Assembly: GCF_037201965.1 (NCBI RefSeq)
Contig: NZ_CP147518.1
Span: forward strand, 4,271,001 to 4,335,000
DNA length: 64,000 nt
DNA from: Spirosoma sp. SC4-14
Lineage (GTDB): Bacteria; Bacteroidota; Bacteroidia; Cytophagales; Spirosomataceae
Direction: 5' to 3'
Shown: in pieces, positions 1 through 64,000 of the stretch
Layout: the number at the start of each line of letters is the position of its first letter
Numbering within the stretch: position 1 is the first letter of the stretch
The notes under the pieces: model-generated
What the model was told of the DNA's origin: nothing
Databases searched by the model: none
What the model saw: the letters and a program-made list of their open reading frames with translations, nothing else
Made by a program: the position numbers and the translations under genes

Positions 1-455
1 GTCAGCTCATGTATGAACTCGATCCGGTCTTTATGCTTTTTAATTTTTCGTTTGCCATAATCAGCCACTTCATAATTCCGGGCAAATGCATAGGGTTTAT
101 CATCGGGTTTCCGAAGCGATCCTACGCCAATTTTCACGAAGGTCTCGCCCGCTTTAGCCTCGGCATAATTAAGCGGCACAAACTCTTCGGCAGGCCCATT
201 GATGGCATCGTGGAGCTTCGGGTCGTAGTTTTCGAACCATTGCTCAATAAAATTATGCCCCTTGTAGGTCAGGTTTTTGAAGGCCCCTGCCCAGTCGAAG
301 CGGGTTCCCTGATAGTAGCCCGTTTGCTCATCGGGCAGATACAAGGTAGTCTGAACGAGCCCATTTGAGAGTTCGGCCTGCGGCCATTCGGCCAGAGGCA
401 TGGTGGTAGCACCCAATCCGAGCGTTGCCAGCGTAGCGATGATTAGCTGTTTCAC
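1..455 (-). CDS. Secreted protein of unknown function, N-terminal part only
   Basis: The gene runs off the left edge of the window. The reading frame opens with a GTG at 453-455 (VKQLIIATLATLGLGAT), which makes a short hydrophobic signal-like leader; no ATG gives a better start. The visible 151 residues include RFDWAGAFKNLTYKGHNF and HDAINGPAEEF, a pattern I associate with uncharacterised secreted proteins that may have a galactose-mutarotase-like fold, though this is only a memory of the family. It lies directly downstream of the SusD gene in the same direction, so it may belong to the sugar-acid locus. Function is not assigned. Confidence 0.6.
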   Translation of the reverse strand, partial: MKQLIIATLATLGLGATTMPLAEWPQAELSNGLVQTTLYLPDEQTGYYQGTRFDWAGAFKNLTYKGHNFIEQWFENYDPKLHDAINGPAEEFVPLNYAEAKAGETFVKIGVGSLRKPDDKPYAFARNYEVADYGKRKIKKHKDRIEFIHEL

Positions 456-474
456 AATCGTATGTGTTTGTTTA

Positions 475-504
475 GTTGTGCCAGCCAACCAGGGCTGGCA
501 CAAC
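475..504. other. Intercistronic hairpin, 12-bp perfect arms
   Basis: GTTGTGCCAGCC (475-486) pairs perfectly with GGCTGGCACAAC (493-504) across a 6-nt loop. It sits between the SusD stop and the next minus-strand start. Neither strand has a U-rich tail after it, so it is better read as an mRNA stability or processing hairpin than as an intrinsic terminator. Confidence 0.6.
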
Positions 505-533
505 AAGGGAAAGCAACAGCGTGGTCTGTGTTA

Positions 534-2009
534 CTAATTCAGGTTCGGGTTAATCGACGTATCCGAATAAGGCAATGGGAACCAGTAGTTCGCCTTCGTA
601 ATCGCTTTGATGGGTTGCAGATCGTCGGGGCTCTTGTTGGCATTGGCCGCTTCTACCCGTTCGAGCCGTACCAGATCGAACCAGCGGGTCCGTTCGCAGG
701 CAAATTCCCATGCGCGCTCCTGCACTACTTCGTCGGCAAACTGCGTAGCCGTCAGCCCATCAGTTGGTGAGATTGATTTGGTACCACTGGCTCGTCCGCG
801 TAACCGAATCTGGTTGAGCGCATCATAAGCTGCCTGATCGGGTCCACCCGTACCACGGGCCTTGGCTTCGGCATAGATGGTCAGCACGTGTGCATAGCGC
901 ATCATAACCGATGGCAACGAAATACTGGACGTTACGATATTGCCTTTGATGTACCATTTCTGGTAGTACGGATGTTTGGTCAGGCTGTTCTGCCAGGGGA
1001 TTTTTGTGGTTCCTAAGCCAAATTCTGTTCGAAATGTCACATCCTTCCGTGGTCCTTCAGGAAAATCGCGGAAGAAATAAAGCTCGGCAAACATATCGTC
1101 CCAGCCACCTTCTTCACCCGGCATGGCCGTGTTGCCATACGTCGCATTGGCGGTTCCGCTACCGCCCGTAAACCCACTGATCTGGTAGACCGATTCGGGA
1201 ATGATAGCCACCGCCGGGTCGTTGGCGAAGACTGCCGCAAACGTAGGCATCAGCGAAAAACCATACTTACCGCTGTTGTCGATCACTTCTTTTGCTTTGG
1301 CTGCTGCCAGATCGTATTTGTCGGTCTGTTTCAGCGGCCAGCCCGCCATCGTCAGGTACACATCGGCCAGAAATGCTTTGGCAGAACCCGCATTGGGCCG
1401 ACCCGGATCGCGACGGGTATCGGGCAACATGGTTTCGGCTTTCTTCAGATCCGACACAATCAGGTTATACACCTGTTCGGGCGTCGACTTCTTGATTGTC
1501 AGCAAGGTATCGGAATATTCGCCCGACATCACCACCGGAATACTGCCGTAGAAACGAGTTAACCAGTAATATGAAAAACCGCGAATGAAATAGGCTTCAC
1601 CAGCAATAATGTCGATGGTAGCTTTGGTTCCCGTGGTTTTCTGGTAATTATTGATCACGTTGTTCGCGCCCTGAATAGCTTTGTAGCAGCCATTGTACAC
1701 CGCTCCCGACCGCTGGTTTGTTGTCGATACGTTAAACTGATCGAACTCGCGCCAGTCGGCTTTGTTACTGGCCGGGTGCGTCGTCACGTCATCGCCACCC
1801 AGCACGGCCGCATTGGCCGACGGATGGAGAAACCCGTAAGTCCACTGCGCTCCCAGACCGCGATAGGCACCCGTCAGTGCCGATTCTAAACCATCCTGGG
1901 TCGACAATACATTTGGGCCGTAGAGTAACCCGGTAGTGTCTTCGTCCAGATAACTTTTGCAGCTTGCCCCCAGCATAGCTACAAGTCCTAGTATGAGTAA
2001 TTTTTTCAT
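534..2009 (-). CDS. SusD/RagB-family nutrient-binding outer-membrane lipoprotein
   Basis: SusD-like proteins sit on the outer face of the outer membrane as the lid of a SusC transporter and capture the substrate. The start is placed at the ATG at 2007-2009, because MKKLLILGLVAMLGASC is then a clean lipoprotein signal with Cys17 as the lipidated residue; the longer frame adds seven non-signal residues. The product is about 491 aa. The N-terminal YLDEDTTGLL segment, the helical region with GEAYFIRGFSYYWLTRFYG and the C-terminal WEFACERTRWFDLVRLERV motif are typical of the family. The SusC partner lies upstream, 187 bp away, with a hairpin between them, so both genes are probably co-transcribed at different levels. 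The substrate is not evident from sequence; enzyme neighbours suggest a sugar acid or oligouronide. Confidence 0.93.
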   Translation of the reverse strand: MKKLLILGLVAMLGASCKSYLDEDTTGLLYGPNVLSTQDGLESALTGAYRGLGAQWTYGFLHPSANAAVLGGDDVTTHPASNKADWREFDQFNVSTTNQRSGAVYNGCYKAIQGANNVINNYQKTTGTKATIDIIAGEAYFIRGFSYYWLTRFYGSIPVVMSGEYSDTLLTIKKSTPEQVYNLIVSDLKKAETMLPDTRRDPGRPNAGSAKAFLADVYLTMAGWPLKQTDKYDLAAAKAKEVIDNSGKYGFSLMPTFAAVFANDPAVAIIPESVYQISGFTGGSGTANATYGNTAMPGEEGGWDDMFAELYFFRDFPEGPRKDVTFRTEFGLGTTKIPWQNSLTKHPYYQKWYIKGNIVTSSISLPSVMMRYAHVLTIYAEAKARGTGGPDQAAYDALNQIRLRGRASGTKSISPTDGLTATQFADEVVQERAWEFACERTRWFDLVRLERVEAANANKSPDDLQPIKAITKANYWFPLPYSDTSINPNLN

Positions 2010-2122
2010 GTGAATAAAAAGAGCCCCCAACCCCCAAAGGGGACGTTTAGAAACCGAGTATTCATGCCTTGGGGAATTTATGCCTGCATGAAAGTTTCAT
2101 ATTTTGTCGAAAGTTTTCTTCT

Positions 2123-2195
2123 GGTTTATCGTCTATAGTCTATCGTTGCGCTACCAAAGCAGGTTGTGTGCCAATAGTCGTAGCAACTATAAACC
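2123..2195. repeat. Intercistronic REP-like inverted repeat
   Basis: The right arm GTAGCAACTATAAACC (2180-2195) is complementary to GGTTTAT...CGTTGC..TAC in the left arm (2123-2153), which carries a small internal duplication of the type CGTCTAT/AGTCTAT. The same arm sequence occurs in hairpins at 6603-6661 and 18543-18598, so this is one member of a dispersed repeat family. Here it lies between a SusC and a SusD gene. Confidence 0.5.
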
Positions 2196-2196
2196 G

Positions 2197-5187
2197 TCAG
2201 AATCCCAGATTCAGGCCAAGTGTGTAGGTTTTCGAGTTAGGATACGAACCATAATCAATCCCAATAGCCGTGTCGGTCGATGAGCCAACCCGCGACGATT
2301 CGGGGTCAGGACCGCTATATTTCGTAAAGGTCAGCAGGTTGGTTGCACTGGCAAACACCCGAATGTTGGCTTTGTTCTTAAGCAGACTCGAAGGAATATT
2401 GTATGACAGGCTAACGTTTTTCAGGCGAACGAAGCTGCCATTCTCCAGGAACCGGCTCGACTGTGTAAACGGCTGATAGGTTTTCGTAAACGCTGGCACA
2501 TCGGAGGTTTCGTTGCCGGGCCGGTAGTAGTTGCGGATTTCCGACAGAATGAACTGACGTGCATCGCCCGCCCCCGACATGGCAGCCGCCCGCGTGTAGT
2601 TGAGTTTATCGACACCAAACACGGCATTGAAGAACACATTCAGCGTAAAGCCTTTATACGACATGGTGTTGTTCCAGCCGCCCGTTACACGCGGAAACGC
2701 CCGGCCAATAATCTGGAAGTCGTCGGTGGTAATGGAGTTGTCGCCGTTCAGGTCCTGATAGTGCGGATCGCCGGGAACCCGCCCGAACTGAGCTGCCAGA
2801 TCGGCTTCGTTTGGTTTGAAGGTACCGAGGTATTTCAGCCCCCAATACGAACCCAGCGACTGACCAGGCATCAGCATATACTCGTACGTTGTCGACATCC
2901 CTCCGCCAACACCCGTACCGGTGCCCAGCCGTGGCAAACCACCCAGGCTAATCACCTGATTTTTCAGGGTCGACACATTCAGATTCGACTCCCAGCGGAA
3001 GCCACCTTTGTCGATGGGTACGCCACCGAGCGAAAACTCAAAGCCTGTGTTTTCGACTTCGCCCACGTTTCTGGTTTGTGTGCCCCCCCCTGCGTAAGCT
3101 GGTATAGCCACATTCAGCAACAGATCGGTGGTATTTTTCTTGAAATAATCCGCTTCCACATGAATGCGCCCATTCAGGAACTCCATTTCCAGCCCCACAT
3201 CGACCTGACGGGTTGTTTCCCATTTCAGGTTCGAATTACCGGGATTGCCCAGAATAACCCCGGCCGTGGCGGCAGTGTTGTTGAAAGCCTCGAAGGTAGT
3301 GCCATAGGTCGACAAGGTTGCGTAGGGGTTGATAGCCTGGCTACCTGTCATACCCCAGCTACCCCGCAGTTTCAGATTGCTGAACACGTTGAGCTTTTTG
3401 ATAAATTCTTCCTCCGACAACCGCCAGCCGAGCGCTACCGACGGGAAAACACTGTATCGGTTCGCTTTGCTGAATTTTGACGAACCATCCCGCCGAACCG
3501 CAGCCGATACCAGATATTTGTCTTTATAGCCGTAGTTTACCCGACCCAGCAACGAAAGCAGTGTCCATTTCTGATAGGCCGAAGCGACCGAAGCAGCCGC
3601 ATTACCGCCGATGTTATCGTAACCCAGTTGTGGGAAACGAAGACCCGATGCACTCGCCGTAAAGTTCCGCTCGGTATACTGCTGCGTTTCCAGCACCGCA
3701 ACCGCATTGATCGAGTGATCGCCAATTTTTACATCATAATTCAGGTTGTTGGTGTTTTGCAACGTAACCTGTTCGTAGGATGAACGGCTGGCATTCGGCA
3801 CATTGTTCGAGAGCCGCTTGCCCGTAAAATTCAGATTCTGAATATCGCCGTAGTTGATCGCATAAGTCAGGTCGAGCGTCAATCCCTTAACGGGAAGTTT
3901 ATAGTTCAACCCACCATTTACGTTCAGATTGGCGCGAGTTACGTCGATGGACTGATCGTAGAGATAATCTAACGGATTGCGATATACGGAACCAATCGGG
4001 TCTGTAAAGGTCGGCTGACCGTCGGCCCCATAGGCAGGTGTTGTGGGTGCCCAGGCCAGTGCCTGAACAATAGCGCCCCCGTCGACGGTGTTATGGTTTT
4101 TATTCTGGGTTCCCCACAGGTTCAGCCGAAACGATAATTTGTCATTGACCCGCGTGTTGATGTTGGTGCGCAGAATATAGCGTCTGAAACCACTGTTGTT
4201 TACGATACCGTTCTGGTTGAGGTAGTTGCCCGAAATCAGGAATGTTGTTTTATCGCCACCGCCCGAAACCGTTACCTGATGCTGCTGACCGCTACCGGTC
4301 CGAAAAACCAGACTCTGCCAGTCGGTACCACCGTTTTGTTTGAATTGCGCAACCTGATCAGCCGTAAAAGGTGGCGTTGTTCCCGTCGCCGTAGCCCGTG
4401 CATTCACAATTTCGGCAAATTCGCCAGCGGGCAAAACATCGTATCGCTTAATGAGTTCCGACACGCTTCCCTGGCCTTCATAGGTCACTTTAAGTCCTCT
4501 CGCTCCTTTCTTGGTTGTAATGATAACGACCCCGTTTGCACCGCGACTACCGTAAATCGACGTCGACGCAGCGTCTTTCAAGACCTGGATCGTTTCGATA
4601 TCATTCGGGTTTACGTAGTTAAAATCGGCACCAACGTAGCCATCGACAATGTACAGCGGGTTATTATTTCCCAATACAGAGTTAGCACCCCGAATCCGAA
4701 TCCGGGCATCGCCCCCCGGCGCTCCGTTTGTCTGCGAAACCTGCACCCCCGCAGCTCGGCCCTGCAACACCTGGTCGAGTCGGTTGACCGGCTGCTGGGC
4801 AAATTCTTTTGTAGAAATAGACGTCAGTGAGCCCGTCACGTCGGTCTTTCGCTGTGTACCATACCCCACAACGACCACTTCATTCAACGTTTTCTGATCT
4901 TCTGCCAACTGCACATTAACGACAGACTGGCCATTAATGGGAATCGTCTGGCTAACATATCCGATATTGGAAAACACCAGCGAGGCATTACCGGGCGCAT
5001 TCAGCGAAAATGTGCCATTTACATCCGTCGATGTACCGAGGGTGGTACCACTCACCTGAACGTTTACACCAGGCAATCCCTGATTGTCTGGACCGGTTAC
5101 TTTACCAGTTATTCTGGCATTCTGAGCAAAGGCAAAACCCTGGCTCAGAAACAGCAGAAGCAGGAAAACTTTTAGACTTTTTTTCAT
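2197..5187 (-). CDS. SusC/RagA-family TonB-dependent outer-membrane transporter
   Basis: This 996-aa protein is a TonB-dependent beta-barrel that imports oligosaccharides or related ligands with its SusD lid. The start at 5187 gives the signal peptide MKKSLKVFLLLLFLSQGFA followed by AQ; seven upstream residues in the same frame are unlikely to be used. A carboxypeptidase-regulatory-like domain follows (about residues 25-105, ITGKVTGPDNQGLPGVNV), then the plug with VVVGYGTQRKTDVTGS, RIRIRGANS, PLYIVDG and KDAASTSIYGSRGANGV, all SusC hallmarks. The barrel ends in LGLNLGF with a terminal Phe as expected for BAM-dependent insertion. It precedes the SusD gene at 534-2009. Confidence 0.95.
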   Translation of the reverse strand: MKKSLKVFLLLLFLSQGFAFAQNARITGKVTGPDNQGLPGVNVQVSGTTLGTSTDVNGTFSLNAPGNASLVFSNIGYVSQTIPINGQSVVNVQLAEDQKTLNEVVVVGYGTQRKTDVTGSLTSISTKEFAQQPVNRLDQVLQGRAAGVQVSQTNGAPGGDARIRIRGANSVLGNNNPLYIVDGYVGADFNYVNPNDIETIQVLKDAASTSIYGSRGANGVVIITTKKGARGLKVTYEGQGSVSELIKRYDVLPAGEFAEIVNARATATGTTPPFTADQVAQFKQNGGTDWQSLVFRTGSGQQHQVTVSGGGDKTTFLISGNYLNQNGIVNNSGFRRYILRTNINTRVNDKLSFRLNLWGTQNKNHNTVDGGAIVQALAWAPTTPAYGADGQPTFTDPIGSVYRNPLDYLYDQSIDVTRANLNVNGGLNYKLPVKGLTLDLTYAINYGDIQNLNFTGKRLSNNVPNASRSSYEQVTLQNTNNLNYDVKIGDHSINAVAVLETQQYTERNFTASASGLRFPQLGYDNIGGNAAASVASAYQKWTLLSLLGRVNYGYKDKYLVSAAVRRDGSSKFSKANRYSVFPSVALGWRLSEEEFIKKLNVFSNLKLRGSWGMTGSQAINPYATLSTYGTTFEAFNNTAATAGVILGNPGNSNLKWETTRQVDVGLEMEFLNGRIHVEADYFKKNTTDLLLNVAIPAYAGGGTQTRNVGEVENTGFEFSLGGVPIDKGGFRWESNLNVSTLKNQVISLGGLPRLGTGTGVGGGMSTTYEYMLMPGQSLGSYWGLKYLGTFKPNEADLAAQFGRVPGDPHYQDLNGDNSITTDDFQIIGRAFPRVTGGWNNTMSYKGFTLNVFFNAVFGVDKLNYTRAAAMSGAGDARQFILSEIRNYYRPGNETSDVPAFTKTYQPFTQSSRFLENGSFVRLKNVSLSYNIPSSLLKNKANIRVFASATNLLTFTKYSGPDPESSRVGSSTDTAIGIDYGSYPNSKTYTLGLNLGF

Positions 5188-5302
5188 GGTAAGGATTTCA
5201 TTGAGCAATCAAAAATTTGGTTAACTGTGTTTAAAGGTTCGAATAGGGTTTATGGAAAAGATTTTATCGTTCTGACCTAAAGGCCACTATTTTGCAAGCT
5301 GA

Positions 5303-6550
5303 TTACCAGTCGACTACGGAGCCATCGAGTGCATTATAGGATTCAGGATTCTTCCAGTCGTGGCCAATTTTGTCTTTCATGAGCGCTTCGTCGAGCTCTA
5401 CCCCCAGACCAGGGCCTTTCGGAATCAGGACCGTACCGTCTTTCTGAAGTTTGAAGGGATTTTTGAGGTAGCCATCGCCCAGCGTAACCTGCTCCTGAAC
5501 CAGAAAATTGGGCACACTGGCGGCCAGATTCAGCCCTACGGCCAGCGAAATAGGGCCCATGGGGTTGTGCGGAGCAACGGGTACATAATAGGCTTCGGCC
5601 ATTCCGGCAATGATACGGCCTTCGGTAATGCCACCGGCATGGCACAGATCGGGCTGAACAATGCTAACGGCGCGTTTTTCGAGCAATTCGCGGAAGCCCC
5701 ACTTCGTAAAAATCCGCTCGCCAGCCGCAATGGGCAAATGAGTTCCCCGCGCAATGTCGGCCATAACATCGACGTTTTGCGCCTGACAGGGCTCCTCAAC
5801 AAACATGGGCTGAAAGGGCTCCAACTGCTTTATGAGCACCTTGGCAGTCTGTGGCGAAATGTTGCCATGAAAGTCGATGGCAATGTCCATATCGGGGCCA
5901 CCCGCTTCGCGCAACGAAGCAAAGTTGTCGACAGCATACTTGATGAATTGCGGGTTTTCGACAATGTTGGCGGGGGTCTTATGAGCAACTCCGGTTTTAA
6001 TCACCGTATAGCCTTCGGCTTTCCGTTTTTTCATGTCTTCGGCATTGCTCGCCCGACCGTAGATCCGAACCCGGTCGCGCGTGGGTCCGCCCAGCAGTTC
6101 ATACACGGGCACATTGAGCAGCTTGCCTTTGATGTCCCAAAGCGCATGATCAATGCCACTCAGTGCACTCGTCAGAATGGGTCCACCGCGGTAAAAAGCA
6201 TGGCGGTAAATGGCCTGCCAGTGATGGACAACCTGGCGCGGGTCTTTCCCAATCAGATAGGGTTCAATTTCCTTGATAGCCGTCTGAATCGTCAAAGCCC
6301 GGCCTTCGAGCAATGGCTCCCCCAGGCCGTAGATGCCGGTATCGGTATGGATTTTCAGGAAAATCCAGCGTGGTTTCACCAGAAAGGTTTCAAGCTTAGT
6401 AATCTTGACCTTGCTGTAGTCGGCAAAGCGGCCAGGATCGGCTCCATACGATGCCTGTGGCAAAATCATAGAACTCATTCCGGCAACACCCAACACCGAC
6501 TGGATGGCCGACCGGCGCGATATTCCCGTTTTTTTACCTGATGATTTCAT
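5303..6550 (-). CDS. Enolase-superfamily sugar-acid dehydratase, D-galactonate dehydratase-like, Tat-exported
   Basis: The protein (415 aa) is a mandelate racemase/muconate-lactonising enzyme relative. Its C-terminal half closely follows galactonate dehydratase (DgoD): AIDFHGN, KQLEPFQPMFVEEP, IAAGERIF, PDLCHAGGITE and APHNPMGPI, ending PGLGVELDEA. The expected metal ligands are Asp226 and the Glu residues of VEEP (about 252) and GER (about 277); the general-base His lies in APHNP. The family dehydrates aldonic acids to 2-keto-3-deoxy acids using Mg2+. A twin-arginine leader (GISRRSAIQSV, then a hydrophobic stretch ending ASYGA) implies export, unlike cytoplasmic E. coli DgoD. A LacI-like operator lies about 24 bp upstream. 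The exact substrate is uncertain within the superfamily. Confidence 0.88.
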   Translation of the reverse strand: MKSSGKKTGISRRSAIQSVLGVAGMSSMILPQASYGADPGRFADYSKVKITKLETFLVKPRWIFLKIHTDTGIYGLGEPLLEGRALTIQTAIKEIEPYLIGKDPRQVVHHWQAIYRHAFYRGGPILTSALSGIDHALWDIKGKLLNVPVYELLGGPTRDRVRIYGRASNAEDMKKRKAEGYTVIKTGVAHKTPANIVENPQFIKYAVDNFASLREAGGPDMDIAIDFHGNISPQTAKVLIKQLEPFQPMFVEEPCQAQNVDVMADIARGTHLPIAAGERIFTKWGFRELLEKRAVSIVQPDLCHAGGITEGRIIAGMAEAYYVPVAPHNPMGPISLAVGLNLAASVPNFLVQEQVTLGDGYLKNPFKLQKDGTVLIPKGPGLGVELDEALMKDKIGHDWKNPESYNALDGSVVDW

Positions 6551-6573
6551 TGTTATACGGTTTAGGAAAATCC

Positions 6574-6589
6574 CTTTAATCGATTAAGC
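6574..6589. promoter_or_regulatory. Candidate LacI-family operator upstream of the galactonate-dehydratase-like gene
   Basis: CTTTAATCGATTAAGC contains the perfect palindrome TTAATCGATTAA with a central CG, the usual architecture of LacI-family operators. It lies 24-39 bp before the start at 6550. It matches 14 of 16 positions of the consensus GCTTAATCGATTAAGC built from this site and 14317-14332. The LacI regulator is encoded at 14345-15385. Confidence 0.6.
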
Positions 6590-6602
6590 AAAACTAGTTT
6601 AT

Positions 6603-6661
6603 GGTTTACGGTTGCGCTGCTTATCAGTATACACCCTTCTAGTGCAGCGCAACCGTAAACC
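6603..6661. repeat. REP-like hairpin, 18-bp perfect arms
   Basis: GGTTTACGGTTGCGCTGC (6603-6620) pairs perfectly with GCAGCGCAACCGTAAACC (6644-6661) across a 23-nt loop. It lies between two minus-strand dehydratase genes, just past the stop of the 6665-8020 gene. No U-tract follows. The arm resembles those at 2180-2195 and 18543-18561. Confidence 0.75.
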
Positions 6662-6664
6662 CTC

Positions 6665-8020
6665 CTACGGCCTGATGATGGTTCCGTCCATTTTGCGGAC
6701 CTGCCAGTTCGACTTGGTACTGATGGGATACTTGGCGGCTTCTTTTTCGTTGATGTCTACGCCCAAACCCGGCACCTCGTTTACCGACATATACCCTTTG
6801 TTCATGGTTGGGCATCCGCTAAACACGGCCTGCGTCTTTTCTGAAAAAGCGACGGCCTCCTGAATCCCAAAATTCCAGACAGCCAGGTCGATATGTGCGT
6901 GAGCCGCATGACCTACCGGCGACACATCGCCCGGTCCGTGCCAGGCCGTGCGGACGTTGAACCACTCCCCTAGCCGGGCTACTTTCATGGCGGGCGTTAT
7001 CCCACCAATCTGCGAGACGTGAATCCGTATATAATCGAACCACTGGTTCACCATTGGCTCCTTAAATTCATTGATGTTGTTGAACAACTCGCCCATTGCG
7101 ATGGGCACGCTCGTTGTCTGGCGGAGTTGCGCAAACCACTTCATGTTTTCGGGCGAGAAAGGGTCTTCGATGAAGAACGGGCGATAATCTTCCAGTTTCT
7201 TGATCATATTGATGGCTTCCATCGGCTGCACCCGCTCATGAATGTCGTGTAGCAGTTCGATCTCTTCCCCACATGCCTTACGCACCACATCGAACATTTT
7301 CGGCACCGACTTCAGGTATAGGGATACGTTCATGTAGTTGTCGGTCTCCCCCCCAAATCCGGCAGCTTTAAAATCTGGTTTATCGGCGGTGGCCCCCACG
7401 GCTCCATACCCCCCTTGCTGAATGCGGATGTATTTAAAGCCCTGATCCATAAACTTCTGCACACTTTCGGCGGCTGCTTCTGGAGTGTTTCCCCCCGCAT
7501 GGGTGTAGCAGGGAATGGCAAAGCGAACTTTACCCCCCAATAGTTGATAGACCGGCATGCCAGCCCGTTTGCCTTTAATATCCCAAAGTGCCTGATCAAG
7601 TCCAGAAAGGGCATTGTTCAACACGGGTCCATTCCGCCAGTAGGAACTAACATAGGCCGACTGCCAGATGTCTTCGATATTGTCGACGTCTTTACCTACA
7701 CAAAAGTCGTTGAGGTAAGAATTGATGGCAGCCACCACAGCAACGGCCCGCTGCGTGAAGGTAGCACAACCCAGTCCATAGAGTCCGGGTTCAGAGGTTT
7801 CGACCTTAACAACAATCAGATTCGACCCCTGCGGAGCCGTAGCAATGGCCCGAACGGCTTTAATTTTGACAGGAGCAGCCCCAACAGCATAGCGAGGGGT
7901 TGTTTTTTCTTCGCGGGCCTGAGCGGTTGAAGCAGACCCCATCAAGCCGAGCAGGCTGGCCGAAGAGCCAAAGCCCAGCATTTTCAGGGTTTCCCGGCGG
8001 TTGTAATCAACTTTATTCAT
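6665..8020 (-). CDS. Enolase-superfamily protein, mannonate dehydratase/RspA-like, Tat-exported
   Basis: The 451-aa protein matches the mannonate dehydratase/starvation-sensing RspA branch of the enolase superfamily: CYTHAGG, LLHDIHERV (a DxH pair), FFIEDPFSPEN, IAMGELFNNI, DYIRIHVSQIGGIT and AWHGPGDVSPVGHAAH are the equivalents of known active-site segments. Members dehydrate D-mannonate or related acids to 2-keto-3-deoxy-gluconate, though many have weak activity. NRRETLKMLGFGSSASLLG is a twin-arginine-type leader ending near AQA, so export is predicted. It lies upstream of the galactonate dehydratase-like gene on the same strand, separated by a hairpin and an operator-like site. Family assignment is firm; substrate is not. 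Confidence 0.87.
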   Translation of the reverse strand: MNKVDYNRRETLKMLGFGSSASLLGLMGSASTAQAREEKTTPRYAVGAAPVKIKAVRAIATAPQGSNLIVVKVETSEPGLYGLGCATFTQRAVAVVAAINSYLNDFCVGKDVDNIEDIWQSAYVSSYWRNGPVLNNALSGLDQALWDIKGKRAGMPVYQLLGGKVRFAIPCYTHAGGNTPEAAAESVQKFMDQGFKYIRIQQGGYGAVGATADKPDFKAAGFGGETDNYMNVSLYLKSVPKMFDVVRKACGEEIELLHDIHERVQPMEAINMIKKLEDYRPFFIEDPFSPENMKWFAQLRQTTSVPIAMGELFNNINEFKEPMVNQWFDYIRIHVSQIGGITPAMKVARLGEWFNVRTAWHGPGDVSPVGHAAHAHIDLAVWNFGIQEAVAFSEKTQAVFSGCPTMNKGYMSVNEVPGLGVDINEKEAAKYPISTKSNWQVRKMDGTIIRP

Positions 8021-8125
8021 AAGGCAATAAGGGTTTTACTATGAAACTGACGAGATATACAGAATAACAGACTTGTTATGTTAGATAAAGCATGCTGCTA
8101 CCCCGTATATCCTGTCGAAGAAATA

Positions 8126-9661
8126 CTATTTCTTATCCCACCATATTCTTGTATCGAGCGTATTGGGGCCCTGTCGTCCTATCGCTTCGTTCAGACTAGC
8201 CGAGTTGACCACAATTTCACTATCGGGATAGGGCAATCGCCGAATGAAATCGCCCTTCACTTCAGAGCCAGGATACGGATTTTTTGCCAATGCCGGATAG
8301 CCGCTGCGCCGGAAATTGGCAAAGGCTTCGGTTCCATCCAGAAAGCTGGCCACCCAGTATTGCGTATTGATTTGCTCCAGTGCCTTACTGTCGACCAGCG
8401 GATGGGCCTCCAGATAGGCCTTGATGGTTGCTTCCGGAATGACAGAACCGTATGAAGCCATCTGTTCCAGATTTGCCCGGATACCTTTCTGGAAATAGTC
8501 GGCCTCCGATCCGGACACCCACCCGCGAACAGCTGCTTCGGCCAGAAGAAACAGGGTCTGGGCGTAGGTAACGTGGAATTCGGGAGCATCCAGCTTCAGC
8601 ACCGTATTCAGGTTCACCTGCGAGAAATCCCACAAACTGGCCACACCATTCTGGGCCAATACCGACGTGATCGTTACGTCGTTGTAGCCCATTGGCATAC
8701 CGATTTGTACTTTCGGGTCTGACGATGCCCGAGCCGAAACCTGTTCCTGGCCACCGGTAGCGCCTACATAACGTACGGCAAAAATGGGTAAGCGCGGGTC
8801 GTTGTTCTCTTTCAGATAATTCACGAAAGGTGCTGCCAGATAGAAGTTGGTCTTCTCACGAGCTGCCAGATGGTTGGCAATGAAGTTGTTATAGGTCGAC
8901 GTATGGCGGAGAATTGAATTGTCGGCATTGGATTGAAGCACACCCCCTGCTACGGCTTTTTTCACGTAGGTCTCGGCCATCGCCGGATCAACTTTCGTGA
9001 GCCGCATACCCGCCCGCAACATGAAGGAATAGGCCAGTTTTCTCCATTTCGCTACATCGCCCCCATACAGAATGTCGGTCGTGACCGGCGGCAGATCAGT
9101 AGTCAATGCCGTAGCGGCCTCTTCCAGTTCTTTCAGAATATCCTTGTAAATCTCCTGCTGCGGATCATATTTGGGCGTAATAATCTCAGCCGTATAGCCC
9201 TGTCCAGCCTGAAAATAAGGCACATCGCCGTAGGTATCGGTCAGAATCATAAAAACATACGCTTTCCAGATCCGAGCCGCATTGTAGGTATTGACCTGTT
9301 GCGGATCATCTTTGGTTTGCCCCAGAACCGCCACGAGTTGCTTGAGCACGTTCCGGTAGAAATTGGTCCAGACCAGGGGCGTATTGCTATTGTTGATCTG
9401 ATCGTAATTGGCCCCCGACAGCGAGCTACCATAAGGCGTAATAATCTGCTGTACGATCCCGAAATTGTAGGTCAGCATCCCCAGCGTGCCAAAACCGTCG
9501 AGGTAGTTGGTACTGATGATCGCCTTGTTGAGCACCATCGACGGAGCCAGCGACGTTGGATCGACTTTATTGGTATTGACTTCCGTAAAGCCCTGATCGC
9601 AGCCAACAAGCACATAACCCATCAGCAGCAGAGAAAATATATAGTTTAGTTTCGCTTTCAT
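8126..9661 (-). CDS. SusD-like outer-membrane lipoprotein, SusD-2 type
   Basis: The start at 9661 (MKAKLNYIFSLLLMGYVLVGC) gives a lipoprotein signal with Cys21; the open frame extends 18 residues upstream but that part is not signal-like. The mature protein starts DQGFTEVNTNKVDPTSL, the usual opening of the SusD-like type 2 (RagB/SusD-associated) family, and contains RKLAYSFMLRAGMRL and a C-terminal NTLDTRIWWDKK. It follows its SusC partner by 40 bp and is about 511 aa. It should act as the surface binding lid of the 9702-12830 transporter. This pair differs from the one at 534-5187, implying two ligands or ligand sizes. Confidence 0.92.
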   Translation of the reverse strand: MKAKLNYIFSLLLMGYVLVGCDQGFTEVNTNKVDPTSLAPSMVLNKAIISTNYLDGFGTLGMLTYNFGIVQQIITPYGSSLSGANYDQINNSNTPLVWTNFYRNVLKQLVAVLGQTKDDPQQVNTYNAARIWKAYVFMILTDTYGDVPYFQAGQGYTAEIITPKYDPQQEIYKDILKELEEAATALTTDLPPVTTDILYGGDVAKWRKLAYSFMLRAGMRLTKVDPAMAETYVKKAVAGGVLQSNADNSILRHTSTYNNFIANHLAAREKTNFYLAAPFVNYLKENNDPRLPIFAVRYVGATGGQEQVSARASSDPKVQIGMPMGYNDVTITSVLAQNGVASLWDFSQVNLNTVLKLDAPEFHVTYAQTLFLLAEAAVRGWVSGSEADYFQKGIRANLEQMASYGSVIPEATIKAYLEAHPLVDSKALEQINTQYWVASFLDGTEAFANFRRSGYPALAKNPYPGSEVKGDFIRRLPYPDSEIVVNSASLNEAIGRQGPNTLDTRIWWDKK

Positions 9662-9701
9662 GATGTTTTTTGTTTCGTATACCATAAACCATACACTTCT
9701 C

Positions 9702-12700
9702 TTAAAACCGAACATTCAGGTTAAAGCCCATGCTGCGGGTAGGTGGCAACCCAGGCCAGAAATCCAGCCCAACGGCGTTGTCCGACGAAACCAGGGCTTC
9801 TTCGGGGTCCATGTTTTCGGTCCATTTTTTCAACACCAATACATTGTTGGCTACGGCATTCAGTTTTAGTCCTTTTATGAATAGTTTGGCTGGTAATAGC
9901 TTGCTGAAATCGTAGCCCAGGGTAACCTGACGTAGTTTCCAGAATCCAGCATTGAACACAAAATCTTCGTTGATACCCAGCGGATTAATTGATTCGTAGA
10001 AGGGTTGAACAGCGGCCTTTGTCTGGTTGATTTCGCCGTTCGGGTTCACCCCATTGCCGATCACATAGCCCACATCCCGCCCCGGTAGTGTCCGCTTTGA
10101 GAGCCCGTGGCGCATATAGTTAATATTCCGGCCCGCAATCATTTTATGACCCAGTTTGAAATCGATCAGGAACGACAGCGCCAACCCCTGGTAGGTAAAC
10201 GTGTTGGTGATGCCCCCAAAATATTTCGGCAGCGCATTCCCTACATTCACCAGCGTGTTGTTCCGAAGCGGCATGCCGCTGTTTGCATCGAAAACCTGCC
10301 GTCCCTGGGCATCGCGCAGGTAGGTGAAGGTGTATAATTGCCCAATGGGTTTACCAACAACCTGATTCAGAGTGCGACCGCCCCCACTGCTAACAGTGAT
10401 TACGGTATCGTTGGGCGACAAACCGAGTCGAAGCACTTTGGAGGTATTGTATGAAACGTTAGCGCTAACATCCCAGCGGAAAACAGGCTTCACAACGGGC
10501 GAAAAGGTCAGTAACATTTCGAGTCCCTGATTCATACTACGGCCCACGTTGATGAGTTTGCTCGTAAACGACGACGCATCCGAAATCTGGGCCGCCAGAA
10601 TCTGGTCGTCGGTGGTTTTGTGATAATAGGTGAAGTCGAAGCCGATCTTGTTGTCAAACAATTTCAGTTCTACCCCAAACTCGGCTTCCTGAATGCGGAG
10701 GGGCCGCAGATTTTTGTTCGGAACCACCGAGGCATTAATTCCACCCACCGGCACCAGTTGCCCCGATGGGTTAGGAAACGAATTGTTATCGACCGAATAA
10801 TAGAGCGCATTAGAATACGGATCGACGTTATCGGAACCTACCTGCGCATAAGCAGCCCTGAATTTTCCGAACGACAGCCAGGAAGGTAGGCGCTCAAAAG
10901 CCTGCGAAAACACAAAACTTCCGGTTACGGATGGATATAGAATACTCCGGTTCGAGGGCGCCAATGTGGAGAACCAGTCGTTGCGGGCGGTCATGTTGAG
11001 AAACAGATAATCGCGATAGGAAATCGTGGCAGCGCCGAACAGCGAGTTAATTTTCTTCTCCGCCAGGCTATAAATCGGATTTTTGATCCGGCCGTTGGCC
11101 ACTGTATACAAACCAGGTGTCACAAAATCCTGCACCGTAACGCTGTTATAGTCATTACGAGCATAGCGCGCGTTGCCCCCCAGGGTTATGTCCACGCCAA
11201 TTTTCCCAAAGGTTCGGTTACCGCCCAGAATAAAGTCGATGTTTCGCTCGGTATTCTGCCGCACATCCTGCGTATACGACCCATTCACATAGCCAACGGG
11301 AGCTTTGGCAATAGGCGCATACCCATTCGGGATGTTATAATCCTGATTACGAACATAGTAGTCCTGTGCAATCCGGCCCTGTAAATAGAGCCAGTCGGTA
11401 AACTGATACCGAAGTGCAATGTTGCCAAACAGCCGGTCGCGACGAATATTTTCGAAGTGATGGCTCATGGAATAGTATGGGTTGTTACGTACCAGAAACC
11501 GCGAGAACACAAACTCATCGCCATTGGGCAGCGTCTGGTTTTCGCGGAGGGCTTCGAAGGGCATGGAGTTAGCCAGGGTGAACACCACCGTCGATACCGA
11601 AAAATCCTGCGTATTGAGCTGGGGCGGGTTAATGTTGTTTTCTTTGGAGTAGTTTATATTTCCCGTAGCGGTCAGTCGGCGGCTGATGTTCTGCGAGAAC
11701 CCCAGGTTGATCACTTTCCGGTTGAAGGTATTGTTCTCCATGATGCCCCGGTTATCGGTATTACCGAAGGATAGGCTGAAACCACCATTTTCACCATTGT
11801 TCGATACGGTTACGGTGTTGGTGAAGTTGGTGCCGACCCGGTAGAATTTTTTCACCCGATTGAAAACGGGTTCGTAGGGCCACGTTTCGTTATCGAACAG
11901 TACCTGGGTCATCCCCGGCTGAAATTTTTCACCAAAGCTCCAAACGCCCGATGTCGGGTTGGCTGTAGTGGGTCGTTTGCCACCTTCGCCCTGTCCGTAT
12001 TCGTACTGAAAATCGGTAAAATCCAGGGGTGTGTCGGTCGTAAAATTGGTGTTGTAGGTAACCCCAAACCCTTTGCCTGCTCCGCGGCTTTTGGTCGTAA
12101 TCATCACCACCCCATCTTTAGCCCGCGACCCATAGAGAGCGGCCGCCGTAGCGCCTTTCAGCACGGTCATGGTTTCAATATCATCGGGATTAATACTGCT
12201 CAAGCCATCGCCACCATCCGAACTGTTGGCAGACCTCGACCCATAATCGCCCCCCAGCGAATAGTTGGAGTTGTCGATTGGTACGCCATTCACCACAATG
12301 AGCGGGTTGTTTTGTCCACTGAACGACGACTGACCCCGAATCCGGATTTTGGCCGTTCCGCCGGGCCCGGTGCCCATCGTTGTGATGTTTACCCCGGCCA
12401 TTTTACCCTGCAAACCACTCACAAAATTTGGCGTTCGGTTCACCGATATCTGGTCGGCATTTACGGTGGCTGTCGCATAGCCCAGCGTTTTGGCTTCCCG
12501 CTTGATGCCCAGGGCCGTTACAACCACTTCGTCGATTGCTTTAGCATCTTCGGCCAGTTGCACATTCACCACCGATCGATTATTGATTGCCACTGTCTGC
12601 GATACATAACTGATATACGAAAATACCAGCGAGCCACTGGCAGGCGCATTAATTGCGTAATTACCCGTCGCATCCGTTACCGTTCCAACCGACGTGCCGC

Positions 12701-12830
12701 CAACGAGTACGTTCACGCCCGGAAGTCCTTCCTTGTCGGGTCCGGTCACTTTGCCGGTTATTCGACTCGTTTGGGCATACCCAATACTACTGCCATAGAG
12801 CAGCAGAAAAAGAATGAGAGCTTTGTTCAT
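9702..12830 (-). CDS. SusC/RagA-family TonB-dependent transporter
   Basis: A 1042-aa SusC-type transporter. MNKALILFLLLYGSSIGYAQ is the signal peptide, followed by a carboxypeptidase-like domain (ITGKVTGPDKEGLPGVNVLV), then the plug with VVTALGIKREAKTLGYA, RIRIRGQSSF, NPLIVVNGVPI and KGATAAALYGSRAKDGV. It ends in FNLNVRF. The paralogue at 2197-5187 shares the N-terminal domain closely but diverges in the barrel. The SusD-like gene follows directly, so the two form an operon; a palindromic site at 12973-12994 lies about 145 bp upstream of the start. Confidence 0.95.
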   Translation of the reverse strand: MNKALILFLLLYGSSIGYAQTSRITGKVTGPDKEGLPGVNVLVGGTSVGTVTDATGNYAINAPASGSLVFSYISYVSQTVAINNRSVVNVQLAEDAKAIDEVVVTALGIKREAKTLGYATATVNADQISVNRTPNFVSGLQGKMAGVNITTMGTGPGGTAKIRIRGQSSFSGQNNPLIVVNGVPIDNSNYSLGGDYGSRSANSSDGGDGLSSINPDDIETMTVLKGATAAALYGSRAKDGVVMITTKSRGAGKGFGVTYNTNFTTDTPLDFTDFQYEYGQGEGGKRPTTANPTSGVWSFGEKFQPGMTQVLFDNETWPYEPVFNRVKKFYRVGTNFTNTVTVSNNGENGGFSLSFGNTDNRGIMENNTFNRKVINLGFSQNISRRLTATGNINYSKENNINPPQLNTQDFSVSTVVFTLANSMPFEALRENQTLPNGDEFVFSRFLVRNNPYYSMSHHFENIRRDRLFGNIALRYQFTDWLYLQGRIAQDYYVRNQDYNIPNGYAPIAKAPVGYVNGSYTQDVRQNTERNIDFILGGNRTFGKIGVDITLGGNARYARNDYNSVTVQDFVTPGLYTVANGRIKNPIYSLAEKKINSLFGAATISYRDYLFLNMTARNDWFSTLAPSNRSILYPSVTGSFVFSQAFERLPSWLSFGKFRAAYAQVGSDNVDPYSNALYYSVDNNSFPNPSGQLVPVGGINASVVPNKNLRPLRIQEAEFGVELKLFDNKIGFDFTYYHKTTDDQILAAQISDASSFTSKLINVGRSMNQGLEMLLTFSPVVKPVFRWDVSANVSYNTSKVLRLGLSPNDTVITVSSGGGRTLNQVVGKPIGQLYTFTYLRDAQGRQVFDANSGMPLRNNTLVNVGNALPKYFGGITNTFTYQGLALSFLIDFKLGHKMIAGRNINYMRHGLSKRTLPGRDVGYVIGNGVNPNGEINQTKAAVQPFYESINPLGINEDFVFNAGFWKLRQVTLGYDFSKLLPAKLFIKGLKLNAVANNVLVLKKWTENMDPEEALVSSDNAVGLDFWPGLPPTRSMGFNLNVRF

Positions 12831-12972
12831 GTGTAGTAGAGATATTAAGGTTAAAGGAAAAGAGTAAAATCATCCACTTTGAGAGACCCGATACCCAGTC
12901 AGTCGAAGCGCAGCATTACGGTTTCGCACGTTCCAGGACAGGTTACTCCACTGTTTTTCTAGGCTCTTTAAA

Positions 12973-12994
12973 TAACTATGTTAACCGATAGTTA
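12973..12994. promoter_or_regulatory. Palindromic candidate operator upstream of the second SusC gene
   Basis: TAACTAT (12973-12979) and ATAGTTA (12988-12994) are perfect inverted arms around GTTAACCG. The site lies in the 223-bp gap before the SusC start at 12830, where a promoter is expected. It differs from the GCTTAATCG sites, so the cognate regulator is unknown. Confidence 0.35.
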
Positions 12995-13053
12995 AAATCG
13001 ACTTCATAGTCATTCGTTTCTTTTTCAGGTTGTATTGAGGAGAATGGGGATAC

Positions 13054-14295
13054 TTACCAGTTATGAATAGCGCCGTCGGGACTACGCAGCACTGGATGCG
13101 GGAAGGGCGTTTTGGCTGTTACTTCCATCACAAACGTGGCTTTTTTCGGATCGAATTTTACGCCTAGCCCCGGTTCTGGATTCAGATATAGTTTACCGTT
13201 TTTGAAGTTTATAAAATCCTCATTGAAGTAAGCCGGCCGTTCGGGTTCGCCACCGGCCAGTTCCATCAGACAGCGCATTGGACTGCTCGACCCTAACACA
13301 TGCACCAGTGTGGCCGTAGACAGTGGACCGGTAAAATGCGGAATCATGCCTACATAGTGCGTTTCGCACATGGAAGCCAGTTTTTTGAATTCGGAAATAC
13401 CACCTGTGTTGGGAAGTGTAAACCGGGTGTAATCGATCAGATGCTGCTCGATTAGCATATTACTATCCCAACGATCGCCAAATTGCTCGCCCACGGCAAT
13501 GGGTACCGTTGTCATTTGACGCACCGTTTTATAGACATCAGGATTTTCGGAGCGAATGATGTCTTCAACAAAATAGGGCTCCAGGTTCTCAATGGCTTTA
13601 CAAATTTTTACGCCTTCGGTGGTATCGAAACGGGTATGGAGGTCGATGGCCCATTTGCCACCTCCGCCAACAGCAGCATCCATTCGTTTGCATAACTCGA
13701 TTGTTTTTTTGGCATTTTCGTAGAAATCGAAGGGCGTTTCGCCATTGCCGCCAGTGGGGCCGATGCGATAGGCCCGCAACCCTGCTTCAATGCAATCGCG
13801 GGCGCGTTCTTCTTCAGTTTTGGCTTTCGACGCCCGGAATCCCGTTGCGTAGCACTCGACATAATCCCGCGTGGCACCACCCAGCAACTCATAAACCGGC
13901 ACACCCAGTGCTTTGCCTTTAATGTCCCAGAGCGCCATTTCCAAAGCCCCCAGTGCGTGTAATTTCTCGCGGCCGGGTGGATAAAACATACCCCGATATA
14001 CAGTTTGCCAGAGGTGTTCAATACGGAACGGGTCTTCGCCAATGATCATCTGGGCACACTGCTCGATCATATCTTTCGAACCTCCTTCGCCAATTCCGAC
14101 AATACCCCCATCCGTCTGGATTTCCACAATGCCCCGAGCCTGGTTAAAAAGTGGCTTATTGTAGCCGGGTGCACTGTAGTAGCGAATTTTGGTGATTTTC
14201 AGTTTGGGCGCAGCTTCAACAACCTGTAACGGCAAACCGGTCCATACGGCGGCAGAACCAACTAAAGCAGATTTAAGGAAATTTCGTCGTTGCAT
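13054..14295 (-). CDS. Enolase-superfamily dehydratase/racemase, Tat-exported
   Basis: The 413-aa protein belongs to the mandelate racemase/muconate-lactonising superfamily: ALEMALWDIKGKALGVPVYELLGG, WAIDLHTRFD, LEPYFVEDI, IAVGEQFGD, FTLPNTGGI and MIPHFTGPLSTA give the expected metal-binding Asp/Glu/Glu series and a catalytic His. It starts MQRRNFLKSALVGSA, a compact twin-arginine signal. It is a third such enzyme in this locus and is not a close copy of the other two. Its start lies 21 bp past a perfect LacI-type palindrome, and the LacI gene is immediately upstream on the same strand. The substrate cannot be told from sequence. Confidence 0.87.
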   Translation of the reverse strand: MQRRNFLKSALVGSAAVWTGLPLQVVEAAPKLKITKIRYYSAPGYNKPLFNQARGIVEIQTDGGIVGIGEGGSKDMIEQCAQMIIGEDPFRIEHLWQTVYRGMFYPPGREKLHALGALEMALWDIKGKALGVPVYELLGGATRDYVECYATGFRASKAKTEEERARDCIEAGLRAYRIGPTGGNGETPFDFYENAKKTIELCKRMDAAVGGGGKWAIDLHTRFDTTEGVKICKAIENLEPYFVEDIIRSENPDVYKTVRQMTTVPIAVGEQFGDRWDSNMLIEQHLIDYTRFTLPNTGGISEFKKLASMCETHYVGMIPHFTGPLSTATLVHVLGSSSPMRCLMELAGGEPERPAYFNEDFINFKNGKLYLNPEPGLGVKFDPKKATFVMEVTAKTPFPHPVLRSPDGAIHNW

Positions 14296-14316
14296 ACAAT
14301 AGATCAGGAATAGTCA

Positions 14317-14332
14317 GCTTAAACGATTAAGC
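14317..14332. promoter_or_regulatory. Candidate LacI-family operator, best match
   Basis: AGCTTAA and TTAAGCT arms (14316-14333) flank ACGA. The core GCTTAAACGATTAAGC is nearly identical to the 6574-6589 site. It lies between the LacI stop and the start of the dehydratase at 14295, where it could block transcription of that gene. Confidence 0.6.
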
Positions 14333-14344
14333 TATTGAGTAAAT

Positions 14345-15385
14345 TTATATAGAAACGGTTGTCTTTGCCTTCGAAGACGCTCGTTCAACAAGTTCAGCTT
14401 TCATCAGAATTTGCGCAGGTTCGTTCAGGTTATTTTTCAGCTTCTTTACCAATAATTCAACTGCCGTTTGCCCCAGCAACACAATAGGTTGCCGCAGGTA
14501 CGTAACCGGACAATAGTATAATTCGAAGACCTCAGCCTGCCCAAAGCTCACAATAGCCAGGTCTGTTGGCACTTTTACGCCCAGCTCATTCACATACTTC
14601 AGACCGCCAAGGGCCAGGCTATAGGTCGCAAACAGGATCGAATCGACGGGTTGGCTCCCCGCCAGCATTTCGTCAATAGCGGCTTTTACCCCCTTTTCGA
14701 TGTTATTCATCCGAACCCGCTTCAGCCACGATTTCTGAAAACCAGGCAGTGCATCGCGCAGCGCATCCTGATACCCACGTATCCGCTCCTGCATATGGTA
14801 CATCTTCGATTCGTAGGCAATCATTCCCACCCGCTGGTAGCCATTCTTTACCAGATGCAAACCAGCCTCATAGGATGCCTTATAATGGTCGGTCGAGACA
14901 AAATCGGTCTGTATTTCCGGGAAATACCGGTCCAGCAATACAAAGGGTATGTTTTTATCGTTCAGATACTGAATCTGCGACTCCGAGTTTTCGGCCGATA
15001 CGATAATAAATCCATCAACCTGCCTGTTGATCAACACATTGAGCAGATCGCGCGATTTGTCGGCATTTTCGTCCGAACTCCCAATAATGACTGTATATCC
15101 GTTTCGTTTTGCTTCATCTTCAACAACCCGGGCGATATTGGCAAAAAACGGGTTCGAAATATCGGCAATGATTAAGCCGATGGTATGCGTTTTTCCACTC
15201 CGAAGGCTCTTGGCCAGATGATTGGGCTGGTAGTTCAGTTCGGCGGCAATCTGCCTGATTTTGATGGCGATTTCCTGACCAACCCGACTCTCTTTTTCTT
15301 TTCCATTCAGAACATACGACACTAAAGCAGTTGAAACCCCTGCCTTTTGAGCTATATCCTTTAACGAAGTTTTTTTAGTACTCAT
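14345..15385 (-). CDS. LacI-family transcriptional regulator
   Basis: This 346-aa protein has the LacI layout. The N-terminal helix-turn-helix (about residues 6-27, SLKDIAQKAGVSTALVSYVL) and hinge helix LNYQPNHLAKSLRSG are followed by a periplasmic-binding-protein-like sensor domain starting HTIGLIIADISNPFFANIAR. It likely represses the sugar-acid genes until a pathway metabolite binds. Two strong palindromes of the expected type lie before neighbouring dehydratase genes and a weaker one lies before its own start, which is consistent with autoregulation. The effector is unknown. Confidence 0.93.
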   Translation of the reverse strand: MSTKKTSLKDIAQKAGVSTALVSYVLNGKEKESRVGQEIAIKIRQIAAELNYQPNHLAKSLRSGKTHTIGLIIADISNPFFANIARVVEDEAKRNGYTVIIGSSDENADKSRDLLNVLINRQVDGFIIVSAENSESQIQYLNDKNIPFVLLDRYFPEIQTDFVSTDHYKASYEAGLHLVKNGYQRVGMIAYESKMYHMQERIRGYQDALRDALPGFQKSWLKRVRMNNIEKGVKAAIDEMLAGSQPVDSILFATYSLALGGLKYVNELGVKVPTDLAIVSFGQAEVFELYYCPVTYLRQPIVLLGQTAVELLVKKLKNNLNEPAQILMKAELVERASSKAKTTVSI

Positions 15386-15411
15386 CTAGTTTTTACGGCG
15401 TTCAAATCTAT

Positions 15412-15427
15412 GCTTAATCCTTTAAAC
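15412..15427. promoter_or_regulatory. Weak LacI-operator-like site before the LacI gene
   Basis: GCTTAATCCTTTAAAC matches 13 of 16 positions of GCTTAATCGATTAAGC and lies 27-42 bp before the regulator start at 15385. The next about 60 bp are very AT-rich, as expected for promoter DNA. Autoregulation is inferred only. Confidence 0.35.
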
Positions 15428-15648
15428 AAAAAAATATTCAACAATATATTTTAATATATATTTAACAAAAAACCCTATTTGGGTTTACCCCACGCGCTAA
15501 AGTTCCACGAGTCGATACCCGGAGGGCGTTTCCAGTTCAAGTTTTTTTCATTCCGATTCCTGGCCCTTTTTCGTTGCTTCATCTATACCTATCTTTCAAA
15601 AAGCAGGTGTCCGGTTCCAATTTTGGTGCATCAAACAACGATCTACTC

Positions 15649-16527
15649 ATGAAAACATTAGTAATTGGAGGCACCGGAACCGTTGGCAGCCAGGTGGTGG
15701 CTGAGTTGCTGCGCCAACAGGCATCTGTTCGGGTGTTGGTAACCTCTTCCGATAAAGCCGCTTTGTTGCCCGAAGGCGTCGAAGCTGTAGCTGGTAACAT
15801 GAACGAACCCGCAACATTGCCCAACGCTTTCGATGGTATCGAAACCGTGTTTCTGCTGAATCGGCAAAGTCATACCGAAGCCGCGCAGGCACAGTTTGCC
15901 ATCGCATCGGCCAAACGGGCTGGTGTGCGTAAAATCGTGTATCAGAGCATTCATAATGTGCGCAATGCTCCGCACATCCCTCACTTTCGGCCAAAAATTA
16001 CCGTCGAAAACGTATTGAAGCAGTCAGGTCTGGCATATGTGCTGGTGAGCCCGAATAACTTTTTTCAGAATGATTTCTGGTTTGCCAGAGCCATTGGCGA
16101 CTATGGCATTTACCCGCAACCCATTGGCAATATTGGCCTAAACCGGGTCGATGTGCGCGACATTGCCGAAGTAGCCGCCAAAGTGATGCTGAGTGACGCC
16201 TATAATGGTCTGACGATTCCGCTTGTGGGCCCACATAAACTAACCGGTCCCGATACAGCCCACATCCTGAGCGAACAACTGGGGCAAGCGGTTCGCTATG
16301 CCGGAAATGATCTGGAAAGCTGGGCTACAGAAGCGAAGAAAACAACGCCCGAATGGCTGGTAGAAGACTGGAAAACGATGTATCGGTTCTTTCAGGACGA
16401 AGGACTGCGTGCCTCAGCCAACGACCTTCACCTGCTGACCGAGGTGTTGGGCCGGGCGCCACGGAGCTACGCCGATTTTGTTGCCGAACACACTTCTGTA
16501 TTTGCACAGCCAGTGGCAGCCGTCTAG
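15649..16527 (+). CDS. NmrA-like NAD(P)-binding oxidoreductase
   Basis: The start at 15649 puts the Rossmann motif at the extreme N-terminus (MKTLVIGGTGTVGSQVVAEL), as usual for the atypical short-chain dehydrogenase/NmrA group; the 25 residues upstream in the same frame look non-coding. The product is 292 aa. Later features are VFLLNRQSHTEAAQAQFAIASAKRAGVRKIVYQS and VSPNNFFQNDFW, typical of NAD(P)H-binding quinone-reductase-like or NmrA family proteins. It is divergent from the LacI gene across a 263-bp AT-rich gap. The substrate is unknown and nothing ties it to the sugar-acid locus. Confidence 0.85.
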   Translation: MKTLVIGGTGTVGSQVVAELLRQQASVRVLVTSSDKAALLPEGVEAVAGNMNEPATLPNAFDGIETVFLLNRQSHTEAAQAQFAIASAKRAGVRKIVYQSIHNVRNAPHIPHFRPKITVENVLKQSGLAYVLVSPNNFFQNDFWFARAIGDYGIYPQPIGNIGLNRVDVRDIAEVAAKVMLSDAYNGLTIPLVGPHKLTGPDTAHILSEQLGQAVRYAGNDLESWATEAKKTTPEWLVEDWKTMYRFFQDEGLRASANDLHLLTEVLGRAPRSYADFVAEHTSVFAQPVAAV

Positions 16528-16893
16528 TTTTTATTCAACTCGAAGCAGTTTAACCAATTTCCCGTTCAGACTACATCCTATACAAATCGTTGTTGAACAG
16601 CCCGGCCGTTCGGCAACGATTTTTTCGTTGAAAAGAGCAAACGATTGCACACGGTTTCTCCAACAACCCGCGTACTCAGTCAGTAGAGACCCCTTAGCGC
16701 CTTCTAGGCATAATTTAGCCTAATAATCAGGTTTTTGCTCTGCACTCCCATCCAGAATTGATTTCAACCTGCCTATGCCCCACTACACCTGAAACCTTAC
16801 TACAGGGTTTGGGACCTACTCATAGCAGTGGGGTTACGTGTAATTTAGCGGTATTAAATCCTGTTCGGATCGTCAAGCCAAACCTTACTTTTC
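16528..16893. other. Intergenic region upstream of the hexosaminidase gene
   Basis: This 366-bp stretch has no convincing gene. It contains two TAATTTAG sequences (one near 16843, about 50 bp before the next start) that resemble the Bacteroidota -7 element TAnnTTTG, but no matching -33 TTTG at the right spacing was seen. No strong hairpin was found. Confidence 0.3.
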
Positions 16894-18537
16894 ATGAAAC
16901 TACTACTTACCTGTCTGATTTGCGGACTGCTCAGTTTCCCTCTGTTTGCGCAGACCAAGTATGCGATTTTGCCGAAGCCTGTACGGCTCGAAGAACGGAG
17001 TGGTTCGTTTACCATCCCGGCCAAACTAACCATCGCCGTTCCGGCCAATAACGCCGACGTGCGCCAGATTGCCCGGCTTCTGGCCGACCAGCTTGCCAAA
17101 TCGACCGGCTATAGCCCTAACATTACGACCGGAAAAGCGGCCAAAGGTATTTCGTTTGTAAGCGCCAAAGGGCCAGAACTGGGTGCTGAAGGCTATAAGC
17201 TGACGGTTTCGCCCAAACAGATTGTGATCATGGCCGAACAGCCTGCTGGCTTTTTCTACGGCGTTCAGTCACTGATGCAACTTATGCCAGCGGCCATTTT
17301 CAGCCCTGCTAAAGTGGACGGGGTAAGCTGGACTGTTCCTGCCTGCGTGGTCGAAGACCAGCCGCGCTATAGCTACCGGGGTTCTATGCTCGATGCGGGG
17401 CGTAATTTTATGCCCGTTCCATTCATCAAAAAATACATCGACCTGCTGGCGCTCCACAAAATGAATACGTTTCACTGGCACCTGACCGAAGATCAGGGCT
17501 GGCGGATCGAAATCAAAAAGTACCCGAAACTCACGCAGATCAGTTCGATCCGTCCTAAATCGATGATCGGTCGATATAGCGACAACGCCTACGACAACAA
17601 ACCTTATGGTGGTTTCTACACCCAGGACGAAGTTCGGGATGTGGTCAACTATGCCCAGTCGCGCTATGTTACGGTTATTCCCGAAATAGAAATGCCGGGG
17701 CATTCCGTTGCCGTACTGGCTGCTTACCCCGAGTTCGGCAGTAATCCCGATAAAATTCTGGAAGTAGCCAGCAAATGGGGCGTTCATGACGATGTGCTTT
17801 TCCCGCGCGAAGAAACGTTCCGGTTTCTGGAAGATGTGCTGACCGAAGTAATGGATCTGTTTCCGAGTCAGTACATTCATATTGGTGGCGACGAATGCCC
17901 TAAAACCCAATGGAAGCAGAGCCGTTTCTGCCAGGACATGATCAAAAAAGAAGGGCTGAAAGACGAGCATGAACTCCAGAGCTATTTTATCCGGCGCATC
18001 GATAAATTCATCAGCTCGAAAGGTCGGCGACTGGTTGGCTGGGACGAAATTCTGGAAGGCGGCCTTTCGCCCAATGCTACGGTTATGAGCTGGCGGGGCA
18101 TCAAGGGTGGCATTGCAGCCGCCCGGCAGAATCACGACGTCATTATGACACCCAATACGTATTGCTATCTGGACTACTATCAGGCCGATCCGAAAACCCA
18201 GCCCATTGCTATTGGTGGTTTTCTACCCCTCGAAAAAGTCTATAGCTTTAATCCATCCGTATCCGACAGTCTGACAACCGACCAGGCAAAACACGTACTG
18301 GGTGTTCAGGCCAATATCTGGACTGAATACATGCCAACGACGCCTTATGTCGAATACATGGCTTTCCCACGATTGATTGCCGTGGCCGAAACAGCCTGGA
18401 CACCGAAAGAAGGTAAGAACTTCGACGATTTCAAACAGCGACTGGACCTCCACAATAAACGGCTCGATTACCTGAAGGTCAACTATTTCGGAGCACCCAT
18501 CAACAATTCATTCCCGTATCAGTGGCCTAAGAAGTGA
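16894..18537 (+). CDS. Beta-N-acetylhexosaminidase, GH20
   Basis: A 547-aa secreted GH20 enzyme that removes terminal beta-linked GlcNAc or GalNAc. MKLLLTCLICGLLSFPLFAQ is the signal peptide. An N-terminal GH20b-type domain (about residues 25-140) precedes the catalytic barrel, with YRGSMLDAGRNF, NTFHWHLTEDQGWRIEIKKY and the catalytic pair in HIGGDECPKTQW, where Asp333 positions the substrate acetamido group and Glu334 is the acid/base. VIPEIEMPGH, GWDEILEGG and VLGVQANIWTEY also fit. It stands alone, divergent from nothing nearby, and converges on the oxidoreductase gene at 18596. The role is scavenging chitin- or glycan-derived aminosugars, or peptidoglycan recycling. Confidence 0.95.
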   Translation: MKLLLTCLICGLLSFPLFAQTKYAILPKPVRLEERSGSFTIPAKLTIAVPANNADVRQIARLLADQLAKSTGYSPNITTGKAAKGISFVSAKGPELGAEGYKLTVSPKQIVIMAEQPAGFFYGVQSLMQLMPAAIFSPAKVDGVSWTVPACVVEDQPRYSYRGSMLDAGRNFMPVPFIKKYIDLLALHKMNTFHWHLTEDQGWRIEIKKYPKLTQISSIRPKSMIGRYSDNAYDNKPYGGFYTQDEVRDVVNYAQSRYVTVIPEIEMPGHSVAVLAAYPEFGSNPDKILEVASKWGVHDDVLFPREETFRFLEDVLTEVMDLFPSQYIHIGGDECPKTQWKQSRFCQDMIKKEGLKDEHELQSYFIRRIDKFISSKGRRLVGWDEILEGGLSPNATVMSWRGIKGGIAAARQNHDVIMTPNTYCYLDYYQADPKTQPIAIGGFLPLEKVYSFNPSVSDSLTTDQAKHVLGVQANIWTEYMPTTPYVEYMAFPRLIAVAETAWTPKEGKNFDDFKQRLDLHNKRLDYLKVNYFGAPINNSFPYQWPKK

Positions 18538-18542
18538 GTATG

Positions 18543-18598
18543 TAGTTTATAGTTGCTCCGCCAATTAGTGCCCTTTACTGCGGAGCAACTATAAACTA
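18543..18598. repeat. REP-like hairpin between convergent genes, 19-bp perfect arms
   Basis: The arms 18543-18561 (core TTTATAGTTGCTCCGC) and 18580-18598 (GCGGAGCAACTATAAA) pair perfectly across an 18-nt loop. The right arm overlaps the stop codon of the minus-strand gene by three bases. Its position between two converging genes suggests a shared 3' boundary or bidirectional terminator. The arm belongs with those at 2123-2195 and 6603-6661. Confidence 0.75.
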
Positions 18599-19738
18599 TA
18601 AACCCATCTCCCGAATGCTGGCTTCGGCATAACCGGCACCGGAACTCATGCCTTTGCCACCGATGCCGGTTATGATTCGGATATTTTCGTCGACGTCGTA
18701 TTCGAAGATTTCAGCTTTCGTCTGACTGTAGAACCCAGCCCAGGTTTTGCGAACCTCCAGCGGAAACGTAACAATCCGCCGGGCTTCGGTCAGCATCAGT
18801 TGATTGATGTAGTCCTGCGTATGAAAGCCCAGGTCTTCAGCTTTGGTAGCGTCGGCATATTCGTGCGAGTCGCCAACAATAAATGATCCGTCGATGGCCT
18901 GTTTGAACAGGATATGAATGCCCCACTTCTGCAATTCGGCCAGGTGTTCAGGCTTTGGGATGCTTGCATAGGACGGGCACTCCTGAAACGATTCGTAGCG
19001 CCGGATGGTAAGACCCGTCAACATATTTCCGGGCAAGGTCACTCCGGCAACGGGCTCAACCAAAAGCATCTGCAATTTGCTAACCACCAATCCGGCATCG
19101 GCCAACTGTTCAGGAAACAGCAAACGTACCTCATGTCCACTACAGATCAGCACACGACCGGCCTGAAACCGCTGCTTATTGGCCAACGTCAGAATAGCAC
19201 CACCGTAGTTTGACTGACAATCGACGACTACCGACCCGGGTCGGTAGTCGACACCGTATTTTTTCTGAGCGAAGGCAATCAGCCGGTGAATCATCTGCTC
19301 AGGTTCTACACTCAGTTCGTCCGGAAAAAACAGCCCTCCTACCACGTAATCAGGTTGTAGCAATGGGTATTTTGTCAGGCACTGCAGTTTAGACAGCAGT
19401 TCGCAGGGGTAGCCAATGGCCTGATAGCGGTCATATAATTCGTTGGCCAACACCCATTCGTCGGAGTCAGATGCAATATAAACCGTACCATTAGCCCGTA
19501 CTGTCAGATCGGTCTGGCTCTGAATATCGCGGTAGATCTCCAGACTCCGACGACCGTACTCGAACCACCGCCCGGCCAGGCCCGACGGCACTACCTGCCC
19601 AAAATTTCGGACAGTTGCGCCAATTGGATACTGGTCTTTTTCGAGCAAAAGCACCCGTTGTCCGGCTTTGGCAGCATGATAGGCATGAAAAGCCCCCAGC
19701 GCTCCCGCACCCACAACAATCAGATCGTATGTAGCCAT
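18596..19738 (-). CDS. FAD-dependent oxidoreductase of the phosphonate-associated TIGR03364 type
   Basis: A 380-aa DAO-type flavoprotein: LIVVGAGALGAFHAYHAAKAG is the FAD dinucleotide-binding motif and GIGGKGMSSGAGYAEASI closes the FAD site. The family TIGR03364 is defined by its genomic link to a phosphonatase-like hydrolase (TIGR03351), and exactly such a hydrolase lies 15 bp upstream here, so the two are an operon. It is proposed to oxidise an aminophosphonate or related amine so that the hydrolase can cleave C-P or C-N chemistry; the true substrate is not established. No phosphonate transporter or PhnW is seen next to it. Confidence 0.85.
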   Translation of the reverse strand: MATYDLIVVGAGALGAFHAYHAAKAGQRVLLLEKDQYPIGATVRNFGQVVPSGLAGRWFEYGRRSLEIYRDIQSQTDLTVRANGTVYIASDSDEWVLANELYDRYQAIGYPCELLSKLQCLTKYPLLQPDYVVGGLFFPDELSVEPEQMIHRLIAFAQKKYGVDYRPGSVVVDCQSNYGGAILTLANKQRFQAGRVLICSGHEVRLLFPEQLADAGLVVSKLQMLLVEPVAGVTLPGNMLTGLTIRRYESFQECPSYASIPKPEHLAELQKWGIHILFKQAIDGSFIVGDSHEYADATKAEDLGFHTQDYINQLMLTEARRIVTFPLEVRKTWAGFYSQTKAEIFEYDVDENIRIITGIGGKGMSSGAGYAEASIREMGL

Positions 19739-19753
19739 AAGAAAATTAATCGG

Positions 19754-20491
19754 TTATGCACCTACGGTGAGTTCATTGGCCCCCAGCAAAGCGGGCAATT
19801 CCTTCAGGGAGCCAAGCAGGCGGTCGTGTGGATAGGCTTCCAGTTGCTCCTGCGAATGTGTACCATTGGTAACACCGAGGTTAAGGGCAACACCAGCGGC
19901 CCGACCCGACAACAGATCGGAAGGCGTATCGCCAATGTTGACAACCGCTTTGGAATCGCTGATGCCCAGCCACTGAATAGCTCGTTCAATCATATAGGGA
20001 TACGGCCGCCCCCGTTCGACCTCATCGCTGGCGATAGACAGTTGAATAATGCTATCGGCCGACCCCATCCGGCGGTTATCGAGCCCTTCCAGCCAGCCAA
20101 GTTTTTCCAGAATAATATCCGTTACCGTCCGATAGAAACCCGTTGTGAGCGCAATGGCAATACCACGTTCGCGCAGATAGGCAAAAGTTTCCAGACAACC
20201 TTCGGTTGGCGTAGCGCCCTGCGTGCGGTAATGATTTTCGAGAATGCGCTGAAAGGCGGCATACGACACATCGACATGCTGAGGCACATCGGGATGCATT
20301 TCGCCCAGTTGTTCTTTCCAGAGGGTACTGAACACATACCGCTTCGAAAGCCCCTGCATGGCCAGAATTCGCTCGTCCGACGCGATCAGGCCGGTTTCGG
20401 CGGCTGCTTCGGCAAAGCATCGCTCTACCTCATGGTGGTCGGTCACGGTGGTACCGGCCATATCGAAAACCACTAATTCAATAGATTGCAT
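19754..20491 (-). CDS. Phosphonatase-like HAD hydrolase, TIGR03351 type
   Basis: The 245-aa protein is a haloacid dehalogenase hydrolase resembling phosphonoacetaldehyde hydrolase. ELVVFDMAGTTVTDHHEV holds the nucleophile Asp in the DxAGTT form of the phosphonatase group. IALTTGFYRTVTDIIL is motif II, and VVNIGDTPSDLLSGRAAGV is motif IV with the metal-binding acidic residues. It is 15 bp upstream of its FAD-oxidoreductase partner. A role in degrading an organophosphonate is inferred from the family and pairing, not shown. Confidence 0.87.
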   Translation of the reverse strand: MQSIELVVFDMAGTTVTDHHEVERCFAEAAAETGLIASDERILAMQGLSKRYVFSTLWKEQLGEMHPDVPQHVDVSYAAFQRILENHYRTQGATPTEGCLETFAYLRERGIAIALTTGFYRTVTDIILEKLGWLEGLDNRRMGSADSIIQLSIASDEVERGRPYPYMIERAIQWLGISDSKAVVNIGDTPSDLLSGRAAGVALNLGVTNGTHSQEQLEAYPHDRLLGSLKELPALLGANELTVGA

Positions 20492-20623
20492 CGTTGGTCA
20501 GAAAAAAAGAGGTGGTAAAAAAACACAAACTTTTGGTACTTACCAGTAAATCGGTGTTAAGAAATAGAGAAAAAAAAGCCCGTCGGCAATGAGTTCGGCT
20601 ACCAATCAACGGCCCAAACCAGG

Positions 20624-21358
20624 CTATTTGGTTCGGATAACGGTCAGTTTTTTCATTAGTTCTTTACGGCTGGCAACCGGTATCTGGATCGGTATTTTAT
20701 GGTTGACCATATAGAGGTAATTGCTTTCCAGCCGTTCGATGTGGTTGATGTTTACGAGTAACGACCGCGACAGCCGGAAAAAATTGGATTGCGGAAAATA
20801 CTGGGCCAAATGACTCAGACTGGTGCTAATATGATGAACCGTTTCTTTACCGACCATAAACACCCGAACATACGACCCATCGGCTTTGAGGTACAACACA
20901 TTGTTGGTATCGATTTTTTCGTATCCTTTATCGATGGGTAAAAATAAGTGCCCTGGCGGCACGTCGGCTGTTGGCTGTACGGCATTTTCGAAATTATGGT
21001 AGGCCAGTTCAATCTGAAGTTTCAGCTCATGGCTCTGAAACGGTTTCAGCAAATAAGCCGAGGGCAGCGTTTCCTTGGCCGACTGGAATGTCTGTATTTC
21101 CGAATTGGCCGTCAGGTAGATTATAGGAATACGCCGTATAGCCAGCAGTTCCTTTGCGGTGTCAATACCATCGCGAGATCCGTTCAGTTGGATGTCGATC
21201 AGGGCCAGATCGACCGGGTATTTCCGAAAAGCGTCTATTGCTTCCTGATACGTACGGGCAGTTGCTACCACCGTATGACCAGCCTCCTGAAGCGTCTCCT
21301 GCAAATCCATAGCCGTTATGGCCTGATCTTCAACGACTAATATTCTCAATCCATTCAT
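20624..21358 (-). CDS. LytTR-type response regulator
   Basis: The 244-aa protein has an N-terminal receiver (ILVVEDQAITAMDLQETL; phospho-acceptor Asp55 in LALIDIQLNG; conserved Thr/Lys in YLTANSE and LLKPF) and a C-terminal LytTR DNA-binding domain (about residues 145-244: LYLKADGSYVRVFM, FFRLSRSLLVNINHIERLE). It lies 8 bp after the stop of the kinase gene on the same strand, so the two are a cognate two-component pair. The regulated genes are not known. Confidence 0.93.
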   Translation of the reverse strand: MNGLRILVVEDQAITAMDLQETLQEAGHTVVATARTYQEAIDAFRKYPVDLALIDIQLNGSRDGIDTAKELLAIRRIPIIYLTANSEIQTFQSAKETLPSAYLLKPFQSHELKLQIELAYHNFENAVQPTADVPPGHLFLPIDKGYEKIDTNNVLYLKADGSYVRVFMVGKETVHHISTSLSHLAQYFPQSNFFRLSRSLLVNINHIERLESNYLYMVNHKIPIQIPVASRKELMKKLTVIRTK

Positions 21359-21366
21359 ACTGACTC

Positions 21367-23127
21367 TTAAACAGTAAACTCCAGTGTAAATACGGCACCG
21401 GTCGCCGTATACCGATCATTGGTATTAAATATCCCTACGCCATCGAGCTGTTCAACCTGCGACTGAATTAACGTCATTCCAAACGTTTTCATTTTTGTTG
21501 CATTGCGCGTCATCGGCTCCAATGCGGGTTGGTCGGTTTTTGTTAATCCAGGACCATTATCGGCCACCACAAGCTGAATGCGGCTACCCGTTTTCCTGCA
21601 ACTCACCCAGAGCAACGGGTCTTTATTTCCAGGAAATGCATATTTGCAGGAATTAGTTACCAATTCGTTAATAATTAACCCCAGCGGAATGGCTTTATCA
21701 GCAGTTAAATCAATTTTATCGATTGAAAAATGATGTTCGGCATGGGTAAATCCATAGGTATGGAGGATTCCGGTAATGAGCTCCTCAATAAACTCGTCAA
21801 GCCGAACCTGAGCCAGCTTATCGCCATCGTAGAGCCGTCGGTGCAGAATGGCCATTGACTGAACGCGTAACTGACTTTCCTCGACTGCTTTTTTAGCCGT
21901 TGCGTCGGAGAGTCGTTTGGCCTGGAGATTTAGCAGGCTCGATACAATCTGGAGGTTATTTTTAACACGATGATTCTGTTCTTTAACCAGTTCTGCATTC
22001 TGTCGGCTTATCCGCTGATTTTTTCGATATAACCGAAAAAAAACGATGCTCATGCCAATGGTCATCATCAACAGGGCCGATACAGCGAGCGTAAATCGCT
22101 GTTGTGTTTGAAGGGTAGCGGCCTGGAGCGTCAGTTCCCGTTTCTGCGATTTTAGCAGCGATTCTTTTTTTTCACTTTCATACTCCATATTGATCCGGCT
22201 CACAGCCCCATTCCGATCTTCCAGCAGCATGGTCTTTTCCAACTGGCTCAGCTTTTTCAGGCGCTGATAGGCTTTTGCCCATTGACCAGTTGTTTCGTAA
22301 TAGTCGACAAACTCACGTTCCATTCCGATGAGGTAATCGAGTTCGTTCATGTTTGCCTGCTTGTATAGTGTTTCGGCCTGCTGCAGGATGGCATAGGCCC
22401 GTTCGGGCTTGCCCGTTAGTCGATAAGCCGTGGCCAGATGGACCATTGTATTGATCTGAATCCCTGGTTTATGCTTTAGGGAGTAGAGATGGAGTGCCTT
22501 TTCGAGGTAGGTAATCGATTTTGGATTTTGTGTTCTGGTCAGAAACTGACCAACCAGCAGATCAGCTTCGGCAATAGCCAGTGTATCGTTTAGCCGATGA
22601 CCCAGTGTTCGCACCGCGTTGTAACAGGCAAGAATGCTGTCGGACTTCACGTTATCATGCTGCCACTGTCCATCCCACACAATTTCGTAGGCTTGCCCCA
22701 GTGCGCCATAGGCCCGTAATAACCCTTCATCGGAATGAATTCGCTGAAATACCTGAAGCGACTGCCGTACATAGTGCAGCGCATCGTCCATGTCGTTCTG
22801 CCGACTTTCGTTTTCGTACAGGCGAACATAAAGCCGGCCTAACTCGAATGAATCGCCACGACGTTCCTGGATTCCGAGCGATTTAAGAAAATAGCGCTGC
22901 GAGGCCGCATAATCGCCCGCAAATGCATGGGTTTTACCGTAGAGATACCACGCTTCGGCCAGCAGCAGCGAATCATTTTCCCGAAGCGCCTTCTGTTCTG
23001 TTTGCTGCGCATTCTGAAGTCGTTTTTCGTTAAGGCTCAGATGTATCGCTTTCTGAGCCCTACTTTGGCCCAAAGCCATACTTAACAGTACCAGCAGGCA
23101 CACAGAACGCGGGTTTGACCAAAACAT
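21367..23127 (-). CDS. TPR-containing sensor histidine kinase, HisKA_2 type
   Basis: The start at 23127 (MFWSNPRSVCLLVLLSMALG) gives a signal peptide; 30 residues upstream in frame are probably untranslated. The product is 586 aa. A periplasmic tetratricopeptide region (about residues 40-330), one membrane helix (TLAVSALLMMTIGMSIVFF) and a coiled linker lead to a HisKA_2 dimerisation box with the phospho-acceptor His in QNHRVKNNLQIVSSLLNLQ. The HATPase part has LIINELVTNSCKYAF and VADNGPGL. It pairs with the LytTR regulator immediately downstream. The signal sensed is unknown. Confidence 0.92.
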   Translation of the reverse strand: MFWSNPRSVCLLVLLSMALGQSRAQKAIHLSLNEKRLQNAQQTEQKALRENDSLLLAEAWYLYGKTHAFAGDYAASQRYFLKSLGIQERRGDSFELGRLYVRLYENESRQNDMDDALHYVRQSLQVFQRIHSDEGLLRAYGALGQAYEIVWDGQWQHDNVKSDSILACYNAVRTLGHRLNDTLAIAEADLLVGQFLTRTQNPKSITYLEKALHLYSLKHKPGIQINTMVHLATAYRLTGKPERAYAILQQAETLYKQANMNELDYLIGMEREFVDYYETTGQWAKAYQRLKKLSQLEKTMLLEDRNGAVSRINMEYESEKKESLLKSQKRELTLQAATLQTQQRFTLAVSALLMMTIGMSIVFFRLYRKNQRISRQNAELVKEQNHRVKNNLQIVSSLLNLQAKRLSDATAKKAVEESQLRVQSMAILHRRLYDGDKLAQVRLDEFIEELITGILHTYGFTHAEHHFSIDKIDLTADKAIPLGLIINELVTNSCKYAFPGNKDPLLWVSCRKTGSRIQLVVADNGPGLTKTDQPALEPMTRNATKMKTFGMTLIQSQVEQLDGVGIFNTNDRYTATGAVFTLEFTV

Positions 23128-23523
23128 CGGGGTGTGGGAAACGAATAGAAGAGGCCCTACCCGTTTGCTATCAAATGTAAAAAACTCTCTTCCAAAGAAA
23201 AAAGACGGAGTTTGCAAGAAAATCCAGTGGATTCACAAACCCAGCATTGCCAAAGTAATTAGAATGAGGCATGTTTGATCTAAAATCAACGATAAACCTC
23301 TAGGCTACGGGTATTATTTCAGGGCTTATTTTTGATTATCCGGTGCTTTCTGTTACTATCTACACCTATTTTTGAGTGGGTTTTCCCGGTTGGCGCTTCT
23401 AGTATAGCTGCTGTAATGTAAGTATGCGCTAACTGTTTTTAGTGGCTTGACAGCAAAAATGCCCAGCATAGGTAGGTCTATGTCGGGCATTTTTAGTAAC
23501 AGCATCCTAACGGCGGGCAGCCA
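23128..23523. other. Intergenic region between pncB and the kinase gene
   Basis: This 396-bp stretch has no supported gene. It includes the pncB terminator at 23455-23494. The part next to the kinase should hold its promoter, but no clear -33/-7 pair was identified. Confidence 0.4.
23455..23494 (-). terminator. Intrinsic terminator after pncB
   Basis: AAAAATGCCCAGCATAG and CTATGTCGGGCATTTTT form a near-perfect hairpin with A- and T-runs on both sides, so it can act on either strand. It lies 29 bp past the pncB stop. Confidence 0.8.
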
Positions 23524-25017
23524 TCAGGCTCCTTCCCGAAGTTTCAGGATCAGCTCGGTTTTCAGTTCGTGCAGGTGTTTCTCTAAACCAACCGGATAGG
23601 TATGCGGATTGACAAATCGTTTTACGCCCGGATGCAAACCCGCAAGCTGGGTCTGTACCCGGTTGCGAATGGTATGAATATCGGGATTTTCATACACACA
23701 GTTTCCCGACCGAAACACGGGCACCAATAGATCTTCATAGGGCTGATCGGCATCAAATTTCCGACGTTTTGTAAAATCCAGCGGGTCGATCATGGTCATG
23801 GGTGTTGGCGTTGGCGCAATACGGGCATTGCTTTCGTCGTAGATCATATCGGCCACAAAGCCCTGCTCGTTTCGAAACCGCCGAACCTGTTGAATACCAG
23901 GTGTTGAGATTTTGATAGCCTGTTCTGAAAGCTTCATTTTGTAGTCCCATTCGCCCACAGAGGCCCGCACCGACGGCTCGTGCCGCAGGGCAGTCAGTTT
24001 ATAAACACCACCCAGAGCTGGCTGGTCGAAGGCCGTTACGAGTTTGGTACCCACTCCCCAGATGTTGATTTTGGCACCTTGCTGTTTCAGGCTGGTTATA
24101 ATGGTTTCATCGAGATCATTACTGGCCACAATGGCGGTATCCGTAAATCCAGCCTCATCGAGCAATTTCCGGGCTTCGATACTAAGGTAGGCCAAATCGC
24201 CGGAATCGAGTCGTATGGCTGACAGTTTGTGCCCCTGACGTTTGAGTTGCCGCCCCGTTTCAATAGCATTGCGCACGCCCTGTATCGTATCGTATGTATC
24301 GACCAGCAGGGTAATGTTGTTTGGCATCACGTTAGCATAGGTCAGAAACGCTTCCAGTTCGTTTTCGAACGACATGACCCAGCTATGCGCATGGGTTCCC
24401 CGCACCGGAATACCATAGAGTTTACCGGCCAGCACATTCGATGTAGCGTCGCAGCCACCAATATAAGCGGCCCGCGAAGCCGTCATGCCTCCATCGACGC
24501 CCTGCGCCCGACGCAGCCCAAACTCCAGCAGGATATCCTGCTCAACAACCAGGCGCAGCCGAGCGGCTTTGGTGGCAATGAGCGATTCGAAGTTGATCAG
24601 GTTCAGGAGCGGTGTTTCAATCAACTGGCATTGCAGAATTGGTCCGCGTACCCGCACTAGTGGTTCGTTCGGAAAAACAACCGTGCCCTCCGGCATCGCT
24701 TCAATGTCGCAGGTGAGTTTCAGCGTTGCCAGGTAGTCCAGAAAAGCCTCTTCGAAGAGAGGCAACCCATCGCTCCCCGTAAGCGATCGCAGATAGCGCA
24801 GGTCTTTCTTCGAAAACCCGAAGTTTTCAATAAAGCCGATCACGTTGGTTAGCCCGCAGGCAATGGTAAACCCTCCGCCGAACGGGTTTTTCCGAAAGTA
24901 TAAATTAAAGACAGCTTCTTTTTCGGCAGTTCCGGATTTCCAGTACCCATATGCCATAGTAACCTGATAGAGATCAGTCAGTAAGCTAAGAGAGGTGTCG
25001 TAAAGTTTGTTTGTCAT
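23524..25017 (-). CDS. pncB: Nicotinate phosphoribosyltransferase
   Basis: This enzyme joins nicotinate to PRPP to make nicotinate mononucleotide in NAD salvage. The start is placed at 25017 (MTNKLYDTSLSLLTDLYQVTMAYGYWK) because LLTDLYQLTM-type openings are the normal N-terminus; 49 upstream codons are open but unlike the family. The product is 497 aa. ALRRAQG-type FGLRRAQGVDGG, PVRGTHAHSWVMSF, LLVDTYDT, AIRLDSGDLAYLS and WGVGTKLVTAFDQPALGGVYKL are family signatures. It is divergent from rpoN across 149 bp. Confidence 0.95.
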   Translation of the reverse strand: MTNKLYDTSLSLLTDLYQVTMAYGYWKSGTAEKEAVFNLYFRKNPFGGGFTIACGLTNVIGFIENFGFSKKDLRYLRSLTGSDGLPLFEEAFLDYLATLKLTCDIEAMPEGTVVFPNEPLVRVRGPILQCQLIETPLLNLINFESLIATKAARLRLVVEQDILLEFGLRRAQGVDGGMTASRAAYIGGCDATSNVLAGKLYGIPVRGTHAHSWVMSFENELEAFLTYANVMPNNITLLVDTYDTIQGVRNAIETGRQLKRQGHKLSAIRLDSGDLAYLSIEARKLLDEAGFTDTAIVASNDLDETIITSLKQQGAKINIWGVGTKLVTAFDQPALGGVYKLTALRHEPSVRASVGEWDYKMKLSEQAIKISTPGIQQVRRFRNEQGFVADMIYDESNARIAPTPTPMTMIDPLDFTKRRKFDADQPYEDLLVPVFRSGNCVYENPDIHTIRNRVQTQLAGLHPGVKRFVNPHTYPVGLEKHLHELKTELILKLREGA

Positions 25018-25166
25018 ACCGCGAATGTACAACTCAGCAACTTTCCTAAAAATTTTCACTCGTTTCAAACAAAAAAAGCATAAATTGGTCTGATATTTGT
25101 GCGGGGCACTTTCGTCATCCAATGCCCCGTATGGTTCACTAATTCTACCGCTTACATTTACCACCC

Positions 25167-26618
25167 ATGCAGAAATTAAGCCTCTCTCAGTCGCTTCAAC
25201 AGAAACTGTCTCCTCAACAGATACAGTTTATCAAGCTGTTGCAAATTCCTACGGCCGAGCTGGAAACGCGAATTGAGGAAGAGCTGGAAATTAATCCGGC
25301 ATTGGAGGAAGGGATGGATGAAGAGTATGAGCAGAAAGAAGAAGATCCTTTTTCTGATGAGTTCGACGACGATTACAAAGATCTGAACAACGACCTGGAT
25401 ATTGACCCGTATCTTCAGAACGAAGATTATGCTGGCTATAAAATGCAGGGCGATGGCAACTATAGCGAAGAAGATCGCGAAATGCCACTAGCCACCAGCT
25501 CGACCCTGCTCGACTCGCTTCTTCAGCAATTTGGCTATCTTCAGTTGAACGACCATCAGCGAACAATTGGGCTTCAGCTCATTGGCAGCATTGAAGCCGA
25601 CGGCTACATCCGCCGGTCGATGCAGGCCATTGTCAACGACCTCGCTTTTTCTCAGAACGTGTTTACCGACACCGAAGAGCTGGAAGAAGTTCTTCAGAAA
25701 ATTCAGACCTTCGATCCGCCGGGCATCGGGGCCCGCTCCTTACAGGAATGCCTGGTCCTGCAACTCCGCCGGAAAGACACTACCGATCCTTATGTTATTC
25801 TGGCCATCCGAATCATTGAAGATTTCTTCGATGAATTCTCAAAAAAACACTATGATAAAATCCAGCGTCGGCTCAACATTAGCGATGATTCACTGAAAAA
25901 AGTGATCGACATCATCATCAAGCTAAACCCCAAACCAGGTTCGGTAGAGAGCGAAGGCGGCTCTATTCAGTATCTGATTCCCGATTTTATTCTGACCAAC
26001 AACAATGGCAAACTCGATCTGACCCTCAACGCCAAGAATGCCCCCGAACTGCGTATCAGCCGATCGTTTGCCGATATGCTCGACACCTACGACAAGAGCA
26101 GCAAACAAAACAAATCGCTGAAAGAAACGGTATCGTTCGTCAAGCAGAAACTCGATGCGGCCAAATGGTTTATCGACGCCATCAAACAACGCCAGCAAAC
26201 GCTGCTTAAGACAATGAATGCCATTGTCCGGTTTCAGTACGATTTCTTCCTGTCTGGCGATGAATCGAAGTTGCGTCCCATGATCCTGAAAGACATTGCC
26301 AACCTGATTGATATGGACGTTTCGACGGTTTCGCGGGTGGCCAACAGCAAATCGGTTCAGACCGAATTCGGTATTTATCCCCTGAAGTATTTCTTCTCGG
26401 AAGGTATAGCCACCGATTCGGGGGAGGATGTCAGCAGCCGGGAAGTAAAAAATATCCTGAAAGACCTGATCGACAACGAACCCAAACTAAACCCACTCTC
26501 CGACGATAAGCTGGAGAAAATCCTGAACGACCGGGGCTATAACATTGCCCGGCGAACCGTAGCCAAATACCGCGAACAACTGAACATTCCGGTTGCCCGG
26601 CTCCGAAAACAACTCTAA
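25167..26618 (+). CDS. rpoN: RNA polymerase sigma-54 factor
   Basis: A 483-aa sigma-54. Region I is glutamine- and leucine-rich (LSLSQSLQQKLSPQQIQFIKLLQIPTAELE), region II is acidic (EEGMDEEYEQKEEDPF, DEFDDDYKDL), and region III contains the core-binding and helix-turn-helix parts, including DIANLIDMDVSTVSRVANSKSVQTEFG. The diagnostic RpoN box is ARRTVAKYREQL near the C-terminus. It directs transcription from -24/-12 promoters with AAA+ activators. The promoter should lie in the 149-bp gap shared with pncB. Confidence 0.97.
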   Translation: MQKLSLSQSLQQKLSPQQIQFIKLLQIPTAELETRIEEELEINPALEEGMDEEYEQKEEDPFSDEFDDDYKDLNNDLDIDPYLQNEDYAGYKMQGDGNYSEEDREMPLATSSTLLDSLLQQFGYLQLNDHQRTIGLQLIGSIEADGYIRRSMQAIVNDLAFSQNVFTDTEELEEVLQKIQTFDPPGIGARSLQECLVLQLRRKDTTDPYVILAIRIIEDFFDEFSKKHYDKIQRRLNISDDSLKKVIDIIIKLNPKPGSVESEGGSIQYLIPDFILTNNNGKLDLTLNAKNAPELRISRSFADMLDTYDKSSKQNKSLKETVSFVKQKLDAAKWFIDAIKQRQQTLLKTMNAIVRFQYDFFLSGDESKLRPMILKDIANLIDMDVSTVSRVANSKSVQTEFGIYPLKYFFSEGIATDSGEDVSSREVKNILKDLIDNEPKLNPLSDDKLEKILNDRGYNIARRTVAKYREQLNIPVARLRKQL

Positions 26619-26721
26619 AAGTTTTTGCAGGATCGCTGTGCGATTTACAGTTTTCGGTTTAACCTTTGAAGAAAAATTCAGTTAGTCTACCGAAAATACC
26701 TTAAAGCGCACGGGCGATCCC

Positions 26722-27375
26722 GTGAAACCAGTAAACTTGAATACGCGTCTTGCCCGCTTTCTTTCTGTTGTTTTTCACCCGTTACTAATGCCGACGCTCC
26801 TCTTCGGCATTTTATTGTATCAGGCTCCTTCGGTACTGAATGTTGAAGCTTTTTCGGGGACCTTACGGATTAGTTTACTCATTCTGATTTTCATTGGAAC
26901 CTTTGGCGTTCCGGCCCTGCTGATTTACTACTTATTCCGCAGTGGTTATGTCCGAAGCCTGCATCTGAACGACCTGGCCGACCGTCGGTTACCTTATTTT
27001 CTGACGGCAATGGTCTATACCGGGCTCACCTTTCTGTTTGCTTTTCGGATGCAGTTGCTCTCTACCCTGGCACCCGAAATTGCGATTCTGCTCGGCAGTA
27101 TAACCGTTTCCATTCTGCTGGTAGGCCTCATTAGTCTCTACTGGCAGATCAGTGCCCACAGCGTTGGCATCAGTGGAGTAATTGGTGTTCTGGCTACGAT
27201 TATTGCCAAATTTGGCGAGACCGATCTTATCCTCGACCTGATTGGGCTAATTCTGCTGGCGGGTTGTGTTGCCAGCGCCCGCCTTCAGCTCAATGCCCAT
27301 ACGCCCGCCCAGATCAGTGCGGGCTTTGGGCTAGGATTGGGAGTTAGTATTCTGGCCGTTCTGTGGTTTATCTGA
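26722..27375 (+). CDS. PAP2-like integral membrane protein
   Basis: The 217-aa protein starts at GTG (26722) and has about six hydrophobic segments. QISAHSVGISGVIGVLA and ASARLQLNAHTPAQISAGFGLG are positioned like the SGH and R...H...G motifs of the PAP2 phosphatase superfamily, although the first motif is degenerate (SAHSVGISG). Such proteins are common in Bacteroidota and may act on lipid phosphates or undecaprenyl pyrophosphate, or may have lost activity. It follows rpoN by about 100 bp and converges on the next kinase gene with only 5 bp between the stops. Confidence 0.75.
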   Translation: MKPVNLNTRLARFLSVVFHPLLMPTLLFGILLYQAPSVLNVEAFSGTLRISLLILIFIGTFGVPALLIYYLFRSGYVRSLHLNDLADRRLPYFLTAMVYTGLTFLFAFRMQLLSTLAPEIAILLGSITVSILLVGLISLYWQISAHSVGISGVIGVLATIIAKFGETDLILDLIGLILLAGCVASARLQLNAHTPAQISAGFGLGLGVSILAVLWFI

Positions 27376-27380
27376 TACCA

Positions 27381-29678
27381 TCAGACAAGGCTTTCGGCCG
27401 CGGCCAATGGCAACACAATGGTAACAACGGTGCCCTCGCCTTCGATGGAGTCGATGCTCATCTGCCCCTGTAGGTATTCAATTACTTCTTTACTCATAAA
27501 CAAACCCAGGCCCGTGCCTTTGGCCGTTGGCTTTGTGGTGAAAAAAGGACTGAATAGCTGGCTCAGCTCTTTGGTGGGCATTCCCCGGCCGTTGTCTTTT
27601 ACCTGAATCCGTACGTGGTCGTCAATCAATTCGGTATGTACATTAATTTTACCGACAAAGCCCTCAATTCGGCGGCTTTTTTCCAATAGCGAATAACAGG
27701 AATTGTCGATAAGGCTTACCAGTACCTGGCTAAATTCATGGGGCAACAGGTTTACTTCCAGCGGCTGGGAAGTCAGGGAAAAACTGAGTTCTACGGGTAG
27801 TGTCTGAGACTGCGCTTTCTTTGCTATTTGCAGCGACGCATTGGCATGTTGTTCCAGAAATGCATTAATATCGGTTACGGCAAAGTTGGAAGATCGTTCT
27901 TTGAGTAATTTTTTCATATCCTGCAAAATCCGGGCCGTGCTGCTACCGTGCTCGTTGATTTTCTCCAGATTCTGACTCAGCATGGTTGTTGTGTCTTCCA
28001 GATCTTCCCGATCGGTTTGCGGCAAACTGTCCTGATTTTTCTGGGTTATGTCAGTCAATTCGTGCAGCAGTTCTCTGGCGGCCAGCGCAAAGTTGTTGAT
28101 ATAATTTAGCGGGTTCAGAATACGGTCGACAATTCCTTTGGTTAGTTTACCCATTGTGGCCATTTTCTCGGCCTGCACCAATTGCCGTTGGGTCGACCTA
28201 AGCTCGGAAAGGGTCGTCTGTAGTTGTTCTTTCTGAAGTTCAAGCAGGTTCTTTTGCTCCTGTAGTTGTTCTTTTTGCGTTTCCAGCAACGTATTGGCCT
28301 TTTGTTTGGTCCGATAGGCGTAAAACAACACCAGCGCCAACAGGAGCATCAGCATCAGTCCGGCAAGCAGCGCCAGTTGGCGGGCCCGGGCAATGGCTTC
28401 CTGTTTTTGTTGTTCTGCCTGAACGGCCTGCTGCTTTTTTTCGAACTCATAGTTCATCGACATTTCGGTTGCTTTCCGAATGTTTTCTTTTCCTCGCACC
28501 GAATCTGTAATAGCAGCGGCCGTTTTATAGGCATCCAATGCCCGGTGGTAGTTGCCCGTTTTTTCGTAACATTCCGATAATTCCGCATAATTGTCAGCCG
28601 TTTGCGAATCATAGATATCCGCATCTTTTAACACCGCAAAGCTTTTTTCGTAATAGGGGATAGCCTCCGCGTATTTACCCTGAAGTTTCAGGATCGACCC
28701 CATGGTTGAATACGACTGATGAATATTGAGCGGTTGCTGCGAGCCGTCGGCAATAGCCATTGCCTGTCGGTTCAGCTTTTCGGCTTCCGTAAATTTATGC
28801 AGTTCAGCCAGATTGGCCGCAGCCGTCGATAAACTCGATGCCTGAATACCATCATCACCCATCTCTTTACCCAACACGGCCGCTTTCATGGCAAACTCAT
28901 AGGCTTTTGGGTTTTCATGCATGCTCGTGTAGGTATCGGCCAGATTGGTATAGGAATAGAGTTCGATGCTTTTGATTCCCTCCTGCTGGGCCAGTTTGAT
29001 CGCTTTCTGATAGCGCCGTTCGGCACCTTTCAAATCGCCCATGCCCTTATACAAGTTAGCCATATTCACCAGACAAATGGCCTGGTCATGCAAACTGTGT
29101 TTGGCTTCGGCCAGAGTCAGCGCCTTTTGCTCGAATCGCAACGCCTGAGGCCGATTAGAAAGCATGTCGTAGGCAATTCCTACGTTCAGATACATATTTC
29201 CTAACCCAGCCGAATAGCTATTCCGCTCGGCAATGCCAATGCTTTTCTCGTAGAACGTGATGGCGCTGTCGTATTTGCTCTGCATCCCATACATAGTACC
29301 ATAGGCATTATATACTTTGAGCAGGTAAGCAGAATCCTGAAGCGAATTATAAGCCGATTCGGCCAACGTCAGGTTTTCTTTAACAGCCGAATAATTGCCT
29401 TTGAATGTATAACAGTGCGCCAACCGCAACCGGGCAAAGGCTTCCCCCTGCCTGTACTTAATACGTCGGGCGAAGGCAACATTCCGCAGCCCCAGACTTA
29501 TTGCCGAGTCCAGATTGACATCAGTTAACAAACTAATCTTTTTATTGATTAGATTTATCCGGGCAGTATCGCTGGAAGCCTGACTGATGAGCCGATTCAG
29601 GCTATCGATCTTGGCTGTCTGGGCCCAGACAGCATGGCAACAAAGTAAATTAAACAATACAATAAAAAAGCGCTTCAT
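27381..29678 (-). CDS. TPR sensor kinase-like protein lacking the phospho-acceptor histidine
   Basis: The 765-aa protein has a signal peptide (MKRFFIVLFNLLCCHAVWA), a periplasmic TPR array (about residues 30-400), a membrane helix (LALLAGLMLMLLLALVLFY), a long Gln/Glu-rich coiled coil, a dimerisation helix and a HATPase domain. The ATPase part is intact: LVSLIDNSCYSLL, VKDNGRGM, FFTTKPTAKGTGLGLFMSKEV. The helix that normally reads GIAHEIQNPLNF reads GIVDRILNPLNY here, so the conserved His is Asp518 and the next acidic residue is Arg. It may be a pseudokinase, a phosphatase-only sensor or a partner in heterodimers. No adjacent response regulator is present. Confidence 0.88.
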   Translation of the reverse strand: MKRFFIVLFNLLCCHAVWAQTAKIDSLNRLISQASSDTARINLINKKISLLTDVNLDSAISLGLRNVAFARRIKYRQGEAFARLRLAHCYTFKGNYSAVKENLTLAESAYNSLQDSAYLLKVYNAYGTMYGMQSKYDSAITFYEKSIGIAERNSYSAGLGNMYLNVGIAYDMLSNRPQALRFEQKALTLAEAKHSLHDQAICLVNMANLYKGMGDLKGAERRYQKAIKLAQQEGIKSIELYSYTNLADTYTSMHENPKAYEFAMKAAVLGKEMGDDGIQASSLSTAAANLAELHKFTEAEKLNRQAMAIADGSQQPLNIHQSYSTMGSILKLQGKYAEAIPYYEKSFAVLKDADIYDSQTADNYAELSECYEKTGNYHRALDAYKTAAAITDSVRGKENIRKATEMSMNYEFEKKQQAVQAEQQKQEAIARARQLALLAGLMLMLLLALVLFYAYRTKQKANTLLETQKEQLQEQKNLLELQKEQLQTTLSELRSTQRQLVQAEKMATMGKLTKGIVDRILNPLNYINNFALAARELLHELTDITQKNQDSLPQTDREDLEDTTTMLSQNLEKINEHGSSTARILQDMKKLLKERSSNFAVTDINAFLEQHANASLQIAKKAQSQTLPVELSFSLTSQPLEVNLLPHEFSQVLVSLIDNSCYSLLEKSRRIEGFVGKINVHTELIDDHVRIQVKDNGRGMPTKELSQLFSPFFTTKPTAKGTGLGLFMSKEVIEYLQGQMSIDSIEGEGTVVTIVLPLAAAESLV

Positions 29679-29950
29679 ATACTATCGGGCAAAAAGAGGC
29701 AGCGGAATCGATCAGAAATATTCCTGACAATTTATTTCTGAGTTAAGCATAAAAAGCGAGCCAACATAATTAACTCGTTTTGAAGCAAGTTAATAGGTAA
29801 ATTTTAGTTTTGCTGGTTATAAGCTATTAAAAGAGCTTAAATAGGATTGATAATAGAAATCGGTTACTATTTAAACTCTATCAAGTTAGAAGTATATAAT
29901 TTACATTCCTTCCTTTTTCAATTGTTTTATTTAACCAAAAACGCACGTTT

Positions 29951-32900
29951 ATGTATTATTTTTTACCCAGAGCCTGGTTCGCCTGTTTAGGTGGCCTGTT
30001 CGCCTTATGCTGGTCTATACTGGCCACAACAGCCCAGGGCCAGGGTTTTATTCCACAACAAGGAGGTTCTAATCCATTTAATGGGGTTACCAACCAACCA
30101 CCGGGCGCTTCGCCTACGCTGGCCGATCTGGACGGCGATGGCGATCTGGATATGACCCTTGCCAACTCCGATGGCACTCTTCAGTATTATCGTAATATGG
30201 GCGGCAGTCCACCGGTATATGTTAAAGCTGACTGCCCCATCCAGCCGCCCAGTGGCGCGTCGGATAAAAACCTCAAATTTTCGTTTGGCGACATCGATGG
30301 CGACGGCGATCTGGATGCCCTCACGGGCAATAAGGACGGTCTGATTATACCCTATCTGAACAACGGATCGAAGACCAATCCGCTTTTTGCCCAAAAGACC
30401 AATCCACTTTTTGCCCAAACCTCGTCTAAACCGATTCGAACACTGCCCAGGGCGGCTCGTGCCAGTAGTGCTCAGGCCCAGTTAGAAGACATCCGGTATC
30501 CCGAAGAGGGCTATTCCTATGTCAGTCTGGCCGATTTCGACAAAGACGGAGACCTGGATCTCTTAATCATTACGGGTGTTGCTATCCATTATTGGCTTAA
30601 TATTGGCACGGCAACACAGGCAGACTATCAGGAACTTACGGAATGCGATAATCCATTCTATGGTATTACCCGAAGTGGTAACTATTCGAACCCGATTGTA
30701 GGTGATCTGGATGGTGATGGCGATCTGGATGTAGCCTTGTCGGGCACGCCAATTCTGTATTACCGCAACATCGGCACTCCCCAAAGCCCCCGGTTTGTGC
30801 AGGTAATTGGCGATTCGAATCCGTTCAACGATCTTAATTTAGGATTTGGATCGCAACTGGAATTGGGCGATCTGGACGGCGACGGCGATCTGGATCTTAT
30901 TGTTGGTCAGTATTCAGGGCCTGTTACTTACTATCAAAACGTACTTCAGATTACCCAGCAGCCTACCCCCGGCAATTTGGTTAGTTGTGCGGGCAATACG
31001 GTCAGTACCAGCGTACAGGCAACGGGCGTTCAGCCAATAACCTATCAATGGTACCGATACTCGCAAACAACCGATGTTCCGGTCGATGGCCAGACATCGC
31101 CAACGCTGACCTTAACCAACATTCAGCCCGAAGATGCAGGAGTCTACTACGTACTGGTAAGCGGGGGCGGGGGAAGCCTGTTCAGCGAAGCCTTCAACCT
31201 GATTGTCCAGAGCGCAACCATTACCCAGCAACCAGCCAGCAGCTCAACAGTAACCGCTGGTTCCGATGTGATGGTACCCGTCTCGGTTGGTGGCCCTATT
31301 TACAACTATCAATGGTATCAGAATGGCGACCCCGTTGCCGACCAGACATCGGCTACGCTTTCGCTAACCAGTGTTACCTCTGGGCAGGCTGGAGACTATG
31401 TACTGGTGGCAACCAGTTCCTGCAACAGCGTGACAACAACAACATTCTCCCTTACGGTACAGAATCCAACAAACATCTATGCTTCCAAAACGGTTTCGGG
31501 CGACTTTACTCCGGGCGGAACGGTAGTGTATAGTATCGAACTTTCCAATTATAGTGAGGGGACGCAATACGACAATCCGGGCGACGAGTTTACGGATACA
31601 CTGCCAACGAGTTTAAGTCTGGTATCGGCCACCGCGACCAGTGGCGAAGCCACTGCCGACCTGGGCACCAATACTGTAAGCTGGAATGGTATGATTGGGT
31701 ATTTTGTCCCTAGCCTTACCATCACCATCACGGCTACCATCAACAACAACACCGATGGGCAGACAGTCAGCAACCAGGGTACGGTTCATTATGACGGCGA
31801 CAATAACGGCTCTAACGAATCCACCCTTCTGACCGACGATCCCGGTACCGAAGGTAGCCAGGACCCTACCGTTTTCACGGTCAACTGCGCTCCAACAGAA
31901 TTTTCCCTGAGCAACGATGGGCCATTAAGCTGCGAGAAAACCAGTGTGCTCTTAACGGCCTACGGTGCCTTCAGTGGGAGTACCTATGTTTTCAGCGCGG
32001 GAGCCACTCAGTCTGGCGGAAACACGGAAGAAACCGCAACCGTAACAACGGATGGGGTATATAGTGTCACTGCCACGGCTCCTAACGGTTGTACAGTCAG
32101 TGCTCAAACCACCGTCACCAGCTCGGCTACGCTGGCAGCTCCTACCCTGACGGCCAGCGCACTGACAACTACCAACCAGCCTATTTCGGTTACGGCATCG
32201 GGCTGCGATGGTGGCACAGTCAACTGGCAGCCCCAGGGCGGCACAGGTACGGCCAACGGGTCCATTTATACCTTTACCCAGCCAGGCAACTACACCCTGA
32301 CGGCAACCTGCTCACTCAGCACCTGCACCAGTCCTGCATCTGATCCGCTGGAGTTGAGCATTCAGACCAATGGCATTGGGGTGACATCGGTGACGACCAT
32401 AAGCTGCCAGTTGTTCGACGAAGCCAAGGGCGGATATTACGTAACGTTCACCCCGCAGTTTGTGGGCCAGACTTCTGCTCCCATTTCCTTCTCGGTTGTT
32501 AACGAAAAACTACTCACAACCGATCCTCCTCCGTATCAGCTTCGTTTGTATACCGACAATCCGGTTATCACGCTGGTGGCTACGCAGGCAGGCAATGGCG
32601 AAGCCCGTTACCGCTACGACTGGTGGGCATCCTGTCAGTCGGGAACCACTACCAACCAGCCACCGACCACATCGGGGATTCCTAATCAGGACATTGTGCA
32701 AGGCCAGGCCTATCGGTTAGACCTAACCAATTACTTCAGCGATCCCGATGGGCAGTCGCTGCTTTTCTCAGCGCAGAACCTGCCAACGGGTCTGAACCTG
32801 ACAGGAAGTGTGATCAGTGGAACGCCATCGGCTACGGGTGTATCGCCAGTCAGTGTCACAGCTGTCGATCCGGGTGGCCTGTCGGTAAATACGAGCTTCC

Positions 32901-33481
32901 AGCTAACCGTAAATCCAGAGTCGACGGCACCGGGCGGTTTCACCATTGCGGGTGTCTCGACGGTAAGTTGTGAATCCCTGAGCGCCACCGAGCGCCGGAT
33001 TACGTTTACGCCACAGTATGCCGGAACATCGGGTAGCCCCATTAGCTTCTCGGTTGCAGCTGAAAAATCACCGACGACCGACCCAGGTCCGTATACCCTT
33101 AATTTGTATACCGATAATCCGACCATTACCCTGGTTGCTCAGCAAGGAGAAGAAACAGCTACTTATCTCTACAACTGGCTAAATGAATGCTATGTGCCGG
33201 GCCGACAGGGGGCAACCGAATCGGCTACTGGTTTGCAGGTAAAGGTGTTAGGAAACCCCGTTGAAGGCAAATCGGCCGAGCTTGAGATTAGTGGAGCAGC
33301 GGGCCAGTCGGTACAGGTCGAACTGGTCGACCAGCAGGGCCGGGTTCTGTTGCAAAGCCGAATCGACAAGGCTACGCAAGCCGACCGGGTAAGCGTACCA
33401 CTGGGAGCCAGCAAAGGCGCGCTGTTTATACAGGTAAGCACCCCAACGCAGCGTCAGCAGGTTAAACTTCTGAAACCCTGA
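29951..33481 (+). CDS. Large FG-GAP/VCBS and Ig-like surface protein with T9SS sorting domain
   Basis: A 1176-aa secreted protein. After the signal peptide (WFACLGGLFALCWSILATTAQGQ), about residues 50-330 hold five calcium-loop repeats of the form D(L/I/F)DxDGDLD, typical of FG-GAP/VCBS propeller blades. Two Ig-like domains follow (about 335-510), then a DUF11-like conserved repeat (TPGGTVVYSIELSNYSEG), polycystin/cadherin-like putative Ig (GIPNQDIVQGQAYRLDLTNYFSDPDG), and two related C-terminal modules with ISFSV..EK..TTDP. The last 80 residues (LQVKVLGNPVEGKSAELEI to QQVKLLKP) resemble a T9SS type A sorting domain. It probably is displayed or released as an adhesin or matrix protein; the ligand is unknown. 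Confidence 0.9.
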   Translation: MYYFLPRAWFACLGGLFALCWSILATTAQGQGFIPQQGGSNPFNGVTNQPPGASPTLADLDGDGDLDMTLANSDGTLQYYRNMGGSPPVYVKADCPIQPPSGASDKNLKFSFGDIDGDGDLDALTGNKDGLIIPYLNNGSKTNPLFAQKTNPLFAQTSSKPIRTLPRAARASSAQAQLEDIRYPEEGYSYVSLADFDKDGDLDLLIITGVAIHYWLNIGTATQADYQELTECDNPFYGITRSGNYSNPIVGDLDGDGDLDVALSGTPILYYRNIGTPQSPRFVQVIGDSNPFNDLNLGFGSQLELGDLDGDGDLDLIVGQYSGPVTYYQNVLQITQQPTPGNLVSCAGNTVSTSVQATGVQPITYQWYRYSQTTDVPVDGQTSPTLTLTNIQPEDAGVYYVLVSGGGGSLFSEAFNLIVQSATITQQPASSSTVTAGSDVMVPVSVGGPIYNYQWYQNGDPVADQTSATLSLTSVTSGQAGDYVLVATSSCNSVTTTTFSLTVQNPTNIYASKTVSGDFTPGGTVVYSIELSNYSEGTQYDNPGDEFTDTLPTSLSLVSATATSGEATADLGTNTVSWNGMIGYFVPSLTITITATINNNTDGQTVSNQGTVHYDGDNNGSNESTLLTDDPGTEGSQDPTVFTVNCAPTEFSLSNDGPLSCEKTSVLLTAYGAFSGSTYVFSAGATQSGGNTEETATVTTDGVYSVTATAPNGCTVSAQTTVTSSATLAAPTLTASALTTTNQPISVTASGCDGGTVNWQPQGGTGTANGSIYTFTQPGNYTLTATCSLSTCTSPASDPLELSIQTNGIGVTSVTTISCQLFDEAKGGYYVTFTPQFVGQTSAPISFSVVNEKLLTTDPPPYQLRLYTDNPVITLVATQAGNGEARYRYDWWASCQSGTTTNQPPTTSGIPNQDIVQGQAYRLDLTNYFSDPDGQSLLFSAQNLPTGLNLTGSVISGTPSATGVSPVSVTAVDPGGLSVNTSFQLTVNPESTAPGGFTIAGVSTVSCESLSATERRITFTPQYAGTSGSPISFSVAAEKSPTTDPGPYTLNLYTDNPTITLVAQQGEETATYLYNWLNECYVPGRQGATESATGLQVKVLGNPVEGKSAELEISGAAGQSVQVELVDQQGRVLLQSRIDKATQADRVSVPLGASKGALFIQVSTPTQRQQVKLLKP
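30371..30418 (+). repeat. 24-bp tandem duplication inside the FG-GAP gene
   Basis: Two adjacent units (30371-30394 and 30395-30418) differ by one base and encode KTNPLFAQ twice. The 8-codon period keeps the frame. It lies in a linker between calcium-loop repeats and looks like a recent slippage event. Confidence 0.9.
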
Positions 33482-33500
33482 CGTCTGAATTAGCTAGCGC

Positions 33501-33536
33501 AAAAACAGCCCGGATTTGATATTCCGGGCTGTTTTT
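33501..33536 (+). terminator. Intrinsic terminator after the FG-GAP gene
   Basis: AAAAACAGCCCGGA and TCCGGGCTGTTTTT form a strong stem followed by T-rich sequence, 20 bp past the stop at 33481. Confidence 0.9.
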
Positions 33537-33539
33537 GTT

Positions 33540-33577
33540 GGTCATTAGTCATTGGTTAGCTCTAATGACTAATGACC
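33540..33577. repeat. Second hairpin, 14-bp perfect arms
   Basis: GGTCATTAGTCATT (33540-33553) pairs with AATGACTAATGACC (33564-33577) across 10 nt, immediately after the terminator. It contains short internal repeats of the form TCATTAG. Its function is unknown; it may reinforce termination or be a small repeat element. Confidence 0.7.
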
Positions 33578-33656
33578 ACTCCTCAATGACTACCATTTGT
33601 CGAATCGGACAAAAATCGGTATGCTTGCATACTAATTAGAAGACCACCCTATACCC

Positions 33657-34454
33657 ATGTACGAAAATCTGCTTTACACGGTTGCTGACGGCGTTTGCCG
33701 GATTACGCTCAATCGGCCACAGGTCTATAACGCACTCAGTCCAGGGCTCATTCAGGACATTACATCGGCCATGCTAGCTGCCGGAAACGACGACAGTGTG
33801 CGCGTGGTGGTGCTGACGGGCGCTGGCGATAAGGCATTCTGCTCGGGTGCCGACCTGAAAGAAGGCGTGGCCACAGCCGCCACTGCTGGCGGTCAGTTGA
33901 ACCTCGGCGATTCGCTGCGCAACGGCTACCACCCCATGATTAAAGCCATGCGCAATCTGGCCAAACCCATCATTGGGCGCATCAATGGCATTGCGGCCGG
34001 TGCCGGTTGCTCGCTGGCCCTTGCCTGCGACCTGCTGGTCTGTACCGACGAGTCATATTTCAGCCAGATTTTCGTGAACATTGGGCTTATGCCCGATGCC
34101 GGTTCTACGTTTTTCCTGCCCCGGCTGGTTGGCTCGCAACGAGCGTTTGAGCTGTGCAGCACAGGTCGGCGCGTTTACGGCCCCGAAGCTGCTCAACTGG
34201 GGCTGGTGAATCGCTCCGTACCGGCTGCCGAGCTGGACAAGGCGGTAGACGATTGGGTTGTTTATTATGCGGCTGCGCCTACCCGCGCAATCGGTGCAAT
34301 GAAAAAAGTTTTAAATAAATCGCTCTATTCTGACCTCGACCAGCAGTTGGAGCAAGAAGCTGACAATCAAAATGAACTGGGCAGTTCGGCCGATGCGATG
34401 GAAGGCATTGGCGCCTTCCTGATGAAGCGTAAAGCAATTTTTTCCGGCAAATAG
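33657..34454 (+). CDS. Enoyl-CoA hydratase/isomerase family protein
   Basis: The 265-aa crotonase-fold protein has VLTGAGDKAFCSGADLKEG and INGIAAGAGCSLALACDLLV, which form the oxyanion hole, and IFVNIGLMPDAGSTFFLPRLVG, where hydratases carry a catalytic acid. The GLMPDAGS version with Asp matches phenylacetate-pathway PaaG-like isomerases and many short-chain enoyl-CoA hydratases, so the exact substrate is open. It stands alone between a terminator and a tRNA gene. No other fatty-acid or phenylacetate genes are nearby. Confidence 0.9.
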   Translation: MYENLLYTVADGVCRITLNRPQVYNALSPGLIQDITSAMLAAGNDDSVRVVVLTGAGDKAFCSGADLKEGVATAATAGGQLNLGDSLRNGYHPMIKAMRNLAKPIIGRINGIAAGAGCSLALACDLLVCTDESYFSQIFVNIGLMPDAGSTFFLPRLVGSQRAFELCSTGRRVYGPEAAQLGLVNRSVPAAELDKAVDDWVVYYAAAPTRAIGAMKKVLNKSLYSDLDQQLEQEADNQNELGSSADAMEGIGAFLMKRKAIFSGK

Positions 34455-34519
34455 CTTGACAAAGGCCTTTTTCCTTTCTACTTTTGCACTCCCGATCAAC
34501 GGGAACGCAACATAGCAAT

Positions 34520-34593
34520 GCATTCGTAGCTCAATTGGATAGAGCACCTGACTACGGATCAGGAGGTTTGGGGTTCGAATCCCTACGAGTGCA
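34520..34593 (+). tRNA. tRNA-Arg (anticodon ACG)
   Basis: The cloverleaf is complete. Acceptor arms GCATTCG and CGAGTGC pair with one G-T, the D arm is AGCTCAATTGGATAGAGC, the anticodon stem CCTGA/TCAGG encloses the loop CTACGGA with anticodon ACG (34554-34556), and the T arm has GGGTTCGAATCCC. The discriminator is A at 34593. ACG is read as inosine and decodes CGU/CGC/CGA. Everything downstream to about 61.6 kb looks accessory, so this tRNA may be an integration site. Confidence 0.97.
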
Positions 34594-34603
34594 CTTGATA
34601 ATC

Positions 34604-34640
34604 AGCCACTTACGACATAAAAGCAGTAAGTGGCTTTTTT
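34604..34640 (+). terminator. Intrinsic terminator after the tRNA
   Basis: AGCCACTTAC (34604-34613) pairs with GTAAGTGGCT (34626-34635) and is followed by a T-run. It ends the tRNA transcript. Confidence 0.9.
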
Positions 34641-34662
34641 ATTTGCATACGGATTTGCATAC
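34641..34662 (+). repeat. Short direct repeat next to the tRNA
   Basis: ATTTGCATAC occurs at 34641-34650 and 34653-34662. It lies just after the tRNA terminator, at the boundary between core and accessory DNA. It could be a recombinase arm site, but no integrase gene is present to support that. Confidence 0.4.
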
Positions 34663-34764
34663 AAAGCGATTTATATAGAGCTATTCTGGTAGTCAATTCG
34701 TCCCTGTTTACCAGCGTCAATTGATCTACGTTCACGTTATCCCCCACCCTATTCCCACTTTCGT

Positions 34765-35454
34765 ATGGCTCGCAACAACTACGGTTTTATTCGTACTGAG
34801 TACAGTTTTACCTCCGGCTCCGGCGAACTGGCGAGTGATCGTTACATTAACGAATACAAGATTCGTATCTATCTGGATGAGGTTCGTGAGCTAGGCGAGG
34901 AAATCCGGGAAGAGGCCATCGAGATTGGGCGGGCCTCCGTAAGTCTGTTTCTGCTTGAGCTAGGAATGAATAATGAATTTCCTAGATTCGAGATATTTGA
35001 CCATTCCAGTGAGTATCTGAACCTATATGAGCAGATTTTCACCGAACAGGGCGAATATATAAAGCCCATACAAGACTACTCGGAAGAAATCCACTACAAC
35101 CTGCTTTATATACGTCAGTTGGAATTGCTTCCCGAATGGCGCGGAAGAGGCATTGGCCAGAAGGTACTGAAAGACATCATCTGGCGATTCGAGGGCTGCT
35201 GCGGCCTGGTTGTCCTTAACGCTTTTCCACTTCAGCTCCAGCCAGGCCTCCCCGAAAGTACGAACCTTTGGACGCAGCAGCTCCTGCTTAGCTCCCTAAC
35301 GTCTAATGCGAAGGTTGCCCAGCAAAAATTGAATGCGTTTTATAAATCGGTTGGATTTAAACGCGTACCAAAATCCAACCTGCACTTTCTGAGTCGGGAA
35401 AGCGATAATCCTGAATTAGCACAAATTCGGCTCGACGAAGAGGAACAGTTATAA
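34765..35454 (+). CDS. GNAT-family N-acetyltransferase-like protein
   Basis: The 229-aa protein contains LLYIRQLELLPEWRGRGIGQKVLKDIIW, which is motif A of GNAT acetyltransferases with the acetyl-CoA pyrophosphate-binding RGRGIG loop, and near the end NAFYKSVGFKRVP, a typical motif B. The first 100 residues (NYGFIRTEYSFTSGSGELASD onward) are not recognised. It could acetylate a small molecule or a protein; nothing shows which. It is the first gene of the accessory region after the tRNA. Confidence 0.75.
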   Translation: MARNNYGFIRTEYSFTSGSGELASDRYINEYKIRIYLDEVRELGEEIREEAIEIGRASVSLFLLELGMNNEFPRFEIFDHSSEYLNLYEQIFTEQGEYIKPIQDYSEEIHYNLLYIRQLELLPEWRGRGIGQKVLKDIIWRFEGCCGLVVLNAFPLQLQPGLPESTNLWTQQLLLSSLTSNAKVAQQKLNAFYKSVGFKRVPKSNLHFLSRESDNPELAQIRLDEEEQL

Positions 35455-35580
35455 CCCCTCTTCGGGCCTCTCCTGGTTAGCCCACCAATTGCCTACGCCT
35501 CAAAAAATTGCACTTTTCCAAGACAGCCATTTAATTCACTCATCAACTCACATTGTATACATATTGGCTCGTTTTTGATG

Positions 35581-35623
35581 GTGGCAATGGCAAAGCCCTA
35601 TATAGTGTTTGCCATTGCCACCG
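35581..35623. repeat. Large hairpin, 15-bp perfect arms, 13-nt loop
   Basis: GGTGGCAATGGCAAA (35581-35595) pairs with TTTGCCATTGCCACC (35609-35623). It lies between the convergent GNAT and MmeI-like genes. Arm sequence, 13-nt loop and the GTCG that follows are shared with the hairpin at 55774-55830, so both belong to one repeat type. Confidence 0.8.
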
Positions 35624-35701
35624 TCGAAAATCACGGTAGGCTATCGATTGGCAGTTGACGAAAACGGAGCTGACGAATTGAACTAATCCCAGACCGATGC
35701 T

Positions 35702-38700
35702 CTAAAGGGCGTACGAGTGCTCGGGAGTTTGTCGGATCAGTGCTAGCGTGGCCAGTGTATCTAACAAGGGCTGTACTTTTTCCGGTTTGGTCCGTTGGAA
35801 TAAGGCGGCTACCTGTTTTGCATTTAGCGGAACACCCGCCTGCTGAACGACATCGCGGACGGCCTGCATTTGTTGGGCCAACCCTTTCGGCCATTCCTGG
35901 CGGCTAGCGGCAGACGGGGCACCGGTTACGGCTGCGGAGGCAGGCAGGTTGATACCTAGCTGTTGTTTCGGTCCAACGCCCGGAGCCTGGTATTCGGGCC
36001 GTAGATAGCGAATATGCCCAGCGGCTTCCTCAGCGGCCCGTTCGTGATTAAGTTGCACTAAACGGGTTAACAGTTCGCTGTCGGGCAGATCGTGCGGCCA
36101 TCCGTAGGCATCGGCTACGGCTGCATCAATTTGTTGATGCAAACTGAGTACTACCGATGCCAAACCTTGCTGATTAATGGTCTGCTCTTTGGCGCTAAGG
36201 GTTTCACCTTTCCGCAACTTTTCAACTACGTTGTACAGATCGGTTAGTGTTAGTGTAGGGTGGGCGTCCTGTTGTCGTTTCCGGAGAGCGTCTAACTGTT
36301 CAGCTAGTTCACGAATAGAGCTCTGCTGATATGGTGCGGCATCGGGAAATGGGAAGGGGTCAAAAGAACGAGATTTGACATAAACAGGCGTATTACCTCC
36401 TAAATCGCTACCCGTCGCCAGCGTCCATATTACATGAATCCTACTCGATAAAACTCCTAAATAGAAAGGGTCTTCTAAGGCAATAGCAACTAACTTATTG
36501 TCTGGCAAGATACTTGTATCGAGAAACTGAAAGATCCGATGTTTAGCTGTTTCAACAGTAGCAATGTAACGAGAGAGGGTACCTATCGCTGGCCTGAAAT
36601 TACTCCTAGGCTCGCCAAATACCCACCAGTTATCCCGGTATGATGCTCTATTATTTTGGTCACGTTCGGGTTTTACATTGTCAAGAACATGTTGGTAAAC
36701 TAGAGGGTAATTATCTAAAACTTGTTGAGCAGACAAACCAAATAAGTCGATTACGTAAACTATTCTTGGTTTATCTGTTAAATCTCTTCCATTGCGGTAA
36801 GGCCGTATGTGTCTGGATAAACCAGGAATCTTTTCCAAACCTAATTCTAGTGCTTTGCTATAAGAAATAATGAATCCTGAGCCCATAAGTTGAAAACCAC
36901 GACTCGCTAATTTTTCGTTTGCCTTTAGTGGTAACGCAGTATCTACCTCTACACCTATTGTCAGATTAGCTAATATCCTTCCTTCTTTTCTTTCGAAAGA
37001 GACTTCTGCCGCATCATCACCTACAGGAACACTAGCTGTCTTTACAGTTAGTAACAGCCCCGATAGATGTGCGCCAGAACTTAAATGGGTATTTTTTTCC
37101 GCAACTGTCATAGCAATGGTTACGGCCGCGCCGTCTGCGCTTTCAACCCAAGGATGATCAGGTATGGCAAACTTCAACGTTAATGCGGGTATATCACCTT
37201 CTAAAAACGGCTGCATGACACGCCGATTGAAGGTTTGCTTTAGACTATTGGTCGTGATAAAACCGAACCGTTCGGCATATCCTTGTTTCACCTGTTCGGC
37301 TGCATTGTACCACCAGTACATGACCAAATCAGCCGAATCAGGTACTCTGTCCTTGTATGTTTTTCGTAGGGCTTCCGTATAGCCATCGCCTAATGCATCA
37401 CGCATGCGGGCGGGACCAACGAACGGTGGATTACCAACGATAAAATCAGCTTGCGGCCACTCGGCGGGTCGTGGGTTGGGGTAGTCGTAGACCGTCACTC
37501 GGGCGGATTCATCAGGTATGGACTGGCCAGTCATGGGGTGAAACTTGGTCGTTATTCCATCCCACCTCGTAACAAATTGGCCACTAGCATCAATGCGCGC
37601 AACTGGCGGGCCGTGCTGCAATACGGCGTCTTGATGGTGTATGTTTTCGTATTCATCCAATAGCGGCTGCGGCAATTCGCTCATGCCGTGAGTCCGTAGA
37701 TGCCACTGTAAATAGCCAATCTTTAACACTACGTCGGCAATTGCTGCCGCACGCGGGTTCAATTCCAGGCCCAACAGTTGCCTGGGCGAAATAGTCGTAC
37801 CTCCGCTAAGGTTAAGCAGTGCCGTTTGTCCATACGAATTGATTGCGGCCAAGACTTCACCTTCCAGGCGCTTCAGGTGCTCGAGCGTTACGTACAAGAA
37901 GTTGCCCGAACCACAGGCAGGGTCCAAAATTTTGATGCTGGTTAACCGCCGTAGAAATCGTTCCAGTTCGGCGCGGGCGTTTTTATCTTTTCCCTCATTT
38001 AATAACTGAGCGGCCGCAGCCTGAGCCGCTGCCCATTCCCGACGCAGCGGCTCCAACACTGTCGGCAATACCAATCGTTCGACGTATCGGCGCGGGGTAT
38101 AGTGAGCCCCTAAACTATGCCGTTCGCGGGGATCTAAGGCCCGTTCCAGAAGCGTGCCAAAAATAGCGGGTTCGACGGCCGTCCAATCGGCTTCAGCCGC
38201 TTTGAGAAGTAAGTCAATCTGATCGGCCGATAATGGCAATGCTCTGGCATCGTGAAAAAGCTTACCGTTGAATTTGCGTAACCTTGCCTTTAGATCGGGC
38301 GAAAAGCCGCCGGTGTCCATCGTATGCCATAGCGATTCTAAAGCCTCGGGCAGAAGTCCCCGTAATTCGGGTTGTGCGTATTGACGCAGCATTCCCGTAA
38401 ACGATTCTTTCGGAATTAACCCAACGTCCTCCGAAAACATGGTAAACAGGCAACGCATCAGGAACTGTGCAACCAGATCGGGCGCATGTCCGACTTTCTC
38501 TAATTGGGTGGAGAGTTTAGCCAGGTATTCGGCCAGTTCCCGGGTCACGCGGGCCGCCCGGCGACTGGGGTCCAGTTCGCGCGGATCAGTCCAGATCTGC
38601 CGTAACATCGCCCGCGTTTCTTCTTCGGCTAGCTTCGAGAGCGGTAGCCGGTAGCGGGTCTGATCGGGAAAAGGTACGTACTGATCGCCAACCCCCGCAA

Positions 38701-39232
38701 AATTGCTGTAAAGATCGATACAGTACCCAACGTCGATAACCAGCACAAACAAAGGTTGAGGTTCACTGGCCGGTAAGGCCCGCACGTACCGTAATGCCTG
38801 CTGGCGGGCGGTCTGCATCATCTGCCCCCATTTGGTCGTGCCCCGTACGGCGTGACCTTGTCGACGTTTTTCCGGAGCCAATCCCAGTTCGGCGCGCTCG
38901 GCCGCCTTTTGCTGATCAGGGGTATTGGTTCCCTGTTTGGTCTCCAGCACAAAACAGCCGCGTTTATAGAGGTCAATCCGACCAATTGAAGCCCCCCCTC
39001 TTGAAATTTCCTGCTGGGAAGGCATAGTATTAGCTTAGCTAATACTATGCCTTCCCAGCAGGAAATTCACGGCCCGTTCGAAGACGTACGAATCCTGAGC
39101 GGGCTTGTCGGTCGTTGGGTCAGGATGAGGTACGCCAATGAGATCACAAAGGTCCTGTAGAAACAGACTATAATTAGCCCGTTCGGCCCCGCCGGAGGGC
39201 TTCCAGCGGGCTTCAAAGTCGGTGTAGCGCAT
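35702..39232 (-). pseudogene. MmeI-like restriction-modification enzyme (type IIG/IIL) split by a palindrome
   Basis: Two in-frame parts make one gene. The N-terminal 65 codons (from 39232, MRYTDFEARWKPSGGAERANY ... YVFERAVNF) end at a TAA at 39035-39037. The rest opens again at ATG 39025 and runs 1107 codons. The second part starts with a nuclease motif of the MmeI type (D18, nine residues, E28-T-K30 in GRIDLYKRGCFVLETK). A helical spacer, the methyltransferase with DPACGSGNFLY (SAM motif I) and VGNPPFVG (motif IV, NPPF) and a target-recognition region follow. In one polypeptide such enzymes cut and methylate DNA. The stop lies in a 63-bp palindrome just before the nuclease motif, so the full enzyme is probably not made; internal initiation at 39025 would keep nuclease and methylase. 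Confidence 0.85.
39005..39067. repeat. 63-bp perfect palindrome within the MmeI-like gene
   Basis: Arms 39005-39035 and 39037-39067 (31 bp each) are perfect reverse complements around one T. The core reads GGCATAGTATTAGCT then AGCTAATACTATGCC. In the minus-strand frame it adds about 15-20 codons and an in-frame TAA between YVFERAVNF and the nuclease motif. No second copy was seen in the window. Confidence 0.92.
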
Positions 39233-39427
39233 AGTGAAGGAAAACGGTCGATAAGCCGCTTAGGCTAGTAAAGCTGAATGGGCATGATTTATAATAGGAT
39301 CAGAATTCGCTTCGAAAGGCGAATAAACAGGGACCGTACGCAAAACATGATACTGAATCAGCCAAGTACTATTAAGCATATTTCCCAAATCTGAAAGGCT
39401 TCATTGATTTAAGTAATCACTTTTTGA

Positions 39428-40840
39428 CTACTCACGTAGCAAATGTGACCACCTTTGTGACGTTTGAAGCCACTTCTCCCAAAAATCTGTTTCTGGTACA
39501 ATCTCGAGCAACACACTTATAAATAGTAGAGCTAAAGCTTTTTCACTTAACCAGTATAGATCTTTTGCCGGTAATGCCTTCCCCTTTAAACTTTCATCGT
39601 AGTGCGTTAAGTAATTTCGGTTATTCTTAACATCCTTAATAAATGTTTCCTTGTCGCCGAGTAAGGCATTTAGAGCTTGTACCCCTGGATCATCAATCAA
39701 TTCACGAAGACGTTTAGCCAGCGTAGGTTCGTTGCCGAACACCAGCTTCTCTTTGATAAACGCTCTATATTCTTCATTTTGAACCTGCTCTAAAATCTCA
39801 TTTTTCATTGCCGAGTAAGCCGCTTTGTCCATCTGATGATTATTCTTCCGCTTCCTATGGTACGATTCGAGCGCTTGAACAATATCCTTAAAATGAAACT
39901 CACTAAAGCTGTTTTCCCTAGCCATGTTTTCGGCCAAAATCTGGATTATAATCGATAACTCAGGGTATAAGCCAAACCACTTTGTAAAAAGTGATGGCAT
40001 ATGAAGGCCTAAAGATGGATAAGTAAGATTAAATTTATCGGGACTATACGGTTCCGTAAAGGGCGAGTCTGTAATTCGCAAATAGGCGTCAATGGGAATG
40101 TCGACCCTACCCCTGTGTTGACTAATGTAATGGTGATCCGGATGATAAAAGTTAACTTTTTCCATTCGGCAAGGTTTACCTGTATTGATAGTTAGCCAGT
40201 GAATAAATTGTTTATTATAACCTAGCAGCGCATCATAAGGCAGTTCTTTTGAATTATGTGTCTCAATGACCAGTTGAGCGCCGTGCTTGAAGTTAATCGT
40301 TGATGAGTAAGAAGTAGCTGCCGAGTAGCTATAGGTGAATTGAATACGCCCTTTCACCTCATCATTGATAGCGAAATCAATCGCATCAGGCTTTTCAAAG
40401 TGGATATCCAACGGTGACCGTAGATCCCTCAATACCTTTTTTGAAAGTCCCGACTGATTTAACCATTCGAATAAGTTGCTGACTTCGGCAATACACTTTG
40501 TAAATAGCAGCCCCGCTATATCTGTTTTCTGTATTCCTAAAAACGCAGTATTTACGCGCCAAGTAGACGTTAATGTACCTGTCTCAGAAGCAAAATTTTG
40601 ATTAGTTGCGAAACAATTACATAAAGTGATTTGTCCCCCGTTTGGGGTTTCTCCAAGTATAATATCGACATCATCGGGAATTGTCATAAAAGAGCCGAAG
40701 TCACTTCTTCCGTTGTGGACGGCAGATCCCAGCGTTAATATGATTCCTTCTTGAGGGGTATAGCTCAACGTGCCAGTTGCCTTTTGAGGCTGGTCGATAT
40801 TCAGGTACCATAATCCGCTGATCTCGAATGCTTCTTTCAT
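39428..40840 (-). CDS. ApeA-like HEPN-domain protein, probable anti-phage factor
   Basis: The 470-aa protein has the look of ApeA. An N-terminal beta-rich domain (EISGLWYLNIDQPQKATGTLSYTPQEG ... ITLCNC) is followed by a helical region and a C-terminal HEPN domain with the catalytic R-x4-H motif in NNRNYLTHYDES (Arg408 and His413). HEPN proteins of this type are RNases, and ApeA has been reported as a single-gene anti-phage system that likely cuts RNA to stop infection. It is AT-rich compared with core genes and is divergent from the KAP NTPase across 149 bp. The family call rests on domain layout and motif only. Confidence 0.75.
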   Translation of the reverse strand: MKEAFEISGLWYLNIDQPQKATGTLSYTPQEGIILTLGSAVHNGRSDFGSFMTIPDDVDIILGETPNGGQITLCNCFATNQNFASETGTLTSTWRVNTAFLGIQKTDIAGLLFTKCIAEVSNLFEWLNQSGLSKKVLRDLRSPLDIHFEKPDAIDFAINDEVKGRIQFTYSYSAATSYSSTINFKHGAQLVIETHNSKELPYDALLGYNKQFIHWLTINTGKPCRMEKVNFYHPDHHYISQHRGRVDIPIDAYLRITDSPFTEPYSPDKFNLTYPSLGLHMPSLFTKWFGLYPELSIIIQILAENMARENSFSEFHFKDIVQALESYHRKRKNNHQMDKAAYSAMKNEILEQVQNEEYRAFIKEKLVFGNEPTLAKRLRELIDDPGVQALNALLGDKETFIKDVKNNRNYLTHYDESLKGKALPAKDLYWLSEKALALLFISVLLEIVPETDFWEKWLQTSQRWSHLLRE

Positions 40841-40989
40841 GACAAGTAGTGTGTTATGGGAAAAGACTTATAAAGAAAATTGCTTGACAGATTCATTTAT
40901 AAAATGGCATAAACAGAATGTTTAAGCTATAAGGGACGACATACTACTGTTTGTTGTAGCTCGTAGCTTAAAGCTTTTTCTGATCTCAA

Positions 40990-43107
40990 ATGGAACTTGA
41001 TAAACCCGTTGCTGATCATTCCAGTGATCGCTTTCAGCGTTACAATTTCGCAAAACGAATCGCTCAAACGATTCTCGCCCGTCCCCAGAAGGACTCACTC
41101 ACGATAGGCTTATATGGTAAATGGGGTGAAGGCAAAACGTCTGTTATTGAATTCATCAGCCGAGAACTAGAGCATAAAGCAGTAATAATCCGCTTTAACC
41201 CCTGGCAGTTTGCAGGGGAACGAGTTCTTATTATGGCATTCTTTGAGCAGCTTGCGGAGGCCGTCAATATTCAGCTACTTTCAAAAGGAGACAAACTAGC
41301 CCAAACGATAAGAACCTACGGCGGTCTGGCCACTTTAGGCAAGTTCATCCCAAAGGAAGCAGTAGAGTCTTTTGCTAGTTTTTTCTCCAAAACATCTTTA
41401 TCTGGTCACCACAAGAAAATATCTGAAGCACTTGGTAAATCAGCAAAACCAATCGTAATCTTCATTGATGATATCGATCGTTTAGAATCTACAGAAATTC
41501 AAGCCGTTTTTAAACTGGTTAAGATTGTAGCTGATTTCCCTAATATCGTCTATCTCTTAGCCTTTGATCCTGACCGAGTAATCGATGCATTACGGGGAAC
41601 TTTTGGTGACGGCCAAGCATATCTGGAGAAGATCATTCAGGTACCGCTAACGCTTCCCAAGGCGCAACCCGCTGCACTGCGTAAGTACACCTATGATCTT
41701 ATTGCCCAGGCAGTCAACCAGCCAGAGCTATCGATTTCAGAGGATGAATTAAATTTTTTTCGGATAAATTTCGAGGAACATCTTGCGGATTATATTGTAA
41801 CTCCCCGTGATCCTGCCCGCATTAGTAATGCTATTCGATTTTCCCTACCAATGTTGAGCCAGGAAGCTCATATCGGTGATCTGATGTTATTGGAGGCTAT
41901 CAAAGTTTTATATCCTACACTCTACCAATCGATTCGGAATAATCCCCAAACCTATTTACGAGCCTATGATTTGTTAGGATCTACTCGAGACTTTAATAAA
42001 ACGGCGGAAGATAAGAAAAAGGCGATAGCTGATATAGACTCCCATTTGGATTATTTACCTGCTACCGCCCGTCAAAACCTGCAGAAGCTAGTACAAAAAC
42101 TGTTCCCTCAGTTAGATGGCTTATACAGGAACATAAGTTATGGCGACGATTCTAGGTATAAAAAGTGGCATCAACAGAAGCGGTTATGCTCATATGCATA
42201 CTTTGAGCGCTATTTCACTTATGCTGTTATTGAAGGTCAGATTTCAGATATAGTGTTTGAAACACTGCTTTCCCAAATAGAATTACAACCATTAGATAGT
42301 GCGGTCGCCTTTTACGAACGAGAATTAGGAAACATTGACCCGCATGACTTTATTCTTAAGCTACGGTTTTTCGAAGGCAGCTTCACAGAGCATCAGGCAA
42401 AGCAATTGGCTTATTTGTTATGCCGACTTAGCCGCCATTTTTTTATTAATGACGACATTATGTTCAGCCTTGCCGATCAAACAGCCGGTCAAATAGAAAA
42501 GTACATTTCTTTACAACCCAAGGAAGATCAGGTAATTCTTGGAAAGAATCTCATTGAAACCATTAACCCCTTGCCATTTGCTTTACCCTTTCAAGCTGCT
42601 TTAAGACGGAGCAACATTAGAAATAATGATGATACGCTGTTAAGCGATGAGGTTATCAATTCTATTGAGCAGACTCTCTTTGATCGTTTATTAACTGAAA
42701 TAGAACCTCTTACCTTTTTTACCGATTTTATTCAGAGCGACTTACGAATACTGTTTCAGTCATGGGCAAAGAATAAACAGGCAACTGCTACGTTACGCGA
42801 ACGAACAATAAAACTCCTAGATGCTGACGCTGGGTTTAGTTTGATACTGCTCAGAATTATGGCACCCTCTGTATTCATTGTCAATTTAGGCCAAACCTAT
42901 AAGTCCGAAATAAGGGAAGAGGATTTTAGTATATTGCAGACTATTACTGACGGCTATAAACTGTATCAAGCAACCATTGATCAATACGGCCAGCAGTCCT
43001 ATTCACCTAAAGAATACAAGCCAGGCTACTCTAAACTGTCTGATATGGAGATTGTTGGCCAATACCAACAGATGTTCGGAGAATTTATGCAATCTCTTAA
43101 TAGTTAA
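40990..43107 (+). CDS. KAP-family P-loop NTPase
   Basis: The 705-aa protein has the KAP fold. Walker A is GLYGKWGEGKTS (about 40-51), Walker B is IVIFIDDIDRLE (Asp160/Asp161), and KLVKIVADFPNIVYLLAFDPDRVIDAL is the usual sensor region. IIRFNPWQFAGE is another KAP signature. No transmembrane insertion is evident within the ATPase part, unlike animal KAPs. The C-terminal 350 residues are helical and unrecognised. KAP NTPases are frequent in bacterial defence islands, and the neighbours fit that, but the target is unknown. Codon and base use is AT-rich. Confidence 0.88.
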   Translation: MELDKPVADHSSDRFQRYNFAKRIAQTILARPQKDSLTIGLYGKWGEGKTSVIEFISRELEHKAVIIRFNPWQFAGERVLIMAFFEQLAEAVNIQLLSKGDKLAQTIRTYGGLATLGKFIPKEAVESFASFFSKTSLSGHHKKISEALGKSAKPIVIFIDDIDRLESTEIQAVFKLVKIVADFPNIVYLLAFDPDRVIDALRGTFGDGQAYLEKIIQVPLTLPKAQPAALRKYTYDLIAQAVNQPELSISEDELNFFRINFEEHLADYIVTPRDPARISNAIRFSLPMLSQEAHIGDLMLLEAIKVLYPTLYQSIRNNPQTYLRAYDLLGSTRDFNKTAEDKKKAIADIDSHLDYLPATARQNLQKLVQKLFPQLDGLYRNISYGDDSRYKKWHQQKRLCSYAYFERYFTYAVIEGQISDIVFETLLSQIELQPLDSAVAFYERELGNIDPHDFILKLRFFEGSFTEHQAKQLAYLLCRLSRHFFINDDIMFSLADQTAGQIEKYISLQPKEDQVILGKNLIETINPLPFALPFQAALRRSNIRNNDDTLLSDEVINSIEQTLFDRLLTEIEPLTFFTDFIQSDLRILFQSWAKNKQATATLRERTIKLLDADAGFSLILLRIMAPSVFIVNLGQTYKSEIREEDFSILQTITDGYKLYQATIDQYGQQSYSPKEYKPGYSKLSDMEIVGQYQQMFGEFMQSLNS

Positions 43108-43262
43108 GCACAATGAATGGAGATTCCATTGCCACAGACTGAAGTAGAAGCGGTGGCCAGTCTTTTGTAATTTTATAGAAATGGAAATCAAGCCGTTGTA
43201 ATTCACGTAGGGTTTTGAACCTTTAGATTTATTAAATGGATTCGACAGGTCAGGTTTCCTTA

Positions 43263-44153
43263 TTATTTGTAATTCTCAATGTTTACCATGCCTAAAGAGC
43301 TAGGAGAAGCCACTTTGAATTCTATCTGAAGTCCTTGAGTTGAGCAAGCTGAAAAAATTTCTGCTTTTGACTCTTCGCTCATTTGATTACCAAAGATTAC
43401 TTCTTTATAACAATGCTTGGGTACTATAAAAGTACGATCCTCTTTAGTAATTGCCCTGTTATGGGCATCTTTTATTGATTTCACAAATCTATATTCTTTT
43501 TCATGCTTCCATTCTCTATATTTTGTAGTAAGTAAACGTAATATAAACAAAGGTAGCTCTTTATATTTTTGCTGAATTTCCCATATATACTCCAAGCCAG
43601 GAAAGTCTTTATCTACATATGTCACATCTCCTCCTAATATCCCGGCCCAAGGCAATAACTCTAAACAATCACGCATAGAAATACCGACACAAAAGCCTTT
43701 AAAGTCTGCAGCATATCCTTTCCACATCGGTTCTTCCGTCGCGGATTTACAAAAGCAAAAGACTCCATGATGCTGATTAAATAACTCATAAAATTGATTC
43801 TTTCTAGCCTGTTGTTTATCTGGTGTGCTAAATCGCTCTTCATATAGATATTTGGCAACAGATTTTAACTGTGCATCACTAAGTGTACTCCCTGCCAATC
43901 TACTTTGATAAAGATAGTTTTTTTCTAATGTTTCGGGGCTAAAGTCGAAAACTACAGGATAACGACAATCATCTGGATCCTCAAAATCTGTTAAAGGTGC
44001 AGAGAAATATAATTCTTGCTTGGTCAATATTTCAGGGTGGAACGATTTTTCCCATATTCTATACTTATAGCACATTTCTGGTAAAAATGTCTTTAGTATC
44101 TCTAAATCGTCAGTTTCGCCTGACTCAGTGTGAAAATCGTCCCAGGACTTCAT
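43263..44153 (-). CDS. DUF2971-domain protein
   Basis: The 296-aa protein matches the DUF2971 pattern: YKYRIWEKSF near the start, LYFSAPLTDFEDPDD, GVFCFCKSATEEPMWKGYAADFKGFCVGIS, VTYVDKDFPG and REWKHEKEYRFV. The function of the domain is unknown; genes of this type are often found among mobile and defence genes. It converges on the KAP gene with a 155-bp gap. It is clearly AT-rich, a sign of transfer. Confidence 0.85.
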   Translation of the reverse strand: MKSWDDFHTESGETDDLEILKTFLPEMCYKYRIWEKSFHPEILTKQELYFSAPLTDFEDPDDCRYPVVFDFSPETLEKNYLYQSRLAGSTLSDAQLKSVAKYLYEERFSTPDKQQARKNQFYELFNQHHGVFCFCKSATEEPMWKGYAADFKGFCVGISMRDCLELLPWAGILGGDVTYVDKDFPGLEYIWEIQQKYKELPLFILRLLTTKYREWKHEKEYRFVKSIKDAHNRAITKEDRTFIVPKHCYKEVIFGNQMSEESKAEIFSACSTQGLQIEFKVASPSSLGMVNIENYK

Positions 44154-44363
44154 AAATGCGGATTATGATAATTTAAAATAAAAATTTACCTCAGCAATTT
44201 TCTAACCCATCCACAAATTCTGGCTGTATGTATCCGTTAGCCTGCCAGAAATATTAATGATTAGCGCGTTGAATAATTGATTTGTTACGATTCACTAGTG
44301 GTTAGATTGGCTCTCTATAGCTTACCACTTATGTCAAAGAAGGTCTTTAACCTATACAAATAA

Positions 44364-45533
44364 CTAGGCTTCACTATACCGTTTTAGCTTAGCTAAAATC
44401 TTCTGGTATTCCACAAACGAAATATAGAAATCCCGGCAAGCATCATGGTTGCTGAACTGAAATCCTTCATGCAGACCGCTATTTGTTTTAAATTCTAACT
44501 CCCCATACAACGTGACCGGAATTTGATAGTTGTCTTTGAATCGTCGGTCAGGCTGGCCGTTCTTATTAACTTTTGCCCAGGTATGACTTACCACTTTACT
44601 GTCAGCAGGTACTCCTTCTTCCTCCACAAATTGAACGCTGGAGAAACCAAGCTTTAATTCGTGATAACCAATGATAGCAAATTCCCTGATTGAACTGAAC
44701 ATGATAATAAAATCAGGGTAGATGTAAATATCGGCTCCGTTCTGGTTGTGAAAGTGAAAAGCGGGATAGGTACAGCTAATTTCATCGAGGTTTTTTAAGT
44801 CAACCTGTGTTATTGTCCGCTTTACACTGGTGGAAGCAGCAGAACGAGTAACGACTCTATCTTGGTAATAGGATCCGGTTATGTCCCAAATTTTCTTCGA
44901 CTGGGCAAGGGCATTGAATAGATTAGCCGTTCGTAGGTAATTGAATTTAATATCCCCTTCAAGCTCGATTTCCAAATTCATCAGGCTACCCTCTACTCCG
45001 GATGCCAGCGCCTTCAGGGTTTCCTGCTGAGTTTCAATATCTGTTTTGAGCTCCTCAATTATGGACTTCTTAAATAGATTAAGCAATACGATTCGGCTCA
45101 GTAAGAGCTTCATCTTGGTTGTACCCAACGCTCTTTGCACTTTAGGAATTTCAGTACCCAGTTCCTGACGCTGCTGGTGAGCTAACAAAATGGTTTCCTT
45201 TATACCCGCCATATCCTGACTGGTTACCTCTTGGATATCCAACGTTAAGATATTATCCAGATGGCTTGGCAAATAAAAGCCATGCGGCACCTCTGGCAAT
45301 CTGGGTTGTTCCGGAGCCGGTAATGATGCGGGTTGCTGTGAGGGCCTGGCCCCACCAAGTTTTTCTCGGTATGATAGGCCCGTGCCGGGTATCCCTACGT
45401 TCAAATAGGTGCCTCGACTGGAAACGTTTAAGCTGGCCCCCCTTACTCCGATAGTCGTGCTTATGCCCCTACTGCTTAAGTTAATCCGAACACCTGGTAT
45501 TATTTTGATGCGCTTACTGTATCGCCAAGCCAT
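44364..45533 (-). CDS. DUF4236-domain protein
   Basis: The first 55 residues (MAWRYSKRIKIIPGVRINL, SSRGISTTIGVRGASLNVSS, GTYLNVGIPGTGLSYREKL) are a textbook DUF4236 domain of unknown function. The remaining 330 residues contain a coiled stretch (VQRALGTTKMKLLLSRIVLLN) and an uncharacterised C-terminal region with YIYPDFIIMF. The gene is 31 bp upstream of nothing on its own strand but follows the TerB-like gene with a 31-bp gap, so both are one operon. Confidence 0.85.
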   Translation of the reverse strand: MAWRYSKRIKIIPGVRINLSSRGISTTIGVRGASLNVSSRGTYLNVGIPGTGLSYREKLGGARPSQQPASLPAPEQPRLPEVPHGFYLPSHLDNILTLDIQEVTSQDMAGIKETILLAHQQRQELGTEIPKVQRALGTTKMKLLLSRIVLLNLFKKSIIEELKTDIETQQETLKALASGVEGSLMNLEIELEGDIKFNYLRTANLFNALAQSKKIWDITGSYYQDRVVTRSAASTSVKRTITQVDLKNLDEISCTYPAFHFHNQNGADIYIYPDFIIMFSSIREFAIIGYHELKLGFSSVQFVEEEGVPADSKVVSHTWAKVNKNGQPDRRFKDNYQIPVTLYGELEFKTNSGLHEGFQFSNHDACRDFYISFVEYQKILAKLKRYSEA

Positions 45534-45564
45534 TGTGTGAATAGAATTACAGAGTGGTAGAGGA

Positions 45565-46029
45565 TTATAAAACGGTAGAGTTCTTTATCAGTAGCACTTC
45601 GATAATTTGTCTGGCCAGGGTTTCATCCACCTGTAAACCGGCCTGCAAATCTTCCAACAGCTTTTGCTCTGCGGCATCAACCACGCCATCAGCAAGGACA
45701 AAATCAACGGCAGTCGCAAACAGTTGAGGCTTCCGATTCTCACTAATCATCGGCATGGCCAGCGCAACGATGGAAGCGATGTCTTTTACCTGCATATAAT
45801 AGGTAAGAAATTTCCGGTAAATATCGACGATCGGTAAGAAACGGAAAGCCGGACGTGTCACCAGATAGCGACTAAAGGCATCTATTTCTTCTTCACTGGC
45901 TTCGCCATCGGCATATAAGCAGCAAAAGAGAATGCCGATAAAGGCTTCGTCTTCATTATAAATTTGAACTGGAGGTACTGTAGGTTTGGCACTTGGCGTT
46001 TGCGAAAATAATCGGTCAAAGAGTCCCAT
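45565..46029 (-). CDS. TerB-like protein
   Basis: The 154-aa protein has two TerB-type acidic helical repeats: FCCLYADGEASEEEIDAFSRYL and VDFVLADGVVDAAEQKLLEDL, each with the A-DG-x-E spacing of the tellurite-resistance TerB/co-chaperone DjlA N-terminal fold, which binds metal ions. TerB-like proteins occur in stress and phage-defence contexts. It is the first gene of a two-gene operon with the DUF4236 gene. No other ter gene is present. Confidence 0.8.
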   Translation of the reverse strand: MGLFDRLFSQTPSAKPTVPPVQIYNEDEAFIGILFCCLYADGEASEEEIDAFSRYLVTRPAFRFLPIVDIYRKFLTYYMQVKDIASIVALAMPMISENRKPQLFATAVDFVLADGVVDAAEQKLLEDLQAGLQVDETLARQIIEVLLIKNSTVL

Positions 46030-46420
46030 ATTCGTTTGATAAATGATAACACTACTGATTATAAGAGCTGAGATTAGCCGCGTCAGCGATTTTAGTAGTT
46101 AATCGGTGATAAGCAGAAAAGGTGAATGAAGGAATAGGAATTATCTTTTCTGCCCACCTGACAAGTTCGTTGTCTTTATAGATAAGCAGCCGGAAAACCT
46201 TTGAATCAACACCTATTGCACCCATTGTCACTAATCAGACATCTTATGAAAGCAGTCTGGTTGGCTTTTATAAGCCGGGAAAAATACGGTATTTCAAGAG
46301 GGTGTTTTTCCCGGTCGAATCACTTCAGCAGTTATCTACGGGTAAGCCGATAACTTACTTTAGAAAAGTAGGTAGCCTGTAATCCTCTAAAGTCTATATT
46401 TACAGCGAATAAAAAACACT
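46030..46420. other. Intergenic region before the XRE gene
   Basis: This 391-bp stretch separates the divergent TerB-like and XRE genes. TACTTT/AAAGTA (46356-46370, three-base centre) is a small palindrome about 50 bp before the XRE start and could be its operator. TATATTTA near 46398 is close to a Bacteroidota -7 box, but no -33 TTTG was found at proper spacing. No gene is supported here. Confidence 0.35.
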
Positions 46421-46627
46421 ATGTCAGAAATCACGGAACAAGTTGGCCAGTTGATAAGAGAAGCTCGTCAGAAAAAAGGACTTAGCCAACTGGAACTAGC
46501 GGAATTACTAGGGATTACTAAGGGGGCTGTTAGCGGTTACGAAACAGGCAAGCAAAATCTAACTGTTGGCACCTTGCATAAGATAGCATTGGCCTTAGAT
46601 ATGCCATTGAAGATAACTCTTGGCTAG
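46421..46627 (+). CDS. XRE-family helix-turn-helix regulator
   Basis: The 68-aa protein is a single HTH: IREARQKKGLSQLELAELLGITKGAVSGYETGKQNLTVGTLHKIALAL covers the five helices of the Cro/C1 fold. Such small regulators control phage or mobile-element genes, or serve as antitoxins, but no toxin partner lies next to it. A palindrome upstream may be its own operator. Confidence 0.9.
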   Translation: MSEITEQVGQLIREARQKKGLSQLELAELLGITKGAVSGYETGKQNLTVGTLHKIALALDMPLKITLG

Positions 46628-46763
46628 AGCATATTTTTTTAATCAACAGGTATAGATATATCTGTACTTTTTCGTATTATTGTACTGTTAATCAGGATTA
46701 GAAAAGGCGATATAGTACCGAGGAGGTTGCCCGCTGGACTGTATAATACTGATTCGAGTCTAT

Positions 46764-46807
46764 AAAAAAGCCCCAACGCTTCGGCCTAGGAAACTTTAGC
46801 GAGGGGC
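46764..46807 (-). terminator. Terminator-like hairpin on the minus strand
   Basis: GCCCC..CGCT (46770-46780) pairs with AGCG.GGGGC (46798-46807). On the minus strand it is followed by a run of six T. It lies between the XRE and NUMOD4 genes, neither of which reads that way, so its transcript is unknown. Confidence 0.45.
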
Positions 46808-46835
46808 ATGTATAACACAAAACCGTCAAAATTTT

Positions 46836-47330
46836 ATGTCTACGGAGCAAAGCTACGTGGGTAGGGGCTTTATTGCAAACCCTGCTACACCAGCGGCCCA
46901 AAACAAGGCCTCAATCACTCCCAAGGCTGACCATCGGCAGTGTCAGCCATTACCACAGGCTCATACCACAATTGAGCCAACCGGTTGCCCGGAAAGCTGG
47001 CGCCCCCTGCCCAATTACAAAGAGCGCTACGAGCTCTCCAGCCTGGGCCAACTCCGCGATCAACACACCGGCCAACTGATCCCCATCCGGCTCCATCCCG
47101 ATGGCTACGCCTGCTTTGCCTTACCAAAGATCGGTAAGCGTAAAGCCGTTTGTTTGAGCGTCCATTGGGCCGTCGCGCTCACCTTCCTACCCAACCCCCA
47201 GGGCATGCCCTTCGTCTGGCACAAAGACGGCAATCGGCTCAACAACCAAGTGTGCAATTTGACTTGGGGGTCGCTACCACTCACGGTTTATTACAATCCT
47301 TCACCTTCACTGCCTCCCCGCCATGCCTAA
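46836..47330 (+). CDS. NUMOD4 and degenerate HNH homing-endonuclease-like protein
   Basis: The 164-aa protein has a NUMOD4 segment (ESWRPLPNYKERYELSSLGQLRD, about residues 51-75) and an HNH_3-type segment (LSVHWAVALTFLPNPQGMPFVWHKDGNRLNNQVCNLTWGS). His and the NRLNN...NLTWG part are present, so nuclease activity is possible. Such proteins are mobile or phage-associated. It overlaps the next gene by 8 bp, which indicates translational coupling. Confidence 0.75.
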   Translation: MSTEQSYVGRGFIANPATPAAQNKASITPKADHRQCQPLPQAHTTIEPTGCPESWRPLPNYKERYELSSLGQLRDQHTGQLIPIRLHPDGYACFALPKIGKRKAVCLSVHWAVALTFLPNPQGMPFVWHKDGNRLNNQVCNLTWGSLPLTVYYNPSPSLPPRHA

Positions 47331-47970
47331 TCAACTCAACACGACCCTTTCTACAGTGGCACCAACAGCGGCCGCTGCGGCTCCTACGCTGACGGCCGAG
47401 GAGTTCATCAGTCAACACGCCGACTTGATGGGACTGCCACCGGCCGAATTAGCCCAGCAACTCACCCAGCGGCTCCAGGTTCAACCCGTTCACTACGCTA
47501 CGGTGCTTGACAGCATTGCCCTGCTGCGGGCCTTCACGCCAGCGGCCGAGGCCTGTTCTGCTGCTAACTATGCGATCCTGTTTCGGGGCTGGACCATCAT
47601 CGGAGTAGCTTACCTGCCCAATGATGCCCATACGCCTGCTCATGCCGTGGCTACCTACGAAAGCGATAACCGCAATTTGATGCGGCACATTTTACAACTC
47701 GATGCCGACAAGGTACTGCTGGCCACCCGCCTATTGGAGGAGGAGGCAATCGACGATCGCTGGTTTGATGAGGTGAAAGCTATTCGACTAACGGCCATGT
47801 GGTACGGCTACGAGCATCTGGACTGGCTGATGCTGCTACCCGATGAAAACATCAGTTATGTACTGGAGACGATGGGTGAGGAATGGCTCGACGGCGGAGT
47901 GACGTATGAGGAGTTGACCGGGCATTATGTTGATTTTTCTGGAAACGTTCCCCCTTCGGCTACTTACTAA
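47323..47970 (+). CDS. Uncharacterised protein in a phage-like operon
   Basis: I do not recognise this 215-aa protein. The N-terminus is Thr/Ala-rich (TVAPTAAAAAPTLTAEEF), and the five-Ala run is encoded by GC-rich DNA with a mini-hairpin at 47371-47381. The rest is acidic and probably soluble (DADKVLLATRLLEEEAIDDRWFDEVKAI). It overlaps the NUMOD4 gene upstream and is followed at one base by the Rha gene, so all three are one operon. Confidence 0.7.
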   Translation: MPNQLNTTLSTVAPTAAAAAPTLTAEEFISQHADLMGLPPAELAQQLTQRLQVQPVHYATVLDSIALLRAFTPAAEACSAANYAILFRGWTIIGVAYLPNDAHTPAHAVATYESDNRNLMRHILQLDADKVLLATRLLEEEAIDDRWFDEVKAIRLTAMWYGYEHLDWLMLLPDENISYVLETMGEEWLDGGVTYEELTGHYVDFSGNVPPSATY

Positions 47971-47971
47971 G

Positions 47972-48703
47972 ATGGAACCTACCCCTAATTCTCATCTGAT
48001 ACCGGTTCACACGTCGGGAGAGACGTTAACCGTAAGCAGCGTTGATTTTGCCAATGGGTTAGGCATCCATCATAAGAACTTGCTTAATTCCATTCGTACT
48101 CATCAACGAGCCATTGAAGCCAACTTTGGCAGGGTCGCGTTTGAAACGCAACCCTTGGCAACTGGAGGAGGAGTACAGAACCATGTAGTTGCCTATCTCA
48201 CCGAAGACCAGGCTTTATTTATTGGCACGCTGAGCCGCAACTCCAAACGGGTCGTCGAATTCAAAGCGACGCTGGTCAAATCGTTTGCCGAGGCCCGTCG
48301 CCGATTACGGGAGGCAAGCCAGGCAATGCTACCTGCTGATTATATACGTCAGCAAGAACAGCGCCTTGCCGATCTGGAGCAGCAACTCAAACAGGTGCTC
48401 GATGCCCAGCAGCAGGCCGCCCGCTTGCTGCTCGACGTGCCCCGCTCCACCGAGCCGCTACCCGTCGAAACAACCCGTATCAAGATTCAACGCATTGTCA
48501 ATGGCTACTGCCGGGTCAACAACCTCAAACAGCAGGACATCTGGCGACGGGTCTACGACCGACTTTTTTACCTCTATCGGGTAAATATCCGGGCCCATAA
48601 GCGATCGGATCGGGAAAGTTGGCTGGACGTGGCCGAACGCAGCGGCCACCTGGAGAAGATCTACGCCATTGTGAGCGCTGAGCTTACCTACCGGGAGGAG
48701 TAG
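47972..48703 (+). CDS. Rha-family phage regulatory protein
   Basis: The start at 47972 is chosen because it follows the previous stop by one base; the open frame extends 15 codons upstream into that gene. About residues 15-105 (VSSVDFANGLGIHHKNLLNSIRTHQ ... YLTEDQALFIGTLSRNSKRVVEFKATLVKSFAEARRRL) match the Rha/phage regulator domain. The second half is a Gln-rich coiled coil and a helical C-terminal part (QQDIWRRVYDRLFYLYRVNI), like KilA/ORF6C-type accessory domains. It probably regulates or excludes phage growth. Confidence 0.8.
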   Translation: MEPTPNSHLIPVHTSGETLTVSSVDFANGLGIHHKNLLNSIRTHQRAIEANFGRVAFETQPLATGGGVQNHVVAYLTEDQALFIGTLSRNSKRVVEFKATLVKSFAEARRRLREASQAMLPADYIRQQEQRLADLEQQLKQVLDAQQQAARLLLDVPRSTEPLPVETTRIKIQRIVNGYCRVNNLKQQDIWRRVYDRLFYLYRVNIRAHKRSDRESWLDVAERSGHLEKIYAIVSAELTYREE

Positions 48704-49114
48704 CCAACACTCATAGCCTCGTACCCTGCCTGATGGACGGCTTTGCCAGTCAGGCAGGGAGACTATAAGCCATTTCCTGATAGCGCTGCCAGACTATAAG
48801 TGAATTCCTGATAGTACCCGCTGCCCCTATAGGGGAATTCCTTATAGTCCTGGCTGGGCTATCCGTCAATTCCTTATAGTGTCTGATGGGCAATGCTTTA
48901 CGGAAAATCTCAAGTCGAAAACAGCCGATAACCCTCCATTTTATGATCGATCATGCCACACGCCAGCGGCTAGCGGCCGGTCTCTGGTTCTTACTGGCGG
49001 CTATGACGGTACAACTAGCCGCCGTCCATCGGTCGCCAAAAGCTTACCCCAATCTCAATTTTTCAACCAACCGGGCCGGATTATTCCGGTCCTTAAAACC
49101 CCCAGTTTATGCCA
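48704..49114. other. Repeat-bearing intergenic region
   Basis: This 411-bp stretch after the Rha gene holds the four ~32-bp repeats at 48763-48880. A 90-codon frame starting at 48943 overlaps the next gene and is not supported. Confidence 0.5.
48763..48880. repeat. Four imperfect ~32-bp direct repeats, each palindromic
   Basis: Units begin at 48763, 48794, 48827 and 48859 (spacings 31, 33, 32). Each starts CTATA(A/G) or CTATC and continues (..)GAATTCC(T)TATAG; the third, CTATAGGGGAATTCCTTATAG, is nearly self-complementary. The spacing is about three helical turns. They look like iterons or an operator cluster; no replication gene is nearby, and they sit between the Rha operon and a small gene. 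Confidence 0.75.
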
Positions 49115-49294
49115 ATGGAAAACCAACACGCATCCGATCCAATCAGTCCGTTCGAATTAAACCAGCGCCAGCTAGCCGCCTGGCAGGAGCTAAAGCAGCA
49201 GCTAGTGGCGGCTAATCCGGATGATTCGCGGATCGGCTACTGTGACCGGCGCATTGCCAATATTGAGGCTGAAATCGTTCGGCTGGGTGAGTAA
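49115..49294 (+). CDS. Small acidic protein, unknown
   Basis: A 59-aa frame (MENQHASDPISPFELNQRQL ... IANIEAEIVRLGE) that is probably a helical hairpin; an upstream ATG at 49109 is in frame. It looks like a small phage or mobile-element gene. It lies between the ~32-bp repeats and the large 15-mer array. Support is only codon-like composition and length. Confidence 0.45.
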   Translation: MENQHASDPISPFELNQRQLAAWQELKQQLVAANPDDSRIGYCDRRIANIEAEIVRLGE

Positions 49295-49416
49295 GCCGTA
49301 GCTTGTCGGCCCAGGGGCGGTAAGGTATAATGCCGTCTTTGGGCTGGCGGCTCTGGCTGACAGATTGCCCCCAAGCAGAAGGTATACCGGCCAGAAGGCT
49401 ACCCGATTAGAGCACT

Positions 49417-49465
49417 AAAAGTGTCCCAAATTAACCGGCTACCCTGGTTAATTTGGGACACTTTT
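49417..49465. repeat. Inverted copy at the left edge of the array
   Basis: AAAAGTGTCCCAAATTAACC (49417-49436) and its exact reverse complement (49446-49465) flank a 9-nt loop. The left arm is the only array copy in inverted orientation (TGTCCCAAATTAACC, 49422-49436). Confidence 0.92.
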
Positions 49466-49947
49466 TATGTGTAGACCCGGTTAATTTGGGACAGTTTTAG
49501 TTCATAATCTTCCTGATACCTCGGTTAATTTGGGACACTTTTTATGTGTAGACCCGGTTAATTTGGGACAGTTTTAGTTCATAATCTTCCTGATACCCTG
49601 GTTAATTTGGGACACTTTTTATGTGTAGACCCGGTTAATTTGGGACAGTTTTAGTTCATAATCTTCCTGATACCTCGGTTAATTTGGGACACTTTTTATG
49701 TGTAGACCCGGTTAATTTGGGACACTTTTGGTCAATAATCATTCTGGTACCTCGGTTAATTTGGGGCAGTTTCGGCTATTGATCTCGATTATCGAACCCG
49801 GTTAATTTGGGACACATTATCTTACTACTCGTTCTGTATCAGTTGGTTTGATCGAGTTCGGGCTGTAAACCGATTAGCCTCTACCCCGGTTAATTTGGGA
49901 CATTTCCGATTCAAGCTTTCCTCGGCTACCTGGGTTAATTTGGGACA
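49446..49947 (+). repeat. Array of 12 direct GGTTAATTTGGGACA copies
   Basis: Copies start at 49446, 49479, 49523, 49556, 49600, 49633, 49677, 49710, 49754, 49800, 49888 and 49933; the ninth reads TTGGGGCA. Spacings are 33, 44, 33, 44, 33, 44, 33, 44, 46, 88 and 45. The first eight form four near-identical 77-bp units (49446-49753). All spacings are close to multiples of 11 bp, so the copies face the same side of the helix. No gene overlaps. Confidence 0.93.
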
Positions 49948-50454
49948 CGTTTAGCCTTCCCTGGTGTGGATATGGCAGGGGGTATACTTCTTTCTCCTTG
50001 TTGGTTAGTTCTCCTTGTTGGTTAGAAAGATTGCACCAATAAAATGAGTGCGCTTTCTGTTCGTTAACCAGCGCTTGCCGATGGCCTGGCTCAGTCCCGA
50101 AAAAATAAACTCATCTGCCAGGCAGCCTTAAGCGGCCGCAGCGGCTGCAAAAGTGAGCCGGGCGAGGAGGGAAAAACGTGGTGTTTCCTCCTCCACGCGC
50201 AGGTTATTTACCAATGCCAACCTATTGTTCTACGGGCCTGGATCAACTTGTATTCGTCTACCATCTTAAGGGCTGCTGAGGTACATTTTTCTCTACTTGA
50301 AGGAGGGATTTTCCAGCCGCCCCCCTTTAATGATGCCTATTCATAGCGAGCGTTCCTTTGTTTGAGGCAGGAGTATTTTCTGAGATTTTGCCCCTGAAAC
50401 AAAAATTTCGGTAGATTAGCTAATATATAGGTGATTATACAACAGAAATAGAGT

Positions 50455-50805
50455 ATGCTAACTTACGAAGAAGCTAGGGAGCTAGTTGAGTCTCATCTTC
50501 AGAAGAAAACTGAAAGTCAAGTTGACTACGATCCTGTATACTTAGCGTATCTACAGCGGAATGATCCTACTTATGTGCAGAAGAAAGTAACTCTTGTTTT
50601 GACTAATAGTCAAGAAGAGTCATTTGGTTGGGTATTCTTCTATAACTCTAAGGAATTCGTAGAAACAGGAAACATAAGTCATGCGCTGGGTGGTAATTCG
50701 CCGATTATTATTAATAAACAGACTGGCGAATTATGGGTGACTGGTACGGCTAATCCCATTGAATTTTACATTGAGCGATACCGGGCAAAGATCGGATTAG
50801 CCTAA
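50455..50805 (+). CDS. Imm35/YrhB-type immunity protein
   Basis: The 116-aa protein matches the immunity protein 35/YrhB pattern: FGWVFFYNSKEFVETGNISHALGGNSPIIINKQTGELWVTGTANPIEFYIERY. Imm35 members protect against polymorphic toxins. No toxin is encoded beside it, so it is an orphan. It is AT-rich, unlike the core genes, and follows the repeat-rich region. Confidence 0.8.
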   Translation: MLTYEEARELVESHLQKKTESQVDYDPVYLAYLQRNDPTYVQKKVTLVLTNSQEESFGWVFFYNSKEFVETGNISHALGGNSPIIINKQTGELWVTGTANPIEFYIERYRAKIGLA

Positions 50806-50815
50806 CATAAACGCA

Positions 50816-50945
50816 GTGGCTGTTGCAACAGTCGGTAGAGGGTTGAAAAAACAATTTCGGTGGGCTATTTTCGAGACAAAACCTGGCAGTATGGGCCACG
50901 TAGGTTGAGCTTAGCAACCCACTCTCAGACTTTTGCAACAGCCAC
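50816..50945. mobile_element. MITE-like 130-bp element
   Basis: GTGGCTGTTGCAA (50816-50828) and TTGCAACAGCCAC (50933-50945) are perfect 13-bp inverted ends; similarity extends inwards (AACAGTCGG versus AAAGTCTGA). GGCTGTTGCAA-type ends are known from IS5-like elements. There is no ORF inside. A target-site duplication is not clear. Confidence 0.6.
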
Positions 50946-50981
50946 GCCACTTATATAACAACAAAACTTGACTTCTCGACT

Positions 50982-51455
50982 ATGAAAGCCTTGATCTACT
51001 TAGCGGTTTTTTTAGCGGCTATAACAGCTTCGTTTAGCCAGCCTAATAAACCTTTGTTGACTACAGATATAATTTTTGATCAGGCTGCCTTGAAGAACTT
51101 AAGGTTTCCAACCAAGGCGTTTAATCAAGCAAAGTCAGTTCGAGTATATGTGCGTTTTACATTAACCCCTGAAGGTGAATATAGAGACATCGCTATTGTT
51201 AATTCAAAGCCTGTAGATGAATCTTTCCATGAAGAGCTAAATCGTTTTTGGAGTAGACTACCTAATCAAGCTTCTAAATACGCTGGCTACTACGTGGTCC
51301 CTATTAGCTTTTTGTTTGGTGATAGAGGGCCTGAAAAGTTAAAACCAATATCAAATGAAACGGATACCGTAGCAGCGCAACCAGGCTACACATTGCTCTC
51401 GGGTCTTCCCATAATAAGTTATGTATTATGTGAGAAGAAGGCTTTTGTGGAGTAG
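50982..51455 (+). CDS. Secreted TonB-C-like protein of unknown function
   Basis: The 157-aa protein has a signal peptide (MKALIYLAVFLAAITASFSQ). VRVYVRFTLTPEGEYRDIAIVNSKPVDESFHEELNRF resembles the C-terminal domain of energy-transducing TonB, without the N-terminal membrane anchor and proline linker. It may be a small periplasmic protein related to TonB partners. It is AT-rich and belongs to the accessory block. Confidence 0.65.
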   Translation: MKALIYLAVFLAAITASFSQPNKPLLTTDIIFDQAALKNLRFPTKAFNQAKSVRVYVRFTLTPEGEYRDIAIVNSKPVDESFHEELNRFWSRLPNQASKYAGYYVVPISFLFGDRGPEKLKPISNETDTVAAQPGYTLLSGLPIISYVLCEKKAFVE

Positions 51456-51626
51456 CCTTTTTGTACAATATATCGAAATGGTTCTGTATAGGAAAAGAGC
51501 ATATTCTTACTTTATTTTCATAACATAAGTGTAGTTATACAACTGCTCTTAGTAAAGTATAAAAAACAATGATTTTTTATGGCCAACTTTATATAATTAA
51601 TTTAATATACTTGGAATAGTAAGCAT

Positions 51627-52016
51627 ATGAGATTTATTGGTTTTATTAAGGAGCACGACAGCATTAAGGAATCGAAAGATTTTCAAGAATATCAAACGGA
51701 TTCTGAAGATGCCAAATCCTTTATTAACCAAATTATAGGCCATCTAGATAAGGGAGTTATTATTTTCGGTTGGATGGGATACGCCTATGATTTGATAGAC
51801 CAGACCCCAATCGCTCCTCATGCCTATTACACAGATGGGGTCTTGATTTGGCCTTCATATCTCAAATACTACTTATTGAAATATCCTACATTTGACCTTG
51901 ACCAGCTTACTACAAGACAGATACTTAATCAAGTTGATGAGTCTGTAATGATCAATTCTGATAGGCTTTCTGAAATGGAGAAGACACTTGGAGAAAAGCT
52001 ACATAGCGCATCTTAG
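51627..52016 (+). CDS. Small uncharacterised protein, immunity-like
   Basis: The 129-aa protein has no signal or membrane segment. RFIGFIKEHDSIKESKDFQEY, KGVIIFGWMGYAYDLID, PIAPHAYYTDGVLIWPSYLKYYL and the acidic composition resemble small cytosolic proteins found next to toxin genes. I cannot name a family. It sits with the Imm35 gene in an AT-rich stretch before an IS3 element. Confidence 0.6.
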   Translation: MRFIGFIKEHDSIKESKDFQEYQTDSEDAKSFINQIIGHLDKGVIIFGWMGYAYDLIDQTPIAPHAYYTDGVLIWPSYLKYYLLKYPTFDLDQLTTRQILNQVDESVMINSDRLSEMEKTLGEKLHSAS

Positions 52017-52069
52017 TCTTAAAAAAATTCAATATTCGTTATATGTCCAAAATAGCTATGCTATTGTAC

Positions 52070-53559
52070 TGTCTTAACCCCCTGAATGACTGGACAAAAT
52101 TGCAAAAACAGGTGGTGCGCCACTGCGATTAGTCCTTTTACATTCAGAAATTATGAGCAAAATCAGGCGGAGTTTTACCCCCGAAGACCGTTATTCTATC
52201 GTACAGGAAGCCATCCGTGACGGCCATGCCGAGACTTGTCGCAAGTACAATGGCTCGGGCCACCCCGTTATCCCCTTCGCTGCTGCGAAAGTGGCGTTTG
52301 AAATATTTAAGTAAAGGCAAAGAAGGCTTGAAAGATTCCTATGCACGCGTTGATCCCCAACTGCGAACACTTGAAGAGGAAAATGAACGCCTGAAGCGGA
52401 TTGTGGCAAAACAGGCCTTGGAAATTGAAATCAAGAGCGAACTGCTAAAAAAAACGCCTATTCAACCGCCCGGCGGCCCGGCCAGGAGAAGCTAACACTC
52501 ATGGAGCAGTCGCTTCGGCGATCCGATCGAAAATCAGGTAAGTCATACCCTGTTATGCCAGTGGCTCAACCTGCCACGGAGCGTATCTTATTACCAACCT
52601 CAATCAGGTAGGCCTGGGGCAAGACCCAGCCAGGTGACTTTGAAATTGGATGGATCGTGGGTCGACAATCAGCTGGTAGTGAACAGTATTCGTCAACTGC
52701 TGGATGCTGAATTCAACGCTCTAGGTTACGAATACATCACGTATGAGTTGAAAAAAGAGTATATCATTAACAAGAAGAAGGCGGCCGCCGCGCGGTATAC
52801 CGATTGATGCAGGAGCATAATTTACTTTTAGGCAAAGTGATCCGGCCGACAGGTAAGCGGGAATTTGTTCAATTCAGACGAATTGAAGCAACCAAGCCCT
52901 TGGAATACCTGTGTTGGGATATCAAATACGTCTGGGTAGAAGGGGAACGACGGAATTACCGCTGCGGCGGGCCGCTATCTGTTGAGCGTTATTGATGTGT
53001 ATATCGGACCGCCGAAGCGGCCGCAAAATTCTAGACTGGCTGTTCCAAGGCAGTATTCGTCAAATCGACTTAATCAATCTTTTTCGACGAATAAACCGGA
53101 ATCATGAACTGAAGGGCGTCATTTTGCGCAATGATAACGGCAGCCAGCGGTCCGCCGCCGCGGTTCATTGCTCATTCAGTGCGCAACTTTTTGAAAAGCT
53201 CCGAGATCAAGCAGGACCGGGACGCCGGAGCGTTTCACCCATGTAGCCACACCTGAAGAGAATGCGTACATTGACCGGGCAGCCGGCGCTGGCTTTTCAC
53301 AGCATTCTAGAACATGACGTGATTGAGCGTAATGTATTTGACAGCTATTATGAGGCCAAAGAAATGTTAGGGCGTTATTTTTCCCATTACAACCGCCAGG
53401 CGGCCCTGCATCATCGGCTTCATCGTTCGATTGGTTTTATAACCGCACCGGCGGCCCGGACCCCAGCAGAAATGGGAAGAAGCACAGGTAATTTACGACA
53501 CAACAGCAGCGGCTGCCGCCTTTTCAGAAAATTTGTCCAGCTAATAGGGGGCTAAGACA
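52070..53559 (+). mobile_element. IS3-family element, inactivated
   Basis: Imperfect terminal repeats TGTCTTAACCCCCT (52070-52083) and AGGGGGCTAAGACA (53546-53559) differ at one of 14 bases and bound the transposase remnants. At 1490 bp it is about the usual IS3 size plus roughly 160 bp, the sum of the ten GC-rich insertions. No target duplication is visible. Confidence 0.8.
52153..53544 (+). pseudogene. IS3 transposase OrfA/OrfB interrupted by ten GC-rich mini-hairpin insertions
   Basis: OrfA starts MSKIRRSFTPEDRYSIVQEA and continues after a frameshift with LLRKWRLKYLSKGKEGLKDS and a coiled coil (LEEENERLKRIVAKQALEIE). OrfB pieces in three frames include LCQWLNLPRS, YITYELKKEYIINKKK, LMQEHNLLLGKVIRPTGKR, KILDWLFQGSIRQIDLINLF, FIAHS and FHSILEHDV (the DDE region), ending FSENLSS. 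Breaks fall at 52252, 52470, 52515, 52781, 52960, 53009, 53148, 53217, 53275 and 53445. Each break contains a hairpin of two 4-nt arms with a 4-nt loop (3 nt at 52785), for example CCGG-GCAG-CCGG at 53275-53286. Deleting 16 bp at most sites rejoins the frame. Apart from these breaks the sequence looks well preserved. Confidence 0.8.
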
Positions 53560-53821
53560 AAACAGTCGTATACATGCATACCTTCTTTGTCTCACTAATG
53601 AGCGATTTTTGAGAAAAGGTCAATAGCATCACTGTCATACGCTACATAGAAACACAAAGGGTAATAGCCCTACCAATCGAGTATCTATCTCCATTACCCT
53701 TTTCAATTCATTGACCAAGCAACTTTCTAGCTCGATGTTACTCTTTACTATTACTTAAAATTTTTTTCATTAAACCTAATCGACTTGGCTTCATCTATAG
53801 CTCACCAGTCCGATTTACACT

Positions 53822-55522
53822 ATGCGCACTGTTACCCATTCTACTTGTTCATTATTGTGGCTCATCAGCTTAATTCTCGGTCCTTTGGCACCCACTACGC
53901 AAGCCCAGTCGAAAAATTCTGCCCTTGATAGTATGGGGGCCAACATAGGCCGACAAAATTGGAAAGCAGCTACCCAATGGGCTTTGAAGGCGGCTGAAGC
54001 TGACCCGAAAGAAAAATATTGGCGCTATCTGAATGCCGCTGATTTCGCCAGCCGCGATAAGAACGCCGAATTAGCCATTCAGTATGCCTCTCTAGTTGTT
54101 GATTCTGACATTGCGACCAACGCTTACTTTGGCAAAAGTTTTGATTGGTTGCGCGATGATCCCCGTTGGAAGACGCTTATGGATAAAGTAGCTCAGGCTC
54201 GCCAGCGAGAACACCAACAGCGTATTCAGGCGAGTCTACCCTTCCGTTCATATCAGAACGAGTTGATATCCCAGGCCAATCTACAACTAGCTTCTTTGAG
54301 TAAAATAGCTTCCGCCCCTCAACTCTATAAACAACTCCAAACCGCTCCGCCTACTCATACCTATTCGCGAACAGGTCAGTATCAATACGCTTGGCTACGA
54401 CTGAGGGATTCACTCGAATTTCCTTATTTGGTTCAATTACCTGCTCATTTTAATGCCACTAAAAGATACCCGTTAGTAGTGGTTCTCCACGGAGCAGTGA
54501 GCCGCCAAACGGCCTTGCCGGATGTAGCGGATAGTACGACGGCTTTTTTTGGTCGTTTATTTATGGAACAAGCGGCCCAATCGGGTTTGATAGCGGTCTT
54601 TCCCTACAGCACCCGTCAGTATAACTGGATGATGCCTGATGATGGCTTTGGCTTAGTACCAGAGTTAGTACGGGAAGTCAAGCATATGTATTCGATTGAT
54701 GACAGCCGAGTCTATGTAACTGGTCATTCGAATGGAGCCACTGGCGCTTTCTCGTACCTGATGAAACAGCCGAGTTTATTTGCTGGCTTTTCAGGCCTTA
54801 ATAACCGACCGCAAGTACGCACCGGTGGTACATTTTTGAAAAACGCCATGAATCGTTCGTTTTACAATGTAGCGACCGACTACGACTATTATTTCCCTTT
54901 GGAAGGGCATCGCTCTTTAACCAACTTAGCTAAAACCCTGGGCGTTGATTGGCAAAATCAAGAAATACTAGGCCATCGGAATCATGGCTATTTAATAACA
55001 GCCAAAGACAGTACCACTAAAGAGGTGTACCGTCATCTTTTCGCGCATATGCTGACTAAACAACGGAATCCGTTCCAATCAAATCTGTATTGGGAATGTG
55101 ATGACGTACAGAATGGGCGATGTGACTGGCTTGAAATTAACGAATTAGATACAACACGCATTAAAGCAAGCTGGCAGAGTCAGCCTAATGTTTTAGTGCA
55201 AGGTTGGCGTAATGTCAATAATGCATCTGTGTTATTGGATAGTACCTCTCAAGCTTTCGCTTTCCCTAGACAATCCGGCGCTATACAAGGTCGCTATTCG
55301 AAGAATCAATTCAATCTGACGACTTCGCGAGTCGGCTTACTAACCATTTATCTTTCACCGGAGATGGTTGATTTCAACCGACCGCTCAAAGTATTTATTA
55401 ATGACAAGCAGGTTTATAATGGGCTTGTTGAGTATGATCGCACTTTTTTAGTATCGCATTATAGAAAAGAAATGGATCATCAAGCTCTATGGGTCAACCG
55501 CCTAGCATTCCGTGTCAAATAA
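53822..55522 (+). CDS. Secreted alpha/beta-hydrolase (esterase) with N-terminal helical domain
   Basis: The 566-aa protein has a signal peptide (LLWLISLILGPLAPTTQAQ), a TPR-like helical part (NIGRQNWKAATQWALKAAEADP ... DWLRDDPRWKTLMDKV) and an alpha/beta-hydrolase core: PLVVVLHGAV (oxyanion region), then the nucleophile elbow GHSNGATG with Ser303, and GHRNHGY, whose His is a candidate for the catalytic triad. This resembles poly(3-hydroxybutyrate) depolymerase/esterase LpqC-type enzymes. A C-terminal beta domain (about 430-566) is not recognised. The substrate is unknown. It follows the IS3 element and precedes a copy of the 15-mer repeat. Confidence 0.82.
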   Translation: MRTVTHSTCSLLWLISLILGPLAPTTQAQSKNSALDSMGANIGRQNWKAATQWALKAAEADPKEKYWRYLNAADFASRDKNAELAIQYASLVVDSDIATNAYFGKSFDWLRDDPRWKTLMDKVAQARQREHQQRIQASLPFRSYQNELISQANLQLASLSKIASAPQLYKQLQTAPPTHTYSRTGQYQYAWLRLRDSLEFPYLVQLPAHFNATKRYPLVVVLHGAVSRQTALPDVADSTTAFFGRLFMEQAAQSGLIAVFPYSTRQYNWMMPDDGFGLVPELVREVKHMYSIDDSRVYVTGHSNGATGAFSYLMKQPSLFAGFSGLNNRPQVRTGGTFLKNAMNRSFYNVATDYDYYFPLEGHRSLTNLAKTLGVDWQNQEILGHRNHGYLITAKDSTTKEVYRHLFAHMLTKQRNPFQSNLYWECDDVQNGRCDWLEINELDTTRIKASWQSQPNVLVQGWRNVNNASVLLDSTSQAFAFPRQSGAIQGRYSKNQFNLTTSRVGLLTIYLSPEMVDFNRPLKVFINDKQVYNGLVEYDRTFLVSHYRKEMDHQALWVNRLAFRVK

Positions 55523-55560
55523 GCGCAAAGTTACTTTTGGTCAATGCCTCGATAAACGCC

Positions 55561-55575
55561 GGTTAATTTGGGACA
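55561..55575 (+). repeat. Isolated copy of GGTTAATTTGGGACA
   Basis: The 15-mer is followed by CGTTTAG, exactly as in the last array copy at 49933-49954. Together with the inverted copy at 49422-49436 it gives TGTCCC...GGGACA ends around 6154 bp. Confidence 0.9.
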
Positions 55576-55773
55576 CGTTTAGTGCTGGCTCCCGTTATGA
55601 CGCCAGTGACAGCAAATCGACAACATTTTTAAAACAGCCGCTAAGCTTAGCCACAGGCTAGTAGCGAAACCGGATTCCGATGAGGGCCTAAATTCGTACC
55701 ACGCTACGAATTTTAACTCAACCGCCCGGCCCCAATAAAGCAGCTACGAATCAGGCTTAATTACTATTCAGCG

Positions 55774-55830
55774 GACGGTGGCAAGCTGGCAAAACGGTTT
55801 GCCACCGTGTTTTGCCAGCTTGCCACCGTC
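55774..55830. repeat. Large hairpin, 22-bp perfect arms, 13-nt loop
   Basis: The left arm 55774-55795 (GACGGTGGCAAGCTGGCAAA then AC) is perfectly complementary to 55809-55830. With one unpaired base the pairing extends to AGC/GCT. The loop GGTTTGCCACCGT repeats part of the arm. The hairpin at 35581-35623 is a shorter relative. Confidence 0.85.
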
Positions 55831-55929
55831 GCTAAGGCCAGGCAATTTACCGCAGGGTACTACAGGGGCATTCATGGCCCGGAGCAGCGATCTAGAACAT
55901 GGTCATTTGAGGAGGCCGATACCTTCGAT

Positions 55930-56253
55930 TTACCATAATTCGTCTCCCTCGCTGACTTGCTTAAACGATTCGGGGACATCAAACAATGGCCACTGCTCCG
56001 GCCGCGCCAGGTAGACTTCGTAAATGATGTGATTCCGGCCGGGCATTAAAGCATCAGCCTCCTGTTTCAAATGAAGCAGATGGGCCACCACGTACTCGGG
56101 CCAGCGGGCCGGATCCTCCCCCTCATCCCCTACCCGAACCGGTTGCCCATACCCCAGAGCGGGGGCATCAGCTACTTCGATGTCGGCATGAAGGGGGGAA
56201 TAGTGGCTACGGCCGGGGTCGCCGTAGAGTTGAAATCGCAGAAAACGGGCCAT
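55930..56253 (-). CDS. Uncharacterised phage-module protein
   Basis: A 107-aa frame (MARFLRFQLYGDPGRSHYSP ... KQVSEGDELW), probably soluble. It is not recognised. It follows the other minus-strand phage-like genes with a 93-bp gap and is the last gene of that run. Confidence 0.6.
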   Translation of the reverse strand: MARFLRFQLYGDPGRSHYSPLHADIEVADAPALGYGQPVRVGDEGEDPARWPEYVVAHLLHLKQEADALMPGRNHIIYEVYLARPEQWPLFDVPESFKQVSEGDELW

Positions 56254-56346
56254 AAAAATCCGGGTTGTTTACTGCCTTAAGGTACCCAATTCCGAGCGGA
56301 TTGCCTAGCCCCCATCCGCATGCTTTTTTGTGGCCCCTGCCGCTGC

Positions 56347-56661
56347 TCAGCCGCAAACCGAGCGCAACCCCTCCAAGCCTTTCCGTAGTTGGTACGACAG
56401 CACCAGACCCGCCCGCAACTGCGCCCCAAAAGCCTCCGCGCTTTGGCCGCTGGCGTCGGCCAACAGCCCCAGCGTGCCCGGTAGCAGCCCCTCCAGGGCC
56501 AGTAAATCCGCTTCCCTTACCCGCTCCTGGGCTAGTAGCTGGCTCAACACCCGCCGAAGTTGCCCCACCGTCTCCTGATAAGCGGCCCGCTCTAGCCGCG
56601 CCCCCTCCTGCTGACCAAACTGGTCAATCACTTGCATCGCTGATTCACTGATCATGTACAT
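56347..56661 (-). CDS. Uncharacterised phage-module protein, helical
   Basis: A 104-aa Leu/Ala/Gln-rich protein (MYMISESAMQVIDQFGQQEG ... YQLRKGLEGLRSVCG), predicted all-helical; MISESAM at 56655 is an alternative start. It follows the 56679-57464 gene by 17 bp. The position after a tape-measure gene suggests a tail or assembly protein, but no family is recognised. Confidence 0.6.
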   Translation of the reverse strand: MYMISESAMQVIDQFGQQEGARLERAAYQETVGQLRRVLSQLLAQERVREADLLALEGLLPGTLGLLADASGQSAEAFGAQLRAGLVLSYQLRKGLEGLRSVCG

Positions 56662-56678
56662 TGTATAGTTTATGTGAG

Positions 56679-57464
56679 TTAGTTGCTGTTGGGTTTATGT
56701 AAGGCCGCCTGCTGGCGTTCGTAACGTTCTTCGAGTACTTCGATCCAGCCGTAGAAGGCATAGACCGATAGCTGATCCGGGGCCGGACAGCCGCTTTCGG
56801 ATAAACTCGTGTAGAGCCGAAACTGCGACTTCTCCAGGCTCACCAGCCCGTTGCCCGGACCGTCCAGCAGGTTAACCGGCGGCTCCGAACGGAGCACACT
56901 TAGCAGCGCCCCCTCCAGGGCCTGAACGGCCGCTTCACTGGCTGACTCATAGTAGGCCGCCAGCGCCAGGGCGTAGCTCTTCTGCCGCTGAAGCTGGTTG
57001 TAGTGACCGCTGCCCAGCCGACGGGGATAATACCGTTTGGTTTCGACCAGCAGCCGCTGCTTAATCGAAGCCAGCGAGGACTCGATAACCGAGCCAGCAA
57101 GCCCCTGCTGCTTCAGCCTCGTTAGGCGCGCCACCAGCTCATCCTCCGAATAATCCCCAAGCGGGCTGTCATTGATCGCCTGCAGGTAGCAGGCCCATTC
57201 CAGTTCGTAGGGGTTGTAACCCTCGGCCAACAGCCGCGCCGAGAGCTGGTAATTGTAGCTTTCTAACTGGTGCTCGGCCTTCAGCCCGTACTGCTCCAGC
57301 AGGGCCAGCCGCTCCCCACGGCGGGAAAGTTCCTCGGCCGTGGTGGCCAGCGCCGACTGGAGAATGGCGTACTGCCGCGCTTCCAGGTGCAGCCAGGTAG
57401 GCAGCTCTTTAATCGAATCATACAAGCGAAGCGTCAGCGCTTCACTAACCGGTAGGGTAAGCAT
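56679..57464 (-). CDS. Uncharacterised phage-module protein
   Basis: The 261-aa protein (MLTLPVSEALTLRLYDSIKE ...) is helical and Gln/Glu/Leu-rich, with no signal peptide. I do not recognise a family. It starts 17 bp after the tape-measure stop, so it is translated from the same message; genes here often encode distal-tail or baseplate proteins, but that is only positional inference. Confidence 0.7.
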   Translation of the reverse strand: MLTLPVSEALTLRLYDSIKELPTWLHLEARQYAILQSALATTAEELSRRGERLALLEQYGLKAEHQLESYNYQLSARLLAEGYNPYELEWACYLQAINDSPLGDYSEDELVARLTRLKQQGLAGSVIESSLASIKQRLLVETKRYYPRRLGSGHYNQLQRQKSYALALAAYYESASEAAVQALEGALLSVLRSEPPVNLLDGPGNGLVSLEKSQFRLYTSLSESGCPAPDQLSVYAFYGWIEVLEERYERQQAALHKPNSN

Positions 57465-57481
57465 AGACTAGGGTGATTAAG

Positions 57482-60400
57482 TTACCAGAAACGATTGCGT
57501 TTTTCAACCCGTTCCTGCCAATGCAGGTGACGGCGAATGCCCTCTTTCATGCCCTCGAAATCGATATGGGTTTCCTGACGGGGGGCCTGTTCCCAGGCCG
57601 CCAGGAAGGCCGCCTGAAACTGCCGGGGCGTCATGGCGGCCGGAGCCGTGGCCATGGCCTGCTGTACACTCAACTGAGCCCCCGCCTGGCGGCTGCGCTG
57701 AAGCGTATCGGCCGTCTGCTGATTCCATTGGATGGCCTGCTGCCAGGAATCCCCCATCGCCGGTTGCCGCCAGGAGGCCATCAGTGCCGCCGTTTCGGTG
57801 GCCGTGAAGACCCGGTCCCCCGGTTGGGTGGTAAACAGGGTCGGTTTGTCGAAGACCTGGCTATAGCCTTCCCGGTCGATGAGCAGCTCGGCCCCGGCCT
57901 CCCCCGCCAGGGCCAGACCCGAATAGGTATCGCTGGCCAGCTTGCCGTCTTTGTAGGCCGGTAGCGGTTTGGCCAGCACCGCAGCGGCTTCCAGGGCCCC
58001 CGTGGCAATAACGAACGCGGTCAGAATGCCCGCCGAAATACCCAGATCGGCGTAGTGGGTGCCGCCACCGGTCGACAGTACCGAGGCTACCCCCATGGCC
58101 GTCGACAGGGCAATGTTGAACAGGGCCTGCTCCCGGTCGGCAATCGCCTGCTTGCGGGCTAGTTCGGCTTTGCGTTTGGCGTAGTTCTCCTCAATCTTCT
58201 GCTTGGCATCCGCATTGTCCCCCGCCAGCTTTAGCTCGTTGTCGTGCTGGGCTTCTAACTGCTGGCTTTCCCGTTCGTAGTTGCCCGAAACCAGGGCGAA
58301 GGTCGTTTCTCCCAGTTTGCTGGCGAAATCAGCCCCCAGCTTCAGTAGTTCATCCCGTTTCTGTTTGGCCTTCTCGATGTTTTTTAGCTCATGATCCGTT
58401 TCCAGATCACTCTGCTGCATGCCATTCTCGGCCTGCTCTTTGTTGAACTTCTTTTTGAGCTCCAGTTGCTCAGCGTCCCGCGCCTTTTCCAGTTCGGCAA
58501 TGGCCTTGTTAGCCGCTTCCATCTCCTGGGCATTGAGCATGGCATAATCCCGATAGTTTTTAAGCTGCTCGATCTTACTATCGTAGAGACCCTTGCTCAG
58601 ATCACTGTCTTTGTGGTAGGTTTCCTCCGTCACCCGCAGCGATTCCTGCAACTGCGCCAGTTGCAGGGCATAGAGCTGGGCTTCCCCCTCGGTTGGCGTC
58701 AGCTTGCCTTTGGCCACATCCAACTGAACCGTACGCTGCTTTTCGGCATAATACCGCTCCAGGGCCTGGAGCTTTTCTTGGTAATCGGCCCCCAGTGTCG
58801 CATTGACGGCCTTAACGGCGTCTTTGGTCTGCTCGAGCTCCTCGTTCCAGGCTTTCTGCTCGGCTTTGAGCCGTTTGCGCAGATAATCAGTCTGTTCCTC
58901 GGTCAGCCGGGTTTGGGTATCCCGGTAGAGTTGACTTTCCGCCTGCCCTGCTTCCTTCAGAATCGCCAGTTCCCGCTCCAACCCCGCCTGAAGCGCCTTA
59001 TGCCGCTGCTCGACGTAATCCATCGCCGATAGCCCCCCTTCACCATGCTGCACCTCGATCGCCGACACCTGGGCATCGGTATTGCTTTTGCTCGTCTTCA
59101 GATCAAGCTGGAGCTGAGCCCGTTTGTAGTCGGTATCGGCCTTGAGCTTGGCCTGCTGAATGGCCAGGTAGTCTTTGGTCTCCTGTTTGCCGTATTTTTC
59201 CAGTAACGCCTGCCGTTCAGCCAGGCCCTCCAGGGTCAGCTTGAGCCGCTGCTCAATAAACGTCTGCTCATCCAGCAACCCATCCTGCCGCTGGTTACTC
59301 AGACTGGCCAGCGCTTGCTCCGAACCGGCCTGCGACTTGCCCAGGGCCTCCCGCAGCCGCTTGTCGATTTCGGATTGTTTGACCTGGGGCTTATCATTGG
59401 CGGTAGACTGGGTGGCCGTTGTCGGATAGAGGATCTTGTTGAGTTGATCCTTGAGTTTGGTGGCTTCCTTGATGGTAGCCTCCCATTTACTCTTCTCTCC
59501 CCGCTGAAACGCTACGGCCGCTTCGGCCTGCTTTTGGGCGATCTTCTTGTTGTAGTCATCGATGAGCAGCAGTTGTTTGGCTTCAAAATCGCCCGAACGT
59601 TCAATGAACCCTCGCAGTGCCCCATCGACCTCACCCCCCGCAGCCATCAGCTTCCGGGCCGAGGCAATCGCCTCCTGGGTGTATTGCTTATTCTGGTCGG
59701 CCAGTTGCTTGGCCCGCTGCGGGTTGACATTGGCCTCAATGTTGACCCCCATGCCGATGTGCTGAGTTTCTTTGCCGCGCTGAAGCGTGAGTTGATTGGC
59801 GTTGATACGACCAATGTTCTTGTAGGCATCGGTTTTCAGCTCAGCAATGACCTGCTTGTTCAGCTCGGCATTCAACTCACGCTGGGCCTGGGCAAAGGCC
59901 ATCACTTTGGATTTGTTAACATCAAGCGCATTGCCGTACTGATCAAAGCCCGTTGCCGCAGCGGGCACGATCCCCGCCATCTCATTGACAATCCCCTGTA
60001 GCTCCTTCTGCTCTTTGGCTGTCAGGCTTGACTTCGATTGGAGTTCGTCATAGCGGGAAAGCAAAGGCGCTAAACTGGATTCGAGACTGTTCACCTTATC
60101 GGACTGATCAGCGAACGCCTGCGCGGATAATTGCGTATCACTAAACAGGTTGCGAACCGAGCGGGAAGCGGAAGTAATCAAACCAATGAACTGACCGAGT
60201 TTATCCCCGATATCAAGGCTTTTTACCCATTCGACCCCTTCATTGCGAAGCCGGGCCAGATTAGCCGCCAGGCCCTCTACCCGGCGTTCATGATTGGGGT
60301 TAAAGGTCTTTTCTAGTTCAGCGGCAAACTTAGGCAGAGCCTCGGAGGCCAACACTTCCCCGTTCTTGAGCATATCCCCTAGCTTGGTGGTGGTTACCCC

Positions 60401-61594
60401 CAGCGCGCGGGCCATGATGTTGAACGCCCCCGGTATGCGTTCACCCAGTTGCCCCCGCAGCTCTTCGCTCTGAATGGTGCCCTTGGACATCATCTGGGCA
60501 ATGGCCAGCAGGGCCCCGTCGGTGTCTTCGGTGGACTTCTTGAGCCGGCCCATCGTGCCGACCACCGAGGTAAAAATCTTGTCAGTGGCCTCCCCCTCCA
60601 GCCGCGTGCCTTTGCTGGAAGCCGTCAGGTTGGTGTAGCTTTTTTCAACCACCGAGAGGTCCTGGCCCAGATCATCCGAAACCCGCTGGAGCATCGCCTG
60701 CCGCTGGGTAAAGACGGCCGTGTCATTGGAGACCACTTTCAGGGCCGAGTCCAGCGAATCGAACTGAAGCGTTACCTCGCCAATTTTTTGCAGGGCCGCT
60801 ACACCGGTATCCAGCCCGGCCAGCGCCAGCGTCGTACCGACGGCTTTACCGGCCAGACCGCCTACCGCCCCGCCCACCGAGGGGTAATTGCCCACATTGC
60901 GGGAATAGACCCGCTGGCCCTGCTCAATCTTGGTCAGCAGGCTGATATTCTTCTGGTACTGCTGATTGAGGGCCACCGCAGCCCGGTTGTTCTGATTGAT
61001 TTTGCCCGTGGTTCGGTCGTAGGCATTATCCAGCGAGTCGAGCTGTTTTTTGAGATCGGCCGTTTGCTTCTTGAGACCCAGGTAGGAATTTTCAGCGGCA
61101 ACGATGGTCGATTTCGCCACCTGGAGGGCTTTGCTCTGGGCCTCGATGGCGCGGGTCACGGTGTTGACCTCCTGGAGAATGGCTTTTTGCTGCTTCTGAT
61201 AGTCTTTCTGGGTGGGGTCCAGGGCCTGATAGCGTTGGAAGAGGCTGGCCAGTTTAGCCGTCAGTTCGGTGACCACCTGCCCGTTGAGTTGCTGGGCCTC
61301 GGTCAGGTCTTTTTCGGCTTTGCGGGCTGTTTCCAGTTTGGCACCGACCTGGCCGATTTTCTGGATATAGTCGACAAGCTGGCGATCGGCCCCGTCTTTG
61401 GTAACGCTGAGTTTGGCTAAATCCTCCTTGAGGGGAATGAGTTGGCGGGCGGCCTCCTGATAGGCCGCTCGGATGCGCTGCAACCAGGCCAGCGTATGCT
61501 GGGCCCAGTCGGCTCCGGCGGCATCGAGGGCCTCGAGTTGGGCGTGATAGCCCTGGAAATCAAAAATGTCTTCGGGTTTGATAATACCGGGCAT
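57482..61594 (-). CDS. Phage tail tape-measure protein
   Basis: At 1370 aa this is a tape-measure protein, which sets tail length and is threaded into the cell during injection. A coiled-coil start (about 60-230) leads into the conserved tape-measure domain (SYTNLTASSKGTRLEG, GTIQSEELRGQLGERIPGAFNIMARALGVTTTKLGDMLKNGEV). Several long coiled segments follow, then a membrane-like stretch (GISAGILTAFVIATGALEAA) and the usual GLALAGEAGAELLIDREGY-type end. By the usual ratio of about 0.15 nm per residue a tail of roughly 200 nm is expected. No major tail, sheath, portal or capsid gene is seen nearby. Confidence 0.9.
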   Translation of the reverse strand: MPGIIKPEDIFDFQGYHAQLEALDAAGADWAQHTLAWLQRIRAAYQEAARQLIPLKEDLAKLSVTKDGADRQLVDYIQKIGQVGAKLETARKAEKDLTEAQQLNGQVVTELTAKLASLFQRYQALDPTQKDYQKQQKAILQEVNTVTRAIEAQSKALQVAKSTIVAAENSYLGLKKQTADLKKQLDSLDNAYDRTTGKINQNNRAAVALNQQYQKNISLLTKIEQGQRVYSRNVGNYPSVGGAVGGLAGKAVGTTLALAGLDTGVAALQKIGEVTLQFDSLDSALKVVSNDTAVFTQRQAMLQRVSDDLGQDLSVVEKSYTNLTASSKGTRLEGEATDKIFTSVVGTMGRLKKSTEDTDGALLAIAQMMSKGTIQSEELRGQLGERIPGAFNIMARALGVTTTKLGDMLKNGEVLASEALPKFAAELEKTFNPNHERRVEGLAANLARLRNEGVEWVKSLDIGDKLGQFIGLITSASRSVRNLFSDTQLSAQAFADQSDKVNSLESSLAPLLSRYDELQSKSSLTAKEQKELQGIVNEMAGIVPAAATGFDQYGNALDVNKSKVMAFAQAQRELNAELNKQVIAELKTDAYKNIGRINANQLTLQRGKETQHIGMGVNIEANVNPQRAKQLADQNKQYTQEAIASARKLMAAGGEVDGALRGFIERSGDFEAKQLLLIDDYNKKIAQKQAEAAVAFQRGEKSKWEATIKEATKLKDQLNKILYPTTATQSTANDKPQVKQSEIDKRLREALGKSQAGSEQALASLSNQRQDGLLDEQTFIEQRLKLTLEGLAERQALLEKYGKQETKDYLAIQQAKLKADTDYKRAQLQLDLKTSKSNTDAQVSAIEVQHGEGGLSAMDYVEQRHKALQAGLERELAILKEAGQAESQLYRDTQTRLTEEQTDYLRKRLKAEQKAWNEELEQTKDAVKAVNATLGADYQEKLQALERYYAEKQRTVQLDVAKGKLTPTEGEAQLYALQLAQLQESLRVTEETYHKDSDLSKGLYDSKIEQLKNYRDYAMLNAQEMEAANKAIAELEKARDAEQLELKKKFNKEQAENGMQQSDLETDHELKNIEKAKQKRDELLKLGADFASKLGETTFALVSGNYERESQQLEAQHDNELKLAGDNADAKQKIEENYAKRKAELARKQAIADREQALFNIALSTAMGVASVLSTGGGTHYADLGISAGILTAFVIATGALEAAAVLAKPLPAYKDGKLASDTYSGLALAGEAGAELLIDREGYSQVFDKPTLFTTQPGDRVFTATETAALMASWRQPAMGDSWQQAIQWNQQTADTLQRSRQAGAQLSVQQAMATAPAAMTPRQFQAAFLAAWEQAPRQETHIDFEGMKEGIRRHLHWQERVEKRNRFW

Positions 61595-61935
61595 GGCACA
61601 CAGAATGGTTTTGGTGCATGCAGTCGGCCCCGGTGGTAGTGTCAGGGGTAAAGATAAGCAAACGAAGCGAGTTTCGGTAGGGGCATTGAGGACGAAACGG
61701 ATAGTCTCTGATCCAGTAATTGGGGGTACCTCAAGGCGGCTTAAGCTCTGATCAAAACCGGCTCACCAAAGGGGGTAAGGACAAGATTTTATGTTTCAGC
61801 GAGTATTGGTATTCCGGCCAAGCGTACATCAAAAACGTATAACAAAACGCCGGGCCTGAATACGTGCCGGGCGTTTTGTTATAAATAATTTAATTGATGG
61901 AAGTGAAAGTTCTGTAATCATCTTTGCTCCAATAC
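61595..61935. other. Intergenic region at the right edge of the accessory block
   Basis: This 341-bp stretch lies upstream of the tape-measure gene and downstream of a T9SS protein gene. It contains the terminator at 61838-61883. The rest shows no gene; it should hold the promoter of the phage-like operon or the broken right end of a prophage. Confidence 0.5.
61838..61883 (-). terminator. Intrinsic terminator after the T9SS protein gene
   Basis: TATAACAAAACGCC (61838-61851) pairs with GGCGTTTTGTTATA (61870-61883), with A/T-runs on both sides. It lies 53 bp past the stop at 61936. Confidence 0.85.
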
Positions 61936-63165
61936 CTACTGGACTATTATTTGGCTTTCAAACAGTTTGTCCCCCATTTTTACATGCAAGAAGTAGGTAT
62001 CATGCGGGAGTTCATGGACATCAAAGTGCACACTTTTCGTTTGTTTAAAATAGTCAGCAGCTTTAGTCGCGTCAAATTGTTTAACTACGTTTCCTTTCTG
62101 ATTGTAGAGTGCGATTTCCTGTATTAACTCCTGTGCCATTAATGCATCATCAAAATCAAGAGTTAACGTACTTTGGGTCGGATTAGGATAAGCTGCTCGG
62201 TAAGGAGAGTAACCAGATAGCCAAATGTAGAAGGTAGCATCTTGGCCAGAACCATTCGAATTTGTTGCTGTACCTACTACTCTTAAAAAACTGGATGGGT
62301 AGGCATTACAACTTGTTCCACTGGGACTAATAGACCCTGTTCCATTAGTAATAACCCAATTTGCACCAGATGCCGTCCCATTTGTTAGCAGCGATAGAGT
62401 GGCCACCCAAGAAACAGTTCCTGACGAACCAGGTGATCCATTAAAGGTTGTCGATACAATATAAGGCGTACCAATGGCTGGATAGGGCGTTATATAACCC
62501 GATGTTCCACAGGCGTTTGTTGCTGAAACCAGTAACTGTCCTCCATAACTTGTAGTGTTAATAGGAGCACTGTTATAAGTACCCGTGTTTCCTGTCGTGT
62601 AAGTAGTCCCTCCATTAACCCTTAGCCCCCCAGTGGCCTGCCAATTGACCGCTGTATAATATAAAGGGTAATAAGTAGTAGCAACGGCTGCAGAGCCGGG
62701 TTGGTCAATCACCTGAACTTGTGCAGTACCCGACTGATTGTTCCCTAAAGAAGTAGGAATCGACCATACGGATATATTCGGAGTCGATACACAATTGTAC
62801 GAAAACGTGTGAGAAACCGATCCATCGATAGCCGTAAATGATAGTGTACCATTTTGTGGATAGGAGTAATAGACACGAAGATAACTTAAATCCCCAGCTA
62901 CATTTACTAACGTATATCCCGATGGCTTCGAAATTACATTTGATACAGATACATTGGCAAAGTTTACGTAAGCTAAGCCATTGTAATATCGAGCATATAC
63001 ATCAAAATAATTACTTGAATAAGCACAAGGCACCTGTAATAGAGCTCCATCATTATACTCTTGACCGGCATAGATCTGAATTTTAAAATTGGACTGGCCC
63101 CAAACAAAATTAGTAAACAGGCATAGGGATATTACCCCTACAATGGTAGTGGTTAACGATTTCAT
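61936..63165 (-). CDS. Secreted protein with T9SS type A sorting domain
   Basis: The 409-aa protein has a signal peptide (MKSLTTTIVGVISLCLFTNF, then VWGQ), a Ser/Thr/Gly-rich beta region (residues 25-320) and a C-terminal sorting domain that starts AAYPNPTQSTLTLDF and ends HVKMGDKLFESQIIVQ. Such proteins cross the outer membrane by the type IX system and are anchored or released. The middle region is not recognised; it may be an adhesin-like or matrix protein. It lies 13 bp after the stop of the gene at 63179, so the two form an operon. Confidence 0.88.
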   Translation of the reverse strand: MKSLTTTIVGVISLCLFTNFVWGQSNFKIQIYAGQEYNDGALLQVPCAYSSNYFDVYARYYNGLAYVNFANVSVSNVISKPSGYTLVNVAGDLSYLRVYYSYPQNGTLSFTAIDGSVSHTFSYNCVSTPNISVWSIPTSLGNNQSGTAQVQVIDQPGSAAVATTYYPLYYTAVNWQATGGLRVNGGTTYTTGNTGTYNSAPINTTSYGGQLLVSATNACGTSGYITPYPAIGTPYIVSTTFNGSPGSSGTVSWVATLSLLTNGTASGANWVITNGTGSISPSGTSCNAYPSSFLRVVGTATNSNGSGQDATFYIWLSGYSPYRAAYPNPTQSTLTLDFDDALMAQELIQEIALYNQKGNVVKQFDATKAADYFKQTKSVHFDVHELPHDTYFLHVKMGDKLFESQIIVQ

Positions 63166-63178
63166 AAAAGGAGGTAGT

Positions 63179-63847
63179 TTAAAAGTGAAAACTTAAGGTG
63201 AGGGTATTTAAAGGTAAAAATTGATAACTCGTTCTTGGGAACTCGTTATAAGCATGGTAGCCACTTGTAAAGCCTCTTTCGTCCTGAGAGTAGTTAATAT
63301 GGCTTATCTGAAAGCTGGATTCTGCAGAGAGAGAGAGATGGCGCGTAACAAAATATTTATATCCTATAAAAAGAACTCCGCCTTGTTCGTGCGTAATTTC
63401 TGTTATGATAGCTCCCGTTCCAACATACGGGGCAGGGTTTGGAATATCCCAGATATAGTAGTAGTTATTCTCATATCGCCAGAAATAATCTATTCCCCCA
63501 TAAACGAGTGATTTAGTACTATTTTTTTGGGTTGAAAGCACTTTCTGATATTCATAGCCAATTCTGATTAGAGAAGCAGTATTGTAATCGAATTGCCGGA
63601 ATGCCATGTAGTTCGAATTTTTCAAATAGCCTCCCCGCAAACGAATGGCCCCGTGCTGACCAATCTTTCGTCGGACTAGTAAAGAGTATTTGGGCAGCGT
63701 GTTTTTATCGATCAGCCAAAGCAGGTCAGTTCCTACCTCCCATTTTGGCTCCTCCACAAGGTTAGCAATGGGCACTTGTTGAGCATTCGTGATGCCAGGA
63801 CTGATAAACACGAAAAGGAAGAATAAGAAGTAAATGGTGCGTCTCAT
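63179..63847 (-). CDS. Small outer-membrane beta-barrel-like protein
   Basis: The 222-aa protein has a signal peptide (MRRTIYFLFFLFVFISPG) and alternating beta-strand patterns (YSLLVRRKIGQHGAIRLRGGYL, ASLIRIGYEYQ, GGVLFIGYKYFVTRHLSLSAES), ending in LTLSFHF with a terminal Phe, as in outer-membrane barrels. No family name is assigned. It is upstream of the T9SS gene and may share a transcript and a role in the cell envelope. Confidence 0.75.
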   Translation of the reverse strand: MRRTIYFLFFLFVFISPGITNAQQVPIANLVEEPKWEVGTDLLWLIDKNTLPKYSLLVRRKIGQHGAIRLRGGYLKNSNYMAFRQFDYNTASLIRIGYEYQKVLSTQKNSTKSLVYGGIDYFWRYENNYYYIWDIPNPAPYVGTGAIITEITHEQGGVLFIGYKYFVTRHLSLSAESSFQISHINYSQDERGFTSGYHAYNEFPRTSYQFLPLNTLTLSFHF

Positions 63848-64000
63848 AATCAGTGGATTTAGCTTAAAAGCGCCCCTTTAATATGTTTATACTTTTAGCA
63901 CCTAATTAATATTTTATTAAAAATCATGGTAGTCCTAAACTTGTAATGATAGGTCGTAGTGAGTCACCACAAATTTTATTGAGTTAACATGGCGATCCAG

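Follow-up and report, generated by a model that had tools for sequence, protein, structure and literature searches.

Ultra-short GC-rich units with two alternative hairpins in an IS3 transposase of Spirosoma sp. SC4-14 and in other genomes of the genus

The described systems nearest in kind to the units reported here from the bacterial genus Spirosoma are the GC clusters of yeast mitochondria, a resemblance that the initial annotation had proposed and that the present analysis upholds. In the excerpts available of their description, these clusters (GC42, for example) are short GC-rich hairpin elements with stems more constrained than loops, which are sporadically present or absent at homologous sites and are thought to be mobile by a route that is unsettled; GC42 is mitochondrial, mostly intergenic and has AG target nucleotides (PMC4478555). 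The Spirosoma units share with them the constrained-stem hairpins and the presence/absence polymorphism, a likeness in kind that leaves sequence homology aside, but are 16 nt long, lie on a bacterial chromosome and often in transposases, form overlapping alternative stems and have an R^GY target. REP and REPIN sequences are palindromic, occur inside and between genes and sometimes as inverted pairs, and REP are 20-40 bp long with stems of 5-13 bp (GTAG type) or 8-9 bp (CGTC type) (PMC3733652, PMC8266576). A dedicated Y1 transposase (TnpA-REP, RAYT) goes with the GTAG-type REP, and the CGTC repeats go without one (PMC3733652). In contrast, the Spirosoma units are shorter (14-16 nt), have covarying stems of 4 bp and lack a constant tag: GTAG, CTAC and CGTC occur in none of 35 distinct 17-mers and GACG (CGTC on the other strand) in two, and a tag beside the unit is absent, the neighbours being only R and Y. 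Unlike the GTAG-type REP with their dedicated enzyme, 7 of 36 Spirosoma carriers are without a detected Y1_Tnp.

Rickettsia palindromic elements are much longer and leave the reading frame intact, whereas in the Spirosoma copy analysed here 9 of 12 coding inserts shift the frame. These elements are palindromes found within coding genes (PMC3733652). Out-of-frame inserts in otherwise conserved genes are known as the byps of Magnusiomyces mitochondria and from T4 gene 60, and byps seem to be context-independent (PMC5009743). The Spirosoma units are likewise out-of-frame inserts in conserved genes, but they are 14-16 nt long and occur in both orientations and all codon phases. Sponge mitochondria contain repetitive hairpin-forming elements (PMC2800124). 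These and the elements of fungal mitochondria resemble the Spirosoma units as short hairpin repeats, and the excerpts available of their descriptions do not mention overlapping alternative stems. The elements of fungal mitochondria are double-hairpin elements, and like the hairpin elements of sponges they are organellar and longer than the Spirosoma units. A search of open-licence papers, through listings and the beginnings of abstracts, found no literature on such units in Spirosoma.

The copy in question lies in a window of 64,000 nucleotides (the whole stretch of DNA that was analysed) from Spirosoma sp. SC4-14, whose genome of 8.1 Mb is in two contigs. Its ends are inverted (TGTCTTA...TAAGACA), and in its insert-free relative L006 orfA matches HTH_Tnp_1 and orfB matches rve (Pfam); by these orfA/orfB domains and inverted ends the window copy and its relatives fit the IS3 family. 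A target duplication of 3-4 bp is expected of this family; none is visible at the ends of the window copy (flanks gtac and aaac), and one copy in genome G001 has TTAG flanking both sides. Insert-free relatives of 1287 bp are present in five other genomes of the genus (G003, G004, G005, G031 and G035), and alignment to them, a check that the initial annotation had called for, fixes the boundaries of the inserts. The search for IS copies scored at most six candidates per genome, and the numbers of copies per genome are therefore lower bounds.

Compared with these relatives, 13 inserts are present in the window copy, nine of them 16 nt long, three 15 nt and one 14 nt; together they amount to 203 bp, exactly 1490 minus 1287 (Table 1). 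Ten GC-rich additions had been noticed in the transposase at the outset and all ten are present. Seven of the eight that were given exact coordinates are placed within 1 nt and the remaining one, given as 53009-53024, is actually at 53004-53019; the two given as about 52470 and about 52515 are of 15 and 16 nt, and the one at 52781 has the 14 nt claimed for it. Three had been overlooked (52111-52126, 16 nt; about 53393-53407, 15 nt; 53504-53518, 15 nt), so that the observation is confirmed with more inserts than first noticed. The GC content of the inserts is 0.87 and that of the remainder of the copy 0.44. The coding part holds 12 of the 13, and because of those that shift the frame the window transposase is not made whole by ordinary decoding. 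Without the inserts, the 354 codons compared contain no in-frame stop and no other frameshift indel; the transposase is intact outside them, as had been recognised, and ordinary slow decay is rejected as their source.

Table 1. Position of the IS3-family copy and of its 13 inserts in the window; element spans include one base shared with the target (full length 17 nt, equal to 16 nt net).
Feature	Position	Strand	Size or sequence	Same site in other copies
IS3-family insertion sequence copy	52070..53559	+	1490 bp, 13 micro-inserts	
Element 1	52112..52128	+	17 nt with shared base; upstream of orfA	also filled in 5 other copies or fragments
Element 2	52251..52267	-	CGGGGTGGCCCGAGCCA	common to G006 and a G004 fragment
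Element 3	52466..52481	-	15 nt net	
Element 4	52510..52526	-	TCGGATCGCCGAAGCGA	
Element 5	52781..52795	+	14 nt net, without both spacers	also filled in G001b, G034C39, G013C90
Element 6	52959..52975	-	GCGGCCCGCCGCAGCGG	G001a, G001b identical
Element 7	53004..53020	+	TCGGACCGCCGAAGCGG; variant common genome-wide	
Element 8	53147..53163	+	GCGGTCCGCCGCCGCGG	common to G013C60a
Element 9	53217..53233	+	CCGGGACGCCGGAGCGT	
Element 10	53275..53291	+	CCGGGCAGCCGGCGCTG	G001a identical
Element 11	53393..53408	-	15 nt net	G013C62a, with compensated change
Element 12	53443..53459	-	CCGGGCCGCCGGTGCGG	
Element 13	53504..53519	-	15 nt net	also filled in G001a, G006, G031C48b and an older remnant in the Spirosoma sp. 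SC4-14 genome

Two further features were noticed in the same genome. An internally deleted older copy of the same IS (G000:C1:44720-45048, approximately 91-92% identity) also contains inserts 1 and 13 and, by partial alignment, insert 12. Within the window, a 1370-aa ORF on the minus strand (57482-61594) resembles a phage tail tape-measure protein by reading of its translation, which suggests that a prophage may adjoin.

The architecture of the units is that of a single family with the motif NNGGxNNGCCNNyGCN(N). Counted with the shared target base, a unit has the layout A(4) x B(4) A'(4) y B'(4) and can fold into either of two overlapping stems, A/A' (positions 1-4 with 9-12) or B/B' (6-9 with 14-17); A' begins with the base on which B ends, so that the two hairpins are mutually exclusive. 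The spacers x, y or both may be absent, giving net lengths of 16, 15 or 14 nt. In the window copy 12 of the 13 inserts form all 8 pairs and the remaining one 7 of 8, although placement of the elements was chosen by best pairing in several counts (architecture, target, inheritance and divergence), which favours the architecture. Among 39 distinct 17-mers, taken from all 51 net-16 events with no filter on pairing, 93.8% of 273 cells are paired and the covariation score is 0.478, compared with 0.106 (sd 0.020) when partners are reshuffled and with none of 500 shuffles as high. The 35 units with 7 or 8 pairs are 96.3% paired with a score of 0.514, and slid versions of the structure reach at most 54.6% and 0.118. 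Wobble pairs (G-U or U-G) fill 2 of the 273 cells, and this scarcity of intermediates is read as pairing at the level of DNA rather than RNA. C10 and C15 are invariant and G3, G8 and G14 occur in more than 90% of units, while C9 is fixed by the unit orientation chosen in the analysis, from which its partner G4 follows. The bases at positions 5 and 1 are complementary to each other in 42 of the 47 full-length units. Compensated stem changes are found at site 1167 (CAGG/CCTG versus CGGG/CCCG) and at site 77 of a second IS3 family (ATGG/CCAT versus ACGG/CCGT). The early remark that the inserts do not repeat a single sequence holds in that the variants differ, but they make up one covarying structural family with a nearly invariant core, by which unrelated hairpins are ruled out. 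Rfam returned a single match far under the gathering score (E 0.54). At site 542 of the second IS3 family, a 15-nt GC-rich unit with a poorer fit to the architecture, CCGCGCCACGGTGGC, recurs in four copies (L269, L234, L237 and L243), in one of them with a single change.

That these are a real and discrete class of micro-insertion, as had been proposed, is apparent from the spectrum of indels. The 161 distinct indels (from 283 sequences and 1.89 Mb, with a flank identity of 90% or more across 60 bp) comprise 78 of 1-5 nt, 2 of 6-13 nt, 75 of 14-16 nt, none of 17-24 nt and 6 of 25-30 nt; because most of the loci were chosen for matching the IS or the motif, the spike at 14-16 nt is not a genome-wide rate. 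At least 7 of 8 pairs are reached by 64 of the 75, compared with 3.4% after letter shuffling, a control that corrects for the best-pairing bias. Clean pairs of empty and filled sites with identical flanks are present. The empty site in 63 placed events has a purine at -1 in 52, a middle G in 48 and a pyrimidine at +1 in 55 (24, 15 and 21, respectively, at the 25 sites that belong to the IS family of the window copy), and in 52 events the base that element and target have in common is identical to the one in the empty site. Insertion is at R^GY sites, in either orientation and without target duplication, none having been seen at the insert sites. With a shared base A the empty base often differs, and thus replacement of one base by 17 is not always distinguishable from insertion of 16 nt. 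Position 17 usually pairs with position 6 in the placed events; in IS200/IS605-like single-strand transposition, the cleavage site is set by pairing with a guide within the element.

A comparison of copies is revealing of how the inserts have come to be distributed among them. Among nine copies of the window's family that are complete or nearly so, sites are shared 24 times, against 4.3 expected from random choice among 152 RGY places (the largest of 2000 draws being 17), in a set where neither the site-sharing nor the divergence pairs are mutually independent. The same variant, with at most one difference, is present in 19 of the 24 site-sharing pairs and in 9 of 300 different-site pairs. These two results rule out that hot spots received random variants in independent insertions. 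Local identity around shared inserts is not raised (0.854 versus 0.843 elsewhere), which speaks against recent recombination between copies. Because shared sites carry the same variant, much of the pattern is inheritance with IS lineages rather than fresh insertion; the patchy presence of inserts and the poorly supported copy tree imply some losses or old recombination as well.

The pattern YCGGRCCGCCGRNGCGG occurs in all 36 Spirosoma genomes searched, with 771 matches against 2 for the reversed control and from 1 (G008) to 158 (G005) matches per genome. In an order-wide sample it is found in 45 of 291 genomes, the control matching equally often in one genus (g13). IS relatives in Larkinella rosea and two Dyadobacter carry units, a second IS3 family is riddled likewise, and units are also found on a plasmid record of Spirosoma oryzicola; among the matches listed from a search of 5000 plasmid records, at least three are above 60% identity (two from Spirosoma and one from Fibrella). 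Within the genome of strain SC4-14, a sample of 800 kb (40 even pieces of 20 kb) contains 28 matches versus 11.5 in the control, and its 14 consensus-like matches are confined to three places: seven units in 2.3 kb of transposon remnants (IS110 and others), six in 0.9 kb of an IS3 remnant, and one in a small unassigned ORF. One common 16-mer has 22 near-matches (at most one mismatch) in this genome, of which 13 are assigned to transposons by Pfam or BLAST, three by reading of the translation alone (2863402, 4691081 and 4691674, where the pieces sent gave no Pfam match), and six are intergenic or unassigned. Units in other transposases of the genome, which the initial annotation had suggested looking for, are present in IS3, IS110 and ISL3. 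The motif in this genome is found for the most part in transposons and between genes. An insertion process aimed at transposons, as the initial annotation had proposed, may account for this, but an equal bias would be expected from selection against insertions in host genes.

Several individual loci show the units in other settings. Approximately 20 places were chosen for paired or intergenic-looking matches, and at least six of them proved to be long palindromes between genes, each arm of which bears a unit at the mirrored place (L088 in G004, L091 and L107 in G034, L093 in G025, L094 in G011 and L104 in G005), which look as if the palindrome arms had been corrected against each other. In G018 (many places, e.g. 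L095-L099) most pattern matches are of the variant CCGGGCCGCCGATGCGG, in which positions 1 and 12 do not pair; in the stretches read, this variant sits within a repeated palindrome (ACAAACCTATAAG...), which looks like a larger repeat that has captured a unit. At G024:C225, a unit near position 3799 (L018, L197) lies upstream of an RVT_1 match (4317-4967) and has an empty counterpart in L281; it perhaps sits in a group II intron. Lastly, a transposase remnant of 1.1 kb that holds two to three units is present twice in the SC4-14 genome (L111 15734-16816 and L069 6293-7375), with 99.8% identity and adjoining two different IS110 copies. Considered as a second freshly transposed riddled copy, this pair is a duplicated remnant instead, and a second clean case of that kind was not found.

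The units are probably one family of ultra-short GC-rich mobile elements that spreads through Spirosoma and some relatives and breaks the reading frame where it inserts. The unit would move or insert as folded single-stranded DNA, recognition may proceed through the two hairpins and the GG..GCC..GC core, and a putative enzyme would carry out the insertion. Insertions into host genes would be lost to selection, and multicopy transposons and intergenic DNA would tolerate the units. Y1_Tnp is found in 29 of the 36 Spirosoma genomes and not found in seven, among them the strong carriers G018 and G031 (the seven have 7, 38, 36, 20, 8, 2 and 8 pattern matches), and RVT_1 is found in 19 and not found in 17, including the window's genome; since each is missing from carriers, neither can be the sole present-day agent, and a Y1 transposase or a reverse transcriptase finds no support as the universal enzyme. 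Element count and Y1_Tnp count are weakly correlated (Spearman 0.35, p 0.04). It is very unlikely that an IS200-like (Y1) transposase mobilises the units as repeats of REP type: hairpins, a strand-asymmetric target without duplication, inverted pairs approximately 60-85 bp apart and the frequency of Y1_Tnp among these genomes are all in keeping with such an origin, but the constant GTAG or CGTC tag is missing, the units are of 16 nt only with 4-bp stems in two alternative registers, and there are the carriers in which Y1_Tnp was not found. An origin without any mobility, in which the units are made afresh by an error of replication or repair that favours short GC-rich hairpins, is improbable. 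The absence of target duplication and of an enzyme found would agree with it, as would the long intergenic palindromes whose two arms carry mirrored units, and the complementarity of positions 5 and 1 could be a copying trace; however, the core is nearly invariant, identical variants recur, the inserts by eye have no resemblance to their flanks and their length is sharply 14-16 nt. As for an artefact of sequencing or assembly, which the initial annotation had listed among its explanations, identical inserts at identical sites in independently assembled genomes (shared-site units in assemblies of S. arboris, S. utsteinense, S. endophyticum and Dyadobacter), together with the units of Larkinella rosea and of the Spirosoma oryzicola plasmid record, make it next to impossible.

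A serious rival, though an unlikely one, is that the inserts are micro-intervening sequences which are either cut out of the transcript or, as the initial annotation had proposed, passed over by the ribosome, the riddled transposases being still made and still selected. In its full form, where double-hairpin units in any codon phase are skipped, a gene cut 12 times yields a working protein under selection and the stems serve the skipping machinery, this would be somewhat more doubtful. The integrity of several of the most riddled copies is part of what recommends it, and a plain reading of these as dead copies does not predict the missing ordinary decay in several of them. Four of the six copies with at least six inserts have no other frameshift and no in-frame stop over 339-367 codons in two IS3 families (the window copy with 13 inserts, L243 in G001 with 11, G001a with 7 and L262 in G023 with 6), but two are damaged (L237, 11 inserts, one frameshift and one stop; L234, 7 inserts, three frameshifts), family 1 G-handle fragments entering this comparison from 150 compared codons upwards. 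By contrast, the insert-free LarkRos_L193 has 5 frameshifts and 7 stops; of the less riddled copies, G006 (5 inserts) and G034C39 (4) have one 1-nt deletion each and G013C90 (5) has none. Between the window copy and the intact G003 copy, non-synonymous change is as low as in intact pairs (synonymous to non-synonymous single-change codons 81:9). The inserts themselves differ by 7.3% at shared coding sites, compared with approximately 34% at third codon positions and 7.6% at first plus second (pairs with at least 60 comparable third positions), and by 24.5% at the lone shared non-coding site; in the second family, with all sites pooled, the figures are 10.8%, 43.9% and 14.6% (pairs of equal unit length with at least 50 positions and at least 3% third-position difference). 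Furthermore, G001 contains at separate places two copies of 7 inserts each that are 100% identical, with TTAG on either side of one of them, and no full-length insert-free copy among its matches (6 of 46 candidates scored), but mobilisation of a riddled copy in trans is conceivable, and the helper search covered those 6 of 46.

Changes unique to single copies, analysed in 17 copies, point in both directions. Those of the riddled copies include no stop, compared with 9 of 85 in three dead copies, a group inflated by the badly aligned Send48b_L177. At conserved positions, however, the six riddled copies have 20 synonymous and 45 non-synonymous changes and no stop (37, 60 and none when G031C26, with 2 inserts, is added), whereas three intact copies have 13 and 8 (Fisher p 0.019 for the six riddled copies and 0.054 with G031C26). 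Outside both pools are G031C74 (8 synonymous, 6 non-synonymous) and G013C60a (0 and 7, with 1 stop), with one insert each, and the insert-free G023 and G013C82. Skipping at expression is also opposed by the codon beside the insert at site 768, which would read TGA in two copies, and by codon phases of 6, 6 and 12 in both orientations, which leave no common take-off codon (third position 12 of 24, p 0.07, and so no codon-phase bias). The lengths of 14, 15 and 16 nt exclude one fixed frameshift, and among the units placed none is inside a recognisable host gene, though harmless inserts should survive there. A frame-breaking mobile micro-element is the most likely explanation, with skipping at expression as its serious rival.

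Whichever of these applies, units of 16 variable letters escape repeat finders easily, and riddled transposases look split to gene callers, one being annotated as two products on a plasmid record. If they are skipped at expression, bacteria would have in these units a counterpart to introns or to the bypass elements of mitochondria. If they are mobile, they would arguably rank with the smallest mobile DNA units so far known from bacteria and would carry their own covariation signature and have a defined site of insertion, so that the minimum size of a transposable element could be tested in a culturable genus.
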